NCBI RefSeq assembly: GCF_020906515.1
Contig: NC_085849.1
Location: 1-64,000 of the forward strand
Direction: 5' to 3'
Length of the DNA stretch: 64,000 nucleotides
Origin: Vanrija pseudolonga
Taxonomy: Eukaryota; Basidiomycota; Tremellomycetes; Trichosporonales; Trichosporonaceae
Shown here: positions 1 to 64,000 of the stretch, one piece after another
Layout: each line of letters opens with the position of its first letter
Position numbering within the stretch: position 1 is the first letter of the stretch
Translations under genes and position numbers: made by a program
Notes under the pieces: generated by a model
Seen by the model: the letters and a program-made list of their open reading frames with translations, nothing else
Databases searched by the model: none
Told to the model about the DNA's origin: nothing

Positions 1-439
1 CTAACCCCCTAACCCCCTAACCCCCTAACCCCCTAACCCCCTAACCCCCTAACCCCCTAACCCCCTAACCCCCTAACCCCCTAACCCCCTAACCCCCTAA
101 CCCCCTAACCCCCTAACCCCCTAACCCCCTAACCCCCTAACCCCCTAACCCCCTAACCCCCTAACCCCCTAACCCCCTAACCCCCTAACCCCCTAACCCC
201 CTAACCCCCTAACCCCCTAACCCCCTAACCCCCTAACCCCCTAACCCCCTAACCCCCTAACCCCCTAACCCCCTAACCCCCTAACCCCCTAACCCCCTAA
301 CCCCCTAACCCCCTAACCCCCTAACCCCCTAACCCCCTAACCCCCTAACCCCCTAACCCCCTAACCCCCTAACCCCCTAACCCCCTAACCCCCTAACCCC
401 CTAACCCCCTAACCCCCTAACCCCCTAACCCCCTAACCC
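1..439. repeat. Telomere repeat array, about 55 x TAACCCCC (TTAGGGGG)
   Basis: An uninterrupted array of the 8-bp unit TAACCCCC runs from base 1 to about 439, so the G-rich strand TTAGGGGG points to the left end and the window starts at a chromosome end. The unit is the same as in Cryptococcus and related Tremellomycetes. No degenerate units or subtelomeric spacer separate the array from unique sequence: the last partial unit is followed at once by ABC-transporter codons starting at 440. Confidence 0.98.
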
Positions 440-3400
440 GGCAAACTCATCACCCACATGTCAGCAGACCTTGCACGCGTGGCCATGTCACCTCGCTCGG
501 TCATGCAAATCCTAGTCACTCCCTTCACCCTTGCGGCAGGTCTCGTGCTTCTCTGTCTGCAGATCGGCGTCTCGGGCATCATCGGCTTCATCGTCATCAT
601 TGTGTCAGCGCCCATTACCACCTGGTTGACGAAGCGAACCTATGAGCAGCGCAAAAAGTCGACCGAGTTCACCCAACAGAGATCAAAGCTGCTACAAGAG
701 TTACTGGCGTCCATGGCGACTGTCAAACTGTTCACCTACGAACTGCCGTTCCTCTCACGCCTCAACAAGACACGTGAATCGGAGCTTAATGGCGTTCGAA
801 ACATCAACTTCCTCGAAGCAACAACAGAGTCCATCTTCCAGTCGCTTCCACTGCTCGGGTCCATCTTTGCATTCATCATGTACTCGGCACTTCACCCCCG
901 CATGGACATTGCGAATCTCTTCACCGCAGTCACATACTTTGCCCTCCTTCAAGGCCCGCTCTACACCATTCCCCAAGCGCTGGGGTCGCTTACCAATGTG
1001 GTCAACGCCCTCCAACGACTGGCACCAGTTTTTGAAGCCGAGCAGCGAAGCACCGAATCGTCTGTTGACCCCACTCTTGACGTGGCCATCAGTGTTCGGC
1101 ATGCATCTTTCCGGTGGGATGCCGTCGACGAGGCCCCACCAGAGAAAGGCGCCAACTCTGCTGCAGCCTTCGCCATTCGCGACCTCAATCTGCAAGTCCC
1201 TCGAGGATGCCTCGTGGCTGTCATCGGGCCGGTTGGGTCGGGCAAAAGCAGCATCCTTCAAGGCATACTGGGCGAAATGACGACCATTGATGGAGACGTA
1301 AAGTTTGGCGGTCGTACATCATATTGCCAACAAGCGGCGTGGATCCAAAACGCAACTCTCCGCGACAACATCCTCTTTGGCCAGCCTTGGGATGAGGCAC
1401 GAAACTGGAAGTGCATTCGTCAAGCCCACATGACACGTGATTTGGAGATTCTACAGGACGGTGATCAGACCGAGGTAGCCTTGAGCGCTGTGTGGTCGCT
1501 GACGTCTCAGATTGGAGAGAAGGGCATCAACCTATCTGGAGGCCAGAAGCAACGAGTCAACATTGCTCGTGCACTGTACTACGATGCCGACATCTTGGTA
1601 AGTACACTTGCTTCAGACGACCGCTCATTCTGCAAGCTTCTCGACGACCCACTCAGTGCGCTTGACGCTCATGTGGGCAAGGCCGTCTTCAACGACGCAA
1701 TCGTGCCGCTGAGAGACGCTGGAAAGACGGTTCTTCTTGTCACTCATGGCCTTCATTTCCTGCCCCGGGTTGACTACATTTACTCGATTGCCGACGGTCG
1801 AATCGTGGAGGAGGGTACTTATGGAGACTTGCTCGCGTCTCCCTCCTTCAAGTCCCTCATTGATGCCTTTGGCGGCGGGCATGAAGCCGACTCGGACGGC
1901 GACGTGGAGGTGGAGCCACCCCAGGCTGCAATCAGTGACGACGCAAACAAAGCTGTTGGAAGCGGCAATGGAAAGGTATGTACACACAACCGCGAGCCTG
2001 CAGAGACTTGAGTTGACGTCGTCCAGGGCACCTTGACAACGGCGGAGAAGCGCGTCACTGGAGCCGTCGGGATTTATGTCTACTGGGCCTACCTTGTCGC
2101 CAGCAATCTCAAATGGCTTGGACCGCTCCTGGTCATGATCGTCCTCATGGAAGGCTCTCAAATCATGTCCAAGTTTGTATCCATCCTCTTTCCCAGAGCT
2201 AACCGATGCAGTGTGTGGCTGACTTACTGGGAGAGCAACAGCTTCCACCGTCTCCCTCCTTTCTATCAGGGCATTTACGCCATGCTAGGCATCATGTCTG
2301 CGATCTTCACCGGCCTGACTGGCGTGTCCCTGGCCTTGATGGCGATCAATGCTTCGCGCAACCTTTACCGCAAGGCTCTTCAGCATGTCTTTTTCAGCCC
2401 CATGAGCTTCTTCGACACGACCCCACTTGGGCGAATCCAAGGCGTCTTCAGCACAGACATTGGAACGATCGACGGTATGGTACCTCTCGCTATGCGCTAG
2501 GTCATTGCAACACTTGCAGGAGTGGGTACACTGATGTGGAGTTGTCAGCGACCCACTGCTGACCCATGCGCACAGTTGATCGGTTCGATCATTGTCATCT
2601 CTATCCACTTTCCCTACTATGTTGCAATGTGAGTAGGGCGACAAGTCCAATCTGACACCATACAGAGTCGCAGTTGTTGGCATTCTCTACGGGTGAGTCT
2701 CGCACTACAAATATCCCCTTCTGACCTCAGCCTCGTCGTTGGATACTATCGTCCATTCGCTCGGGAATCTCAACGACTCGATGCGCTCAACCGTGGCCTG
2801 CTCTTCTCTTACTTTTCAGAATCGCTGACTGGAATGGCTACCATTCGAGCGTACGGAGAAACCGGCCGTTTTCTGTCGGAAAACTCGAGGCTGGTCGACC
2901 TCCAGAATCGAGCCACTCTGGCAAACAATGCCGGAAAGCAATGGCTATACGTGCGGCTTGAAATGGCAGGATCCATTTTAGTGTTTGCGGTTGCCCTCAT
3001 GTGTACCGCCGGTGGTGGCTCGATCAACCCGGGCCAGGTAGCCTTGATCCTGAATTACATGGTGGCAACTACGGCCCAGTTGAGCGCGCTGGCCGGCGTC
3101 GGCACATTGCTCGAGACTGCCAGTACGTTGCCACGCCTTTGGTATAGACATTGATGGCCTCAGTGAACTCGGTGGAGCGCATCTTACCGTACTCTGACGG
3201 CGACATACCGCAAGAAGCCGCCTACGACATCAAGGACACCGACCCCGGTCCTCAGTGGCCAACCAAAGGTGCCATCATTATGGACAAGTTGGTCATGTCG
3301 TACCGCCCCGGCCAGCCCATTGTTCTCAAGGGCGTGTGAGTTGTTTTTACATCTCCAGCATGGTCTGACAACCCAGGTCGTTGAACATTGAGCCTGGTCA

Positions 3401-4091
3401 GCGCGTAGGCATTGTAGGACGGACGGGTGCCGGCAAGAGCTCCCTCACGATCGCTCTATACCGCCTAACAGAGCTTTTATCCGGCACCATCACCATAGAT
3501 GGCGTCGACGTGAGCAAGATTGGCCTCAAGGCGTTACGCTCAAAGCTGTCCATCATCCCGCAAGACCCCGTGCTGTTCAGCGGCACTCTGCGTTCCAACC
3601 TCGACCCCTTCGACGACTATCCCGACGCTGTTTTGAACGAAGCACTGCAGAGAGCCCATCTTGTCAAAGGACCATCCTCAGATGCGACCCAACGGTTTAC
3701 GCTGGACATGGCCATTGATACCGACGGCTCCAATCTCAGTATCGGTGAACGCTCTCTAGTCAGCCTTGCCCGCCCGCTGGTTCGTGACTCCAAGATCATG
3801 GTTCTCGACGAGGCTACAGCTTCCGTTGACCTGGAGACCGACGCTGCGATTCAACAGGCCATTCGCGAAGAGTGCCGCAGGAGCCGCAAGACCCTCCTTT
3901 GTATCGCACACCGCCTCCGTACCATCATTGGCTGGGACAAGATTGTCGTCATGGAAGCCGGCGAGGTCGTCAACTTTGCATCACCCCTAGAGTTGTTTGA
4001 CAACGAGGACGGCATCTTCCGCAGCTTGTGCAACGAATCGCGCATCAGTCGCGAGGAGATTATTCAGGCTGGGCAGATCGAGTCGTTGTAG
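440..4091 (+). pseudogene. 5'-truncated ABCC (YOR1/MRP-type) ABC transporter, cut by the telomere
   Basis: Remains of a full-size ABC exporter, a membrane pump for organic anions or drugs in this family. Exons read as 440-1597, 1637-1975, 2027-2172, 2212-2521, 2576-2628, 2666-2692, 2731-3122, 3164-3335 and 3377-4091, about 1,100 codons; all splice sites look intact. Open codons start directly at the telomere junction with GKLITHMSAD, a conserved cytoplasmic-loop motif inside the first membrane domain, so roughly the first third is gone and no native start exists (the first ATG, 458, lies inside the motif). NBD1 has Walker A GPVGSGKSS (about 1226), signature LSGGQKQR and Walker B LLDDPLSALD; NBD2 has GRTGAGKSS (about 3420), a divergent signature SIGERSL and VLDEATASVD. 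An in-frame TAG at 2498-2500 interrupts the second membrane domain. Family and truncation are very likely; expression is unknown. Confidence 0.9.
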
Positions 4092-4542
4092 TGTGGTGTT
4101 CTGTAATGCACCGAAGCGCCTATGATCGTGTTCTGGTCCGGGTGTATAAACTTGTCGACTGCATTACCTCGCCTGCATCAAGACCTCCTGGCGAGACCTG
4201 CAGGCGAGACCTCCTGCAGTGGTGGCTTCAGCATCATGTGTGACCGCTTTAGCGTGTCCGCTCTTAGGGGTTCCACATGCCATGGGGCCTCATGGACCCC
4301 GGCTGATCGCCGCAAAGGTCTCCGCACAATAACGACTAGGGCCATACGAGAATAGCATTAGGTGGCAGTAGGTCGGTACCTTGACACCACATGCTCCCCG
4401 GCGCCATCATGACTGAGTCAGTCTCACAACGGAAGGAGGCGAGTCCGTCGACGAGGCTTGCGGCCGACAAGCGCCGTGGCCTGCTCCGCATCTATAAGCC
4501 CAGAAGTGCCCCGCCGGCCACCACCCGAACAGCAAACACAAC
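4092..4542. other. Intergenic, 451 bp
   Basis: No convincing coding sequence. It holds the end of the ABC remnant and the promoter of the next gene, with a TATA-like element at 4493-4498. Confidence 0.6.
4493..4498 (+). promoter_or_regulatory. TATA-like element upstream of the kinase-like gene
   Basis: TATAAG lies 45 bp before the ATG at 4543. Assigned by position and sequence only. Confidence 0.3.
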
Positions 4543-5474
4543 ATGGGAAAACTCAAGCTACCCTGGCAATACGGAGAGGACGCTGTCCTTGTCAACAACG
4601 ATGTCCTCTACCAGATCCCCTACACGCCCAACTCCGAAGCGGAAGAGATTATGAATGAGAAAGCTCCCCTGCCAATCGTACCCCCCGGTCAACCTGGCGT
4701 CGTTGTCCAAGCGGACGGGTCGACCAAGCCTCTCACAGCCAAGGAGGTCGCCGCGCTCAAACTGAAGTCTACCACGATCAAGAGTGGTGGGAACAGTTTG
4801 CGGCCGACCTGGATTCCCAGTACGTCAAGGAGGCCGCCGAGGCAGGGGCGACCGAGGTCTTCCAGTCTCTTCCGCTTGTCCCCGGCGCCGAGACCGGAAG
4901 CCAGTACTTCCTGAAGCCACCTCGCTCCGAGCAGGAGGTCCACAACCTCCTCAAGGCGCAGGGCTTGCCGCATGTCGTTCAGCTGGTCGGCCGCACAAAG
5001 GATGAGCTTGTGCTTCAGGCAGCCGGGAAAGACTTGTCACGAGGATGGATCGAGGGCGATAACCCCGACGACACGCCGGCCTCGACGCGCCGCTCCTGGG
5101 CTGTGCAACTCGCCGATGCACTTGCCTCCTTGCATGGAAGAGGCATCTTTCACCGCGACATTACCCTCATGAACGCTCTCTTCTCTGGAGAGCAAGCGAC
5201 ATTGTGCGACCTCGAGTGCGGCCCTACCAGCAAGGCCATCATTGCTCCAGAGATGATAGTGCACGGCAAAGGAGCATTCACCGACAAGTCCGACATCTGG
5301 GCATTCGGTATTCTGCTTTGGTCGATCGAGAACCTCAACAATCCCCGCCCGTTCGCCGCCCGGTACTTTGAGAGGATGGGTCAGTTTGGTCCGCTCATCG
5401 ACAAGTGCCTTCAGGTGGACCCGGCTCAGCGCCCCACGGCAACCGAGCTGGCTAGGCTCCTACGCGATGAGTAA
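4543..5474 (+). pseudogene. Protein-kinase-like protein with an apparent one-base frameshift
   Basis: Codons 4543 to about 4760 encode an N-terminal part (MGKLKLPWQYGEDAV...) and, one frame over, 4764-5474 encode a kinase-like C-lobe ending at a TAA. The second part has a possible beta-3 lysine (YFLKPP), the catalytic loop HRDITLMN (HRDxxxxN), DLE in place of DFG, an APE motif (IAPEM) and the helix-F pattern DIWAFGILLW. The frames join without any plausible short GT-AG intron; a single base missing near 4763 would give one continuous helix-rich reading frame of about 310 residues. It could be a decayed gene, an assembly error, or an intron I failed to see. DLE instead of DFG suggests weak or no phosphotransfer even if intact. 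The gene is next in line to the truncated ABC transporter. Confidence 0.6.
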
Positions 5475-5871
5475 GGTCGACGCGAGCGGAAAACACGATG
5501 CAGTAGTGAGAGATGGATACATGTTTAGGAGTAATGACGTCGTGCAGAGCAGTGTCGGAGCAGGCCGGCCGGCATCACGTGTTTGACGAGGGACAAACAT
5601 CACCAGCACAGTTTCGCAACTCGTGTGAACCCAAGGTTGCTCATCTTGCGACAGTCCTCATCACCTGCAGACCCGCTCGTCGTCTTCCGAGTCATTCGAT
5701 TCCAGCAGTTGTCCCTTGTTGCCATGTCGTCAACGTATCTGAGAATACTGCCCTCTGTGCGACGGCCGCTGACGGCTCGGAGACATTAACTGCCCTCGGA
5801 CCGGCGACAATCCCGAGGATCCTTGATGACAAGATGGTCGGGACAGAGATGGCCTCCTCGTCACCTCTCCC
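5475..5871. other. Intergenic, 397 bp (P450 promoter)
   Basis: Short overlapping ORFs on both strands with no recognisable product. Contains TCGTCTTCCGA at 5680-5690, a TCG-N5-CGA element also seen, with one difference, upstream of the isocyanide synthase. Confidence 0.5.
5680..5690 (+). promoter_or_regulatory. TCG-N5-CGA element, P450 upstream region
   Basis: TCGTCTTCCGA, about 180 bp before the P450 ATG. AflR-type Zn2Cys6 proteins are known to bind TCG-N5-CGA-like palindromes; this copy does not fit the narrower AflR consensus. Speculative. Confidence 0.25.
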
Positions 5872-7527
5872 ATGATCATCTTCGCCTGCGCCATCGCCGT
5901 CGCCATCGCCGCGATCAGATGGCTCACCCTCCCACCGCGCACCTTTGCCCCCGGCCTGCCCGTCATCCCCATCTGGGTCGCGTTCCTCCCCCTCATCCGC
6001 AGCTGGCTGGGGCTGCCTCTCCTCGGCCAGGATGAGACCTACGCTCGCTACATCGCCCCGGCCATGTCCAAGCACGGTGCAGTGGTCATCTTCTTCGGAT
6101 CACAGTGGAATGTCCTGGTTGGCTGCCCCCAAGGCATGATCCAGTTGTTCGGTCGCGAGAGATCCGTCTTTCACAAGAGCGGCAATCATCGCAAGCTCCC
6201 GCGCGCCGTTATCAGTGCGCTGACCGGCGGCAACATCATCTCGGAAACGGGCGAGGTAGGTCGATGCGCACGGCAGCCGCTGACGTCTAGAAATGGCGTA
6301 CCTTTGCTCATGTGATCCGGCCTGCACTCAAGGATCGCATCAACACTGGCGGCCTCGACGTAGCTTGCGCAAGGCTGGTCCAGCGGCTCCGGCGAGATGG
6401 CGAGGTCGTCGCTGTGACATCGATTGTCCAGCAGTACGCCATGGAAGCCGTTACGCTGTGCGTCTTTGGCAAAGATCTGAACGTGAGTGGGTGTCTGTCC
6501 ATGTCCTAACGATCAGTTCCTCGTCCAACCCCCAAGAATTCACGCCGTGCACACCCTCGTCAAGCGGCACATCTTTCATCCACTGTTCCTCAGCGTCCCA
6601 GCGCTTGACAACTACCCCCGGCTCTTCCCGGGTCGAGTGGTGGCTCGAAAACTCATCGCGCAACTCGAGCAAGAGCTGCTGGCAACATTGCCCAGTGCCG
6701 AAGCCAAGGCAGCCCTGAGCTGCAAGGTCATCGATGTCGCTTCGTCGCCGTCGAGCAGCAATGTCTTGTTCGACCTCGATCAGGCATTGCTACACGGCAC
6801 ATTTACGTCCCGAGAGTACATTGACAACTTGAAGAGTGAGCATAGTGCGTCAATGAGGCTAACCGCAAGTCCTCTTCATAGCAGGGCACGAGAATGTTCA
6901 ACAGGCACTGTGCTCTGTCCTCATGGTGCTGGCACGAGATCCCGTGAGGCCGTGTTTGCTTGAGCTACGCTGACCTGGCAGATGCTGCAAGACGACATTC
7001 GACAGGACGCCCTATTGCATCGTGGGAAAGACACCAGCCCATTCCTCCACGCTATCGTCCACGAGACCCTCCGCCTGTACCCACCCATCCCGCAACTGAT
7101 CAACCGCCGCGTCGCCGATCCCTGTGTACTGTCGCTGCCTTCTCAAGGCGGTGCACCCCTCCACGTCCCACTTCAACCAGGCACCTACGTCGGGTGGACA
7201 GCCTTTGGCGTCCACCGTGGCCCGTGGAACAGCACGTGGCAGCCAGATCCCGACGTCTTTCGGCCGTCGAGGTGGGGCACGACCGTGGACAACATCGATG
7301 CCTTGGCCAGAGAGACGAGAAGCCGAGGGGAGTTCACTAGCTTCCACGGCGGCTTACGCGCTTGTCCTGGCCAGGCATTCGCCTTGCGATCGCTTCATCT
7401 ATCCGTCACGGCGATTCTTGCAGACTTTCAACTGTCGCTAGCTTCGGACGACGGCACCAAGCTGACCCCTGGTGGCCTCCTTGCGCCGAGGAATCTGCAC
7501 CTTCGGCTTGTACCAGTTGGCAAGTAG
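5872..7527 (+). CDS. Cytochrome P450 (possibly Dit2/CYP56-like)
   Basis: Exons 5872-6255, 6291-6482, 6517-6835, 6882-6943 and 6982-7527 give a 500-residue haem monooxygenase. A hydrophobic N-terminal segment (IIFACAIAVAIAAIRW) should anchor it in the ER. The exon 3/4 junction restores the helix-I oxygen-binding motif TGHEN; ETLR of the ExxR motif follows in HETLRLYPP; the haem ligand loop is FHGGLRACPG with the cysteine near residue 440. The stop lies 79 bp from the stop of the convergent isocyanide synthase. In yeast, Dit1 (isocyanide synthase) and Dit2 (P450) make a tyrosine-derived product, and in xanthocillin-type clusters a related P450 couples or oxidises the isocyanide precursor; that role here is an inference from position. 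The exact P450 family was not established. Confidence 0.9.
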
Positions 7528-7606
7528 GCCCAGCACGGAATGCGACGTTATCCCGTCTGTGACCCATGCAGCTCACACGCTTCTACACGTCTATGCATGC
7601 CGCTTC

Positions 7607-8919
7607 TTACGACTCTCTAACTGTACACCGAAAGTACGCGCCCTCGCCAGACTTCTGCGATTGGATCAACTCGACTTGGTGCTCACTCTGATCAAGGTTT
7701 ACCAGCATGTACCTCTTCAAGAGCACAAATCCGCCATTGGGAAGCTGCAGCACGACGTTGTGCCAGGGCGTCGGGATGTGGAAGAGTTCCGGCGACGATG
7801 GGCTACCCATTGCGACATCTCCTCGAAAGGATCGGTGCAAGAGGCTGATGGCAAACTTGGGGCCGCTGTTGTCGTGACTAATGCCGTCAGCTTGATATCG
7901 ACAAAGGCTTACGGGTGGATACTGAGGCGAACAGCATCTGGGTATGACACCTCCACGAGCCGAGAGTAGGCTTCATTTCGCTGCGGCATGAGCACTGCCC
8001 CGATGCCACCAACCCACCAAGACCATCAGCTTGGCCATCTCCCAAGCCATCCTCTTTTGCTTTGACCGCGACACCAAGCTGAGAGATGGATGCTGGAGTG
8101 TATCCTCGTAGACAAACTTGGAGAATCCGCGACATAGAGCCATTAGAGAAGGATCTTGCGCGAGCCGCTCTTCAATGGAACCCATCTTCCCAAACAGCGT
8201 CATCAAGATTGATCGGCCCCGCTCTGCGTGTGCAGCCCTAGTCGTCGCCACGGCCCCAGACCGAGGTGCTGGCCACGAATGCCCCTGCTGATCCAAACCT
8301 TTGATCTGGAGGAGGTCACCCAGACCGGCGAACCGGAACAGATGGCTGTCGGAACTGATTCCAAGAGACATGTCTTGGAGCGCGCAGTTGTATTCGTCCA
8401 CAACGTCGTCATCCGTACCAACAAGATCCGAGAAGACATGGCCATCGGAGACTATCCTCATGATGACACCGGGAGGGTAGATCTCTGAGACGGCATCGGC
8501 GAACAGCTTCAGAGTGCGCAGTGCTAGCTCTTCGCCCTTGTCTGGGAAGACACCGATGACCTTGTTCGACAAGCGTCAGAGATTGGAGCGCAGCCATGAC
8601 CTACTCGATTGCTAGATTTACATGGAAACGCGGGTAGGACAAACTCAACAGGGCGCTGCGCAGCCACAAACTGCTCCACGCCACGAGAGAATCTCGAGCG
8701 TCCAGTCGCTCCCCACTGATCATTTGGTGGCGTGTACTTGAGATGCTGTTCGAATAGAGCAATGATGCCCCGGGCCAACGGCGTGGTGTCGGGATGTTTG
8801 ACGACGGCTGTATGTGGGCTCGACATTGCCCCAGTCTTCAGCAGAGCATCAAGGTAGGCCGCCACCACCGAGTCGCAGGGCGCACCCTCCTCTGATGCTT
8901 GGAGCCCGTGAATAGTCAT
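7607..8919 (-). CDS. DIT1: Isocyanide synthase, Dit1/PvcA family
   Basis: Exons (minus) 8605-8919, 8018-8560, 7913-7980 and 7607-7877 encode 398 residues. The Dit1/PvcA family turns the amino group of an amino acid, usually tyrosine or tryptophan, into an isocyanide; yeast Dit1 makes the N-formyl-tyrosine-related spore-wall precursor. Family landmarks run in order: FVLPAFPCKSSN, VIGVFPDKGEELAL, IVSDGHVFSDLVG, DEYN, RNEAYSRLVE, VRLSIHPHDNSGPKF and TPWHNVVL followed by GGFVLLKR. The start is placed at the first ATG (MTIHGLQ); the frame is open upstream but has no ATG, so a short 5' exon is possible. It is convergent with the P450 and heads a block with a methyltransferase, transporter and AflR-type regulator. 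The family is certain from the motifs; the product is unknown, and the symbol marks family membership, not proven orthology. Confidence 0.92.
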
Positions 8920-9221
8920 GGAAGTGGTTGACAATGTGCATCCAGGATCTACCACCAGGTTTGTTTTAGATATCTTCCGGAAATCAAGCACTGGCGCCTA
9001 GTGTGCCCAACAGAAGGAATCCCGCGGGCCTCGTCAGTGTTAGGCACTACGCTACGTAGCGCGGAGACGATGTTCGCAGCACGTTGGCATGACGGCTTGT
9101 CTCAGCTAGACACATGTGTGCGGCAAAGTATGAGCAAAGTCGCCGAGCGGAGGGATAGGGCGGAGAGATAACACCCAGACACTCGGCTTCCGACCAACTC
9201 CGAACAGTGCATTCGCATTCC
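8920..9221. other. Intergenic, 302 bp (isocyanide synthase promoter)
   Basis: Upstream region of the isocyanide synthase and 3' flank of the methyltransferase. Contains the palindrome CTACGTAG near 9053 and TCGGCTTCCGA at 9183-9193. No coding seen. Confidence 0.5.
9183..9193 (-). promoter_or_regulatory. TCG-N5-CGA element upstream of the isocyanide synthase
   Basis: TCGGCTTCCGA on the plus strand differs by one base from the element at 5680-5690 upstream of the P450. Candidate site for the AflR-type regulator of the cluster; not tested, and a short match like this can arise by chance. Confidence 0.25.
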
Positions 9222-10173
9222 CTACGGCTTCTGTCCGAACGCGGTATGGAAGTTGTGGAACCCTTCAAGCGTTTCGCTCTGAGCAATGACACCAAAGCCC
9301 CACTCGACCACAGCGTCTGGAGTGATGCCCCAAGACTGCGAGAGAATCGGTGCGAGCGTGGTGATGAGGCTGCGGTAGTCTTTGACCATGTGCTCGCCGA
9401 TCGCGCCAGCCTTGGAGTTCATCGGAGCCGATGCAACAATGTCCTCGACATTGGCAAGCCCCGCACTGGTGAGAAACTGGGCGAGACTAGGACCCGCGTT
9501 GGGTTCTCCGCCACGTTTGAGCAGAGATCCGCGCATTCCACGTGTGTTCCAATCCTCGATGGCAGGCGTGATGCCCCGTTCACTTCGGATACGACCGTCT
9601 GGCTCGACCATCTGGATCCAGCCACCGGGCTTGGTGATGCGTACAAGCTCTTTAACAGCCACCGGCCACTCGACCTTCTTCAGCGCGCCGGTGAAGAAGC
9701 GCATGTGGACAAAGTCGAACGTGTCGTTTTCGTATGGGAGGCCAGTGAGGACGTTGCCGACCACAAAGTCAATGTCGTTGGCTGCCGTTGGCTTGAACGT
9801 GTCAGCCACAAAGTCGGTGGCATGACACTCGGCCTTTGGGAAAGCTTGCTTGACATCCTGTGACACCGTCAGCTCATTATATCTCCCCTCCCACCTTGAT
9901 CCAGCTGCCAGGTCCACAGCCAACATCGAGCACCTTGCCGCCGGTGGTGTCAAGCAAGTCACGAACAGGCGCCGAAGCCACCGGACCATTGAACAGCAAC
10001 ATAATGAGCCGGTGCTGCTGCTCGAGTCGGTCATATTCTTGTCCGTCCGCCGGCAGAGCATAGATGCTCTCCTTGGTCGAGTGGTATTGGCGAGACTCTG
10101 TTCCGGGAACGAGGTGGAGACCAGCTACCGCCTTGGAGGCGGGAACGGGGTCGGCAACAGCAGTGGGCGACAT
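9222..10173 (-). CDS. SAM-dependent methyltransferase (class I, small-molecule type)
   Basis: Exons 9895-10173 and 9858-9894 intron, then 9222-9857, giving 304 residues. The SAM-binding motif I VLDVGCGPG sits just before the intron, followed by the acidic loop region AECHATDF, an aspartate-containing DIDFVVGNV, a motif III-like FDFVHMRF and KPGGWIQMVEPDG. This layout is the one common in fungal secondary-metabolite methyltransferases. The start is the ATG of MSPTAVADPVP; a longer in-frame stretch upstream lacks an ATG. It follows the isocyanide synthase in the same direction, and known isocyanide clusters such as the xanthocillin cluster also carry an O-methyltransferase, so methylation of the cluster product is a reasonable inference. 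Confidence 0.88.
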
Positions 10174-10378
10174 GATGTTTGGGAGATAGGTGGGTGCTTG
10201 GCTGGTGAAATCGCTGCAGACGGTATTTGTTCTGCCAGCGGCCTCGGTGACTTTTTCGACAAGCAACTAGTCGAGATGTCAGTCACGCAGTATGTGGCCG
10301 CTTGCTTCTTGGACTCGGCAACTTTGCATCTATCTGATACGGGGAGAGTGCGAGCTCCGAGTCTGGAAGGGATGCTTG

Positions 10379-12240
10379 CTACGCGATCACTGGAGCATGC
10401 CCTTCAACAGTTGCCTGCTTCTCCAGCTCCTCGACCTCCTCTCTATGAATGATGGCGATACCTTCAACATCATTGCACCACCATGTAAGGCCGAGCGCAA
10501 TGAGAAAGAAGACGAGGGCGACGACCGCTGGGAGGCGCTGGTTGTTGGTCTTGTCGACAATCGGCCCATTGACGACTTGAGGGATCCATGCCGTGGCACA
10601 TGACAACTTTGCGGTCAGCCTTACTCATTGCCTTGATACTCACGACCAGTTGGAAGCCAAAGTATTGGATTTCGTTTCCCTTGGGGAACATTTCGGGGAA
10701 GAGAACGCGGAAGAGGGGGTTGAGGATGGCGCCTGCGAGCGACACGAGCACCTGCGACTCAGCTAAACCCCCTCGTGGCCACCCTACACACCTGGAAGAC
10801 GTAAAACTCTGCGCGGTGCTTGAAACCAATGGCCACCTTGTCGCTCATGCCCAGGCAGCACCAAAAGGCAGAAAAGATGACGAGGGAGTACGAGCTCATG
10901 GCCCATTGACGGAGGGTGATCTTGAAGTGTGGAAACACGTACATGAACACGACCGAACCGAGGACAGTCGTGATGCTGCCAGCCACATTGTAGGCGGTGA
11001 ATTCACGGATGGATGGGCGAACAGTCAAGTTGAAGAGTTGACTCGTGACAGCGCTAAAGGCGAAGAGGGAGTCGTTGCAAATGGCGTAGGCAACGAGGAA
11101 CAGCATGGCGTTTGTATACTTGCTGATACCTCTCCACAGGCTGGCAACTGTTGCATGTCAGCCTTGACCAAGGAACCGACTACTCACAAACTGTGAATGG
11201 CAGCAACCACCACCTGCCTTCATACGCGATGGGTGCCGGGGACGGAAGAAATGGCCACCCGAGGAGGGCACAAATGATGCAGACAGCCCCCGACGCGGTG
11301 GTCATGTACAGCCCCGCATTCTTCTGGGCATCCATGGTCGCGTAAGAGATGCCAATGGTGATGACGTTGAACAGCACGACGGCGACGTTGAGCGCCACGG
11401 TGCCTCCAACGGATATCTTGAGTCCCTCCATCTCTCGCTTGGCTCGGAGCTCTTTGCGACCCTCACCGTCAATCTTGTCGAGGGCATCGAGCCTGGCCTG
11501 CGCTGAGAGATCCTCGATAGGAGCGGCGGCCTGCATTGTGTATGGGATAAAGATGTTGCCCCATGCAATGACGAGGTATCCGACCACGCCAAAGATGGTA
11601 TAGAGCCAGATGAAGCCATAGTAGTTTGACAGGTTGTAGACAGTCAGACCTGCCGCAGGGAGACATAGAGCACCGTAGATGATGACGAGGAAGATGTATT
11701 GTTCGCGTTTATATCCTTGAGACGTCAGCCACCACGCAGATACCCGTGCCCGTACTCATGTGGTCGCCCCAGGCGCATACAAACAGCGTGACGAATCCGC
11801 CAACACCAAAGCCAATGGCGTTAAGATAGAGCAACAAACTCGTGAGGTTGACGTCGGATTTGCCAAGAGGAACGCGACACGGCAGACCAAGGTCGGGGCA
11901 TCCGGTATGAGGAGGCATGCCCGGGTGATGCCCGACCGACCAGAAGGCCGTCTGCTGGATCTGGAACGACATGTAGATGATGCCAGAGCTGAACGCTGGT
12001 CCGATCTGGAGACATCAGCACTCTGCAAGCCGTGAATGCAGGATCTGCTGCAAGACCCGCCCCACATACCCCAAAGTTTGTCAGACAAAAGGCCCAGTGG
12101 TACCTCCGGAGTTGCGCTCGGGAGGCCCCAGAGGTCACTTCTCCTGCGCCATCACCAGGCAACCACTGGTGGTCGGTCTCCTTCGTTGTCATGTCGGACT
12201 CGATTCGCTTTGGCTGTGCACGAGTGCCCATGCTGCTCAT
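10379..12240 (-). CDS. Atg22-like major facilitator transporter
   Basis: Six exons (12070-12240, 11756-12005, 11188-11715, 10792-11147, 10644-10751, 10379-10606) encode 546 residues of a multi-helix membrane protein. It resembles the Atg22 family: a conserved loop LWRGISKYTNAMLFL before the second bundle, ICNDSLFAFSAVTSQLFNL, and NPLFRVLFPEMFPKGNEIQYFGF, which matches the Atg22 MFPxGxExxxFG pattern. Atg22 of yeast releases amino acids from the vacuole. Located between the methyltransferase and the AflR-type regulator, this paralogue may export the cluster product or sequester it in the vacuole; that is inference. Start: two close ATGs (MSSMGTRAQ), the first chosen. The hydrophilic N-terminus of about 50 residues is cytoplasmic by the usual topology. 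Confidence 0.82.
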
Positions 12241-12673
12241 GTTGGCTTTCGTTTGCGTGCGAGGGGCTCCTCTCCATCACACCACGGCCATCACGTTGCT
12301 TAAATGTCTAGCGCGCGCTACAAACATGATAAGTCGCCGAGAAGTCTCCGCTCTGCCGCACATTCCGCAGCCCCTTGCAGGACGTTCCTTCCAATCAATC
12401 AAATGCCTCCGGACAGTGAGAGCATTGTTCAGTTCTTGCCAGCCAGTTAGCCATGGCCAGTTAGCCATGGCCAACCTAACGACATCCCGGTCCTCGCAGA
12501 TCCCGGTGACGAACCAGCGTAAGAGTTGTGCAGGTGCATAGGTTGAGGTTACAGTACCCTATTGCCCCTCGAGGTCGGTCCAAAGACTGGACACTCGGCG
12601 CTCGAGGTCTTTCAGCTGGCGGGTAAACTTGTCATGTCTGGACTGTAAGCACTGGTTCAACTGCTTGCGACTC
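12241..12673. other. Intergenic, 433 bp
   Basis: Lies between two minus-strand genes. Holds a 14-bp tandem duplication at 12443-12470 and an open minus-strand stretch (12559-12837) that might be a missed last exon of the regulator, though no in-frame splice could be built. Confidence 0.5.
12443..12470. repeat. 14-bp tandem duplication (CCAGTTAGCCATGG x 2)
   Basis: Two perfect head-to-tail copies of CCAGTTAGCCATGG, about 200 bp upstream of the Atg22-like start codon. Probably a replication slip; a regulatory role cannot be judged. Confidence 0.8.
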
Positions 12674-13998
12674 TCACAGTATGCTATCATGCCCTTCCGT
12701 GTCACCATTGTCGAGGCAACCTTGGTCGAGTTTGACGACGAGCGCCCGGCTGTACATTGCCAGGTCATTGACTTCGGCCTGGACGGCCGTGATGACGAGT
12801 CGCTTGGCATTTTGTGACTGTGGCTGGTACGACCCAATCACCACAAGCGGCATGTTGATACCGTCACCACGGGCAGACAGCAGAGAAGGTAGTGACAGCC
12901 GGAGGCTCTGAATGGCCAGAGATACGACAGTGTACATTGCTGTCGCAGTGGATGGGTCCGCGACGCACATCTTGCAGGTGTCGGAGGCCAAGCACATCCC
13001 ACTTGCAGTCTGGGCCGCGTGAAGTGCCAGTTCGATGGGAGATTGAGGGGGTGCTGGACTAGTATTACATGGGCACTGGCACGTCGGTCCACAGTCTCCG
13101 CAGGACGGAGTCGTCACCGTTCGTGGTCGGGGCATGCCACGTAGAAGGCCTCGAAGTCGATCGATAACAAAAGCGGCATGGCAGAAGCAGTCTGAGGGTG
13201 TCTCCATTGGCGTGGACCGTGATGTATCATGAGCAATGCCGCTGCCCGCATGTGGGCCATCTGTCCCGGGTGCCGCCCTCTCGGAGGCCGAAGTTGATGG
13301 TCGAGAGCACAAGGCCTCGGGCGTGAACATTGACGTGCTCCCGCAAAGGCTGGTGAGGAGGTCACCGTTTCCCACCAGTGGAGACGGTGCTATTGCTGGG
13401 TATTGTCGGGCTGTTGAAAGCCTGAGGCTGTCCAAGCTCCCTGGGTTGCTCCAACCTGCGGGAACAGCCAGCCAATCGAGGCAGTCTACTGAAAGATCAG
13501 GAGACACAGGTAGTGAACTCGAGGTCGTTGGTAGCGATGGCATGGCTGCCAATGTCGGAGACCATATCATGGTGCTCCCGAGAGGGACCGCGGACGAGCT
13601 CTCCGCTGGATGAACCAAGGCATCGCCTCCGAGTTCTGAGAGGTCCAGAAAGGACGTCGACTGCTCCAAGCTCGTGGAAAGCAGAGTCGGGGTCGTAGAT
13701 GGGGTCACAGGAGACCATGATGGAGGAGTCGTTGGCGACTGCTGGCCCGTTCTTGGCCGTCCCATGCGCTTACGTGCACCTTGATGTGTCAGTCTGACAC
13801 TGCGACATGCTCACTGAAGGTGCAGGGCTGGCCTCGACCGAAACAGCGGGCACATGCGCCACCGGTGGACCCTCGGCCCGACACCGTCCTCCGATCTGCT
13901 CCAGCGCATCGGAGTTTGCGCGCCCGGCACTGGTCACAGGACGCTCGGATCGGTTGATCTTCTACGGCAGCAGTGTCGTTTGACGCTGAGCGGGGCAT
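12674..13998 (-). CDS. AflR-type Zn2Cys6 pathway regulator
   Basis: Exons 13815-13998 and 12674-13779, joined by a 35-nt intron, give 429 residues. The N-terminus carries a binuclear zinc cluster: ASCDQCRARKLRC, a longer loop, then CARCFGRGQPC. The middle is Ser/Thr/Pro-rich. The C-terminus has the marks of the AflR family: a Cys-rich stretch (DCFCHAAFVIDRLRGLL, CQCPCNTS) and IGSYQPQSQNAKRLVITAVQAEVNDL, like the GxYxxxxxxAxRxxxQLVLxELxxL end of AflR. AflR-type proteins activate secondary-metabolite clusters, which supports reading 5.9-14.0 kb as one. ATG at 13998 was chosen; a GTGAGT about 40 bp upstream may be the donor of a 5' UTR intron. The C-terminal end is slightly uncertain (possible extra exon to 12559). 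Confidence 0.85.
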
Positions 13999-15133
13999 CT
14001 CAAGAGTCAGAACAGGTGGCCCTATCGTCACTCACCTTGATGCTGTCAGATAATTGTAATGCCAAGCATGTCGACACTAGGCCCTAGGAGTTGATCAGTC
14101 CGTATGTCGCTGCATGGTGTTTGCGGTGAGCACAGCGGAGGCACGAGTAGGTGTCGACAGGACGGCCTTGACAAGGCACTACCGCGACGACCTCTACCAC
14201 CGGTCTCGGGCGCCTCTCATTTGCGGAGCGATTCGTGTGAATGGCCTCGCCCGCTAGCGGCATATAAGTATGCGCCAGTGGGTCGTTGCCATCAGTTAAG
14301 CTTTTGGCTCCTCAAGCTGATAACTGCGAGACTACCGTCAGTTTGACTAGCAGAGGGAGGAGGCTTATTTTCCGCTGATGGCCCATGCCAACAGCACGTT
14401 GTTGCAACCTACAGCAGTGGGTGACTCGCTCGGCTGGCGGGGCCCTGGGACGACCTTTGCCGGCATGGAGTGTATGGAATGGACAGGCTACCATCGCATT
14501 CCAATGAGTGCTCTCGGCAGGCTGTTGTCACCGTGTACTTGTAACGACAGCGAGGTATGGTGCATCAATGAACGGAAGATGGCGACTGCATAGAGCGAGT
14601 GATTGTGGATTGTGGTGCGATGTTGTGTTGCCCCCAACCAATGGCCGGCCATCACGTGTCTCGGAGGCTCTGGCCTTCACCGCCAAAGCACTGTACCACT
14701 CACTCCCTGCACCCGCTGGATTGTGCATGAGGATCGGCTTTCTCAGAGCTCGCCAAGTCGTCCGTCCGATGTCGACGGCCTTGAGCCTAGGCCCTGCCAA
14801 GATCGCCAGACGTCGACAAATATTCCTTTACCTGGTCAACTTGTAACACGGGGGATCAACCTCGGATGCTGTCTGTGGGAAGAATGGCATAAACATCTAG
14901 GCAATCCTGACGTCACTGTGACCTTGGCAGTCGCTGCAGGCTGCTGGGCTACTGGGGCTTCGGCTCTCCGGCTTTTTGCCTGCCTTGGCGCTGGCTCCGT
15001 CGTGCTGGACTTTGGAGATTACTGACAACAGCCTCGACGCATCCACATCTATAACAGCCGGGCAATCCATTGCGGCGTCCAGCTAATCTGCACCTGACAT
15101 CCCCCCCGTGCACTCCCCAACACAATCCCAACC
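13999..15133. other. Intergenic, 1.1 kb
   Basis: Divergent promoter region between the AflR-type regulator and the nitroreductase. A TATA-like CATATAAGTA lies near 14262 with no ORF attached that I can defend. Overlapping ORFs (for example 14603-15025) lack recognisable content. May hold a non-coding transcript or simply spacer. Confidence 0.5.
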
Positions 15134-15839
15134 ATGACACCTGCTCCAACATGGAAGACGGTCCTCGAGATCGCCAAGGTAGGGACCGCCGACATCGGCG
15201 AAACTGACAGCCCAGGAGCGACACTCTTACTACAGCATTAAGAACAGCTCCACCCTCTCCGACGACGAGCTCATCACCATCCTCAAGGAGTCGGTCAACA
15301 ACAGCCCGACACCGTTCAACAACCAGAGCACTCGCGCCATTCTTATTCTTGGGCAGAAGAACAAGGACATGTGGGAGGCCATCTGGACTGCCCACAGGAC
15401 GACCCTCTCGGGCCGTGAGTGTGTCCCACATGGGCAAAGACTGACTTTGCAAGCGGAGCACGAGCGCAAGGCCCGCATCAAGTACGAGGCTGCGTACCTT
15501 GGTGGTTACGGCACCTACCTCTTCTTCGACGATGAGAACGTCGTCGACGGCATGGTCAAGGCGATGCCCAACCTCAGCACGGCTTTCCCCGCCTGGGTCG
15601 GTAACGCCGCCGGAATCCTTCACTACATTGTGTGGACCGCTCTCGAGTGCGCCGGCATGGGAGCCAACCTCCAGCACTTCCCCCAGCTCTCCCCCGTCAC
15701 TGCTCCTGCGCTCAAGGAGTTCCTCAAGACACCCGACAACTGGTCGTGCACCGCCATGATTCCGTTCGGCGAGATCAACGGCGCCCCGCCCGAGCGCACC
15801 TACCTCCCCGTCGACGACAAGGTGCTCGTCATTCAGTAA
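15134..15839 (+). CDS. Nitroreductase family protein (Hbn1/Frm2-like)
   Basis: Exons 15134-15178, 15216-15414 and 15454-15839 encode 209 residues. The fungal Hbn1/Frm2 group of FMN-linked nitroreductases shows the same landmarks: RHSYYSIKNSSTLSDDEL, NNSPTPFNNQSTRAILI (the FMN phosphate-binding region with SPxxFNxQ), FFDDENVVD, NAAGILHYIVWTALE, LQHFPQ and CTAMIPFGE near the end. Such proteins reduce nitro or quinone compounds with NAD(P)H or act in lipid/redox homeostasis. It lies 1.1 kb from the AflR-type regulator and 116 bp from the convergent isocitrate-lyase-like gene; whether it belongs to the isocyanide cluster cannot be decided from position alone. Confidence 0.88.
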
Positions 15840-15955
15840 GACGATGCGTACCGGGGATGAATACGTGTATCGCTCAACTCCTTCAAGGGACCGCAGGGCA
15901 AAGTCGCGATACTAAGCTATATTGATAACCACTCTCAGTCGTCTGCATGCGCCGT

Positions 15956-17461
15956 CTACAAACCCGTGCCAATGATCTCCTGAGCCTGGTCGCTCAGCTT
16001 GGCCAGGTCGAGGAGCCAGTACAGCAGGTCCCTCTGCTTACCTTGGACCCTCTCTGCATTCTGGAGGAATCCAGACACGCCGCCCTCCTTGATGGCCTGA
16101 GCAGACGACCGGGCACCAATGCCCACAGCCGTCATGCCTCCAACCGGCATCCACTGGTACACATACCCCAGCTTGGCAAGCTTCTCGGGTGCCTCGGCAA
16201 CCTCCTTGCTCTTGGAAAATTCGGCCGGGAGGACGGTCCAGTTGTAGGCGAGCCAGCGGCCCGGGACGGCGGCGCGGACACCCTTGGCAAAGGCCTCGAC
16301 GGCCGGCCCGTTGTACGGCTTGGTCTGGCATGCCCATGATGCGTCGGTGTACGGTGCGCAGACAATGGCTCGGGCGGTAGCGGCTTCGACACCTCCACGG
16401 AAGGGGAACCAACCCTGGACGGTGCGAGCAGCATCGGCTGACCAGTAAAACTCGGGAGCGAGCTTGGCAGCAACCAGCAGGGCCTCGGATGTGTTCTTGC
16501 CCTTGGTCTGGGCATTGAACGTGTCGATGAGGGCAGGGTGGGCAGCAGCAAAGGCCTCGTCGAGTGTCTTGAGCTCGGCAGCCTGGATCCAAGTCTTGTA
16601 GTCTGGGGCTGATGCCGCGTCGTACGCCTGGGGAATGGATGCGCCGAGAATGAAGGGGCGGTCGCGAGGGTCGACGGTCGAGGTGATATGTGTCGCCGTC
16701 TCGGCGTCGGTACGGTGGATGCTGACTACCTCGGCGCCCATGATGTCGAGCTGAAGCTTGGCAGCGATGTGGCGGCGAACGGCCTCCGACAGCGGAACAA
16801 CAACGTAGCCGACACCGTCCTTGCCGTCGTAGCGCTTGCAACCCGACAGCAGGTCGTCGATGTGGAAGCCGGCGACGCCGGCCTGGACGAACAGCTTGAC
16901 AATCTTCATAACTGACGACTGGAAGCCAAAGCCCGAGTCACCGTCGGCGATGATGGGGATGATGCGGTAAGGTTTGCCGAGGGCTTGAGCAGTACGCGCA
17001 TGCACAAGCTGTGAACGGTACAGCGTGGCGACCTTGCTCGGGACAGTGTCATATGTGTAGTCGGAGAGGTCGGTCGAGGGGTCCTTCGTGGTTACGTCGG
17101 ACATGGCTGACACGCCACCCGAGGCGTAGACAACATCTGTGGAGTGTCAGTGGGCCACCAGCAACACACACAACGGGCACGTACCAAGACCCGACTCGGA
17201 CAGCACTTGCGCCGTGATGCCATCACCAGCACTGATGGTGAGGTTGACAGACTGATCCCTGGCATGCCTCGTGAGGGTCTCGCGAAGGAGGAGGCCCATA
17301 GCACTAGCTCCATCTCCTTCTGGGAAGATGTCGCGAAGCTGGGCGACCTCGGCGGCAGAGTATGGGCGAGTGATGCCGCGTTGGGACGGGGTAGCCCACC
17401 ATTCCTCAATCGCCGCGGCTGAACGCCACGCGTCGAGATTGTCGTTGAGTGTAACAGTCAT
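15956..17461 (-). CDS. Isocitrate-lyase-like protein with altered catalytic motifs
   Basis: Exons 17185-17461 and 15956-17136 (48-nt intron) give 485 residues, short for fungal isocitrate lyase (about 530-550). The fold of the ICL/PEP-mutase superfamily is clear: WWATPSQRGITRPYS at the start, DYTYDTVPSKVATLYRSQL, metal-binding IIADGDSGFG, GFHIDDL, LDIMGAEVVSIHRTDAETATHITSTVDPRDRPFILG and LAKLGYVYQW. The isocitrate lyase signature KKCGH is absent: the site reads GCKRYDGKDGVGYV. The second catalytic motif SPSFNW has become LAYNWT. The enzyme therefore probably acts on another 2-substituted malate- or oxo-acid-like substrate, or is not a lyase. The start ATG at 17461 gives MTVTLNDNLDAW. It is convergent with the nitroreductase and divergent from the first MFS transporter. 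Confidence 0.85.
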
Positions 17462-18185
17462 CGTCTTGAATTTCAAACGCTGGTATGGGGTGGTGGTCGG
17501 TTGGGCTTCTCGGTCGCTTGTACCAGTCCATGATGCTTTCGATCTCTCTTTATCGATATTCCAGCGTCGGACAAGGTGCCGCCGCGCGCTGGACCGGCCG
17601 ACAATCTTGCTGCGCCCGCCATCGGCCTCCTCGGCTCAACCGTCCGGCTATCGCGAGTTCCTGGGCCCCACCGTGCCCAACCCAGCCGCGAATGTGGGGT
17701 GACGTGTGGCCGCTCGATAGGAATGCAGCAAAGGCAAAACAGCTCGATTGCTATCGGGCGGCAAGTGGTGCGCCAGTCACATGGCAACTGTCGGCACTTG
17801 GTGCGACCCGGAGACCCCACAGAGTCGGTGAGGCCTGGACAACCGAGGGCAGGCATGAGGACAGAGGCGGCGGAGAGAGCGCCGCCAAGATCCAGCCAGC
17901 TGCTCCCTTCAGGACATTTTCTCTGTGGTCGTCGTTGGAACAAACTGTTTGCTCACCACCACTTGGATCTCACAGGATTTGATGCAGCGGCGCAACGGCC
18001 GATGCTCACTATCTTGGTGCCCCTCGCGTCGGCTTTGTGCATACCCCAGGCTCCTCACATACCCACGGCAATGACCTCAATGTTGATATATCTTATCCAC
18101 AGTTCCAAGGCGGGATGATGATGTCCCAAGCCCACGGCAGCGATACTCCACCGGCCCCACCGCCCCCTATCTCCTCGATCTCAGC
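17462..18185. other. Divergent promoter region, 724 bp
   Basis: Shared upstream region of the isocitrate-lyase-like gene and the first MFS transporter. Contains CGG-N8-CCG at 17568-17581 (a Zn2Cys6-type site, also found in other promoters of the neighbouring cluster). ORFs here overlap on both strands and look random. Confidence 0.5.
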
Positions 18186-19954
18186 ATGGCCTCCCACCCC
18201 AACTCTGGACCGCACACTCCCTCTGCCGATGACGAAAAGCGTAGCATGACCCAGCAGGATGTTGTCGAGGTCGTCAACAACCCCTCCCACCCCGTTCAGT
18301 ACACCAGATGGCAAAAGTTTGTCTCTGCGGTCTGGGACCCGTGAGTATTAGGGCTGTAGACCCAGCTGACGAGGCGCAGAGACTACTACCTCAAGTCGGA
18401 GGCCGAGCGTCGCCTTGTTCGCAAGCTTGACACGTACATGCTCGTCGCCCTCTGCTTTGGTTGGCTCATGAAGGCAAGTATTGCTTGTTGACCCAGCTAA
18501 TCGAGCAGCTCATTGACCAAACCAACTTGGCCAACGCCTACGTCGTGAGTAGTCTCGGTATCCCGATGTGACCGAAACTGTGTTGACAATGACAGTCGGG
18601 CCTCAAGGAGGACCTCCACATCCAGGCCAATGAATACACTCGCATGTTGACCATCTACAATGCCGTCTACTGCGTGCTCCAAGTCCCTTCCAACATGATC
18701 GTCATGAAGGTTCGCCCGTCGTGGTGGCTGGCTGGTTGTGAACTGGGCTGGACAATCTTCACGTTCGCCCAGGCGGCCGCTCAGACTGTACCCCAGATGT
18801 ACGTCTTTCGCTTCTTTGTCGCCTTCTTCGAGGCAGCGTTCCAGCCCGTCTCCTACTTCTTGCTGGTGAGTCGGATGCCCACCCACGCCATCTCACACTT
18901 GCAGGGCTCGTGGTACACCAAAAAGGAACTCGGCAAGCGCATGGCTATTTGGTTCTCGGCTGCTCCTCTGGGCAATGGTGCGTCAACAGTGCCAGCTACA
19001 CCGACCTGACACCTACAGCCTTCTCTGGATACATGCAGGCGGCCATCTACAAGGGTCTGAACGGCAACCACGGCATCGCTGGCTGGCGTTGGCTGTACAT
19101 CGTCTGCGGCTGCATGACTCTCCCGGCAGTCGTGTGCGTCTTCTTCCTCGTCCCCGACTTCCCAAACACTACCAAGGCGTGGTACATTACCGAGGAAGAG
19201 CGCGAGATGGCCAGGAAGCGCTGCGCCAACAATGGCACTGAAGATGTCCACAACGTCGTCTCATGGAGCGCCTTTGTCGACATGGCCAAAGGCTGGCGCT
19301 TCTGGCTCATCCCCTTCATGTACATCTTCTATGGCTTCTGCGTACAGGCGTACCAGTACTTTGTGAGTTCAAGCCGACGCGGCACCACTAACGCCGCAGG
19401 GTATCTTCCTCAAATCGGCTGGCTTCTCGGTCGAGATGCGCAACATCCTCCCCTCGTCGTCCTGGATCGCCTCCGTCCCCTTCCAGATGTTCATTGGGTA
19501 CATTTCGGACAAGACGGGCTCGCGATTCGAGGTGATCATGTCGGTTCTCTCCCTGCAGCTCATCCCCGCCGTCATCCTTGCCATTTGGCCCAAGAGCACC
19601 GACCTCAAGATTGGCGCCTTCTTCATGAACGTCATCTTCTTCACCACCTCGATCATTTACACTTGGATCAGCGAGATCTGTCATGCCAACGCCCAGGAGC
19701 GCGGCGTTGTTCTTGGTCTGACCAACACGGCCTTCTTCGCCGTCAACGCCTGGCTGCCCAACGTCGTCTTCCTCCAAACCGACGCCCCCAGCTTCCGCAA
19801 GGGCTTCCCAACTCTCCTCGCCTGCCTTGTCTCGTGCATGATCCTGGTCTGCGTCGTCAGGATCCTGTACACCAGGCAGGAGAAGAAGCGGGCCATCGAG
19901 GCAGGCCTCGTGGACGGCGACGTTGAGCAGACGGGTGTGGGTATCAAGCACTAG
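18186..19954 (+). CDS. MFS transporter, Liz1/Fen2-Dal5-like (anion:cation symporter family)
   Basis: Seven exons (18186-18340, 18380-18473, 18509-18544, 18596-18865, 18905-18977, 19019-19362, 19400-19954) give 508 residues. Intron 2 (18474-18508) uses a GC-AG pair: the donor is GCAAGT. Typical ACS/Liz1 features are VRKLDTYMLVALCFGW, TNLANAYVSGLKEDL, NAVYCVLQVPSNMIVMKVRPSWW, RFFVAFFEAAFQPVSYFLL, GSWYTKKELGKRMAI, GYMQAAIYKGLNG and GWRWLYIVCG, with about 12 membrane helices. Members import vitamins such as pantothenate, allantoate or other small anions across the plasma membrane. It is the left copy of a duplicated MFS-regulator-aldolase block; the right copy starts at 32040. Substrate unknown, but the neighbours suggest an amide or oxo-acid compound. 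Confidence 0.92.
18474..18508 (+). other. GC-AG intron in the MFS gene
   Basis: A 35-nt intron begins with GCAAGT instead of GT and ends in GAGCAG. The paralogue at 30444-32040 has no intron here and reads WLMKYIDQTN straight through, which fixes this splice as WLMK/LIDQTN. Confidence 0.75.
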
Positions 19955-20520
19955 TTCTCATGGTCTGGGTGAGCATAACCTGCTCTACGAGGAATTTAGC
20001 AGTGAAAGTTGTTGGTAGTAGCAAGCAAGTAGGGCAAGAATGAATGGTTGTACGTGTGGGCCATCGTTACAGCCGGGTAGAGCGGAGAAGCCGTGGAGCG
20101 GACACTCTCGTCGCCTGCAAGTGCCCAACCACACTGGTCTGCTTACAACCTGTCCATGACTGTGACGATGTGGTGGTGTCGCTATCGAAGTTGGGCTGAT
20201 AGCCACTGTTGATTGGCAAGCGTCAGCCACGTCAGCCATCCCTCGGAACTCCCGGGCCTCTTTCGATAGTGAACGACCGCGGAGTGAATGCATTGGGGGC
20301 TCCTTCAGTTGGGGGTCCCCCTCGGCCAGGATCCGACGCAATTGATAGACGAGAACAAGATACGACAGGGTAAAGGTTTGCCCGCTGGCCCCTTGAACCG
20401 ACCGCCGGTTACAAGCGCCAAGCGACAATGAAGCGTCGGCCCCACTTTCCTGTCGGCATCACCGCCGCCTCTCAGCATCCCAATCTGACTTTGCACATTC
20501 ACTCAACAAACACACACTGC
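19955..20520. other. Intergenic, 566 bp
   Basis: Between the MFS gene and the first Zn2Cys6 gene, both on the plus strand. Contains CGG...CCG pairs with 5- and 7-base spacers (about 20086 and 20327) but none with the 8-base spacer. No coding seen. Confidence 0.5.
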
Positions 20521-23085
20521 ATGTCTTCAGAGACATCGTCGGAGCGGTCGGCTCCCACTGGACCGACTCGGCGGCGCGCGCCAAGCGGAGTGCCCCGTCT
20601 GAGCACACGCACGGTCGACGGCGGAGCCATCGCCTGCCAGCGATGCCATCACAGGAAGAAGAAGGTCCGCCCCCGCCGAGGCCCCCCCGGGCTCGTGCTG
20701 ACAGTGCCAGTGTGATCGCGAACGGCCGACCTGCGGCCCTTGCTCTCGAGTCAAGGCCGATTGCATCTACGACATCCCCATCTCTGATAGGTCACACCCC
20801 GGGTGAGTATCCGTATAATGTGGGGGGGTAAGGGTCAAGACCGAGGTCTGTCTGGTGCAGTCGTGGGGCACCATTTCCAACAGAGCGGGATAGCTACACG
20901 CGATACCGACAGTTGGGTAGACATTGGCATTGCGATAGGTGACGCGGGGAGGGGGGGTACAGTCGGTGGACCTGTGGTTTCCTGCCAGGAGAGGGGGGGA
21001 GGGTGGCTATCGTGACCACGCACCTCTTCACGATCACATTTGACTCCTCCCGTGACACCGCTGATGACCGACAGTTTCGTCACAAACCTGCTGTCTGAGA
21101 ATGCGGCACAGAAAGAACAGCTCAGCACACTCCGCAGCCAACTGTCATGGCTCGAATCGCGCGTCAAGGAGCTCGAGCACGCCAGTGCTGCGACAGATAC
21201 GGCTCTCGCGGCAGAGACGTTGCTCCTCCACGCCCTTCCCACGAATGTCATGCACCTCGATGAATCGATGGATACTTCCAGCAGCTTACCGCCGACCACA
21301 ATGGATCGCGATACCTTAAACGATCCTGGAGGCCATGCGACACTTGCGGAGCGCATCATTCAGCAAATCCTTACCACCGAGAGGGGCTTGACGCTACGCC
21401 AGTCCATTGGGGAACAGCTCGGTGCACCAGACGACGATGAGTCTCGCGAGTCAGATCAAACCACGTCTCCACTTGCACCATGGCCTCCAAAACCTCTCGC
21501 GCGCAAGCTGGCCAATCTCTACCTCGACTGGACAATCGCCTTTTATCCCCTTGCCCGGAGATCCGAAGTGCTTGCAGAGTAAGTCGGCCTCGACGGCCTG
21601 CACTAAACACCTCAGTGTGGATGAGCTATACGCTGTCGCAGGGTCAGATGTCCCAACAGATGACACGTTTCCCGACCCAGACATTCGAGTCTTCCGACTG
21701 CTTATCATCCTCGCCGGTGGTGTCAACATCGCCGAGACCCAGCGCGGATGTCCTCGTTCGGAAACGTCGACTTCGCTGTGCCATCAGGCGTATCGCCACT
21801 TCCCGGCCGTCTTTAGACGAAAGGAAGAAGTGAGCTCAAGTGAAGTACCGTCGCTCACGCTTAGGAATGCATCGCAGGCATGACTCTGTACGCCAACTAC
21901 TGCCTCCTCGACTTTGGGCGCATGTCCCCCCACCACGTCATTGGCATTGTGGCCAGGTTTGCTATCGAACTTGGTTTCCACAAGGAGGACCCATCGCTCC
22001 CCCTCGACCAGCAAGACGAGCGACGCCGACTATTCTACACCATCTACAACCTCGACCGCGTCGTTGCTGTCACCAATTCCCAACCTCTCGCCATTCCCGA
22101 CTCGATCATCACTGTGAAACTCCCGAACAAGGTCGAGGCAACCTCCCCCATCCACAGACACATTGAGGCCACAAGCTTCTTCTACCATGGTGTCGCCTAC
22201 CGCCGCCTTTGTGGTTTAATCCTCGAGCAGGTTTACCTGTCACCCACCAAAGACCCAGCCGAAGCAGAGCAGGTTTTGTCCAACCTACACAATCACCTCG
22301 ACAAGTGGTTCCGCGCCGTCCCTCTAAACGAGCAAGGCGAAACTTCGCTGCTCTTCGAGCTCTACCACAACGTCCTCCTCACGTCACTCTACCGCCCTTC
22401 ACCACTCTTCAATTCAACACACCCGATGCGCATGTCTGGCTTGCGGCGCTCCGCCTGGAAGTCAGTCAAGCTGTACAGGAAGCTCCAGCACGGTAACGAA
22501 CTCATGGAGAACTGGGTCCATTTCAGCAACATAGTCACCGTCTCGACGACGCTCATCTACACCTTACTCGAGGCCGAGGGAGACGAGCGCAACCTACAGC
22601 TGAGCTCGTGGCGACGAGAGGCCCTGGCTCAGGTTGACTCGTGCGAGGAGCTCCTTGGGAGCTTTTGTGCGTTCTGGCCTGGCGTCACCAGGTTTGCCGA
22701 GGCATTTCATCTATTGGCAGAGGGTGTCCGCACCAAGATTGGCGACACCAATTCATCTGAAGAGCCAAATCTATGGGTCACGCCCCAGACAACCTCTCAG
22801 ACCACCACGAGCGTGTCCAACCCGAGGGGTGTGACACCTTCTGCCCCGCAAATCCTTGCCCTTCAGGCGACCGAGCCAAGCTTCCACGCTGGCACCGGCA
22901 CGTTTGCAGGGCCATCACCCCAGTTTTCTGATCAAGCACTGTGGGACTCGTGGACAGTGCCCGACCTCATCATGGACGATCAAGTCGCCCAAATGCCTTC
23001 AGTACAAGGCATGGGGCTGGACGCCTTGTTTGCTAGCGTCGGCCTCAACCTGTTTCCAGATGGGACGTATCACCCTCTACCATAG
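20521..23085 (+). CDS. Zn2Cys6 transcription factor with fungal-specific TF domain (copy 1)
   Basis: Exons 20521-20664, 20711-20802, 21075-21578, 21616-21829 and 21865-23085 encode 724 residues. The zinc cluster spans the first intron: CQRCHHRKKK then CDRERPTCGPCSRVKADC. It is followed by a coiled-coil-like stretch (NAAQKEQLSTLRSQLSWLESRVKELEH), LARKLANLYLDWTIAFYPL and the PF04082-type domain with PAVFRRKEE, NYCLLDFGRMSPHHVIGIV and RRRLFYTIYNLDRVVAV. Intron 2 is unusually long for this genome (272 nt, with G runs). All four intron positions and phases are shared with the paralogue at 27737-30052. A C-terminal GLDALFASVGLNL motif recurs in all three paralogues. Likely the regulator of the adjacent aldolase/amidase genes. 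Confidence 0.9.
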
Positions 23086-23139
23086 ATGGCATCAATGGAT
23101 CTGCATCTCTCATATACAACTTCTGCATCACATTGATGG

Positions 23140-24108
23140 CTAAGCCTCAAACGTGCCGTCCTCGACCTTCTTGAACCTGGCCACAACGTCCTTCATGCCG
23201 TTGAGGAGGAACGACGAGTCCCGACCGGCAATGCCAAATCCGACCGTCGAACCAAAGTCCTTGCGGAGACTGGCAATGACCTGCGGGTGCCATTCCAGAC
23301 CGCCAAAGCCGACATAGAGGCCGTTGGCCTTGGCGGCTCGGCAAATCCGAGAGAGGGCTTCGTAGACTGATGGGGCGGTGTACTGGCCGCCGATACCCAT
23401 GCTGTGGGGTCAGTGTGACCCTTTGCACCTCGACTCACTCGTCCGTCAGGTCGTGGACGCCGACAAAGATGGCATCGAGGCCTTTGACAGCGGCAATCTT
23501 CTCGACATTCTCAAGACCCTCGACCGTCTCGATCATTGGGGCGGTGATGGTGGTGAGGTTCTGAGCATCCTGCGCTTGGACAAAGTCGGGGATTTGGAAC
23601 TGGAGCTGGGGACCGAAGGCGAGCGGGCGCTCTCCCTGGACAGTTAGCCTCACAGCTTACAAACTCGACTCACCAAGGGGCGGTGCTTGCTGTACTTGAC
23701 CATGAGCTGGGCCTGCTCGGCTGTTCCGACCCGAGGAACGATGATGCCCTGGGCACCATTGTCGAGGAGGCGCGAGATCCAGTCGGACTGAAGCGACGGC
23801 ACAATGCACACGGGCGAGAGGCCAAAGTTGAGGGCCGTGAAGCAGAGCTGGGCAGCTGTCTCGATGCCGGTGAAGTGGTGCTCGAGATTGAGGACGATGC
23901 CGGGGTATCCTGCCAGCTTGACGAGGTTGATCACCTCTGGCGAGTGGCACAGGTGGAAGTAGTACAGCGGGGCGAAGCCTCCAGCCACCATGAGGTCCTT
24001 GACCGTGTTGCGCTTGATCAAAGGCGCGACCTTGTCGAGCTGGGAAAGGGCATCCTTCTTGATGGCGCCGTTGGTGCCGTTGGACTCGGTGACTGCTGTG
24101 GGGGACAT
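23140..24108 (-). CDS. HpcH/HpaI-family aldolase (copy A)
   Basis: Exons 23674-24108, 23439-23635 and 23140-23401 give 297 residues. The family cleaves 4-hydroxy-2-oxo acids (for example 2-keto-3-deoxy sugar acids or 4-hydroxy-2-oxoheptanedioate) into pyruvate and an aldehyde with a divalent metal. Visible landmarks: GYPGIVLNLEHH, DNGAQGIIVPRVGTAEQA, the metal-ligand region APMIETVEGLENV and FVGVHDLTDDMGIGG, then GYVGFGG-like LYVGFGGLEW and GFGIAGRDSSFLL. The start is MSPTAVTESN, matching MSPTAITEQ of copy B. Its two introns share no position with the single intron of copy B. It is divergent from the omega-amidase, so the two share a 711-bp promoter. Confidence 0.9.
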
Positions 24109-24819
24109 TGCTGTGGGCGTGTTGGTAGTGGTGGGGTGCACATGGTGGTCTACACCGTCCTAGTTATACCACTGTCAGTTCCAGTCAAGTCAGCGATATC
24201 AGACCGGTCATTGTCGTCGCCTGTTCGTCGCGTCGCGGATCAATCTCCGCAGGCAGCGGCAACACGCCCGTCAGGGCGACGGCGGCGGTTGTGCCGCCAG
24301 TCTCTAACCCCACACGCAAGTAGCGGGGCCGCCCGGGGGCCGGCGAGACTATCTTGCAGTCTCCATGACCGCCGGGTCAGCTGACGTGCACGAGAGTGGG
24401 GGGAGTGAGATATGGCCGTTCAAGGTGGGGTAATGCGGAACGCTGTGTACAGTGAGATGGAGCATGGAGGATGCAGGCTGGTGTGCCTCGGAGTCGCCGC
24501 GAGTCAGGTCAATCGGACATGCCCGCGACCAGACCCCTCCCTCGCTCGCTCTACTCGCCAAAGTCGACCTCATCGGCCCCCCACCGCCGTCTCTGTTACA
24601 CCATCCATCGCCTTGTTCATCTCTCTGGCTTTACGCGTCGGCCCAGTTGCCGCAGCGGACGACCTCGCTCAGCATTGTCGGCTATGTGAACGAAGGCTCC
24701 ATCTCACCACTGCACATATATCACCAGCTTGCCGTCGCATTATACTTATCGCCCCGTATCACAGCACTTGTAACATTCCTAGCACGCCCCCCATCACACC
24801 AGACACACACATACACACA
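24109..24819. other. Divergent promoter region of aldolase A and omega-amidase, 711 bp
   Basis: Contains CGG-N8-CCG at 24236-24249 and a TATA-like ATATAT near 24716, about 100 bp before the amidase ATG. ORFs in this region overlap on both strands and are not convincing. Confidence 0.5.
24236..24249. promoter_or_regulatory. CGG-N8-CCG inverted repeat
   Basis: CGG ATCAATCT CCG between aldolase A and the omega-amidase. Zn2Cys6 dimers typically bind inverted CGG triplets with a fixed spacer; three such proteins are encoded nearby. Confidence 0.3.
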
Positions 24820-25880
24820 ATGCCTATCGCCGCCGCCACGATCGACCCCACAAAGGGCCCCAAGGTCAATGTCGCCCTCATCCAGATTCAGGCGGGCAAG
24901 GAGGGCGGCAAGCAGGACCAGATCAAGAGAATGCGCGAGCTCGTTCTCCAGGCTGTCAAGGAGGGCAACGACAAGAACGAGCCCGTGCACTTGATTGTCC
25001 TTCCCGAGATGTGGAACGGCTCCACTGTGAGTACAAGAGTAGCGAGTCAATACTAACCGATAGCTCCACGACGAGCTTATCGCCAATGCCGAGCCCGTCC
25101 CAGAGCCCGGACAGGCCCCCTCAGAGTGGTCGTCCAAGTCGGAGACGGTTCGCGCCCTCGCCGACGCTGCCATCGAGTCCAAGGTCTGGATCATTGGTGG
25201 CAGCATTCCCGAGCAGGGCGCCGAGAGGTTGTACAACACGGCGACCGTCTACTCGCCCGAGGGTGCACTCATCGCCAAGTACCGCAAGACGCACCTGTTC
25301 GACCTGTGTCTCCCGAAGATGACCTACAAGGAAAGCGACACCTTTGCCCCGGGCGACCACCTCACCACCTTTGACACACCCTTTGGCCGCTTCGGTCTTG
25401 CAATGTAAGCCACAGACATTCCCAGCCTTGCTGACCACTGTCAAGCTGCTATGACTTGCGCTTTGCCGAGATTGCCATCCTCGCGTCTCGCAAGGGCTGC
25501 ACGGCCGTCTTCTACCCCGCGGCGTTCAACACCCACACTGGCCCCCTCCACTGGGAGCTCTTACAGCGTGGACGCGCGCTTGACAACCAGATCTACGTCG
25601 CCACCTGCTCATGCGCCCGTGATGAGACGGCAAAGTATGTGATCTACGGCCACTCGATGGCCGTTTCGCCCATGGGCAAGGTCATTGCGACTGCCGAGAC
25701 CGAGGAGAAGATTGTCTACGCCACCTTTGGTAAGTTGAACGCAGCCTGAGAGACCTTGGCTGACGTGCACCAGACCCTCAGCACATTGCCGACACTCGCG
25801 CTGGCATCCCCCTTCTCACCCAGCGGAGGTTTGACTTGTACCCCGACATCCTCGCCGTTGCCGAGGGCAATGCCCAGTAG
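24820..25880 (+). CDS. Nitrilase-superfamily omega-amidase (Nit2/Nit3-like)
   Basis: Exons 24820-25026, 25064-25404, 25446-25729 and 25774-25880 give 312 residues. The Glu-Lys-Cys triad is visible: E in [10 protein letters not shown] in YRKTHLFDL and C in ICYDLRFAE, whose codon is completed across intron 2. Further marks are [42 protein letters not shown] and the C-terminal RRFDLYPDI, close to yeast Nit3. Omega-amidases hydrolyse alpha-ketoglutaramate or alpha-ketosuccinamate to 2-oxo acid and ammonia. The gene is the single-copy centre of the mirror-image cluster: copies of aldolase, regulator and transporter flank it on both sides in inverted order. It may instead be the general metabolite-repair enzyme of the cell with a chance location. 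Confidence 0.92.
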
Positions 25881-26222
25881 TGGAACATCTGGAGAAGACA
25901 TGCACTGTTGTACCAAAGCGATATGCATTCAATCTGAGCAGACCAATGGGCGGAAACTGGACGGGAGGCTTGGAGAGGGGGTCAACCATTCGATTCGTGG
26001 GGGGTCATGGGGCCGCTTCACCACGACAGACGACCCGGCAAACAATACGCGTCTTGACCTGGCTGTGGGGCCGTCCATCGACCTATCCATTCGCTTCTCC
26101 GCCCCACAGAGCTGGCTTTGCGAGCCAAGAGTATGTGTCGGCGAGCCCCGAGGCTTTGCGGGGCTGCATTTGCACGTGGGCGGCGGGCCACCCTCCGACA
26201 TGCCGACCGGCTCAGAACCCCT

Positions 26223-26236
26223 CGGACCCCTGGCCG
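26223..26236. promoter_or_regulatory. CGG-N8-CCG inverted repeat
   Basis: CGG ACCCCTGG CCG, about 210 bp before the aldolase B ATG; same spacing as at 24236. Confidence 0.3.
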
Positions 26237-26359
26237 ACGGTGGACAATGTCCGCATCTGCTGCGGCGTCGCAGTGGTGGCCGACACCTCCACCTCGAGCG
26301 ACCACTTGCAGACCTCGACACTGAGCATTGATATCAAGCACAAACCTTCCAAAACGGCA

Positions 26360-26366
26360 TATAAAT
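26360..26366 (+). promoter_or_regulatory. TATA box of aldolase B
   Basis: TATAAAT lies 81 bp before the ATG at 26447, a usual distance in fungi. Confidence 0.5.
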
Positions 26367-26446
26367 GAGACATGTTCCATCACTGGTCCTCGTACAATAT
26401 CCACCTCGTCCCCATCGACAACCCAGCCAAACGCCAACGACTCAAC

Positions 26447-27401
26447 ATGTCCCCCACCGCCATCACTGAGCAGCCCGCCACCAACGGCAAGGCCAAGGCC
26501 GCCGACCCCCTCCTCGCCCTCGACAAGGTCCTGCCCGTCCTCTCGCGCAACCCCCTCAAGGACCGCATGCACGCTGGCAACTTCTCGCCTTGCTACTACA
26601 TCCAGATGGTGTCATCCCCCGAGGTCCTCAACCTCGCCAAGCTCGCCGGCTACCACGCGACCGTCCTCAACCTCGAGCACCACAAGACTGGTATCGAGAC
26701 GGCTTCGGACATCTGTCTCGCTGCTCTGAACCGCGGGTGAGTGGCCTTACCCCCTATCTCTCTACATGAGTGCTAACTCCTCCAGCATCGCCCCCATCTG
26801 CATCGTTCCCTCGCTCCAGAACGACTGGATCTCCCGCCTGCTCGACAACGGCGCTCAGGGTATCATCGTCCCCCGCGTCGGCACGGCCGACATGGCCCGC
26901 GAGATGGTGCGCTTCGGCAAGCACCGTCCTCTCGGCGAGCGTCCTCTTGCCTTCTCCCCCCAGCTCCAGTTCCAGATCCCCGACTTCCGACAGGCCCAGG
27001 AGGCGCAGAACCTCACGTCCATCATCGCGCCAATGATCGAGACGGTCGAGGGGCTCGCCAACGTCGAGGAGATTGCTGCCGTTAACGGCCTGGACGCCAT
27101 CTTTGTCGGTGTGCACGACCTCTCAGATGACATGGGTATCGGCGGCGAGTTCTCCAACCCCCGCATCTACGAGGCCCTGTCCAAGATCTGTCGCGCTGCC
27201 GCAGCCAACGGCCTGTACGTCGGCTTCGGCGGCCTCGAGTGGCGCCCCGACCTCATCGGCCGCCTCCGCAAGGACTTTGGATCCACCGTCGCCTTTGGTA
27301 TTGCTGGACGCGACGGCGTCTTCCTCCTCAACGGCATGCGCGAGGTCGTCAAGCGCTTCCAGGACGTCGAGGCGGGTATCGAGGTGCCAGCCCTCGCTTA
27401 G
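26447..27401 (+). CDS. HpcH/HpaI-family aldolase (copy B)
   Basis: Exons 26447-26736 and 26786-27401 (49-nt intron) give 301 residues, closely related to copy A along the whole length. Same motifs: GYHATVLNLEHHKTGIETA, DNGAQGIIVPRVGTADMA, APMIETVEGLANVEEIAAV, FVGVHDLSDDMGIGG, LYVGFGGLEWRPDL and GIAGRDGVFLL. The ATG at 26447 (MSPTAITEQP) was preferred to one at 26372 because it aligns with copy A. The only intron (after NRG) is absent from copy A. It is expected to cleave a 4-hydroxy-2-oxo acid. It sits head-on to the second Zn2Cys6 gene, with 335 bp between stops. Confidence 0.92.
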
Positions 27402-27736
27402 GTCGGTCGGGTTCCGAGCGGAATCTGACGCGATATGAGCGGGCCGTTGTACCCGTCGGAGCAGCATTGAGCATTGATCAGTAGTTTGTGTATGCAGCAG
27501 CTATCGAGAAGGTCACTTGTGCAAGGCAGTGTGGACGGTAGCCGCAGACATCAGGGCTAGTGGTTCCCCGATAGCTTTAGCACTACATAAGCATCCCGGC
27601 GTGCGCAGCTAACGGAGGACTGACTGACAAGACGTGGACCACAAATCGTGGCCCCACTCTCCACCCCTCACTCTCAATCCCAGATTAGGCAGCCAGAAGG
27701 AGGTCGTTGATAGAATCGCACAAGCTCCTGCATACA
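27402..27736. other. Intergenic, 335 bp between convergent genes
   Basis: 3' flanks of aldolase B and the second Zn2Cys6 gene. Nothing recognised. Confidence 0.5.
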
Positions 27737-30052
27737 CTACTCTAGCCCAAAATCCAACCCTACACTTGCCAGCAACGCGTCCATGCCGAGCCCCGGTAGC
27801 GCCATTTGCAGCTCGGCGTCAGACAGCAGTGCAGGACCACTCCACGCATCCCACAGCCCCTGATCCGATAGTTGCGGTGAAGGCCCAGACGCAACCGCGT
27901 GCGACTGCCCGCTCATTGGGAGTGTTCCCATCTGGACTTGGGGCGTAAGGGACATGCTGCCTGACAACATTGTCGATGGCAGCGTGCCAGGGGTCTGGCC
28001 TGCTGACGTCCACCGAGCAGACTGGTCCACCTCCGGCTGGGCGCCAACCTTCGTTCGAACCTCGTTGGCAAGCGTGTGGTACGCCTCGTAGAAACGCTGA
28101 ACGCCCACCCAGTTCGCGCAGAACCCCGCGAGTAACTGCTCAGTTTCGAGTACTTGCGCCAACGCCTCTCGCTTCCAGGCGTTGAGCGCAAGATTCCGTG
28201 GGTCTCCCTCTGCTTCCAGCAATGTGTATACCAGTGTCACGGCGGCCGTGACGATCGATGACAAGTGGACAAGATTCTCGGCCACGCCACGGTCCGATTG
28301 TAGCACCTTGAACAGCTGGATTGCACGGTAGGCTGTGCGACGTAGGGCCGTCATTCGCAAAGGATGTGTGTTGTTGAAGAGTGATGACGGTCGATACAGA
28401 TTGGTCAAGAGGATGTTGTAGAACAGTTCAAACCAAGCGAACAGTTCTCCCTTCGAGTCTCTTGGGATGTCGCTGTACCAATCATCGATCATGTTGTGAA
28501 TGTTGGCGAGCACTTGCTCGCGGTTCTCGTCAACGTCGGGGGGAGGTGAAAGGTAGACCTGGCTCAGGATTATCCCCGAAATCTTGCGCATCTTAATGGT
28601 GTGGTGAAAGAATGTTGTTGCGGTGAGGTAACCAAACAACGGTGTCGTTGCGTGGATGACGGTTGGCAGCTCAGTGGTAATGATCTCATCTGGGAGCAGG
28701 AGAGGCTTCGTCATCGTCAGAGCGACAACCCGGTCGAGGTTGTAGATGGCATAGAAGATCCGACGTCGTCTGTCGCGCTCCTCGAGCTGCAAGCTGGGAT
28801 CCGGATCCTTGTGAAGTCCGAGTTCCAAGGCGTACTGCACCACGACACGAGCGACATGGTCGGGGGAAGTACGACCAAAGTCCAAGATGCAGTAGTTGCC
28901 AAAGGTCAGGATCCCGACGAGGCATTGCTGAGTGTGTAAGCGCGTGAAGCACGTATACATGCCTACCAAGTCGTCACCTCGGCAGACAGCAGGGAAATGC
29001 TCAAAGGCATACCTGCACAATGAGGCCGACGCATCGGTACGTGGGATTCGTCGCTGAGTCTCCTGGAGCGTGCAGCCGGCAGCCAGCATCATGGCGAGTC
29101 GGTACACCCTGTAGTCGGGTGACTTGAACGACGAGGGACCGGGTACATCCGGTGCAGTCATGGCATAGATGTCATGGAGGCTATGGGTTAGCGTCTCCCC
29201 CATAACAAGGACACCCACTCGCGGAGGACTTCGGACCTCTCGTGGATGGGATAGAAGCAAATGGTGTAGTCAAAGTAGAGGTTGACAAGACGCTCCGCAA
29301 GCTGCTTTGGCGGCCAGGCCGTGGACGACGGTGTATGCGATGCATGGCCGTCTGGGTCACTCTCGACAGCCGCGACCGTTCCCAGCTGCTGCAGGATGTT
29401 GGTGTGCAGGTTGATGCCGGTGTTGGCCGTGATGATCTGTCGGACCAGCCTCTCGGCCGGCGACGGACTGTCGGTGACGGGGAGGCCCGCTGCTGGCACC
29501 TCTGCGGGGGCGCTTGTCGCGCCGCCAGACGCCATGGGCACATCGTGCACTGAGATGTCTCCTCCATTTGCGACAGCCGTGCCTCCATCCCGTAGAACAG
29601 AGTTGAGCCTCGACTCTAGCCATTCGATCTGTTCACGCTGGGTGGCAATCTGGTCGCGGAGGGAACCGATATGCTCGAGCTGGCTCGAGTTCTCCGATAA
29701 GAGATTGGTCACAAACCTCATCCCGTCAGTGAACCACCGCGGCACACGACTCACTCGGGGTGTGCGTCGTACGACACGGCAATGTTGTACACGCACGACG
29801 TCTTGGCCCTCACACACGGACTACAGCTGGGTCGAGCGCGATCGCACTGGGTATGTCAGCGGCCACGAGGCGATTGACCGCGCCGAGATAAGCCCTCACC
29901 TTCTTCTTACGATGGTGACACCGCTGGCACGCGACGTCGGTGTTGTCGCTCGAGCGCATAGAGACGCGCGGCACCCCGCTGGGACCATTACGCCGGCGGA
30001 TAGGTCCAGTACCACCTTCGCTGACGCCGTCAGAGGACGCATCGTTGACCAT
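27737..30052 (-). CDS. Zn2Cys6 transcription factor with fungal-specific TF domain (copy 2)
   Basis: Exons 29900-30052, 29755-29846, 29219-29716, 28967-29180 and 27737-28927 encode 715 residues. Zinc cluster: CQRCHHRKKK then CDRARPSCSPCVRAKTSC across intron 1. A coiled-coil-like segment (IGSLRDQIATQREQIEWLESRL), LAERLVNLYFDYTICFYPI and the TF domain (HFPAVCRGDDL, NYCILDFGRTSPDHVARVV, RRRIFYAIYNLDRVVAL) follow; it ends with GMDALLASVGLDF. All four introns match copy 1 in position and phase, but all are short. It lies in inverted orientation relative to copy 1, as part of the right arm of the mirrored block. Confidence 0.92.
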
Positions 30053-30443
30053 GGTGACAGGAGGTGATGGAGTGGGGAGAAAGAGAAGTGTCAGGAGTTG
30101 TGTCGGCGGGGTGGCCGAATAGTTTGGGGCAACACACCTACCCCGCAGAAGGACCGACAGGGTCAGGCGGCAACTCAACCGACAACCGGCTTCAGGAGTC
30201 CTCGCCAAGCTGCGCAAAGTGAAGGGCACTGACGACTTCGTACGGCCGAGCCCCGGAAGGTCCGAGAGTCGGCAGGGAGACAGCAGCTTCCACGTTGAAG
30301 GCTGGCCCTCGGGATGTGGACTCTCAAGTGCTAGACCACACCCATAACAAAATGCCACATGCCAAACCCATAATGTATTAGAAAAGCTGCATCCGCCAAT
30401 TGAAATTCCATCCACTTTGCTGTTACAACGCGCATACTATTGC
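30053..30443. other. Intergenic, 391 bp (copy-2 regulator promoter)
   Basis: Between two minus-strand genes. Contains CGG-N8-CCG at 30168-30181 and CGG-N5-CCG near 30256. No coding seen. Confidence 0.5.
30168..30181. promoter_or_regulatory. CGG-N8-CCG inverted repeat
   Basis: CGG CAACTCAA CCG, about 115 bp upstream of the start codon of the copy-2 regulator, which could allow autoregulation. Confidence 0.3.
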
Positions 30444-32040
30444 CTACTGCTTCTGCTCTGGAGCCCTCTCAATATCTGACCCGGTCTCTCCAGCCTCCTG
30501 TCGCTGCTGGCGCTTGTACAAAAGGTGGATGCAAACCACTGTAGCAAGCGCGCAGAGCAAACTGCCGAGCAGCGTTGGGTATCCCTTGCGGAAGCTCGGC
30601 TGGTCGGACTGGAGGAACACGAGGTTTGGGAGCCACGTGTTGAAGGCGTAGAACGCAGTGTTGGTCATGCCGACCACGACGCCGCGCTCCTCGGCACTGG
30701 CTCCGCATATCTCGTTCAACCAGGTGTAGTAGAGCGAAGTGGCGAAGAAGAGCGGGTTGGCAAAGAAGGCAAAAATCTTGAGGCCCGCCGAGGGAGGCCA
30801 GGCAGTGAGGATAGCGTTGGGGATGACCTGACAAGACAGAATGACGGCGATAACCCAGAAGCGAGTACCTAGACGGTCGGAAAGGTAGCCAATGAGGAGC
30901 TGAACCGGAATCGACGCGACCCAAGAGCACGATGGGATGATGTTGCGCATGGACACGGAGAAGTTCTCGGCCTTGAGGTAGATGCCAAAGTAGTTGTAGC
31001 TCTGCACGCTAAAGCCGTAGAAGATGTAGCCCAGGGGAAGGAAGTAGATTCGCCAGTGCTTGAACATGGAGGCGAACTGGCCCCACTTGAGGTCGTTGAG
31101 GATGGGCTTGGTGCCATTGCGGGCCGAGCGCTCACGGGCAATGGCGATCTCCTCGTCGGTGAGGTACCACGCGTTGGCGTTGGACGGGAACTCGGGGACG
31201 AGGATGAAGACGAGAATGACGGCGGGGATAGTCATAGCACCGCAAACAATGTAGAGCCATCGCCAGCCTTGCATGCCGTGGGCACCGTTGAGGCCCTTGT
31301 AAACTGCAGTCTGGAGGTATCCGCTCATGGCTGTGGCGGGTTAGATTACATCCCACCAACTTCCGACAAACACTCACCCTGGCCCAAAGGCATGAAGCAG
31401 TACCACACAGCCATACGCTTGCCAAGTTCAGACTTGAGGTACCATGATCCCATGAGGAAGTAGCAAACCGGCTGGAAGGCGGCCTCGAAGAATGCGACGA
31501 AGAAGCGGAAGACGTAGACCTGAGTTGTCGAGGTTGCGGCGGCCTGCGCAAAGGTGAAGGCTGTCCAACCAATTTCACAACCCGCGAGCCACCAAGACGG
31601 GCGGACCTTCATCACGATGAGGTTGGAAGGGATTTGAAGCACACAGTAAACAGCGTTGTAGATTGTCAAGAGGCGCGTGTACTCGTTGCCAAACATCTTG
31701 AGATCCTCCTTCATTCCCGACTACCACTGTCAGCACAGCCCTCTTAACCCCTCCATTCTGCGATACGTACCACATACGCGTTGGTGAGGTTGGTCTGATC
31801 AATGTACTTCATGAGCCAGCCGAAGCAGAGGGCCGTGAGCATGTATGTGTCGAGTTTGCGGACCAGGCGACGCTCCGCCTCAGACTTGAGGTAGTAGTCG
31901 GGATCCCAGACAGCCGAGACAAACTTCTGCCACCGAGTGTACTCGATGGCAGACGGAGCAGTTGGTGCAGGCACCACTTTTTCCGTCGAGTCGCCCATCT
32001 TTTCGTCGTGGAGGGTGAGGTGCTTGGAGTCGGTGGCCAT
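30444..32040 (-). CDS. MFS transporter, Liz1/Fen2-Dal5-like (copy 2)
   Basis: Exons 31771-32040, 31378-31720 and 30444-31330 encode 499 residues, clearly paralogous to the gene at 18186-19954: RWQKFVSAVWDPDYYLKSEAE and VRKLDTYMLTALCFGWLMK are almost identical, and RPSWWLAGCEIGW, FFVAFFEAAFQPV and GWRWLYIVCGAMT recur. It keeps only two introns, both at positions shared with copy 1 (after NAYV and in the GQ/AMSGY codon); four others are missing. The C-terminus is short and Gln/Glu-rich. Likely a plasma-membrane importer of a small anion; it forms the right arm of the inverted MFS-regulator-aldolase duplication. Confidence 0.92.
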
Positions 32041-32654
32041 GGTCAAGAGCTGGTTCTTGTTCGCTGGTGCTGGAGCCGCGACAGAGCCTTCGTGTGTGGG
32101 GGGTCAACGGCGTCAGTTCAGCAGGTGGTTAGATATAGGAAATCAACATACGCAGCGCTGCACACACGTACTGATAGCGGATGTGGTTAACGTCCACCGA
32201 CCACCTTGGCCCCGCAATGGCGGTGGGGGCACCGACACACCTGAGCTTGGCTGCCCTGACTCACCGACCACCGAGGTTGTCACAAGCGAGCACCGAGGCA
32301 CGCCGCCGTCCAGATCCCGATACTCTTTGGCTTTCATCGGGAGGTGGCCGACGCGGTGCCCACACCGCTTGAAGACGGGTGAGTTGCCGAGCCTAGCTCC
32401 AACACACTATCTTGGAACCAGCCGTGTCGGAACATCACCAGCCTATTGTGCCGCGGAATGGATTGTGACCCTTATCATCTCACAGCTCGGTGCTAGGGTT
32501 GGCCACGTATACATAGATACAAGATACAGGTTGTCGGCGCAGCCTCCGACAGGTCCTTCGGCCGTACTGCGCCCTCGTTGGGGTCGATCAGGGGCTGCTA
32601 ACATGTGCTCCCAGGCGAGTGATAGCCCGTGGGGCCGACATGCTTGGATGGGGA
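32041..32654. other. Intergenic, 614 bp (MFS copy-2 promoter)
   Basis: Upstream of the MFS copy 2 and 3' flank of the third regulator. Contains CGG-N8-CCG at 32535-32548. No coding seen. Confidence 0.5.
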
Positions 32655-35051
32655 CTAGGATAGTGGGGCACCCGTGACGGGCCCGTACAGGTCGAGGCCG
32701 ACATTGGCAAACAGCTCGTCCATTCCGATGCCTGCGACTGCGAGCGCAAGGTTCTGCTCGCCAATGAGCGCCGGTGCCGCCCATGCTTCCCACAACTCCC
32801 TCGGCAACGTTGTAGACTGAGCCGCTGGTGCGTCCGTCGTCGGCGAGGGTCGGAAATATGGCTGCGGGCCAGGGTCAAAGGCGGAGGCTGTGAATGCTGC
32901 CTGGTTGTGGCCTTGGCCACATCCATCGCATGGACCCGTGCCGTTTGCCTTTGACATGGCGCAGCACAGTGGATCGTTGCACTCGGCACCGGCACTGGCA
33001 CTCGCATGGTGCTGCCCACCGTGCGCGTTGACATTCCCTCCGGCAGAAGGCTGGGCAGTCCATGGTACATTGCCCGGCGACGACGACACTACCAGTTTCG
33101 CTCGAGCCTGGTTTGCACAGCTGCTGAAGGCTGCCTTGAAGCGAGCGCCCCCCGGTGAGTGTTCGCAGTATTTCGACACGAACCCCTCGACCTCGGCGAC
33201 CTGGGTAAGGGCTTCGTTGCGCCAGACGACGTTGTCAAAGTTTCGCAAGTCGCCGTCCGCCTCGAGAATCGTGTAGATGAGCGTGGCGGCAACGTTGATC
33301 AAGCACAGAAACTGCAGCGTGTTGGCAGCGTCGATCCCCTTTCCTGTCAATGATGTCTGGAGTTTAACCCCGGCATACGCATGGTGACGCAGAATAGGCA
33401 TGCGCGATGCCTCGGTAGCTGGGGACAATGGCGAGGGGCGGTAGATGTTGACTTGAAGGGCGTGGTAGCACAGTTCGAAGAATGGCAAGACGGCGCCGGT
33501 GTCATCACGCGGGACCGAGGCGTACCAGTTATCGACGAGCACATGGATTCGTTGTTGGGTCTCGTGTGCGTCACCAAGTGGCGTGATGTACACGGCATCC
33601 GCAAGTATACCTGCCACCCGACGACCTGCAACAACCACCGCAAAGTAGTCGACTGGTGACAGGTAGCCCAAAAGTGGTGTCGATGTGTGAATGTGGGTGG
33701 GCAATGGCGTACTGATGAGCTGTTCGGGGATAGTGGCGGGCTGATTCAGTGCAGCCGACACCAACCTGTCGAGATTGTACACCGACCAGAAGAGTCGACG
33801 ACGGCGCTGCTGCTGCTCGGGCGTGGTGTACGACCCCGGCTCCTCCTTGTGCAAGCCAATCTCGAGGGCGAACCGAGAGGCAACACCAGACGCAATGTAC
33901 TGCGACACGCGGCCAAAGTGGAGCACCGAGTAGTTGACAAACGTTGTCAGGCCAGTGAGGCATTGCTGAGATTGTCAGTAGGTGTGAGCCAGCCAGCACC
34001 CACAAGGTCATCACCGCGGAAGACGGCGGGAAAGTGCTCCATGGCGTAATTGCACAGCGACTCGGACGTATCAGTGACCCCGCAGCCATGTCGCGACTCG
34101 AAGAGAGTGCACCCGCCGGCGAGCATCAGGAAAAGTCGATACACGCGATAATCGGGAGCCATCATGGTCTCGGGCGTGGGTGGTTGATCGCCAGAGTAGA
34201 TGTCATCGATGCTGGCGGTGTTAGCCGAGTACCGCCAAGCGCTGCTTACTCGTCCTGAATCTCCTGTCGATCGTGAATCGGGTAGAACGAGATCGTGTAG
34301 TCGAAGAAGAGGTTGACAAACTGCTCAGCGAGCTCTTTTGGTGGGTAGGCAGTGATCTTGCTCGGCGCTGGCGCCTCTGGCTCCTTCGTTTCCGCCGTGG
34401 AAGGGTTGGCCTCCGGGACACCAAGATGACGGCCAATGGCGTAGGTGAAGGAGAATCCCGTCTCAGTCTCGTTGATTAGAATCTTGCGCACGGCACGCTC
34501 GGCAAATGTCGCCGCGTTGGACATTGGAGGCGTGGCCGAGCGAGACGTCGACGACCCGACCTCGAGATCGCGAAGACGTGCCTCCAACGCGGCTATACGC
34601 TCATGCTGGGACTTGATCTCGTCCGACTGCGAATCTATCGTCTCACGCTGGACGGCATTGGTGCTGAGCAGGTTCGCAACAAAGCTATGAGGTCAGACGA
34701 GCGCATCTCAGTCGCACTTACGTCGGATGACTCGAGTCGGTGACAGGAATGTCGTAGACGCACTCGACCCCGGACCTATGGCACGCCCCGCATTCTGGAC
34801 GTTCGTGGTCACACTGGGTGGTCAGTGGAGCTCCAGATCAGCCCACGTACCTTCTTCTTCCGATGATAACACCTCTGACAGGCAACCGTCGGGTTACCGC
34901 CTATCCTCATGGACAACCGGGGCACACCAGTCGGGTGGGCTCGACGGCGTGCTCGCTTGGGAGCAGAGGTCGCAGCCGGAGTACCCTCAACTGATGCCGA
35001 GGCAGACGACGAGGATGACACTCGCGCCGGTGGTGAAGGTATTCTTTCCAT
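32655..35051 (-). CDS. Zn2Cys6 transcription factor with fungal-specific TF domain (copy 3)
   Basis: Exons 34851-35051, 34722-34813, 34250-34684, 34004-34211 and 32655-33965 encode 748 residues. Zinc cluster CQRCYHRKKK / CDHERPECGACHRSGVEC; coiled-coil-like QSDEIKSQHERIAALEARLRDLE; LAEQFVNLFFDYTISFYPI; TF domain with HFPAVFRGDDL, NYSVLHFGRVSQYIA and RRRLFWSVYNLDRLVSA; end motif GMDELFANVGLDL. The four introns are at the same positions as in copies 1 and 2. A region before the end is unusually Cys/His/Gly-rich (AECNDPLCCAMSKANGTGPC), absent from the other copies. It lies outside the symmetric block, next to MFS copy 2. Confidence 0.9.
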
Positions 35052-35867
35052 GGCGAACAAGGTGAGATGCGGGGCCGAGAAGGAAAAGAACAGTTGCCGA
35101 GGGTCAAGGCGGCATCGACGCCGAACGACGCAGCTTTATCAGAGTCGCTCTGTCGCCTGTGTGTTTGGTCAAGTACAAGGTAACAGGACTCCTGCACCAA
35201 AGTGGAGTCATGGCCGGAATATCCGGCGGTGCAGTGCATCAATGGGGTTGGAGTGAGGGAGATTGAAGGGAGATGAGGTGTGCACCTCACCACCATTGCC
35301 AAGCACAGAGTGCAGATTTCGGGACGGGCGGCACGCGTGCCGCCAGCCATGGCTAAGTGCCAGTGGTATCGCTCGGAGCAGGCCTGGGCCGAGCCCCGAG
35401 GCTGGATCATGTCCCTGCCTCCAAGCGAGACGGTGGGTGTCAGACTCTGGAGGCTCAGGGCCGAGGACGGCCTCCTTGCCAACATGGACATCCGGCAGCT
35501 ATCCCTTGGGCAAACTCATCCACTGGGGGGAGTCGAGATCGGTCATGATATTATCAACGGCCCGAACGAAGGTGGGTGGGCAAGGGCAAGCCTCGGGGAG
35601 TGGGCACGTCCCGGTAGACAGCGAAGGGCCACACCGTCGTCGGCGCGGAGAGCGACCGCAGGTCAAGAGATCTATCTCTTGGGCATACACCGAACAAGAA
35701 AACGAATACATACATATGCTACAAACCGTTTCCACAACGCCATTGGTCTTTGACACAGAACGGCCCAATCCAGCACGTCTCAGTTGGGAGAGTATGGGGG
35801 CAGGCGTTCGCGTCTGGGATCTGTGTTCGCTCGACTTGATCATCAGCCCTCTTGCGTGGTAATTCAC
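35052..35867. other. Intergenic, 816 bp (copy-3 regulator promoter)
   Basis: Contains two palindromes: CCGGAATATCCGG near 35215 (CGG-N5-CCG) and the longer one at 35327-35344 (CGG-N8-CCG). A 199-codon plus-strand ORF (35263-35862) has no recognisable product and is treated as chance. Confidence 0.5.
35327..35344. promoter_or_regulatory. Perfect 18-bp palindrome with CGG-N8-CCG core
   Basis: GGCGGCACGCGTGCCGCC is its own reverse complement. The inverted CGG triplets are spaced by 8 bases, as in the other promoters of this cluster; a good candidate Zn2Cys6 site about 280 bp upstream of the third regulator. Confidence 0.4.
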
Positions 35868-36421
35868 TCACGGCTCTGATAGCTCGGCGCCGTCCAGCGG
35901 TGATCTGGACCAGAGCGGCTGCTTGCCCTGACTCGAGCCGGACGACGACGACGCGCTCCGGTCGCGTTGGTCGTGGTCTGCCATTAGCAGGAATCCTGAC
36001 TTGCCCTCACAGTCAAGGGTTGCGAGAGGGTAGTCGCCCGTGCCATCCTTGACTCCGGGCTTGTCGCTTCGGCTGCGTTGCAGACTCGGCAGAGGTAACT
36101 GCGGTCCCTGTCCCCGTTCGCACCGAGCGCGCTGCCCCTCGGCGCGCTTCTCGCGCCGCCATTTGAGGTAGAGATACACTCCGCCAGCGATGGAGGCAAG
36201 AGTGAAGACGATAATAAGGACGCAAGCAACCTGAACGGGTGAGAATGCAGTACAGTAGTGTGTGGAGAGCTGCGCAATAGGCTGGCATGCCCCCGGGCTA
36301 CACTCACTATCAAACCGGCCGCCATCTGGGCCTTCTTTGATGGGCCTGCATGGTGCCCCGTGTGCGAAGCAGCCGGCGTGCTCCCGATGCTCACAGTGAT
36401 GGTTGTGGCTGCTAGATCCAT
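35868..36421 (-). CDS. Small single-pass membrane protein
   Basis: Exons 36308-36421 and 35868-36230 (77-nt intron) encode 158 residues. The first 38 residues are Thr/Ser/His-rich, and the intron junction leads into one hydrophobic helix (VACVLIIVFTLASIAGGVYLYL) with a stop-transfer sequence KWRREKRAEGQR, then a Ser/Arg-rich tail of about 100 residues. No signal peptide is seen, so the topology would be N-out/C-in of the kind found in fungal wall-stress or mid2-like sensors; that comparison rests only on layout. The ATG chosen (MDLAATTITV) may not be the true start if an upstream exon with a signal peptide exists. Function unknown. Confidence 0.6.
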
Positions 36422-36895
36422 GAGATGGGCGTTGCTCAAAGTCAAGAGGGGAGCAACGGATTCATGGCTCTAACATCACTGAGCTTTAGCTGGGCGACCA
36501 TGTGATGGTGCTATTTGCAGGTTGCATACGGTGGGAAGATCTCTTGGGAGCTTGGGTCGGGAGCGGTGGTGGGATGGCCGAGGTCCGGGTGGGTCCCTTC
36601 TGGACAGCGGCGACTTGCAGTACACACCATTGCTCGGCGTTCCCGCTTCACAAACAAATAGGCGTGCCACACAAGGCGGGCTGCTCCGCGCTGGCCTTTT
36701 GCACTCCTTCTCCTTCGATGACCTTTGATACGATTCACTCATGCTCGGAACATACGTGTTGGTCCACAGCTGACTTCTTATCGATTTCATAAACATCTCG
36801 GACGTGACCAGCACGCCAGTATCGAAAACACACTACGGAGCTGGTATCTTCACAACATGGGGTATCGAGTTTCCACTAATGCCAATCTCTGCCGT
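36422..36895. other. Intergenic, 474 bp
   Basis: Between two minus-strand genes. Small overlapping ORFs only; nothing recognised. Confidence 0.5.
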
Positions 36896-39033
36896 TCAAC
36901 TGAAGAGAGCCGGCCGAGCAGCACGCTTGTGGCGCCGGCTAGGTGGGCACTTCTTTTTAGCTGCCTTGTCGGTGGTTGGACTCGGCAGGGCCGATGCAGT
37001 TGGAGCATCCGACACAGGTGCCGCCGATCCAGTCAGTGAGAGGGAGGAGGAGGCAGATGCCAGCGTTGATGTCGTCTGTACCACCGATGCCGTCGCCTTC
37101 ACCGACGCGGGGACTGTGCCGAGAGCGGTTGGTTCGACTGACGCGGTCGAGTTGACCGATGTGGACGTGGCGATCGGCTTGGCAGAGGACCCCGCGGCCG
37201 TCGTGTTCGCCGCTGCATTCAGTCCACCAGCGCTGTACTGTCCAGGTCCACCCTCAGCGCACGGCAGAACAATGTCGTGGTTGATGCCGCCAATGGTACA
37301 AAAGACCAAGGGCTTTTTGGAGCTTTCGGTCGTTGTCTCTGGTGGCGGTGGAGCCTCGGTGGGTGTTGGGGTTGGTGCGGGGTCATTCGGGCAAGGAAAC
37401 CAGAAGGGGATGCCTTCCGGACGGAGGTTGCACATCTCCCGTGAGGTGGTTGTTGTCGGCGTAGGTTCCTGGGTGGACTCGGTCGTGGGCGTCGGCTCTG
37501 GCGTGGGTGTGGGCTCTGGTGAAGGGGATGGTGACTGGACCGTCTTTGGCTCTGGGGTGTCTGTCGGCGGGGCTGGGATCTCGGTCGAGGTCGGTGGTGG
37601 CGGTTCAGAGGACGACTCGGTGGTCGGCGCATAGGTGGATGTCGACGGTGCCGGCGATTCGGAGCTCGAGGTCAGCTCAGTCGAAGAGACCAGCTCGCTG
37701 GATGTGGGTTGGTCGCTCGATGTAGGCTGTTCTGTGGAGCTTGACTGATCGGTAGAGGCGGGCTGCTCGCTCGAGGTGGTAGGTGCTTGAGTGGTGGGTG
37801 TCGGTTCCGTGGTTGGGGCGTTCGACGTGGTCGAGGGCTGCTCGGAAGGTGACTCGCTTGGAGCTTCGGTGGCTGGTGGCGAGGAAGTGGCAGGCTGCTC
37901 CTCAGTGGTCACAGCAGGTGACGGTTGAGGTGAAGTTTCACTGCTGCTGTCGCCTCCGCCGCCATTGCCGTTGTTATCGTTGTTCCCTCCCCCGACGCCG
38001 GTGACACCGGAACCCCCATCGCCGCCAGGGCGACAGAGACCCGAGATGATGCAGGCAGCCGCCGCGCCTCCTGCTCCTGCCTCTGCCCCCGCACCCCCTG
38101 CGGCGGCTCCACCAGCTCCAGCGGCACTACCACCTGGCCCAGCTGGGGTGTTGCCTCCCGGGCTGGGGGTGTTGCTGCCGCTGTTCGGGGCTGGAGCGCC
38201 GCCTCCACCGCCTGGGGGTGGTGGTGGTGTCCCACCGCCGCCACCGCCGTTATTACCGTTGCTGTTGTTATTGCTGTTGTCGTTGTTGTTGTTGCCTGAA
38301 GGCGTCGGCCGCGGGCGGTTCGTACCCCCACTTTGGCTCGGCGTCGGCTGCTGAGAAGGTGACTGTGACTGCGGCTGAGCAGGAGGGTTCGCAGGACCTT
38401 GGTTGGGAAGATTGTCGGGGTTCTCCATGCCCGTCACACCTGGGCCACGGTCGGGCAATGGGCGTTCATTGGCGGCGGTTCTCATGGTGTTGATCCTCTG
38501 GAACGTATCGTAACCGAGTTGGTTGAGCTGCTCGACCCAATCTTCAGCGAGATTCTGCTCTGCATCGGTAAACCTATTGTCATTCGCCTCGTCTTGGATG
38601 GTGGCGACAATGCCGTTCACCAGTCGATACATTCGTTCTAGTTGTTGCCGATTGGTCGTCTGGGTTTGTCCATGCAGTGTATTGAACATGTTTTGGAGAC
38701 CCTGGTCAGTGGGCGGAAAGCCTGCCAGGCTGAGAAGAGACCTGACAAGGTAGCGAATATCGCCTGGCACAATGGTAGGGGCGCTCCATGTTTCTCTTAG
38801 CCTGTCGTGGGTCGGGACCTGGGCGTCTTCAAGAGGCAGCGTAACTCGCAGTGCACTTGTGATGAGTATGGGCCGAAGCGGTGGACTCACATGGACTGGG
38901 GTGAGTCTGCCGCTTCCACGATGTGCCCCTTGTCAAGGCGTGAGGCGACATCGACCTCTCGGTCCTGGCCAAGAGGCCGGCAAGCCACCAGTAGAGCCTG
39001 AACGGCGAGCAAGAGGGGGATGATTCTGACCAT
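36896..39033 (-). CDS. Secreted mucin-like Ser/Thr/Pro-rich protein (paralogue 1)
   Basis: Exons 38891-39033 and 36896-38855 (35-nt intron) encode 700 residues. A signal peptide is clear (MVRIIPLLLAVQALLVACRP). About 140 residues of ordered-looking sequence follow, then an Asn/Gln/Pro/Gly low-complexity belt, an Ala/Gly-rich segment ending in AACIISGLC, a long Ser/Thr/Pro stretch with SSEQP/STDQ-type repeats likely to be O-glycosylated, and two small modules with two cysteines each (MCNLRPEGIPFWFPC and FCTIGGINHDIVLPC). The end is basic, KKKCPPSRRHKR. There is no GPI signal, so it is probably secreted or bound non-covalently in the wall. No family is recognised; it is clearly a tandem paralogue of the gene at 40148-42423. 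Confidence 0.85.
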
Positions 39034-40147
39034 TGCGAGGATTTGGGGGGACTCTCACCCCGGCGCGACGCGGCCTTTATGACCTGGGGAGTCTGTCGCA
39101 TCCCACAAAAATCTTGGATCCCCTCTCATCCTCGCATAGATGTTGCACTGGTGAGAGGTGAACAAGGCAGCACGTCGCGACCCGACGCGTCTGAACCCCT
39201 TGCCCTCGCTGGGCGAGGAACATGTAAACACTGTCCGTCAACACGAGTGTAACGGCATTAGGTCCTCTTTTCTCGACATGTTGTTATCTTGACAACGGCT
39301 AGTGTGCGTGCTATGCCTTCCGTTGCTACCACAAAGCCCACCATGAACACCAGTTGCCCCTCGCTCGCGTCGTGACGACATGTTACCCCTCCCCAGTCTA
39401 TTCCGTAAGTATCTCTGACGCTGTGCCTAGAGCTGGGGGTCACGCGTCTGCTTTTCTTGTGGGTACACAACGCGTTCTTGTACGCCAGCCCCTCACCTCG
39501 ATGCGCAAGTCATGCTAACTGTCCGGCTTAAATCCTGCGTACTCAGTCGACGTCCTCACATAGAAAGTCCAGCCGGTAAGAGCCTTCTCGTCGTGCTCGC
39601 GTGGATCAGCCCCAAAGCCAGACATGTGTCGTCGACGGGAGTGTTTGTGGATCGAGCATGATAGGGTTTGGCCCCGCCTGCATGGCCGAGGGGTAGCGTT
39701 CGATCCGTTTGGGAGACTCAAAGTCAGTCACGGTCCAGATCTTGGCCATGACCGCAGGCTTTAAAGTTTGAGACGAGACAGCCGGGGACCCACAAGGAGA
39801 GTGGTCAAGCGCACTCGCCGCGGTCAGTGTGAGGCGACACGCAGACGGGGGCTTCGCAGTCATACGCAACGGCGCCTGGTAACGGCGGCCGCTGGGGTAT
39901 GAAATGGAGATACAGCCGTGCATGCATGGTGGTAAGCTATAGGCGTGGTGGCCAAACCTCAGTCCCCGCAGGGATTACGTCTGAGCCGATGGTCACCGCT
40001 CCCTCACCCATCCGTCCAGGCTTCTGAAACATTTCATTCAAGTCTTGCCGTCACCAGGACCCGCTGCTTTACAAACGCACTACGAAATGGGTATCTTGAC
40101 AACTTGTGCTTGGTACAACGGGTGCGAAGAATCAGGTATCTCGGCGA
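39034..40147. other. Intergenic, 1.1 kb with blocks shared with 42424-42900
   Basis: Upstream region of mucin-like gene 1. Blocks at 39184-39235, 39275-39306 and 39368-39387 recur in the same order upstream of mucin-like gene 2. A segment at 39729-39779 recurs in inverted orientation at 42827-42878. A minus-strand open stretch (39923 to about 39515) reads like a broken coding fragment (SSQTLKPAVMAKIWTV...) but needs a frame change. Confidence 0.55.
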
Positions 40148-42423
40148 TCAGCCGGGGGGCGCCGGCCGCGGCACGCGTTTGTGACGGCGGCGGGGCGGGC
40201 ACTTCTTCTTGCCAGGCTTGCTGGTGGTTACTGAGGGGCTCGGCGCGGGCGACACTGGGGTCGGAGACTGGGTGACCGGTGCTGCTGACGCAGTGGGCGC
40301 AGCAGATGACGATGAGGATGGGACCGCCGTTGTCATCGGGCTCACCGATACGGTCGCTATGACGGAGGGCGTTGGGGTGGTGGGCACGACTTGGACGGAC
40401 GTCGTCGAGTTAGTGACGGCTGCTGTCTTGATGGTGGCATTGGATGGTGCTGCGTTGAGTCCTGCAGGAGGGGTGTACTCTCCCGCCCCCGGGCCACCCT
40501 TGCCGCACGGTATCACGATGTCGTGGTTGACGCCACCAATGGTACAGAAGTAGATGGGCTCCTTGGAGCTTTGGGTGGTTGTCTCGGGTGGCGCTGGAGC
40601 TTCGGTAGGCGTGGGCGACGGCGACTCTGTGGCAGGGGACCCACCACCGGGCGAACAGGGCACCCAATGGGGGATGCCATCGGGGGCACCATTGTTGCAC
40701 AGCTGCACGCCGTTGGCTGACGTGGTGGTTTCAGCTGGTGCCAGGGTGGGAGCCGGCGTGGTCGTAGGAGGTGGGATGTCACCGCAAGGAACATAGAACG
40801 GGACCATGCCCTCGGGACGGCCGTTGCACATCTCGATAGAAGTGGTCGTCGTTGGGGCGGGCTCAGATGTCGAGGATGTCTCCGGCGGCTGGGTGGTCGG
40901 CGACTGGGTCACCTCCACGCCCGGCTCCAGGGAGGCGGTCGAGGTTGGCTCCTGTGACGAAGTGGGTGGCGCGGGCGCTTCGCTAGACGTCGACGGCGGG
41001 GGCTGCTCGCTGGACGTGGGCTGCTCGACGGAGGAGGATTGCTCTGTCGAGGACGGCTGCTCAGAAGAGGTGGTAGGTTCCTGAGTGGTTGTGGGTTCCT
41101 CGGTCGTAGTGGGGGCGGGCTGCACCGAGGATGACTCCGGGGGAGCGGCAGACGGGGTCGGCTCAGGTGTAGTCGTGGGTGCTGAGCCTTGGTCATTCCC
41201 CTGCGTCGGCTCGCTGCCGCTGCCACTGATGTTATTGTCGTTGTTGTTGTTGTTGTTATTGTTGTTATTGTTGTTGTCGCTGCCACCGCCTCCACCGGGC
41301 ACGTTGATCCCACCGTTATTGTCTCCAGGAGTACACTTCCCGGAGAGGATGCAGGCAGCTACGCCTACTCCGGCCGCTCCTGCTCCAGCTCCCTCGGCGG
41401 CCCCTGCCCCGCCGGCGGCCGCACCACCAGCAGGGTTGGCCCCAGCTGGAGTGTTGCCGCCAGGGGTACTACCACCTGGGCTCGGGGTGTTGCCGCCTCC
41501 GGGGGGAGGTGTTCCGCCAGGGGTTGCCCCGCCGGCTGGCGGCACGCCACCAGCAACCGGAGCATTGCCGCCGCCGCCACCATTCGTGTTGCCGTTGGTG
41601 TTGTCAGGATTGTTGGTGTTGTCGGGATTGTTGTTGTTGTCATTGTTGTTGGGAGTGGGCTGCGGATTGTTGCCAGTCGGCGTCGGCGCGCTTGGCGTCG
41701 GCGCGTCCGGTGTTCCCTGCGGAGCGGGACCTTGGTTGGGGGCTTGATTGGGGGCCTCGGGCGTGAAGTCGGGGGCCTCCATCCCAGTGGTGTTTGGCCC
41801 TTCGGGCAACTGCGACAGACCATCAAACACCCTGTAGATGTTAAGGAAGTTTCGATACGAATTACTGAGGTCCTCGAGTGCCAACACGTAATTGCTGGCA
41901 GTGGTTGTAACGCCCGCCGGCAACTTGCCAGCGTCGATTGTCGCCTGGATAACGGCACGAACGCCGTTCGTAAGCCGCCATACTCGCTGGAGTTGCACGC
42001 GGGTCGCCCTGCTCTTCTGACCTTGGAGCTGCGCCCTCAGGTCGACGAAAATGTTGCGCAAGTCGCCCTGTGTGGGTGGCCAGACCGCGTTCTGATTAAA
42101 TATCCCGCGGATGGCGTCTCGGAGATCAAATGGGACGTTGGCCGGGATGGTCCATTGGAATCCCTGTCGCTTGGCATTGACGACTGTGTCCTTGTGTTCA
42201 TGAGGAGCGGGACCCGAGGGCGGGACGCTATCGCTATCAATAAGGCTCCATTTACGAGCAGCTGGATACAGTTGACTCACATGAGCCCCTGCAGGACTGC
42301 AGTCTTGAGTAGGTCTGCCTGGTCTGGTTGAAGGACCACATTGAGATTGCGCGGTGGCACAAGAGGTCGGCCAGCAACCAACAAGGCCTGGAGAGCGACC
42401 AGGATGGCGAGGATTCTGATCAT
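40148..42423 (-). CDS. Secreted mucin-like Ser/Thr/Pro-rich protein (paralogue 2)
   Basis: Exons 42281-42423 and 40148-42233 encode about 742 residues (the acceptor could be off by one base). Signal peptide MIRILAILVALQALLVAGRP matches paralogue 1. It has the same layout: about 160 ordered residues, a Pro/Gln/Asn belt with poly-Asn, an Ala/Gly segment ending AACILSGKC, Ser/Thr/Pro repeats with SSEQPSSTEQ-like units, and Cys modules. There are three modules here, not two: MCNGRPEGMVPFYVPC, LCNNGAPDGIPHWVPC and FCTIGGVNHDIVIPC. The end KKKCPPRRRHKR is also conserved. The intron lies at the same place and phase as in paralogue 1. The poly-Asn codons form a trinucleotide tract near 41230-41280 that may vary in length between strains. 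Confidence 0.85.
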
Positions 42424-44960
42424 GGCGAGAAGTTGGGTGGGGCTGAAGACAGGCGCGTCGGGGCCTTATGTACCTTGGAAAGCCAGTGCATACTTCACCC
42501 ACATGCGCCTGGGACGACCCCTCGCCTTGCACAGCTCTCCAGAACTGGCGCGATGTCAACAAGTCAGCAGAAGTCGTGACGCGTCGGAGCCCCTTGCCCT
42601 CGCTGGCGAGGAACATGGTCAACACTGTTCTTCGTGAGCGCGGCTCCGATGTTATTATGGTCGTTTCGGTCAACATGTTATCTTGACAACCAGTAGCGTG
42701 CTACAACTATCCCTTGTAAACCCCTCGTTGAAGCCAGCGGCGGCCGCGCGTCATGACGAGATGTTACACGACGGATGTGGACCGACGCCTGGTTCCTCAA
42801 ACCATCTCCAAGTGGCGTCTCCGACAGTCTCGTCTCAAACTCTAAAGATTACGGCCGTGGCCTGGATCTGGGCCGTGGCCGGCAAACATGTTCTTGGGTC
42901 AGATCGATGCACAAGTTGGACCAGTAACACTGTTGTCGGTCACGTTCAGCGGGGTTAAACTCTATCGAACACGATCCACAAACATTCTCACTGCCGAAAC
43001 GCGTTTCCCCGAGTGGAGGGTGCCCACACGCGCACGACGAGCAGAGATGAGGCCTTCAGGGGAAATGGCATGGCTATTCGGGTCAACAACGCCTCGGTCG
43101 AGCCTCCTCACGCGAACAAGGAGCTGGGGTCCCGCCCTTGTATGGGGGTACTTTACGGTGGCGCCGGGCCGGGTCACTCTGTCTGCCGATGTCTGCCGAC
43201 TTGAATATCCTGGCCGTAGATTCATCTCAGCCAATGCCGTGCACAGACTCATCTCCTCGCTCTGCAACGCTGTCGGAGTGCTCATCTGGGGGTGGAGGCC
43301 TAGAGTCGCGTCGACGCGTGGGGTATACTCATCTCGATCACGAATGAGGAGAGACGCACGGCCCCGCGTACTAGGCACAGTGTCAGAGACCATTACGGAA
43401 GGCCGGGGCATCGTGTTAGGTATTGACCACGGTGGAGTGGAGCCATGTCGACGTGACGAGAGGGAGGAACGGCCCCTCGGTCGGTCGCCAACGTTTCGCC
43501 TCGAGGGGAGGTCTCACTGCCTATTGAGGAGCTGAAAGATCCCTTCGGATTGACGGTATGTTGAGCTGGGCACCAGATGTGACGCCGCGTGTTTGGTCTG
43601 TTGGCTAGCAGCTCCCTCACGCGTCCTGTGGTCCTCAAGGCACCTGACACCGCGACTCGTTGCTGTAGGAGTGGGACCAAACTTCGGCTTCGTTACCAGG
43701 ACCTCAGGTGGATCACGTGCTTCCCCACATCTTGAGTGTTGTTGATCACAATGAGGAGGTTGGAGATCGTGTGCGAGGAAGTGGGAACGCATGCGCCTGG
43801 GTCTCATGGGAGCTTGAATCAGACAGAGTAGCGTTGGACGTTGGCGGAGGCATGACTGGCGACCAAAGGAGGGGCTGGGTGCAGCACCCGTCGACGGCGA
43901 GAGTGGACTTGGCGACTCGGCCTATCTCATGCACACACACACATATCGGCGACGACGAGCGAGACATCATGGTACAAGAGTGAGATACTATCCGATATTA
44001 CTTCCTTCGCACCGTCGTCGTCGTGGTGACAGGTAGGCTCTACGCTATACTACCCATCAGGTGTGGTGCAGTGGCGAGACCTTGGAACGAACGTGACTGA
44101 CCCGACGGCGCTCGGGGGCCGGTGCGCCAAGACGCCCGGACACTCGCACGTGGACGGCCACGCTCGTGGATCTCAACTGGGCACGCACATGGGCGGCATG
44201 GTTCTCACTTCACCAGACCAACTGCAACCAACTGGCGTGTGGGTCAAAAGCCGACAGCGATGATACCATCGCCGGCGTTGGCGCCCCGGGGCACTTCCCA
44301 TATGCGGAGCACCTTTTTGGCGCGCGCCAGAGTCGGCCTGCGCCTCTGTGGTCGGAGGGGGTCCGAGGCAATGGCGACGGGTCGATTGAGAGTGAACAAC
44401 GTCTCCGGGGCATCTCCTGGCTCCTGGAGGGTCTGGTGGATCTACGCGTCGATCAATCGCTCGTCAAGCAGCGTGTACTTGGCGGTAAGCGGGCTGACGC
44501 TCAGCGGCGCGACCACCCCGTCCTCGCTCCTCACACACTGAGTGGGTGTGCTGTGCATACCAGGGCGTCAGCAAGAAGTCGTCTTGACACATATGCCCGA
44601 TGCACAGTCTGTCAATGTTGGACGGCAAGGCACTATGGGGAATGGACACATGGGGGCCAAGCAGTGGAATGCAAGCGAGGGCGGGCTCGCTCGACGAGGA
44701 TGAGAGGGTGGGGCATAGAGAGAGGCAGCGCGGCGGCGACGGCGGCGGCGGCCGAGTGGGGAAAATGACGGCATGTGCCCTCAACTGCCGCACGTCATGG
44801 GACCAATGCCGCTGCTCGTCCTCGGCAGCAGCAGCCATCCCCAGGCAAGGCAGGCAAGGCAGGCAGGTGGGCAGCCTCCCTTCCATATTATCTTGTTCAT
44901 CCTTTACTGCTTTGCTTCATCTCTCCAACTCACATTACTACTCTTCAGTCCCAAACAACC
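42424..44960. other. Gene-poor interval, 2.5 kb
   Basis: Starts with the upstream blocks shared with mucin-like gene 1 (42578-42630, 42671-42701, 42748-42767) and the inverted shared segment 42827-42878. The rest has long overlapping ORFs on both strands (for example 42888-43535) with no recognisable content, then the phosphofructokinase promoter with GGCAA/GGCAGG repeats near 44843-44868. Confidence 0.5.
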
Positions 44961-47900
44961 ATGTCATCCCAGCTGGGATTTGACACACAGTCCCCGCGCT
45001 CTGGCACGCCGCAGCCCAACGGTGCCGGGGCGAATGGAAACCACGAGGGTGCCGACCATGACGAGGCGACACCAGTCGTGCACCGCGCTTCACTCCCCCG
45101 CTCGAGCTCGCCGGTCCAGTTCTCCAGCAGTGCGCACACCGCGCATCACAGCGCTGGACCGAAGAAGATTGCTGTGCTGACATCGGGCGGCGACTCGGCG
45201 GGCATGAACGCTGCGGGTGAGTCGATATGGCTGCCGATCCACGACACTCTTGTTATCAGGAGGCGGCACGCTTCGCGATAAGAAGCTGACAGGCCGCAGT
45301 GCGCGCCGTCGTCCGCTATGGCATTGCTCGGTGAGTGGATTCGGCCCCGGGTGACTGCGTGAGAAGGTGTCCATGGCGTTGGTGATGCCAAGAAACGCCC
45401 CCGGTCGGCCATTTCGCCGTCCACCGCCCCCCATACCTCCTCATCCACACACAACTGACCACCCGCAGCGGCTGCCAGGCGTACATCATCCGCGAGGGCT
45501 GGGAAGGCCTCGTGCGCGGCAATGCGACCGAGCCCACGCCGGCGTCGTCGCGCCACCCATCCAACGTCGCCTCGCCGGCCATCAACGCTGCGCTCAACCC
45601 CCGCAGCGTGGGCTTTGGCCAGATGATGTCCAAGCTCTCGCTGGACAATAGCGACCGCCCCGACGACCCCTTTGGGTCAGCAAGCGCGCAGAATGCCTGG
45701 ACGCCGATGGCATTCGACTCAAAGGACCCGAACGCGATCGCCAGACTGTCCGATGCGCCCCTGTCGTTTGGCTACGGCGGCCTCCTCCGCGACGGGGCGG
45801 GCGAGGGCGACCCCGACGAGCTGGCCGCGACGTTTAGCGACCACCCGCCTACGATTGAGGATGAGGTCGATGACAATGGCCGTTCGCTCAAGGACCGCTA
45901 CATTGTCCGCGTGGGCTGGGACGACACGCGCAGCTGGCTCGGCGAGGGCGGCACTCTTATCGGGTCGTCTCGCTGTCCTTCATGTGAGTGGGCAAGCTAC
46001 ATATTGAGGGCTAACAGCTACAGTCCGTACGCGCGAGGGACGTCTCAAGGCCACACACAACTTGATCAAGTATGGCATTGACTGCCTCGCCATCTGCGGT
46101 GGTGACGGCTCGCTCACAGGTGCCGATGTCCTGCGCGGCGAGTGGCCGGACCTCATCCGCGAGCTCCACGCAAACGGCACTATCACCGACGACCAGTTTG
46201 AGGAGCACCAGCACCTCAACATTGTCGGCCTTGTCGGCTCCATCGAGTGGGTAGCAGTGTGGGCATACCGCTGACGCGTAGCAACGACATGTCCATGACG
46301 GACCAGACCATCGGTGCCGACACTGCGCTGCACCGTATCTGCGAGGCTGTCGACTCTATTTCGTCCACGGCGTCGTCGCACTCGAGAGCGTTCGTCATCG
46401 AGGTCATGGGCAGGCACTGCGGCTGGCTGGCTCTGATGGCAGGTGTCGCCACGGGCGCCGACTTCATCTTCATCCCCGAGGACCCGCCCAGCGGCGACTG
46501 GGAGGAGGAGCTGTGCGGCGTCCTCCATCACCACCGCCAGATCGGTAAGCGCAAGAGCATTGTCATTGTCGCCGAGGGCGCGCTCGACGCCAACCTCAAG
46601 CCCATCAAGGGCGACTATGTCAAGGACATCCTCACCAAGCGCCTTGGGCTGGACACACGTCTCACCACCCTCGGCCACACGCAGCGCGGCGGCAAGCCGT
46701 CGGCCGCTGACCGCATTCTGGTAGGTGCCGCCGCCTCAGCCTTTGAAGCACCGCGCTGACGTCTCAGGCAACCCTCCAAGGTGTCAAGGCCGTCGAGGCC
46801 CTGCTCGAGGCCACGCCCGAAACCCCTTCGTACATGATCGGCATTCAGGAGAACAAGATCACCAAGGTGCCCCTGCTCGAAGCCGTCGCGCAAACAAAGG
46901 CCGTTGCCGAAGCGATCGAGAACAAGGACTTTGCCAAAGCCATCTCGTACCGTGATGCCGACTTTCAGGACATGCTTGAGGCCTTCAAGATCAGCAGCTC
47001 TCTTTCGCAGGCCGACCACGCTCCCGAGGGTCAGAGACTCCGCCTAGCCATCATCCAGTGAGGTTGACACAAGAGGCAATGCTGACCTCGCCAGCGTTGG
47101 TGCTCCCGCAGGAGGCATGAATGCCGCGACACGTCAGGCGGTCAGATACTGTCTGGCACGTGCGCACACCCCTCTCGGTATCCACAACGGCTTTGAGGGT
47201 CTCCTCGACGACAACATCACGGAACTCACCTGGCTCCGTGTCGACAACTGGACGACCCGCGGTGGCTCCGAGCTGGGCACGAACCGCACGTTGCCCAATG
47301 TCGACATGGGCGGTATCGCCGCTGCGCTGCAGCGTCACAAGATTGACGGCCTGCTCCTCATCGGCGGCTTTGAGGCCTTTAGTGCCGTGACCATGCTGGA
47401 GAAGGCGCGCAAGGACTACCCTGCGCTGCACATCCCCATCATTCACATCCCCGCGACCATTTCCAACAACGTTCCCTTGACCGACTTCTCGCTGGGCTCT
47501 GACACCTCGCTCAACGTCCTCGTTTCGGCGTGCGATGCCATCAAGCAGAGTGCGTCGGCATCGCGCAACCGTGTGTTTGTTGTCGAGACTCAGGGCGGAA
47601 TGAGTGGCTACTTGGCAACTCTCGGCGCTCTTGCCGTCGGCGCAGTGCTCGTCTACACTCCAGAAGAGGGAATCAACCTGCGGACCCTGCTCGAGGACGC
47701 CGAGTTCCTCAAGGAACGCTACAAGCTAGACGAGAAGGGACAGCAAGAGGGGCGCCTTGTTGTGCGGTAAGCCACAAAGCCAACCACCACACAGAGCTAA
47801 CACCGGGACCAGGTCGGAAAAATCATCGAGTGTTTACACGACAGACTTTGTAACCAAGGTTCTCAAAGAGGAGGGCAAGGACCTCTTTGACGCCCGCTCG

Positions 47901-48347
47901 GCCCAGCTCGGCCACACGCTCCAGGGTCTCGTCCCATCGCCCCTGGACCGTACGCGCGCGGCTCGCATGGCCCTCTTGTCGGTCAAGTTCCTCGAGAAGC
48001 ACGCCCACGCCCGCTCGCAGGACTACACTGGCCGCCGCCGCACGGCCGACCTGCCGCCCACCGACACGGCCGCCATGATTGCGGTCAGAGGCTCCAAGAT
48101 TCTGTACGCCAAGATGTCGGACGTCATTTCGCACACCGACGTCAAGCTGCGCCGCGGCGAAGACGTGTGGTGGTACGACATCAAGCGCCTGGTCGAGATC
48201 CTTGGCGGCCGCACCGGTCTCGTCACCAGCCTCTTTGCCCAGAGCAAGCGCAAGCGCCCCGTCCGTCACCGCTATGGCAGTTACCAGATTGCGGGAGTCA
48301 ACGACGACTGCCCTGTCCCAAACTTGAACCCGACCCCTAATGTCTAA
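44961..48347 (+). CDS. PFK1: 6-phosphofructokinase (eukaryotic two-domain type)
   Basis: Eight exons (44961-45216, 45300-45330, 45469-45983, 46024-46246, 46282-46720, 46768-47057, 47095-47766, 47813-48347) give 986 residues, the size of fungal PFK subunits. It phosphorylates fructose 6-phosphate to the 1,6-bisphosphate, the committed step of glycolysis, in the cytosol. The N-terminal catalytic half has [61 protein letters not shown] and [14 protein letters not shown]; the C-terminal regulatory half has [35 protein letters not shown] and [13 protein letters not shown]. An extra acidic insert with [13 protein letters not shown] lies near residue 200. The Ser-rich first 65 residues resemble fungal PFK extensions. 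Exon 2 is only 31 nt. A typical single-copy housekeeping gene, marking the end of the accessory subtelomere. Confidence 0.97.
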
Positions 48348-50797
48348 GACTGGTGAGCCCACAACGTCAACAACGACTGCTGCTCGGGTCCTGCACCTGT
48401 CGTGAGTCCATAGCCCAACTCCATGTACTGTATCACGTGAATCTACGTCCCTCGCTGTCATTGCTCCAAGGGCTCTTTTGCCCCCCAGCAGTAAAGTTCC
48501 TGCACCAACCTAACCTTGTGCTATTGCCACTTCCCCCCTATGACGTCGCCAGGCTTAGCTGATTAGGGTCCTGACCGCCTCCGGGGTCAACAGAGTGGAG
48601 GGCAGGATGCCAAGGAGAGACATTGGGCGCACAGATGCATCGTGCATAGGCCGGACTCAATCGAACGCCATCCATGAGCCACACACTCTTGGAACCTTGG
48701 AAGGTGCATGTCTGACGTGGGCTGTTAAGCCGCGCCGCGTGGACATTGTTGTTGTGTTGACCGGCCCCCGAGTTACGCCTTGTTATCAGCATCCTTGAAC
48801 GACATGCCAAACGCCGGGGATGCTCGGCAGCCAAAGGCCTAGCGGCTAGCCACGTCGAGCCAGCTGCACGGACGGACAAGGGCCCGACTGCCAAACAAAG
48901 GCAACACCGCCTCCCACGTCCTTCCGAATTTGGGTCTTGGACGGACATAAGCATGCTCGACAAGCATAGACCGGTATTCAATAGAGACCTAGTCTGTGGC
49001 GACAGCCAAAGAGTGCCGCCACAGGTGGACGGGGACTATTCCCTGTGCAATCGGTGCGCAGCACTCGTCGAGGGCACAACAAACAAAGGACAACAGACGT
49101 CGAGACCCCCCAACCTGCCAAGTCGGTCTCCGGGTCGGTGGTCGGTGTGTTTTGCTCTCGGTTCAAGACTGTAGACGCCTCGGCAAAGTTGACTGCATTG
49201 GTGCGAGCAATCGACGAAGGTGTTGCTACAGTACCTCGCATGTGCCTGCCCGCAGCGGGGTGCGACTGAACCAGTTGTGCGCTCGGCGACTTGGCGGACA
49301 ATAAGTCCGCCCACTCCCCACTCCATGAGACAATAGCTTTGCCCCTGTTGTACACCAGCCAGTAGTAAGTGGGTAATGGCCGACTCGACAAGACAAAAGG
49401 CAGCGTCCATGTTGCCGAAGTCCAAGGCAGTTTGGGTGGCGTCAGGGGTCAAAGAGGCACATGACGAACGAACAGCAAAGGTACACCGCAGCTGCGCCAA
49501 AGACAAGCAAGGTCATACAACCCTGACCGCACGTCAGCCTGACACGTCTGTGGGTCCTGGCACCCTGATCGTCCTAACTGACGCGCGCGTAGACAAGGCA
49601 CGGGGACGACAGGCCGTGCGTGCGTGCGCTGCAGCTCGAGGTCCTTGTCACCGCCTAAGGAGGACGCGACCACTGCCCGCTCGTCTTTTGGATCCGCGAC
49701 CCTGCCAGATACGGACGGACCCTCGGCTCTTCGGACTACGGCCGGCCGGCACGGTTATGCCGCGGACCCCAAGTCGTCCGCACACAAGCGCCGGAGGGAC
49801 TCGGTTGCACATATGTGACGCATGCGTGTAATTCGTCCTCCGTCTTGTAGCAGCACGCGACACCACCACCACCACCGTGACCCCACCGCCACGACTGTCT
49901 CACACTCGGGGTCGTTAGGACTGAATAGCGTCGCGTCACACAACGACGCATGCACAATTGACGGAGTTTGGTGCGCACGTCGGAGTAACAGGCAAGGCTC
50001 GGCACACATGCAGTAGCGTGACCCATACTGAAAGCGCAGTCGTGGCCCCGCCGGCGAGTGTGGCTCGCATGAACGGCACGGCACCGAGCTCGGAAAAAAA
50101 TCAAAAATGATGAGAACCGAGACAGAGCAACCGCGGTCACCGGCGCGAACTATTGACCAGTCTGTATTCATGGATAGGGTAGAGAAGATTGGGTTTAATC
50201 TGCCGCACCGCCGAGCTTGGTGAGCCTGTGAGCCTGTGGACAAGAACGCCACTCTTTGTCCGTCTCCCTGACGAGGCGCAGGACCATATGACTCAAGAGG
50301 CGCAGGTGCGGCGCTCGAAAAGAACCAGAATACGCCGTCCCTCGGCAGCCCAGTGCCTGTGACAGCCGTTCCAAGAGCGCCACGCGCATCAGGGCCAGCG
50401 CCATGATAAACTCATTTAAGGATAACACGCTCGCAGCCTGGCAGGAGACGACGAGGCACACTGCACGACGCCACACTGAAATAACGACGCCCAGCAACGC
50501 CAGCTATTCTATTGTGCAGACGCCTGATACCAAGCCGCGGATCCCCAGTCCCCAGGCCTCGCCTAATGCTCGCTGTGGCACAAGTGCTGGCATCGCATCG
50601 CATCGCGTCGGGGCCCTTGACCTGGGTGGGTCGTGGGCTGCTGCTGACGTCGCCAGGTGCGCCTGCGTGCCGGAGGCGCCGGGCGTGCCGGGGGCGCCGG
50701 GGACTCGGCCGGCTGTGGGCAACGACCCCCGAACCGTCGCCTCACAAGACGGCCACAACGTCCATGGGACTCCCCACGCGGGCTCGCTACGGTGAGG

Positions 50798-50824
50798 CAG
50801 CAGCAGCAGCAGCAGCAGCAGCAG
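50798..50824. repeat. (CAG)9 microsatellite
   Basis: Nine perfect CAG units in the gap before the CPL1-like gene. Confidence 0.9.
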
Positions 50825-51241
50825 CTTGTCCTGCCCTCAACCCCCCCGTACCTGCCAAACCAAGGCAAGGGCGTCACAGGTGGCTGCTTTGGAACAACAG
50901 GTGTCTGCTTCAGCCACCCCAGTGCCTCAAACAGCGGCCAGCTGAGCAGCGCGTGCGACAGCAGAGCATGTTATCGAGTAACGAGTGCGAACGTGAGGGA
51001 GGGTTGGAACGAGGGGGCTGCTTGGCAAGGGTGTGCCAGGAGACACAGCGTCTCTTGTCTCGAAGTACGCCATTGTGAGCACCAACTCATGTGCTACGTT
51101 GAGTGCCGAGCAATCCCCGTGGCCAAGAACAAGCTTTCGACGTCGTTGGTTGGCCGCATGGGCTGTCGTGTTTGCTCCGAAGGACGTAGCACTTGGGTAC
51201 TTAACTCTAGAGGTGCAGGCTCTCTTTCTCATCAACATCGA

Positions 51242-51269
51242 CCCCCCCCCCCCTCCCCCCCCCCTCCCC
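51242..51269. repeat. C-rich tract upstream of the CPL1-like gene
   Basis: C12-T-C10-T-C4, ending about 55 bp before the ATG at 51325. Pyrimidine tracts are common in the 5' UTRs of fungal genes; this one is unusually pure. Confidence 0.8.
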
Positions 51270-51324
51270 TTCGACTCTCAAACCCTCAAGAACACCGCCC
51301 TCACCCCCACCACACCGCGGAGCA

Positions 51325-52460
51325 ATGAAGTCGCTCCTCCTCCTCCTCGCCGCCATCGGTCTCCTCAGCGGCGCCACCGCCGTCTTCGTCGAGTGTGCCG
51401 CCGTCGGCGGTCTCGTCGGTGGCCTGCTCACCGGTGTGCTGGGCACTGTCAACACCCTCGTCCAGCAGCTGCTCACCGGCAACGACTGTATCGTGAGTCT
51501 GGACATCGCTGCCTGTAGCAAGCATTCTGACAATTCCACAGGCCACCTGCCAAAACAGCCCTCAGTACAACTTTGCCATCTTCGCCAAGGGTCTCTCGCT
51601 TGACCTCAAGACGTATGACCAGACCCAGCTGCTGGGTACCTGCTGGTGCAGCTCGACTGGTGTCTCGCCCAACGCTGTCATTGCTGGTGAGTTCACCCAG
51701 TGTTGACCCTTGCTGACTTGCAGGTTCCGACTCGCAGGGAACCTGCACTACCACTGTTGTCAACCTCATCGGCACACGCGTCGACTACATTCGCGGCGGA
51801 AGCACCGTCACCTTTGGCGGCTGCAGCAAGGACACTGGCTTCCCTGCCAGCGACAACACGCAGTTCTCAGTCAGCACCGCCGACCAGTGCTTCAAATCGG
51901 CGCAGTGCCAGAACAAGAAGTACATTTCGATTCGTGCCAGCGGCGTCAACCAGCTCCTGTCTCTCCTCAACCTCCTCAACATCCTCCTCGGCCGCACTGG
52001 TGGACAGTACGACTGTGCCTGCTCCAACACTGCCCCCTCAGGAGCCACGGCGATCTGCGGCGACGAGACTGGCTCTACTCCCAGCGGGCTCCTCTCTGTC
52101 GCGAAGACGTACGCCTTCTCCAACTATGCTCAGGTGATTGCCTCGGGCGCCGTTCGTCGTCGCTATGCCGAGCAGATGCGCCTGGCTGAGGAGGCGGCGC
52201 GCGACGCCTACTGCCCATTGGGCAAGTCTGCGTGCCGCGTCCCCGGCTCGTCCGACTACGAGTGCATCGACACCAACTCGGAGCTCGAGTCGTGCGGCGG
52301 CTGCGCGTACGGTGCCTATGGCAGCAACTCGACCTACACCGGCACCGACTGCACTGCCCTCCCCGGCGTCCTCCCGGGCGCAACCTCGTGCTGGCACGGC
52401 TCCTGTGTTGTCACTCGCTGCCGACGTGGCTTCACTCTTGTCGACGGTGCCTGCATCTAA
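51325..52460 (+). CDS. Secreted protein with C-terminal CPL1-like domain
   Basis: Exons 51325-51492, 51542-51686 and 51724-52460 give 349 residues. A signal peptide (KSLLLLLAAIGLLSGATA) is followed by a Gly/Leu-rich hydrophobic stretch, a Cys-rich middle (TCQNSPQYNF, CWCSSTG, CFKSAQC, CACSNTAP) and a C-terminal CPL1-like domain: CPLGKSACRVPGSSDYEC, DTNSELESCGGCAYG, GTDCTALPGVLPGATSC and CVVTRCRRGFTLVDGAC. The domain is found in many basidiomycete secreted proteins; the founding member, Cryptococcus CPL1, is linked to the capsule and to host interaction. The disulfide-rich fold and a role at or outside the wall are expected; the partner is unknown. Two short introns with standard sites. Confidence 0.88.
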
Positions 52461-54151
52461 GAAACAACAAAACGACCTCACCTAATACTGTATCCCCAAA
52501 CCTCTTTCCTCGTGAGCCCAGCATTACAGAAAGCTGGCGGACACTTTACTTTTCTTTAGTATTTCCATCTCAATTCGCATAGATTTCGGGCTATCCATCT
52601 CTCCAACCATGATACCCAGTCATGTCACGATCCATGCATCCATCACGAGTAAGCTGGGCTTTGGAAGAGCGGTCGTGTCGCCCGCCACACTTGAAAGGGA
52701 TATTGCTAGGGTTACTACTACTACCGACATTGCCCATTGTGCCACATCGAGGATCCCTTGGCATCAGCCACCACTTGACGCCTCCAATTTGTGTCCGAGG
52801 CGTTTTGACTCTGAACGGGACAGTCACCGATGTCCCAATACAGAGCTGTTGGATGCTTCCACGCGAGATCTGCTGCCCCACGATCCCCTCGCCCTGTACA
52901 CCTTCAATTGGGTACAGCTCGCCCCTCTTGGTCACCCCCTTACTGAGTGAGTAATGAATATCAGTTCAAGGTGCACGCAGAACATGCAGCGGTTCTTCCA
53001 GAGGACGCGTCAGCAGATGCTCTACGCCTTGAATCATCTCATCTCATTCCATAGGATCACCCGCCCTTGGCGTGCGCTAGCTTGACCTCGGGCTTTCACA
53101 TCCGCTGAATGGAGCCTCCTTATCACTGAATGAGTGCTCCACGTCGGCAATGTGCGCTCATGTCGACAATTGGGCTTGGACGACTCCACCTGCGCGTTAC
53201 ATTGAAGGGCCATGCATGAGCTGCATAGAGCTGGAGATCACTGCGCAGCCGATCGCGCCCGCCGCTGCCGAAAGATGCGGGCAACTGGTTCCTATTGAAA
53301 TGCCATGTTAGCGACCGTCGCGCCTTCACCTTGGGTGGTACATCGCCATGAGCAGGGGTGGAGCGAGTTCCTGCCCACATTGCCGACGATCCAAAGAACC
53401 GGCTAGAATCGGTGTGTGGCATGTGTGGGGGTCATGTCAAAGTCGGGTACGCTCCTTCCGGCGGCACCCCTTCGGCACTGCCGGAAAGAAGCCCTCGCCA
53501 TGGACGCGAGTGTTTTCCCTGACGCGTTGCTGAACGCGTTGGAGGCGTTGGACGCGTCGAATCAAGGTCGTCAAGTGTGGCTGGAGGCGCCGAGGCGCCG
53601 GCATCGCCGTGTGGCGCTTGTCGAAGCGATATTGTGCTGGCTGCCGGTTTCAGCGCATGTCTCAGCCACGTCCTCGTCTCTGCGCCATGCCTTGGCTGGT
53701 TCAGTGGCTCGTGCGCATCAGGGGACGTACTGTAGAGAGGGCCTTTGTTTGGCAGGAATCGGCTCGCCTGACAGCTTTTGAGCAGCGCCGTTAGTCCGAC
53801 CAATGTCGGAAGGCGGCGCCGCGGACAGTGGCCGAATCTCCGTAGGCCCTACAACCGACCACCTCCTCGGTGGGGCTGATCGACCATGCATGCACAAAAA
53901 TGAGAAGGTACGATTGTCCATGAACGATAAGAGAGGCTAGTGAGAGCGTACGCGCGCTTCATGAATGATATAGACACAATTAGGCGGGTGGACCCGGCAC
54001 TGAGCGCAGAAGCGTGTTTTGCCTCAGTCCGGATTGCACCAAGGCTATGTATGGGGTTATGCAAGGTCCGTCGTCATGGATCTTGGCACTTGAAAAGGCG
54101 ACACGGACGGCCAGGTGCGGGTCGAGTGATAATGCGAAGGGATACAGCCGC
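52461..54151. other. Gene-poor interval between convergent genes, 1.7 kb
   Basis: 3' flanks of the CPL1-like and MP88-like genes. ORFs of about 100-120 codons overlap each other on both strands (52591-52954, 53416-53803); none has recognisable features. Confidence 0.5.
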
Positions 54152-55806
54152 TTAGAGGGCGAGGAGGGCGACGGCCACGAGGGTCACGAGCGCGGCCACG
54201 GGCGAAGCGGTGGCCGAGGTGAAGCCGGCCGAGGGCTTCGAGGTGGAGCTGGCACCGGCAGCGGATCCCGAGCCAGTACGCGAGGCAGAGGCGCTGCCCT
54301 GGGACTTGCCGTTCGAGACAGTGGCAGTGGCCGAAGCCGAGGCGGCCGAGGCAGCAGAGGCGGCCGAAGCCGACGAAGCGGCAGCGGCGCTCTGGTAGCC
54401 GAGCGAGGCAATGGGGAAGAGGTCGGTGGACTGGAAGGTCTGGCAGTTGGACGAGGCGGGGACGCGAGGAGTCCAGGGGAGAGTGCTGGTAGCAGGGAGG
54501 GTCTCGGGCTGGGACCAGGTGTAGGTCTGGCCGTTCGAGGTGTAGGTGCCAACCTCGTCCTGGATCTCGCCCTCGCACGACTCGAAGACGCCGCCCTTCT
54601 GCAGAGTGGCGTAGTCGGCGGGCATGTTGTAGGTGCAGCCAATCAGGTCGTAAATGCTAAAGGGGTCAGCACCTAGTACGTTCATGTACGACTCACTTCT
54701 GGCAGTAGTTCTTGTCGGTCGAGTAGCTGGGGTCGCAGAGCTTGAGGCAGAAGAGGCCCGAACCAACAAAGTTGTTCCAGCTCTGGGTCTGAACATAGGT
54801 CTTGCCGTCACCGTTGGCAAAGCCAGTCGAGTAGAAGAGACCACCGAGGGGGTTGCCGAGGAGGTCGGCACCGTGAGGGTCGAGCTCACCACCAGTGTCC
54901 GAGGCGGCAAGGTTGATACCGGCAGTCTGGTTGAAGTAGCCGACAATCTGGATGTAGGCAGGGGTCTTCATGAACTGAAGAGTCGTGTGAGCGGGGGAAG
55001 CCTCGTTGCCATACTGGGCCATGTGACCTAGCCGACCTACCTGAATAGAGCTGAAAGTGCCCTCGGGGAAGATGCGGGCACCGTGGCCAGAGCGCGAGCA
55101 CTGCGTGGGTCAGGGAGGCGTTCCGGCGGCGTCTGCCCGTCGGGTTTCACTCACGTAGGCGACAACAGCAGCCTCAACCACACCGATTGTGTCGGTGCCC
55201 GTGGTGCCGGGGCCACCCCAGAAGCAGAAGTCCTCGATCGAGTTGAAGACGGCGGTCTGGCAGAGTGCATTGGGGCCCTCGGTAGTCGAGTTGCAGAGGT
55301 TGTCTGGAGGTGTGTGTTAGCAAGTGGGACACATTGCGCAGGGCGCGCAGGGTAAAGGCCAGGTTTCGGGTGGGTGGTGCAGGTCAAAATAGACCAAACG
55401 GCGCCTCGGCGCGTGTCTACTGGCGCGTTCCAAACAGTCCCAAACAAGACCATCGCACCACCACCTCGGGGCAGATGGTTCCAACTGTGCAGACAAGACA
55501 CTTACAGCCAGACTGGGGACCACGGAGAACGGGGTAGGGGTTGACCTGGTAAGGAATGGCCGAGTAGGGAATGTTGTACCTGTGGGTTGGGTGGCGCGTC
55601 AGTTTGTGCGGCGGCGACGGTGACGGTTTGCAAACCTACTCGGTGAGGGGCTTGGGGGAGACGACTGGGCCAGCGGGGGCAGCAGGAGGAGTGGTGGGGG
55701 AAGCTGCGGCGGGGGTGGCAGCAGCGGGGGTAGTGACGACCGTCGTCTGGGCGCTGGCGACGGCAGCAGCCACGAGGGCTGCGAAGAGGACGGTTGTGGG
55801 TGCCAT
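54152..55806 (-). CDS. GPI-anchored glycoprotein, MP88-like family
   Basis: Six exons (55640-55806, 55506-55579, 55155-55303, 55041-55100, 54697-54974, 54152-54656) encode 410 residues. Signal peptide MAPTTVLFAALVAAAVASA; an Ala/Thr/Pro linker; then a conserved domain with LCNSTTEGPNALCQTAVFN, DFCFWGGPG, TIGVVEAAVVAYCSRSGHGAR, GGELDPHGADLLGNPLGGL, CLKLCDPSYSTDKNYCQ, YDLIGCTYNMP and RVPASSNCQTFQSTDLFP. A Ser/Ala tail and a hydrophobic end (VAALVTLVAVALLAL) give a GPI-attachment signal. This matches the basidiomycete glycoprotein family that includes Cryptococcus MP88, a mannoprotein of the cell surface. One intron (55304-55505) is 202 nt, long for this genome. Role: cell-surface mannoprotein; biochemical activity unknown. 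Confidence 0.88.
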
Positions 55807-56629
55807 TGTGGGCGTGGTGTGTGGGGGTTGGGGGTTTAGAGAGCGACGAGGAAGAGGAGGAAGAGGAGGAGGATGATGATGAGTAGAACAAGAAGAGAGA
55901 GAAAGTGAGATGAGAGAGATGAAGAGGAAGAGGAAGTGATGGAGATATGTGTGTCGATCCGAGGCCAGGCGACGAGGCAAGGCGAGCAAGGCGAGCAAGG
56001 CAGCCCGACTGGACTGCGTCGACGCACAGACCCACCTTCCTCCCCTCCTCCCACGCGTCTGTTTCTATTTTGGTCGACTTTTCCGCAGTGATTTTCAGGG
56101 AAAAGAGAGCAGTGCCAAAGGGCTAAAAATAATAGAAGGATCTAATAGGAACATATTGTAATGATCACGTGACATGAACTAATGTTCAGGGCACTAAAGT
56201 CTAATTATCACGTGACTTTATTAGGATCTCGTCCCTGGCTGCCCCCCGCAGTCGTCGGGGTCGAATGGCGTCTCAACTTGAATTTGAATCCAATTCCAAA
56301 CTGGCACAAAATGCGCTCAACAAAACAACAATCGGCGACGGCGACGGCGACAGCAAAACAACGAGCAACAATGGTAAACAGCATAAAGCATCAACGCAGA
56401 CATCTACTCGTAATCACTTATACATTGTACAGACTTGGATGCTGATAATATAAGTAGGTCCCCTGCCAGTGGGGGCAGGGGGGGCATTTCTATCAATACA
56501 CTGCTGGCAGGGAACCCAAAGGGCCCAGACAGTGACAGGGTCGTCGCGTCACCTTTGGGTCTCCCACGCACCCGTATCCCCACGGCCGTCACCCACGGCC
56601 GCACACCACCCGCCGCCAACGCCGCAAAC
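55807..56629. other. Intergenic, 823 bp, with an AT-rich island
   Basis: Promoter of the MP88-like gene and 3' flank of the receptor-like gene. Pyrimidine/purine-rich near the start codon; 56080-56460 is clearly AT-richer than its surroundings and holds two E-boxes (56165 and 56208). Confidence 0.6.
56165..56216. promoter_or_regulatory. Paired TCACGTGAC E-boxes in an AT-rich island
   Basis: TCACGTGAC occurs at 56165-56173 and 56208-56216, 360-410 bp upstream of the MP88-like gene. CACGTG is the classic site of bHLH factors (Cbf1, SREBP or Pho4 type); TCACGTGA is the Cbf1-preferred form. Confidence 0.5.
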
Positions 56630-59308
56630 CTAAAGCTGCGACTCCAACTCCTCGTACAGCCTCTCGGCGAGCTCCATCGCCCGGTCACGCCGCTGCCGGC
56701 GCTCTTCCTCGGCGTTGCGGGGCGACATGAGACCCGAGGTGCGACCGCGCCCTGTGCCGACGCCGACACCAGACGCAAGTGACCCGCGCCGCGGGTCAGT
56801 GTTACGCGACACGGACTGTGGCACGGCGCCGCGCTGGTGGTGGTCTACCCCGTCGACGCGCGATGTTGTCCGCGACGGGGCATGCACTGACGCAGGGCTG
56901 CGGGGCGTCGCAGACCCGGAAAGCGACCCGCGCCCGGCGCGCCCTTCCACCCGCTCGAGGCGACGGCTGAGCTTGTCGACAAGCGCGAGACGGTCCACAA
57001 TGTTGGACGCGCTGCCCACGCTTCCCGGCGTCTGGGACACTGGCGCAGCGAGGAGCCGCTCAAGCGCCGCGACCGTCTTGGCGTGGTCGAGCGCATCGCG
57101 ATTCACGACGTCGTCGGCACCGTCGTCGAGACCGACCGGAAGGGCGCCGAGGGGCACGCCCGCAAAGGCGCTAGAGTACTGTGTTGGCGTGGCCGCTGCC
57201 TGGGTCGTGTTCCTGCTCGGCTGGTTGGTCGCCCGGCTTGGAGGTCTGCTTGATGGTGGGCTGGGTGATCGCGCAGAGGCGGGCGACGCGAGACTGCGGT
57301 TGGGGGTGGGTGGGGGGCTGAGTGGAGGCGGCTTGCCCGAGCGATTACTCGTGACGAGGCTGAGCTTGCCGCCATGACCTGGCCCGACACCGCCGGCGGC
57401 GTCGTGGTCGCCCGCGACTGGCTTCTTCCACCTGATGCCAAACAGCTTTGACCGCTTTGGCACCGCCTTGGTCGGTTCGAGCGCGAGATCGTCCTTCTCA
57501 CTGAACTCCTTGTCCTTGTCCCACACCTGGGTGACGCGGTCGAGCTCTGGCTCGTCGTCGAGCTCAAACAGAGCCTGCATAAAGCCCATGTCGCCACCGC
57601 CGCTCGGTGGTGGCTTGTTGTTGCTGCTGCTGCTGTCCATGGGCTCTGCGTCGTTGACAGAGACGAAGGGTGCGTTGATCCCTGGGTGGTTTGCGTTCAA
57701 CGACGACGAACCTAGGTCGATCTTTACGTCTGACGAGTCGAGGGTGGATTCCTTGGGGAAAGTCGCCGCCCACGCTGCGCGGACCCCGTTCATAAGACAT
57801 GGGTCGACAAAGACGCATAACTGGGGGGAAGGGGGCAGGGGGTGAGCGGGGGCAAGCCGTCGGACGGATCACACGGCACAAGGCGTCACTTACCAACACA
57901 AACACACAGCCTCTCGCACCATACAGGAAGTAGTAGAAGACGTACAGGCCGTACTCTTGGGGCGTGCTGACCCCGCCCGTCGAGGAAATGTAGAGATCGC
58001 CGACTGAGTCGGAGGTCAGCGTAGATTGGCAGTGTAGACTCACTTGCAATACCGCAGTTGACAATGACGAGCGCAATGGGGTACGCGGCAATGCGGAGGG
58101 CAATGCTGACGAACCTGTCCTCTAGCCTTCCCAACGCGCGCTTCCGATATCTCTTCTCTTTGCGGCGCTGAATCATGCGCGTCACGAAGCTGGCCTTGGC
58201 AGCGGGCTTGTCGCCCGAGTCTGCCGAGACTGTCTCATCGCCGCTCAGCATGGTGAGGTTGAAGCTCTCGGTGCCTGCGACGGCTCGAGACGTTGCACGG
58301 CCCTGCCGGAAGAGCGTCACGAGGGTCTGTGCCAGCAAGTGTCAGGTTACGTCGCGCGGCACACGGAGCTGCTGCTTACGGCCACGACTGCCGCGACAGC
58401 GTAGAGGCAGGATAACAGCTGCCACAAGTACAGGTCGAGCACAAAGTTGCGCATTCTTGCTTTCTGTGTCTTGGCCTTGATCCAACTGGAAGGAGACGGG
58501 CGTGTCAGCCTAGTCGTCTCATCGTCCGCCTCCGCTCCGTCACTCACCACACGTCCAAGACTGGGTCATATCCAAAGTGTCCGAGCCCCGCTGGGATGAT
58601 GGGAATGAACATGCCAATGAAGATCGAGATGCCAATGTACCATTTTTCCAAGCCTGTGCCAAGTCAGCAATCACGCCCAAGCACACCACCCACCCAGCCG
58701 GATGGGATTCAAGCCCCAGACAATGGTGATGGCGAGGTTGACGGCGATGAAGGACACGAGATAGTTGACGCTGTGCAACGTCAGTGCGGCGACTAAACGA
58801 TCGACGTACACGCCCATGTACGCCATCATAAAGTATACAAAGGCCGAGCATACGCGCGGTGGTGTGCGGCCCGTGATTCCAGGCTTGGAGTCGTCAGCCG
58901 GTTCCAGCACAGCAGCAGCACACCACCACGACTTACTGCCACGACGACGAGGTAGCTAATATCATACAGGATCTCAAAGCCCAGCGCATGAATGAGGAGC
59001 CGGAAACTGATCCGGTCGAGAAAGTTGCGCGCAGAGCGCACAGAGTGCACCCATAGCGCGAGACCGATGACGGACAAGCAGGCGACGATCGAGCACCCGG
59101 CCGCGACGCATGACTGGATCTCGTTGGTCTGAGTATGGGTGTAAGCGCGAGCACAAGCATGAACGGGCCCGAGTGCGCACGGAGACGCAGACGCTCAGTC
59201 ACACTCGGTGACCAAAGATTATTGCGAGCTGCGCCACCGGGGACCATCGCACCCGCACACCCCCCTCGCCGCACTCACCCTGATCCGCTCGGCGGTCAAA
59301 ACAAACAT
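56630..59308 (-). CDS. Seven-helix receptor-like membrane protein with long cytoplasmic tail
   Basis: Eight exons (59279-59308, 58937-59128, 58694-58883, 58548-58653, 58380-58485, 58044-58326, 57894-58003, 56630-57820) encode 735 residues. After a short N-terminus (MFVLTAERIRTNEIQS) come about seven hydrophobic segments, among them SIVACLSVIGLALWVHSV, GFEILYDISYLVVVA, FVYFMMAYMGVYVDRL, NYLVSFIAVNLAITIVW, GISIFIGMFIPIIPAGL, LYLWQLLSCLYAVAAVV and ALRIAAYPIALVIVNCGI, then GLYVFYYFLYGARGCVF. A large basic loop (TRMIQRRKEKRYRKRALG) lies before the sixth or seventh. The last 380 residues are Ser/Pro/Arg-rich with a charged C-terminal helix. This layout fits the fungal G-protein-coupled receptors related to the cAMP-receptor/Git3 group; the exact class is not settled. 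The first exon codes for ten residues only. Confidence 0.78.
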
Positions 59309-59359
59309 GGCCCTATCTGCTGAACCGGGACGAGCGACTCTACCGCGCGGCCATCGATT

Positions 59360-59383
59360 GGTGGTGGTGGTGGTGGTGGTGGT
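59360..59383. repeat. (GGT)8 microsatellite
   Basis: Eight perfect GGT units about 50 bp upstream of the receptor-like start codon, so probably in its 5' UTR. Confidence 0.85.
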
Positions 59384-60400
59384 GATGGATGGACAAGAAC
59401 GAATGGATGGAGAGCAATAAGGTTGGCCGCGACGCTGTCCATTTGTGGAGTAGGAGTGCTGCTGGCTGGCTGGCTGGCTAGCTGGGCGGCGGGTACCTTG
59501 GCACTCGAGGGAGCTGCTGGTGGTGCTGTTGCTGCTGCTGCTGCTACTGTACTGCTGCCAAGCCTGGCAAGCCGCGGCCACCACGTGTGGAGCGTGAGGG
59601 ACACGTGGGTGGGAAAGTTGCGACGACTGCAAAGATACAAATGCAACGAACAATCCAAGCCAACAGCGAACTCGACATGCGTAGATGACGACGAGGCGGC
59701 GGCGACCTCGGTCTCGATGTCATGACGCTGCTGCCTGTGAATGGGCACAACCTCTTAGCGGGCATCAGAGCTGGGCCATCGGAGGACAGCCAGATCTCAC
59801 CTTTGCCGTCACTGTTCGGGCAGCCCGTCAACATCATGTTCAGCCTTTACATAAGCCGGCCAAGGTGTCTTAGACTTGGCACTTGACGGCCAGCTTCATG
59901 CTCATATGACCTCCCTCAGGTCGGTATTCAACGCCATGTCGTGTGCATCGGCTCCAGGCGGTCGTCTGACACCTCGACAACTGCCGCAGCCCCGCGCCCC
60001 CCACCCTTAAGCGCCCCGGGTTTGCCGTCCACTCCCCCGGCTCCTGGCGATAACAGAGACGCCGAGGCAGAGAGCCCCGCAGCAGAAGCCGGTGCCCAGC
60101 GCGCCCAGCGGCAGCGGCGGCGCCAGCGATCGGGCGAGTCGCCGGAAGGGTCCCCCCATGCCGCCTCAAATAGTGCAAGCTATCTCTCGTTACGTGGACT
60201 ACGGCCACATGCGCCGCGCTGAGGAGTGCACATACCGGGCCGACACGGCCCAGGCGGCACACACTGCTGCGCCACGGCGTCGCTCAGCGAGCGCACAGCC
60301 GGCACACTGCCCGGCGAAGACGGGGCGTGGTGGCGGCCAGAAGCTGGGGATAGTTCTTATCACGCGCCCAAAGCACAACGACAACAAGCCCGGGCATGGT

Positions 60401-60406
60401 TTATAA
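60401..60406 (+). promoter_or_regulatory. TATA-like element of the GH9 gene
   Basis: TTATAA lies 58 bp before the ATG at 60459. Confidence 0.35.
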
Positions 60407-60458
60407 CCTCCCCGTCTGACAGTCTAGTCCCCAACTATAACATAACCCTCTTCTCATC

Positions 60459-62340
60459 ATGCTCGCGCTCACACTCGCGGGAGCGCTCATGGCGCTAGCG
60501 CCGCTGGCGTCGGCGCAGGTCAAGCCCTCGGGGCCGGTGTGGATGCCCCCGCCAGCGACGGAAGGTCTCGTCGCGGCCACGTCCAACTCGTCTGGACCAA
60601 ACAAGCAGTGGACGACGGCACTCGGCAACGCGCTCTACTTTTACGACGCGCAGCGCAGCGGCAACCTCAGCCTCGGGACGTACGGCAACCGCGTGCCATG
60701 GCGCAACACGACGCTGCTCAACGACGGCAGTGACTGGGGGCTCGACCTCAGCGGCGGGTTCCACGACGCAGGCGATGTAAGTACACACCCCTCACCTCAC
60801 CGCACTGCACCGCCTCCGCTCACGCCCTCGCGCCCAGTACATCAAGTGCACGTTCCCGTTCGGGTTCACCATGTTTGCGCTGTCGTGGGGCGCGCTGTCG
60901 TTTGGGCCAGGCTTCGATGCGTCCAACCAGACGCCGTACATGGACGCGACGCTCCGCTGGGGCTTTGACTGGCTCATCAAGGCGCACCCGAGCAACGACA
61001 CGCTGTTCGTCCAGGTGGGCAACACGACGCTCGACAACAACTACTGGGGCGGCGACCTCCACATTCCCGAGCCCCGCCCAGCGTTCCCAGTCAACCGCAC
61101 CCACCCGGGCACCGACGTGTGGACGTCGACGGCGGCCGCGTTCGCCATGGGCGCCATGGCGTACGACGGCGGTCTGTGGAACACGTCCAAGAGCGCGCTC
61201 GCACCAACGTCGCTCAAGGACGCAAACTACTCGGCCACGCTCCTCCAGCACGCCAAGACGCTGTACGAGGTCGCCAACACCACGACCAAGGCCAACTTTT
61301 TCGCATCCATCCCCGAGGTCGGCGAAGCGTACGTCAGCTATGGGTGGAACGACACGATGGCGACCGCGGCACTCGCGCTCGCCGCGGCCACCAACGACTC
61401 GGCGTACTACCTCGACGCGTACAACACGTACGTCGAGTACAACATGACGGCGTACCGCGGCTCGTGGTGCTGGGAGGGCCGCATCCCGGCCCTGTACGTG
61501 CTGTTCGTTGAGGTTGCTACTGCTCGGCCCAACCTTGCAGCTGGCGCCGGGCTGGCAAACAACCTTACCGGGTGGCAGACCGAGGCCGAGGCGTACTTTG
61601 ACTACATTGTCGCGGGCAACAACGGCGCCGGCGGCCTCACACCGCCTCACCAGTTGCCTGGCGGCACCACCCCTGCAGGCCTGGTGTACTACTCGCCGTA
61701 CTCGGACAACAACACACTGCAGCCCGTCATTGCGCTCGTGCACCTCCTGTTCAGGTACGCGCCGCTCGCGTCCTCGACCTCCAAGGCTGCAACCTACCTG
61801 GCGTTCGCCAACAGCCAGCTCGACTACATCCTCGGCAAGAACCCCATGAAGCGCGTGTACATGGTCGGCCTGCACCCCAACTCGCTGCAGAACCCGTCCA
61901 GCGCGCCGGCGTCGGGCGGACAGGACGTGCTCGACGTGCGCAACGACCCAAAGACGGAAGCATACGTCATCTACGGCGCGATCCCCGGCGGCCCGCTGCG
62001 CTCCGACAAGTTCTGGGACTTCCGCGACGACTGGGTCGAGACTGAGCCCGCGCTCGACTACAGCTCGAGCTTCCCCGCCATCGCGGCGTACAAGATCGCC
62101 ACGGGCGCCGACGACCCGTACTATGTCCACCTGGAGGCCGGGACGGCCGTGAACCCGAAGGGCGTGCCATGCGACAACGCGCTTCCGTGTGAACCCAAGA
62201 AGAAGCTCAAGGGTGGGGCGATCGCGGGCATTGTGGTTGGCAGCGTCGTCGGTGCGGCACTGATCGGGGCTGTGGCGTGGCTCATCATTCGCAGGCGCCG
62301 CGCCAGTGGCTACGACGAAAGCCCCGCTGTAACAAAGTAG
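60459..62340 (+). CDS. Glycoside hydrolase family 9 endoglucanase, membrane-anchored
   Basis: Exons 60459-60776 and 60838-62340 (61-nt intron) encode 606 residues. A signal peptide (LALTLAGALMALAPLASA) leads into a GH9 catalytic domain. The nucleophile/base region is GGFHDAGD, completed across the intron by YIKCTFPFGF; NYWGGDLHIP, YGWNDTMATAALALA, LDYILGKNPMKRVYMVGLHP follow; the acid region is FRDDWVETEPALDYSSSF, where the Glu of ETEPALDY is the likely proton donor. The C-terminus has a single helix (AIAGIVVGSVVGAALIGAVAWLII) and a basic RRRR stop, so the enzyme should face outward from the plasma membrane. GH9 enzymes cut beta-1,4-glucans; in fungi, membrane-anchored forms may also remodel the cell's own wall. 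Many N-glycosylation sites (NxS/T). Confidence 0.93.
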
Positions 62341-62475
62341 CTCGAAACAAGTTGCCAAGAAGTGAAACACATCGTGCCGCCCGCTCGAGAGCAAGACGTA
62401 CAGAAGAGACAAACGTCGGGTCGCCCGCCCTCATGTGAACTGGTCCTAATTATGCATATACTACAACACGACTCT

Positions 62476-64000
62476 CTATGCCTTGCACTCTGGCTCTGTC
62501 ACCTGGTCGACCACCTGGGGACCGGTGTAGTGTTTCCGGCTGTACGCAAACCAGTTGACCGTGGCGAGGAGCATGGCGACGCCGATGACTGGTGCCGTGT
62601 AGTTCATCGTGCTGCCGTTGACAGTTGACGTGGCGGGGAAGCAGAACATGACGGCCGTGAAGAGGCCCCATGATATGGCGATGGCGTAGCAGATTCCGCC
62701 AAAGACCTTGCCAAGGGAGAACTGAGGCTTGAGCTCGAGGATGGTGCTGCGGCCCTTGATCGCAACGACGATAACTGGGAGGATTAGAGGGGCTCCAACA
62801 AAGTACTCACTTGGAATGAGGTACGAGATGCCCAGGGCCACCAGTGTGGTGGACAGAATAGAGCTGAACATGGCCGAGCTCCCGAGGTACAAGAGCCCGA
62901 TCACCACGCTGACGCACCACGGCACGACGAGCGCAGGGATAGGGGCGTTGAGGCGCTTGTTGACCTTGCGGAAGAACTTGGAGCAGACAACGGCCTCATC
63001 CTCGGCGAGGTTGAGCGTGATGCGGCTCGCCGTGGTCAGGGTCGCCTGCGAGCCGATAAGGGTGCCGATGTACGGGATCAGCGTGAGGCAGGTCGCGCCG
63101 ACCCGGCTTCCAGTGGCTTGGTATAGGATGGTGACTAGTGGCCCGGCCGTGCTCGTGATCACGGCGTCAATGTCGGTGATGGTGAACATGAGGCAGAGAA
63201 CCACGATGAAGGTGGAGACGCAGCCAAAGACAACCGTCGCGGAGATGCAGCGTGGCGCGTCGCGGCGGGGGTTGGGCATCTCGTCGATGACATGGGCCAC
63301 GGCATCGACTAGAGTGGGATGAGCGGCAGTCCAGCATCGTAGTCTGGTGCAACTCACAGCAAGTAATCGTAAAAGTCGGCTGCACCATGCCGGTCATGAA
63401 AAGCACAAAGTTTCCCCAGTCCGAGTCCTGCCCGTCAGCCACGCACCAACCCCTCATCCACCCACATTAATAAACGTCGTAAAGACAAACTTTGCAGACT
63501 GGAACATTGGCTCGGTGCTCTTCGTGCCGGCACAAGCGAGGGTCGCGACGATGAGGATCACTGCTCCACCGGCCAGCCAGAAAATGCCGATAAAATCAAA
63601 CATGTGCAGGTGGCGGCTGGCAAACGTGTTGATAACGAGCGAGATGGTGAGGCACAGCACGTAGAGGAGGAAAAAGTGCCATGGCTCGAGAACAAAGTCT
63701 GGGTTCCACAGGCAGACGAGGTAATATGTCATGTTTGTCGTGACGCTAGCTGCGCCGCTGAACATGATGCACCCTGCGGTGTGAGATTAATCACAAAGCC
63801 AGCCAACCACTTACATCCAGCCCAGGCGAGCCAGCCGTCGTAGTAGCTCAGAATTGTGCCCCAGCGGGTCGGCACCGCCGTGGTGGTCAAACTGCGGTTG
63901 GCGTGCGTGACGAGATATGTCCAGCCGTACTGCGCCGATTGGGATGGCCAGATCGAGCACAGCTCGGAAAGGCAGAGCGCGATGGATACCTGGCCGACTC
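62476..64000 (-). CDS. Amino-acid/GABA-type permease (APC superfamily), partial at right edge
   Basis: The 3' part of a multi-helix transporter; the start lies beyond base 64000. Exons (minus) 63815-64000 and beyond, 63466-63773, 63358-63427, 62811-63308 and 62476-62774. The reading includes LSELCSIWPSQSAQYGWTYLV, YDGWLAWAGWCIMFSGAAS, FVLFMTGMVQPTFTITCFDAVAHVIDEM and NPRRDAPRCISATVVFG, all landmarks of the fungal GABA/choline/Uga4-Bat1 type of APC permeases: SELxSxxPxSGGxYxW, FDAxAHVxEE and PRA. The 36-nt intron 62775-62810 is in frame without a stop, so only splice consensus and family alignment show it to be an intron. Substrate not resolved. Confidence 0.85.

Follow-up and report, generated by a model that had tools for sequence, protein, structure and literature searches.

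The locus and its gene models

A published survey found no basidiomycete with a dit cluster and reported the co-localised dit1/2 pair as restricted to Ascomycota (PMC10153163). The locus described here raises the question of whether such a pair exists beside a telomere of the basidiomycete Vanrija pseudolonga and, if so, what it would make. The original prediction placed five genes packed in 8 kb of a Tremellomycete subtelomere, and this is confirmed by the gene models and Pfam matches obtained for positions 5872-13998 of the window (the whole stretch of 64,000 nucleotides analysed). The window starts with telomere CTAACCCC repeats (TTAGGGGG) spanning positions 1 to 439 (end approximate), the gene set lies 5.4 kb from the telomere, and GT-AG introns suffice to model all five genes.

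On the forward strand, a Dit2-type cytochrome P450 of 504 aa (5872-7527) is encoded by five exons (5872-6255, 6291-6482, 6517-6835, 6870-6943 and 6982-7527), and on the reverse strand a Dit1-type isocyanide/formyl-tyrosine synthase of 398 aa (7607-8919) is encoded by four (8605-8919, 8018-8560, 7913-7980 and 7607-7877). The dit1 and dit2 types are therefore co-localised, with a gap of 79 bases (7527 to 7607) between two genes whose 3' ends face each other, that is, tail-to-tail. The other three genes, all on the reverse strand, encode a class I SAM methyltransferase (9222-10173; exons 9895-10173 and 9222-9857; 304 aa), an ATG22-like major-facilitator transporter (10379-12240; six exons, 546 aa) and a Zn2Cys6 transcription factor (12674-13998; exons 13815-13998 and 12674-13779; 429 aa). 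A truncated ABC gene and an interrupted kinase are adjacent to the cluster.

The Pfam values for the P450 (p450, 1.4e-29), the methyltransferase (Methyltransf_25, 2.1e-13) and the synthase (see below) come from slightly earlier models (P450 500 aa, synthase 394 aa). The transporter had been predicted to be Atg22-like and matched ATG22 at 1.6e-61; its gene has only one other match in the genome, a weak one (25%). The regulator had been called AflR-type, which the Pfam search does not show: its single match at E<=0.01 was Zn_clus (3.4e-4), whose 21.1 bits just pass the cut-off of 21.0, and no AflR domain was found.

Relatives of the synthase and the P450

The assignment of the synthase to the Dit1/PvcA type, for which a failed profile search had been named as a refutation, was upheld by a match to PF05141 (DIT1_PvcA) at 6.9e-70, with 236.1 bits against a curated cut-off of 26.4. 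PF05141 is the lone domain found in it by the Pfam search, and the genome-wide matches to this profile were three exons, all of this one gene. Relatives numbered 630 proteins at E<=0.001; among the 120 matches listed are yeast and mould proteins bearing the name Dit1, along with five basidiomycete entries. In an unrooted, quick tree of 54 of these 120, with long-branch warnings for Tilletiaria, Tilletia and one Violaceomyces sequence, the basidiomycete synthases (fork supported at 93) were placed with chytrid ones, and a branch supported at 99 separated them from Ascomycota. Because of this separation, a recent transfer from Ascomycota is disfavoured. XanB is a synthase-dioxygenase; the tree was built without a XanB-type sequence, and the split from the XanB clade is drawn from match ranking and domain content. 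Domain, homolog list and tree thus group the synthase with Dit1 proteins and, judging from the family, a tyrosine-derived isocyanide or formamide, as originally predicted, is the likely first product.

The P450 model is identical to the deposited P0121, 'Cytochrome P450-DIT2 [Vanrija pseudolonga]'. The best 11 of its 17 matches (at least 186 bits) include four named dit2/DIT2, two from Vanrija, one from Tilletia and one from Aspergillus ('N-formyltyrosine oxidase Dit2'). In a tree of 17 P450s, six of them outsiders, a 100/99 branch split the top 11 matches from the other six, the basidiomycetes being unresolved among the Dit2 proteins. When Aspergillus Dit2 was compared with this genome, the window P450 came first with 93 bits against 48 for the next, making it the reciprocal best match. 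Homologs, reciprocal match and tree agree in placing it in the Dit2 clade. The main text of a P450 survey of 23 Tremellomycetes does not show the CYP56 family, the three word matches being longer names (PMC6627453).

The methyltransferase and linkage in other basidiomycetes

The methyltransferase has basidiomycete-specific relatives (homologs and tree): the best 10 of 119 matches, which include six named basidiomycetes, scored at least 270 bits and the next 161 bits. The predicted structure of its V. albida homolog has a pLDDT of 84, and a PDB profile search yielded distant methyltransferases (best 3mgg, 4.7e-23), with TAL effector entries that we attribute to chance. Paralogs on contig C5 show 33-53% identity in pieces and are more distant from the window methyltransferase than those of smuts; the 8 kb there contain no match to other cluster genes.

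A search of related genomes for homologous sets, proposed as a check in the original prediction, indicated that the synthase and the methyltransferase are linked in V. albida, T. horrida, Violaceomyces and Tilletiaria. In V. albida the two carry consecutive locus tags (Q8F55_001623/001624), and the P450 is on a contig of the same size as theirs. The T. horrida pair (OC845_005009/005006) is on equal-sized contigs, and the P450 of this species, among the matches listed, is on a contig of different size. Contigs of equal size carry synthase and methyltransferase in Violaceomyces (54,736) and synthase, methyltransferase and P450 in Tilletiaria (155,449). Among the matches listed there was no Violaceomyces P450, nor any methyltransferase on the separate contig bearing a second Violaceomyces synthase (P0058). 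The joint recurrence of synthase and methyltransferase in further basidiomycetes takes the cluster beyond chance; in two genera the P450 accompanies them. The predicted multi-gene cluster with a core kept in relatives is borne out.

Proposed pathway and alternatives

Gene identities, kinship with Dit1 and Dit2 and the recurrence of synthase and methyltransferase (with the P450 in two genera) are directly supported. We consider it fairly likely that the cluster represents the DIT1-DIT2 pathway in a basidiomycete version, so that a dityrosine-like pathway probably occurs outside the fungal group to which it was believed restricted. By family, the Dit1-type synthase would convert L-tyrosine into tyrosine isocyanide or N-formyl-tyrosine, and the Dit2-type P450 would join two of these at their phenol rings to give formyl- or isocyano-dityrosine. 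The methyltransferase, as a basidiomycete addition, would cap the phenol or the carboxyl, the ATG22-like carrier would transport either tyrosine or the product through the vacuolar membrane or the plasma membrane, and the Zn2Cys6 protein would turn the cluster on. The likely product would then be a methylated N-formyl- or isocyano-tyrosine dimer. Points against this reading are the lysine missing from the window synthase model and the tail-to-tail arrangement (both described below), the second Violaceomyces synthase on its separate contig, and the P450 of T. horrida on a contig of different size with none listed for Violaceomyces. Dityrosine occurs in S. cerevisiae ascospores and in Candida. 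Vanrija is not known to form ascospores, so the yeast spore role is not transferable to it.

An unlikely alternative is that the product is a soluble tyrosine isocyanide or formamide (a chalkophore or an antimicrobial) and not dityrosine, the P450 oxidising without dimerising and the methyltransferase capping the monomer. A transporter and a regulator are typical of metabolite clusters and, in the part of the Aspergillus fumigatus report available, isocyanides are copper-regulated and the P450 XanG is a Dit2 homologue (PMC5974471). A Mac1-like word, TTTGCTCA, on the reverse strand (9131-9138) also precedes the start of the synthase by 212 bases. However, the P450 groups with Dit2 proteins, and the copper word, probably a chance occurrence, is unsupported by copper-transporter (Ctr) genes: words of this type occur three times in the 64-kb window, and neither TTTGCTCA nor TGTGCTCA, which is present upstream of the regulator, was found upstream of the match in any of the four Ctr loci of this genome (0/4 each), TTTGCGCA being present in one of the four. 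Copper control through TTTGCTCA or TGTGCTCA was thus set aside as chance, and the predicted metal chelation is left unsupported.

It is also improbable that the cluster, while functional in relatives, survives in the window as a subtelomeric remnant undergoing decay. One argument for decay comes from synthase intron 1 (8561-8604, reverse strand), where the sole nearby AG lies two codons past the point at which relatives resume, leaving the predicted spliced protein without the Lys conserved in the K-S-x-N-x-x-K (N-x-x-K) stretch. This residue is kept in all 118 readable relatives of the 120 listed and in the three aligned PDB sequences (3e59, 9dh4, 9dhm); in the literature on the mechanism we found no statement on whether it is catalytic. 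Its predicted loss means that this synthase copy may be impaired or misassembled. Decay would also fit the neighbouring ABC gene, which is truncated, and the neighbouring kinase, which is interrupted, as well as the absence of a V. pseudolonga protein among the best 120 of 630 synthase matches, even though its P450 is deposited. Against it, the five long genes are otherwise open with ordinary introns, identity to V. albida is 89% for the methyltransferase and 80% for the P450, and a single sequencing error would equally account for the splice site.

More tentatively than the DIT1-DIT2 reading itself, and with the balance somewhat against it, we suggest that Basidiomycota have an ancient dit clade of their own, older than the divergence of Vanrija from the smut relatives and since lost by most other lineages. 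Through its methyltransferase this clade would produce dityrosine (or isocyano-dityrosine) that bears a methyl cap and is not tied to ascospores; such a compound would form a new class of secreted metabolite or of aromatic component of the wall. If Tremellomycetes and smut-related fungi do share a conserved dit core, this would imply an earlier origin or a transfer and would free the dit pathway from the ascospore. It would also supply candidate genes for signals like the dityrosine-like ones of the Cryptococcus neoformans wall, reported without genes in the available part of the source (PMC7712904). The methyltransferase leads to a direct chemical prediction, checkable by mass spectrometry.

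Comparison with known systems

The bacterial PvcA-type Tyr/Trp isonitrile synthases (PDB 3e59, 9dh4, 9dhm) are homologous and of the same fold family, with sequence matches at 5e-23 to 2.7e-29, but are of bacterial origin and align over about the core alone. With the A. fumigatus xan cluster, as far as its report is available (PMC5974471), the window shares an isocyanide synthase, a Dit2-homologous P450 (XanG), a putative methyltransferase (XanE) and a regulator, which in the window is a Zn2Cys6 protein; in contrast, the window has no counterpart of the dioxygenase or of the isocyanide hydratase (XanA), and has a transporter gene where xan has none predicted, contrary to the xanthocillin set originally listed. 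Although both join an isocyanide synthase, a Dit2-like P450 and a methyltransferase, a xanthocillin-type vinyl isocyanide pathway is very improbable and was rejected, given that none of the 41 TauD dioxygenase and none of the four DJ-1/PfpI (isocyanide hydratase family) matches of the genome lies within the window, that the synthase is a single PF05141 domain, and that the closest relatives are Dit1 and Dit2. Of the two parallels originally drawn, that with DIT1-DIT2 therefore stands by kinship, and the xanthocillin half is the weaker.

In the literature we found no dit cluster or isocyanide from a Tremellomycete, the sole co-mention of isocyanide and Tremellomycetes concerning Phyllosticta. 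With the DIT1-DIT2 cluster (dit superfamily, clans 1-3; Nickles et al. 2023 preprint, PMC10153163) the window shares a stand-alone Dit1-type PF05141 synthase next to a Dit2-group P450, but it lies in Basidiomycota, where that survey reports none. The published clans keep the Saccharomycotina gene orientation (PMC10153163), which is divergent according to the available part of another report (PMC5974471), whereas the window genes are tail-to-tail. The window further adds a conserved methyltransferase, an ATG22-like transporter and a Zn2Cys6 gene. On sequence grounds, the cluster seems to represent a basidiomycete line within the dit family, marked by a methyltransferase of its own and by genes arranged tail-to-tail.

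Results

Contig C1 (4,733,269 bases) has the window at its left end; the genome comprises 24.87 Mb in nine contigs, its host is placed in the Trichosporonales, Tremellomycetes, and telomere occupies bases 1 to about 439. PMC12820176 cites an assembly of the V. pseudolonga strain DUCC4014. The five genes of the original prediction, spanning 5872-13998, are borne out, GT-AG introns giving a readable model for each. An ABC transporter gene (458-4091) abuts the telomere repeats directly; it matches PF00664 from profile position 116 only and PF00005 in both halves, and it apparently lost its front to the telomere as the chromosome end formed. A small protein-kinase-like gene (4543-5474) with a partial kinase domain lies in two frames (4543-4914 and 4965-5474), and is either interrupted or holds an unmodelled intron. 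An ABC gene without its front and an interrupted kinase gene make decay near this chromosome end plausible. Beyond the cluster, 15959-17476 encodes an isocitrate-lyase-family protein (PF00463, 5.1e-63, profile partly covered), adjoined by a short gene (15134-15839), the tested piece of which matched no Pfam family.

The synthase (7607-8919, minus strand) had been assigned to the Dit1/PvcA family, and the profile search then called for agrees: it carries a lone PF05141 domain at 236 bits (cut-off 26.4), with no second PF05141 match elsewhere in the genome. A large protein collection yielded 630 relatives at E<=0.001, the best 120 of which run from V. albida (68% identity) through Violaceomyces palustris (43%) and chytrids (about 40%) to Ascomycota Dit1 proteins, named basidiomycetes taking 5 of these 120 rows. 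In a tree of the window protein and 54 of the 120, with no XanB-type sequence included, Vanrija, Violaceomyces, Tilletiaria, Tilletia and five further rows form one group (SH-aLRT 93), which adjoins chytrids and has Ascomycota across a 99 branch. Bacterial synthases of solved structure align with it at 5e-23 to 2.7e-29, in keeping with section 23 of PMC10153163, where dit synthases are described as closer to bacterial synthases than other fungal synthases are.

Relatives of the synthase carry the motif K-S-x-N-x-x-K. Of 120 listed relatives, 118 were readable here and all 118 have the conserved Lys that closes the motif; it is absent from the predicted window synthase, whose exon 1 ends at the motif asparagine plus one residue; the first AG of intron 1 (8561-8604) falls past two codons that would encode N-K. 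Any of three causes would fit: damage to the gene, a splice site of unusual type or an error in the assembly. No V. pseudolonga synthase appears among the best 120 of 630 matches, yet the P450 of this species is deposited. The V. albida synthase and four relatives (P0001, P0003-P0006) end at or just past R-L-S-I-H-P. Because this stop coincides exactly with the start of intron 3 of the window synthase (7878-7912), that intron is probably shared and those entries cut short.

The P450 (5872-7527, plus strand) is identical at every residue to the protein deposited as "Cytochrome P450-DIT2 [Vanrija pseudolonga]" (P0121). Scoring 8000 candidates gave 17 matches, 11 of them at at least 186 bits and the next at 52; the top 11, among which proteins from Vanrija, Tilletia and Aspergillus steynii bear the name Dit2, separate from the other six with support 100/99. 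When an Aspergillus Dit2 was used to query the V. pseudolonga genome, the window P450 ranked first (93 vs 48 bits).

The methyltransferase (9222-10173, minus strand) gave 119 matches, every one listed, ten of them at at least 270 bits and the next at 161. Six of the ten are from V. albida (89%), Violaceomyces (56%), Tilletia horrida (53 and 52%), T. maclaganii (53%) and Tilletiaria (51%), and the window protein and the ten form an 11-row clade (100/99). The methyltransferase belongs to the cluster. Among the synthase matches listed, a relative of it is linked to four of the five named basidiomycete synthases: in V. albida the methyltransferase has tag 001623 and the synthase 001624, the T. horrida pair OC845_005009 and OC845_005006 lies on a 41,326-base contig, the Violaceomyces pair on one of 54,736 bases, and the Tilletiaria synthase, methyltransferase and P450 on one of 155,449 bases, equal contig size being taken to indicate a single contig. 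For a second Violaceomyces synthase copy (18,201-base contig) no methyltransferase was found among the 119 matches. P450 linkage is seen in V. albida and Tilletiaria, and the synthase relative P0006 and protein P0126 share a contig size of 15,930 bases, suggesting one more P450 link. Elsewhere in the V. pseudolonga genome (C5:2641500-2649500), some 75 kb from the contig end, two diverged relatives of the methyltransferase lie within 5 kb, with no match to other cluster genes beside them.

The transporter (10379-12240, minus strand) matches ATG22 at 1.6e-61, with one weak match (25%) elsewhere in the genome; according to PMC4471098, ATG22-like carriers such as S. pombe Atg22 move amino acids at the vacuole. 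The regulator (12674-13998, minus strand) has a Zn_clus match right at the cut-off.

Discussion

As set out in PMC5974471, yeast Dit1 leads to N-formyl-tyrosine, which Dit2 dimerises, although an isocyanide has been proposed as the true Dit1 product. No dioxygenase was found in the 64-kb window; the carboxyl should therefore stay, and we would expect a formyl- or isocyano-(di)tyrosine rather than xanthocillin, with the methyltransferase perhaps capping the phenol or the carboxyl.

The dit clans of PMC10153163, a survey of September 2021 data that reports the dit cluster from no basidiomycete, are there defined with a common gene orientation. The window set shares kinship and co-localisation with these clans but lacks their common orientation, and so, by its anatomy, it is dit-like yet outside the named clans.
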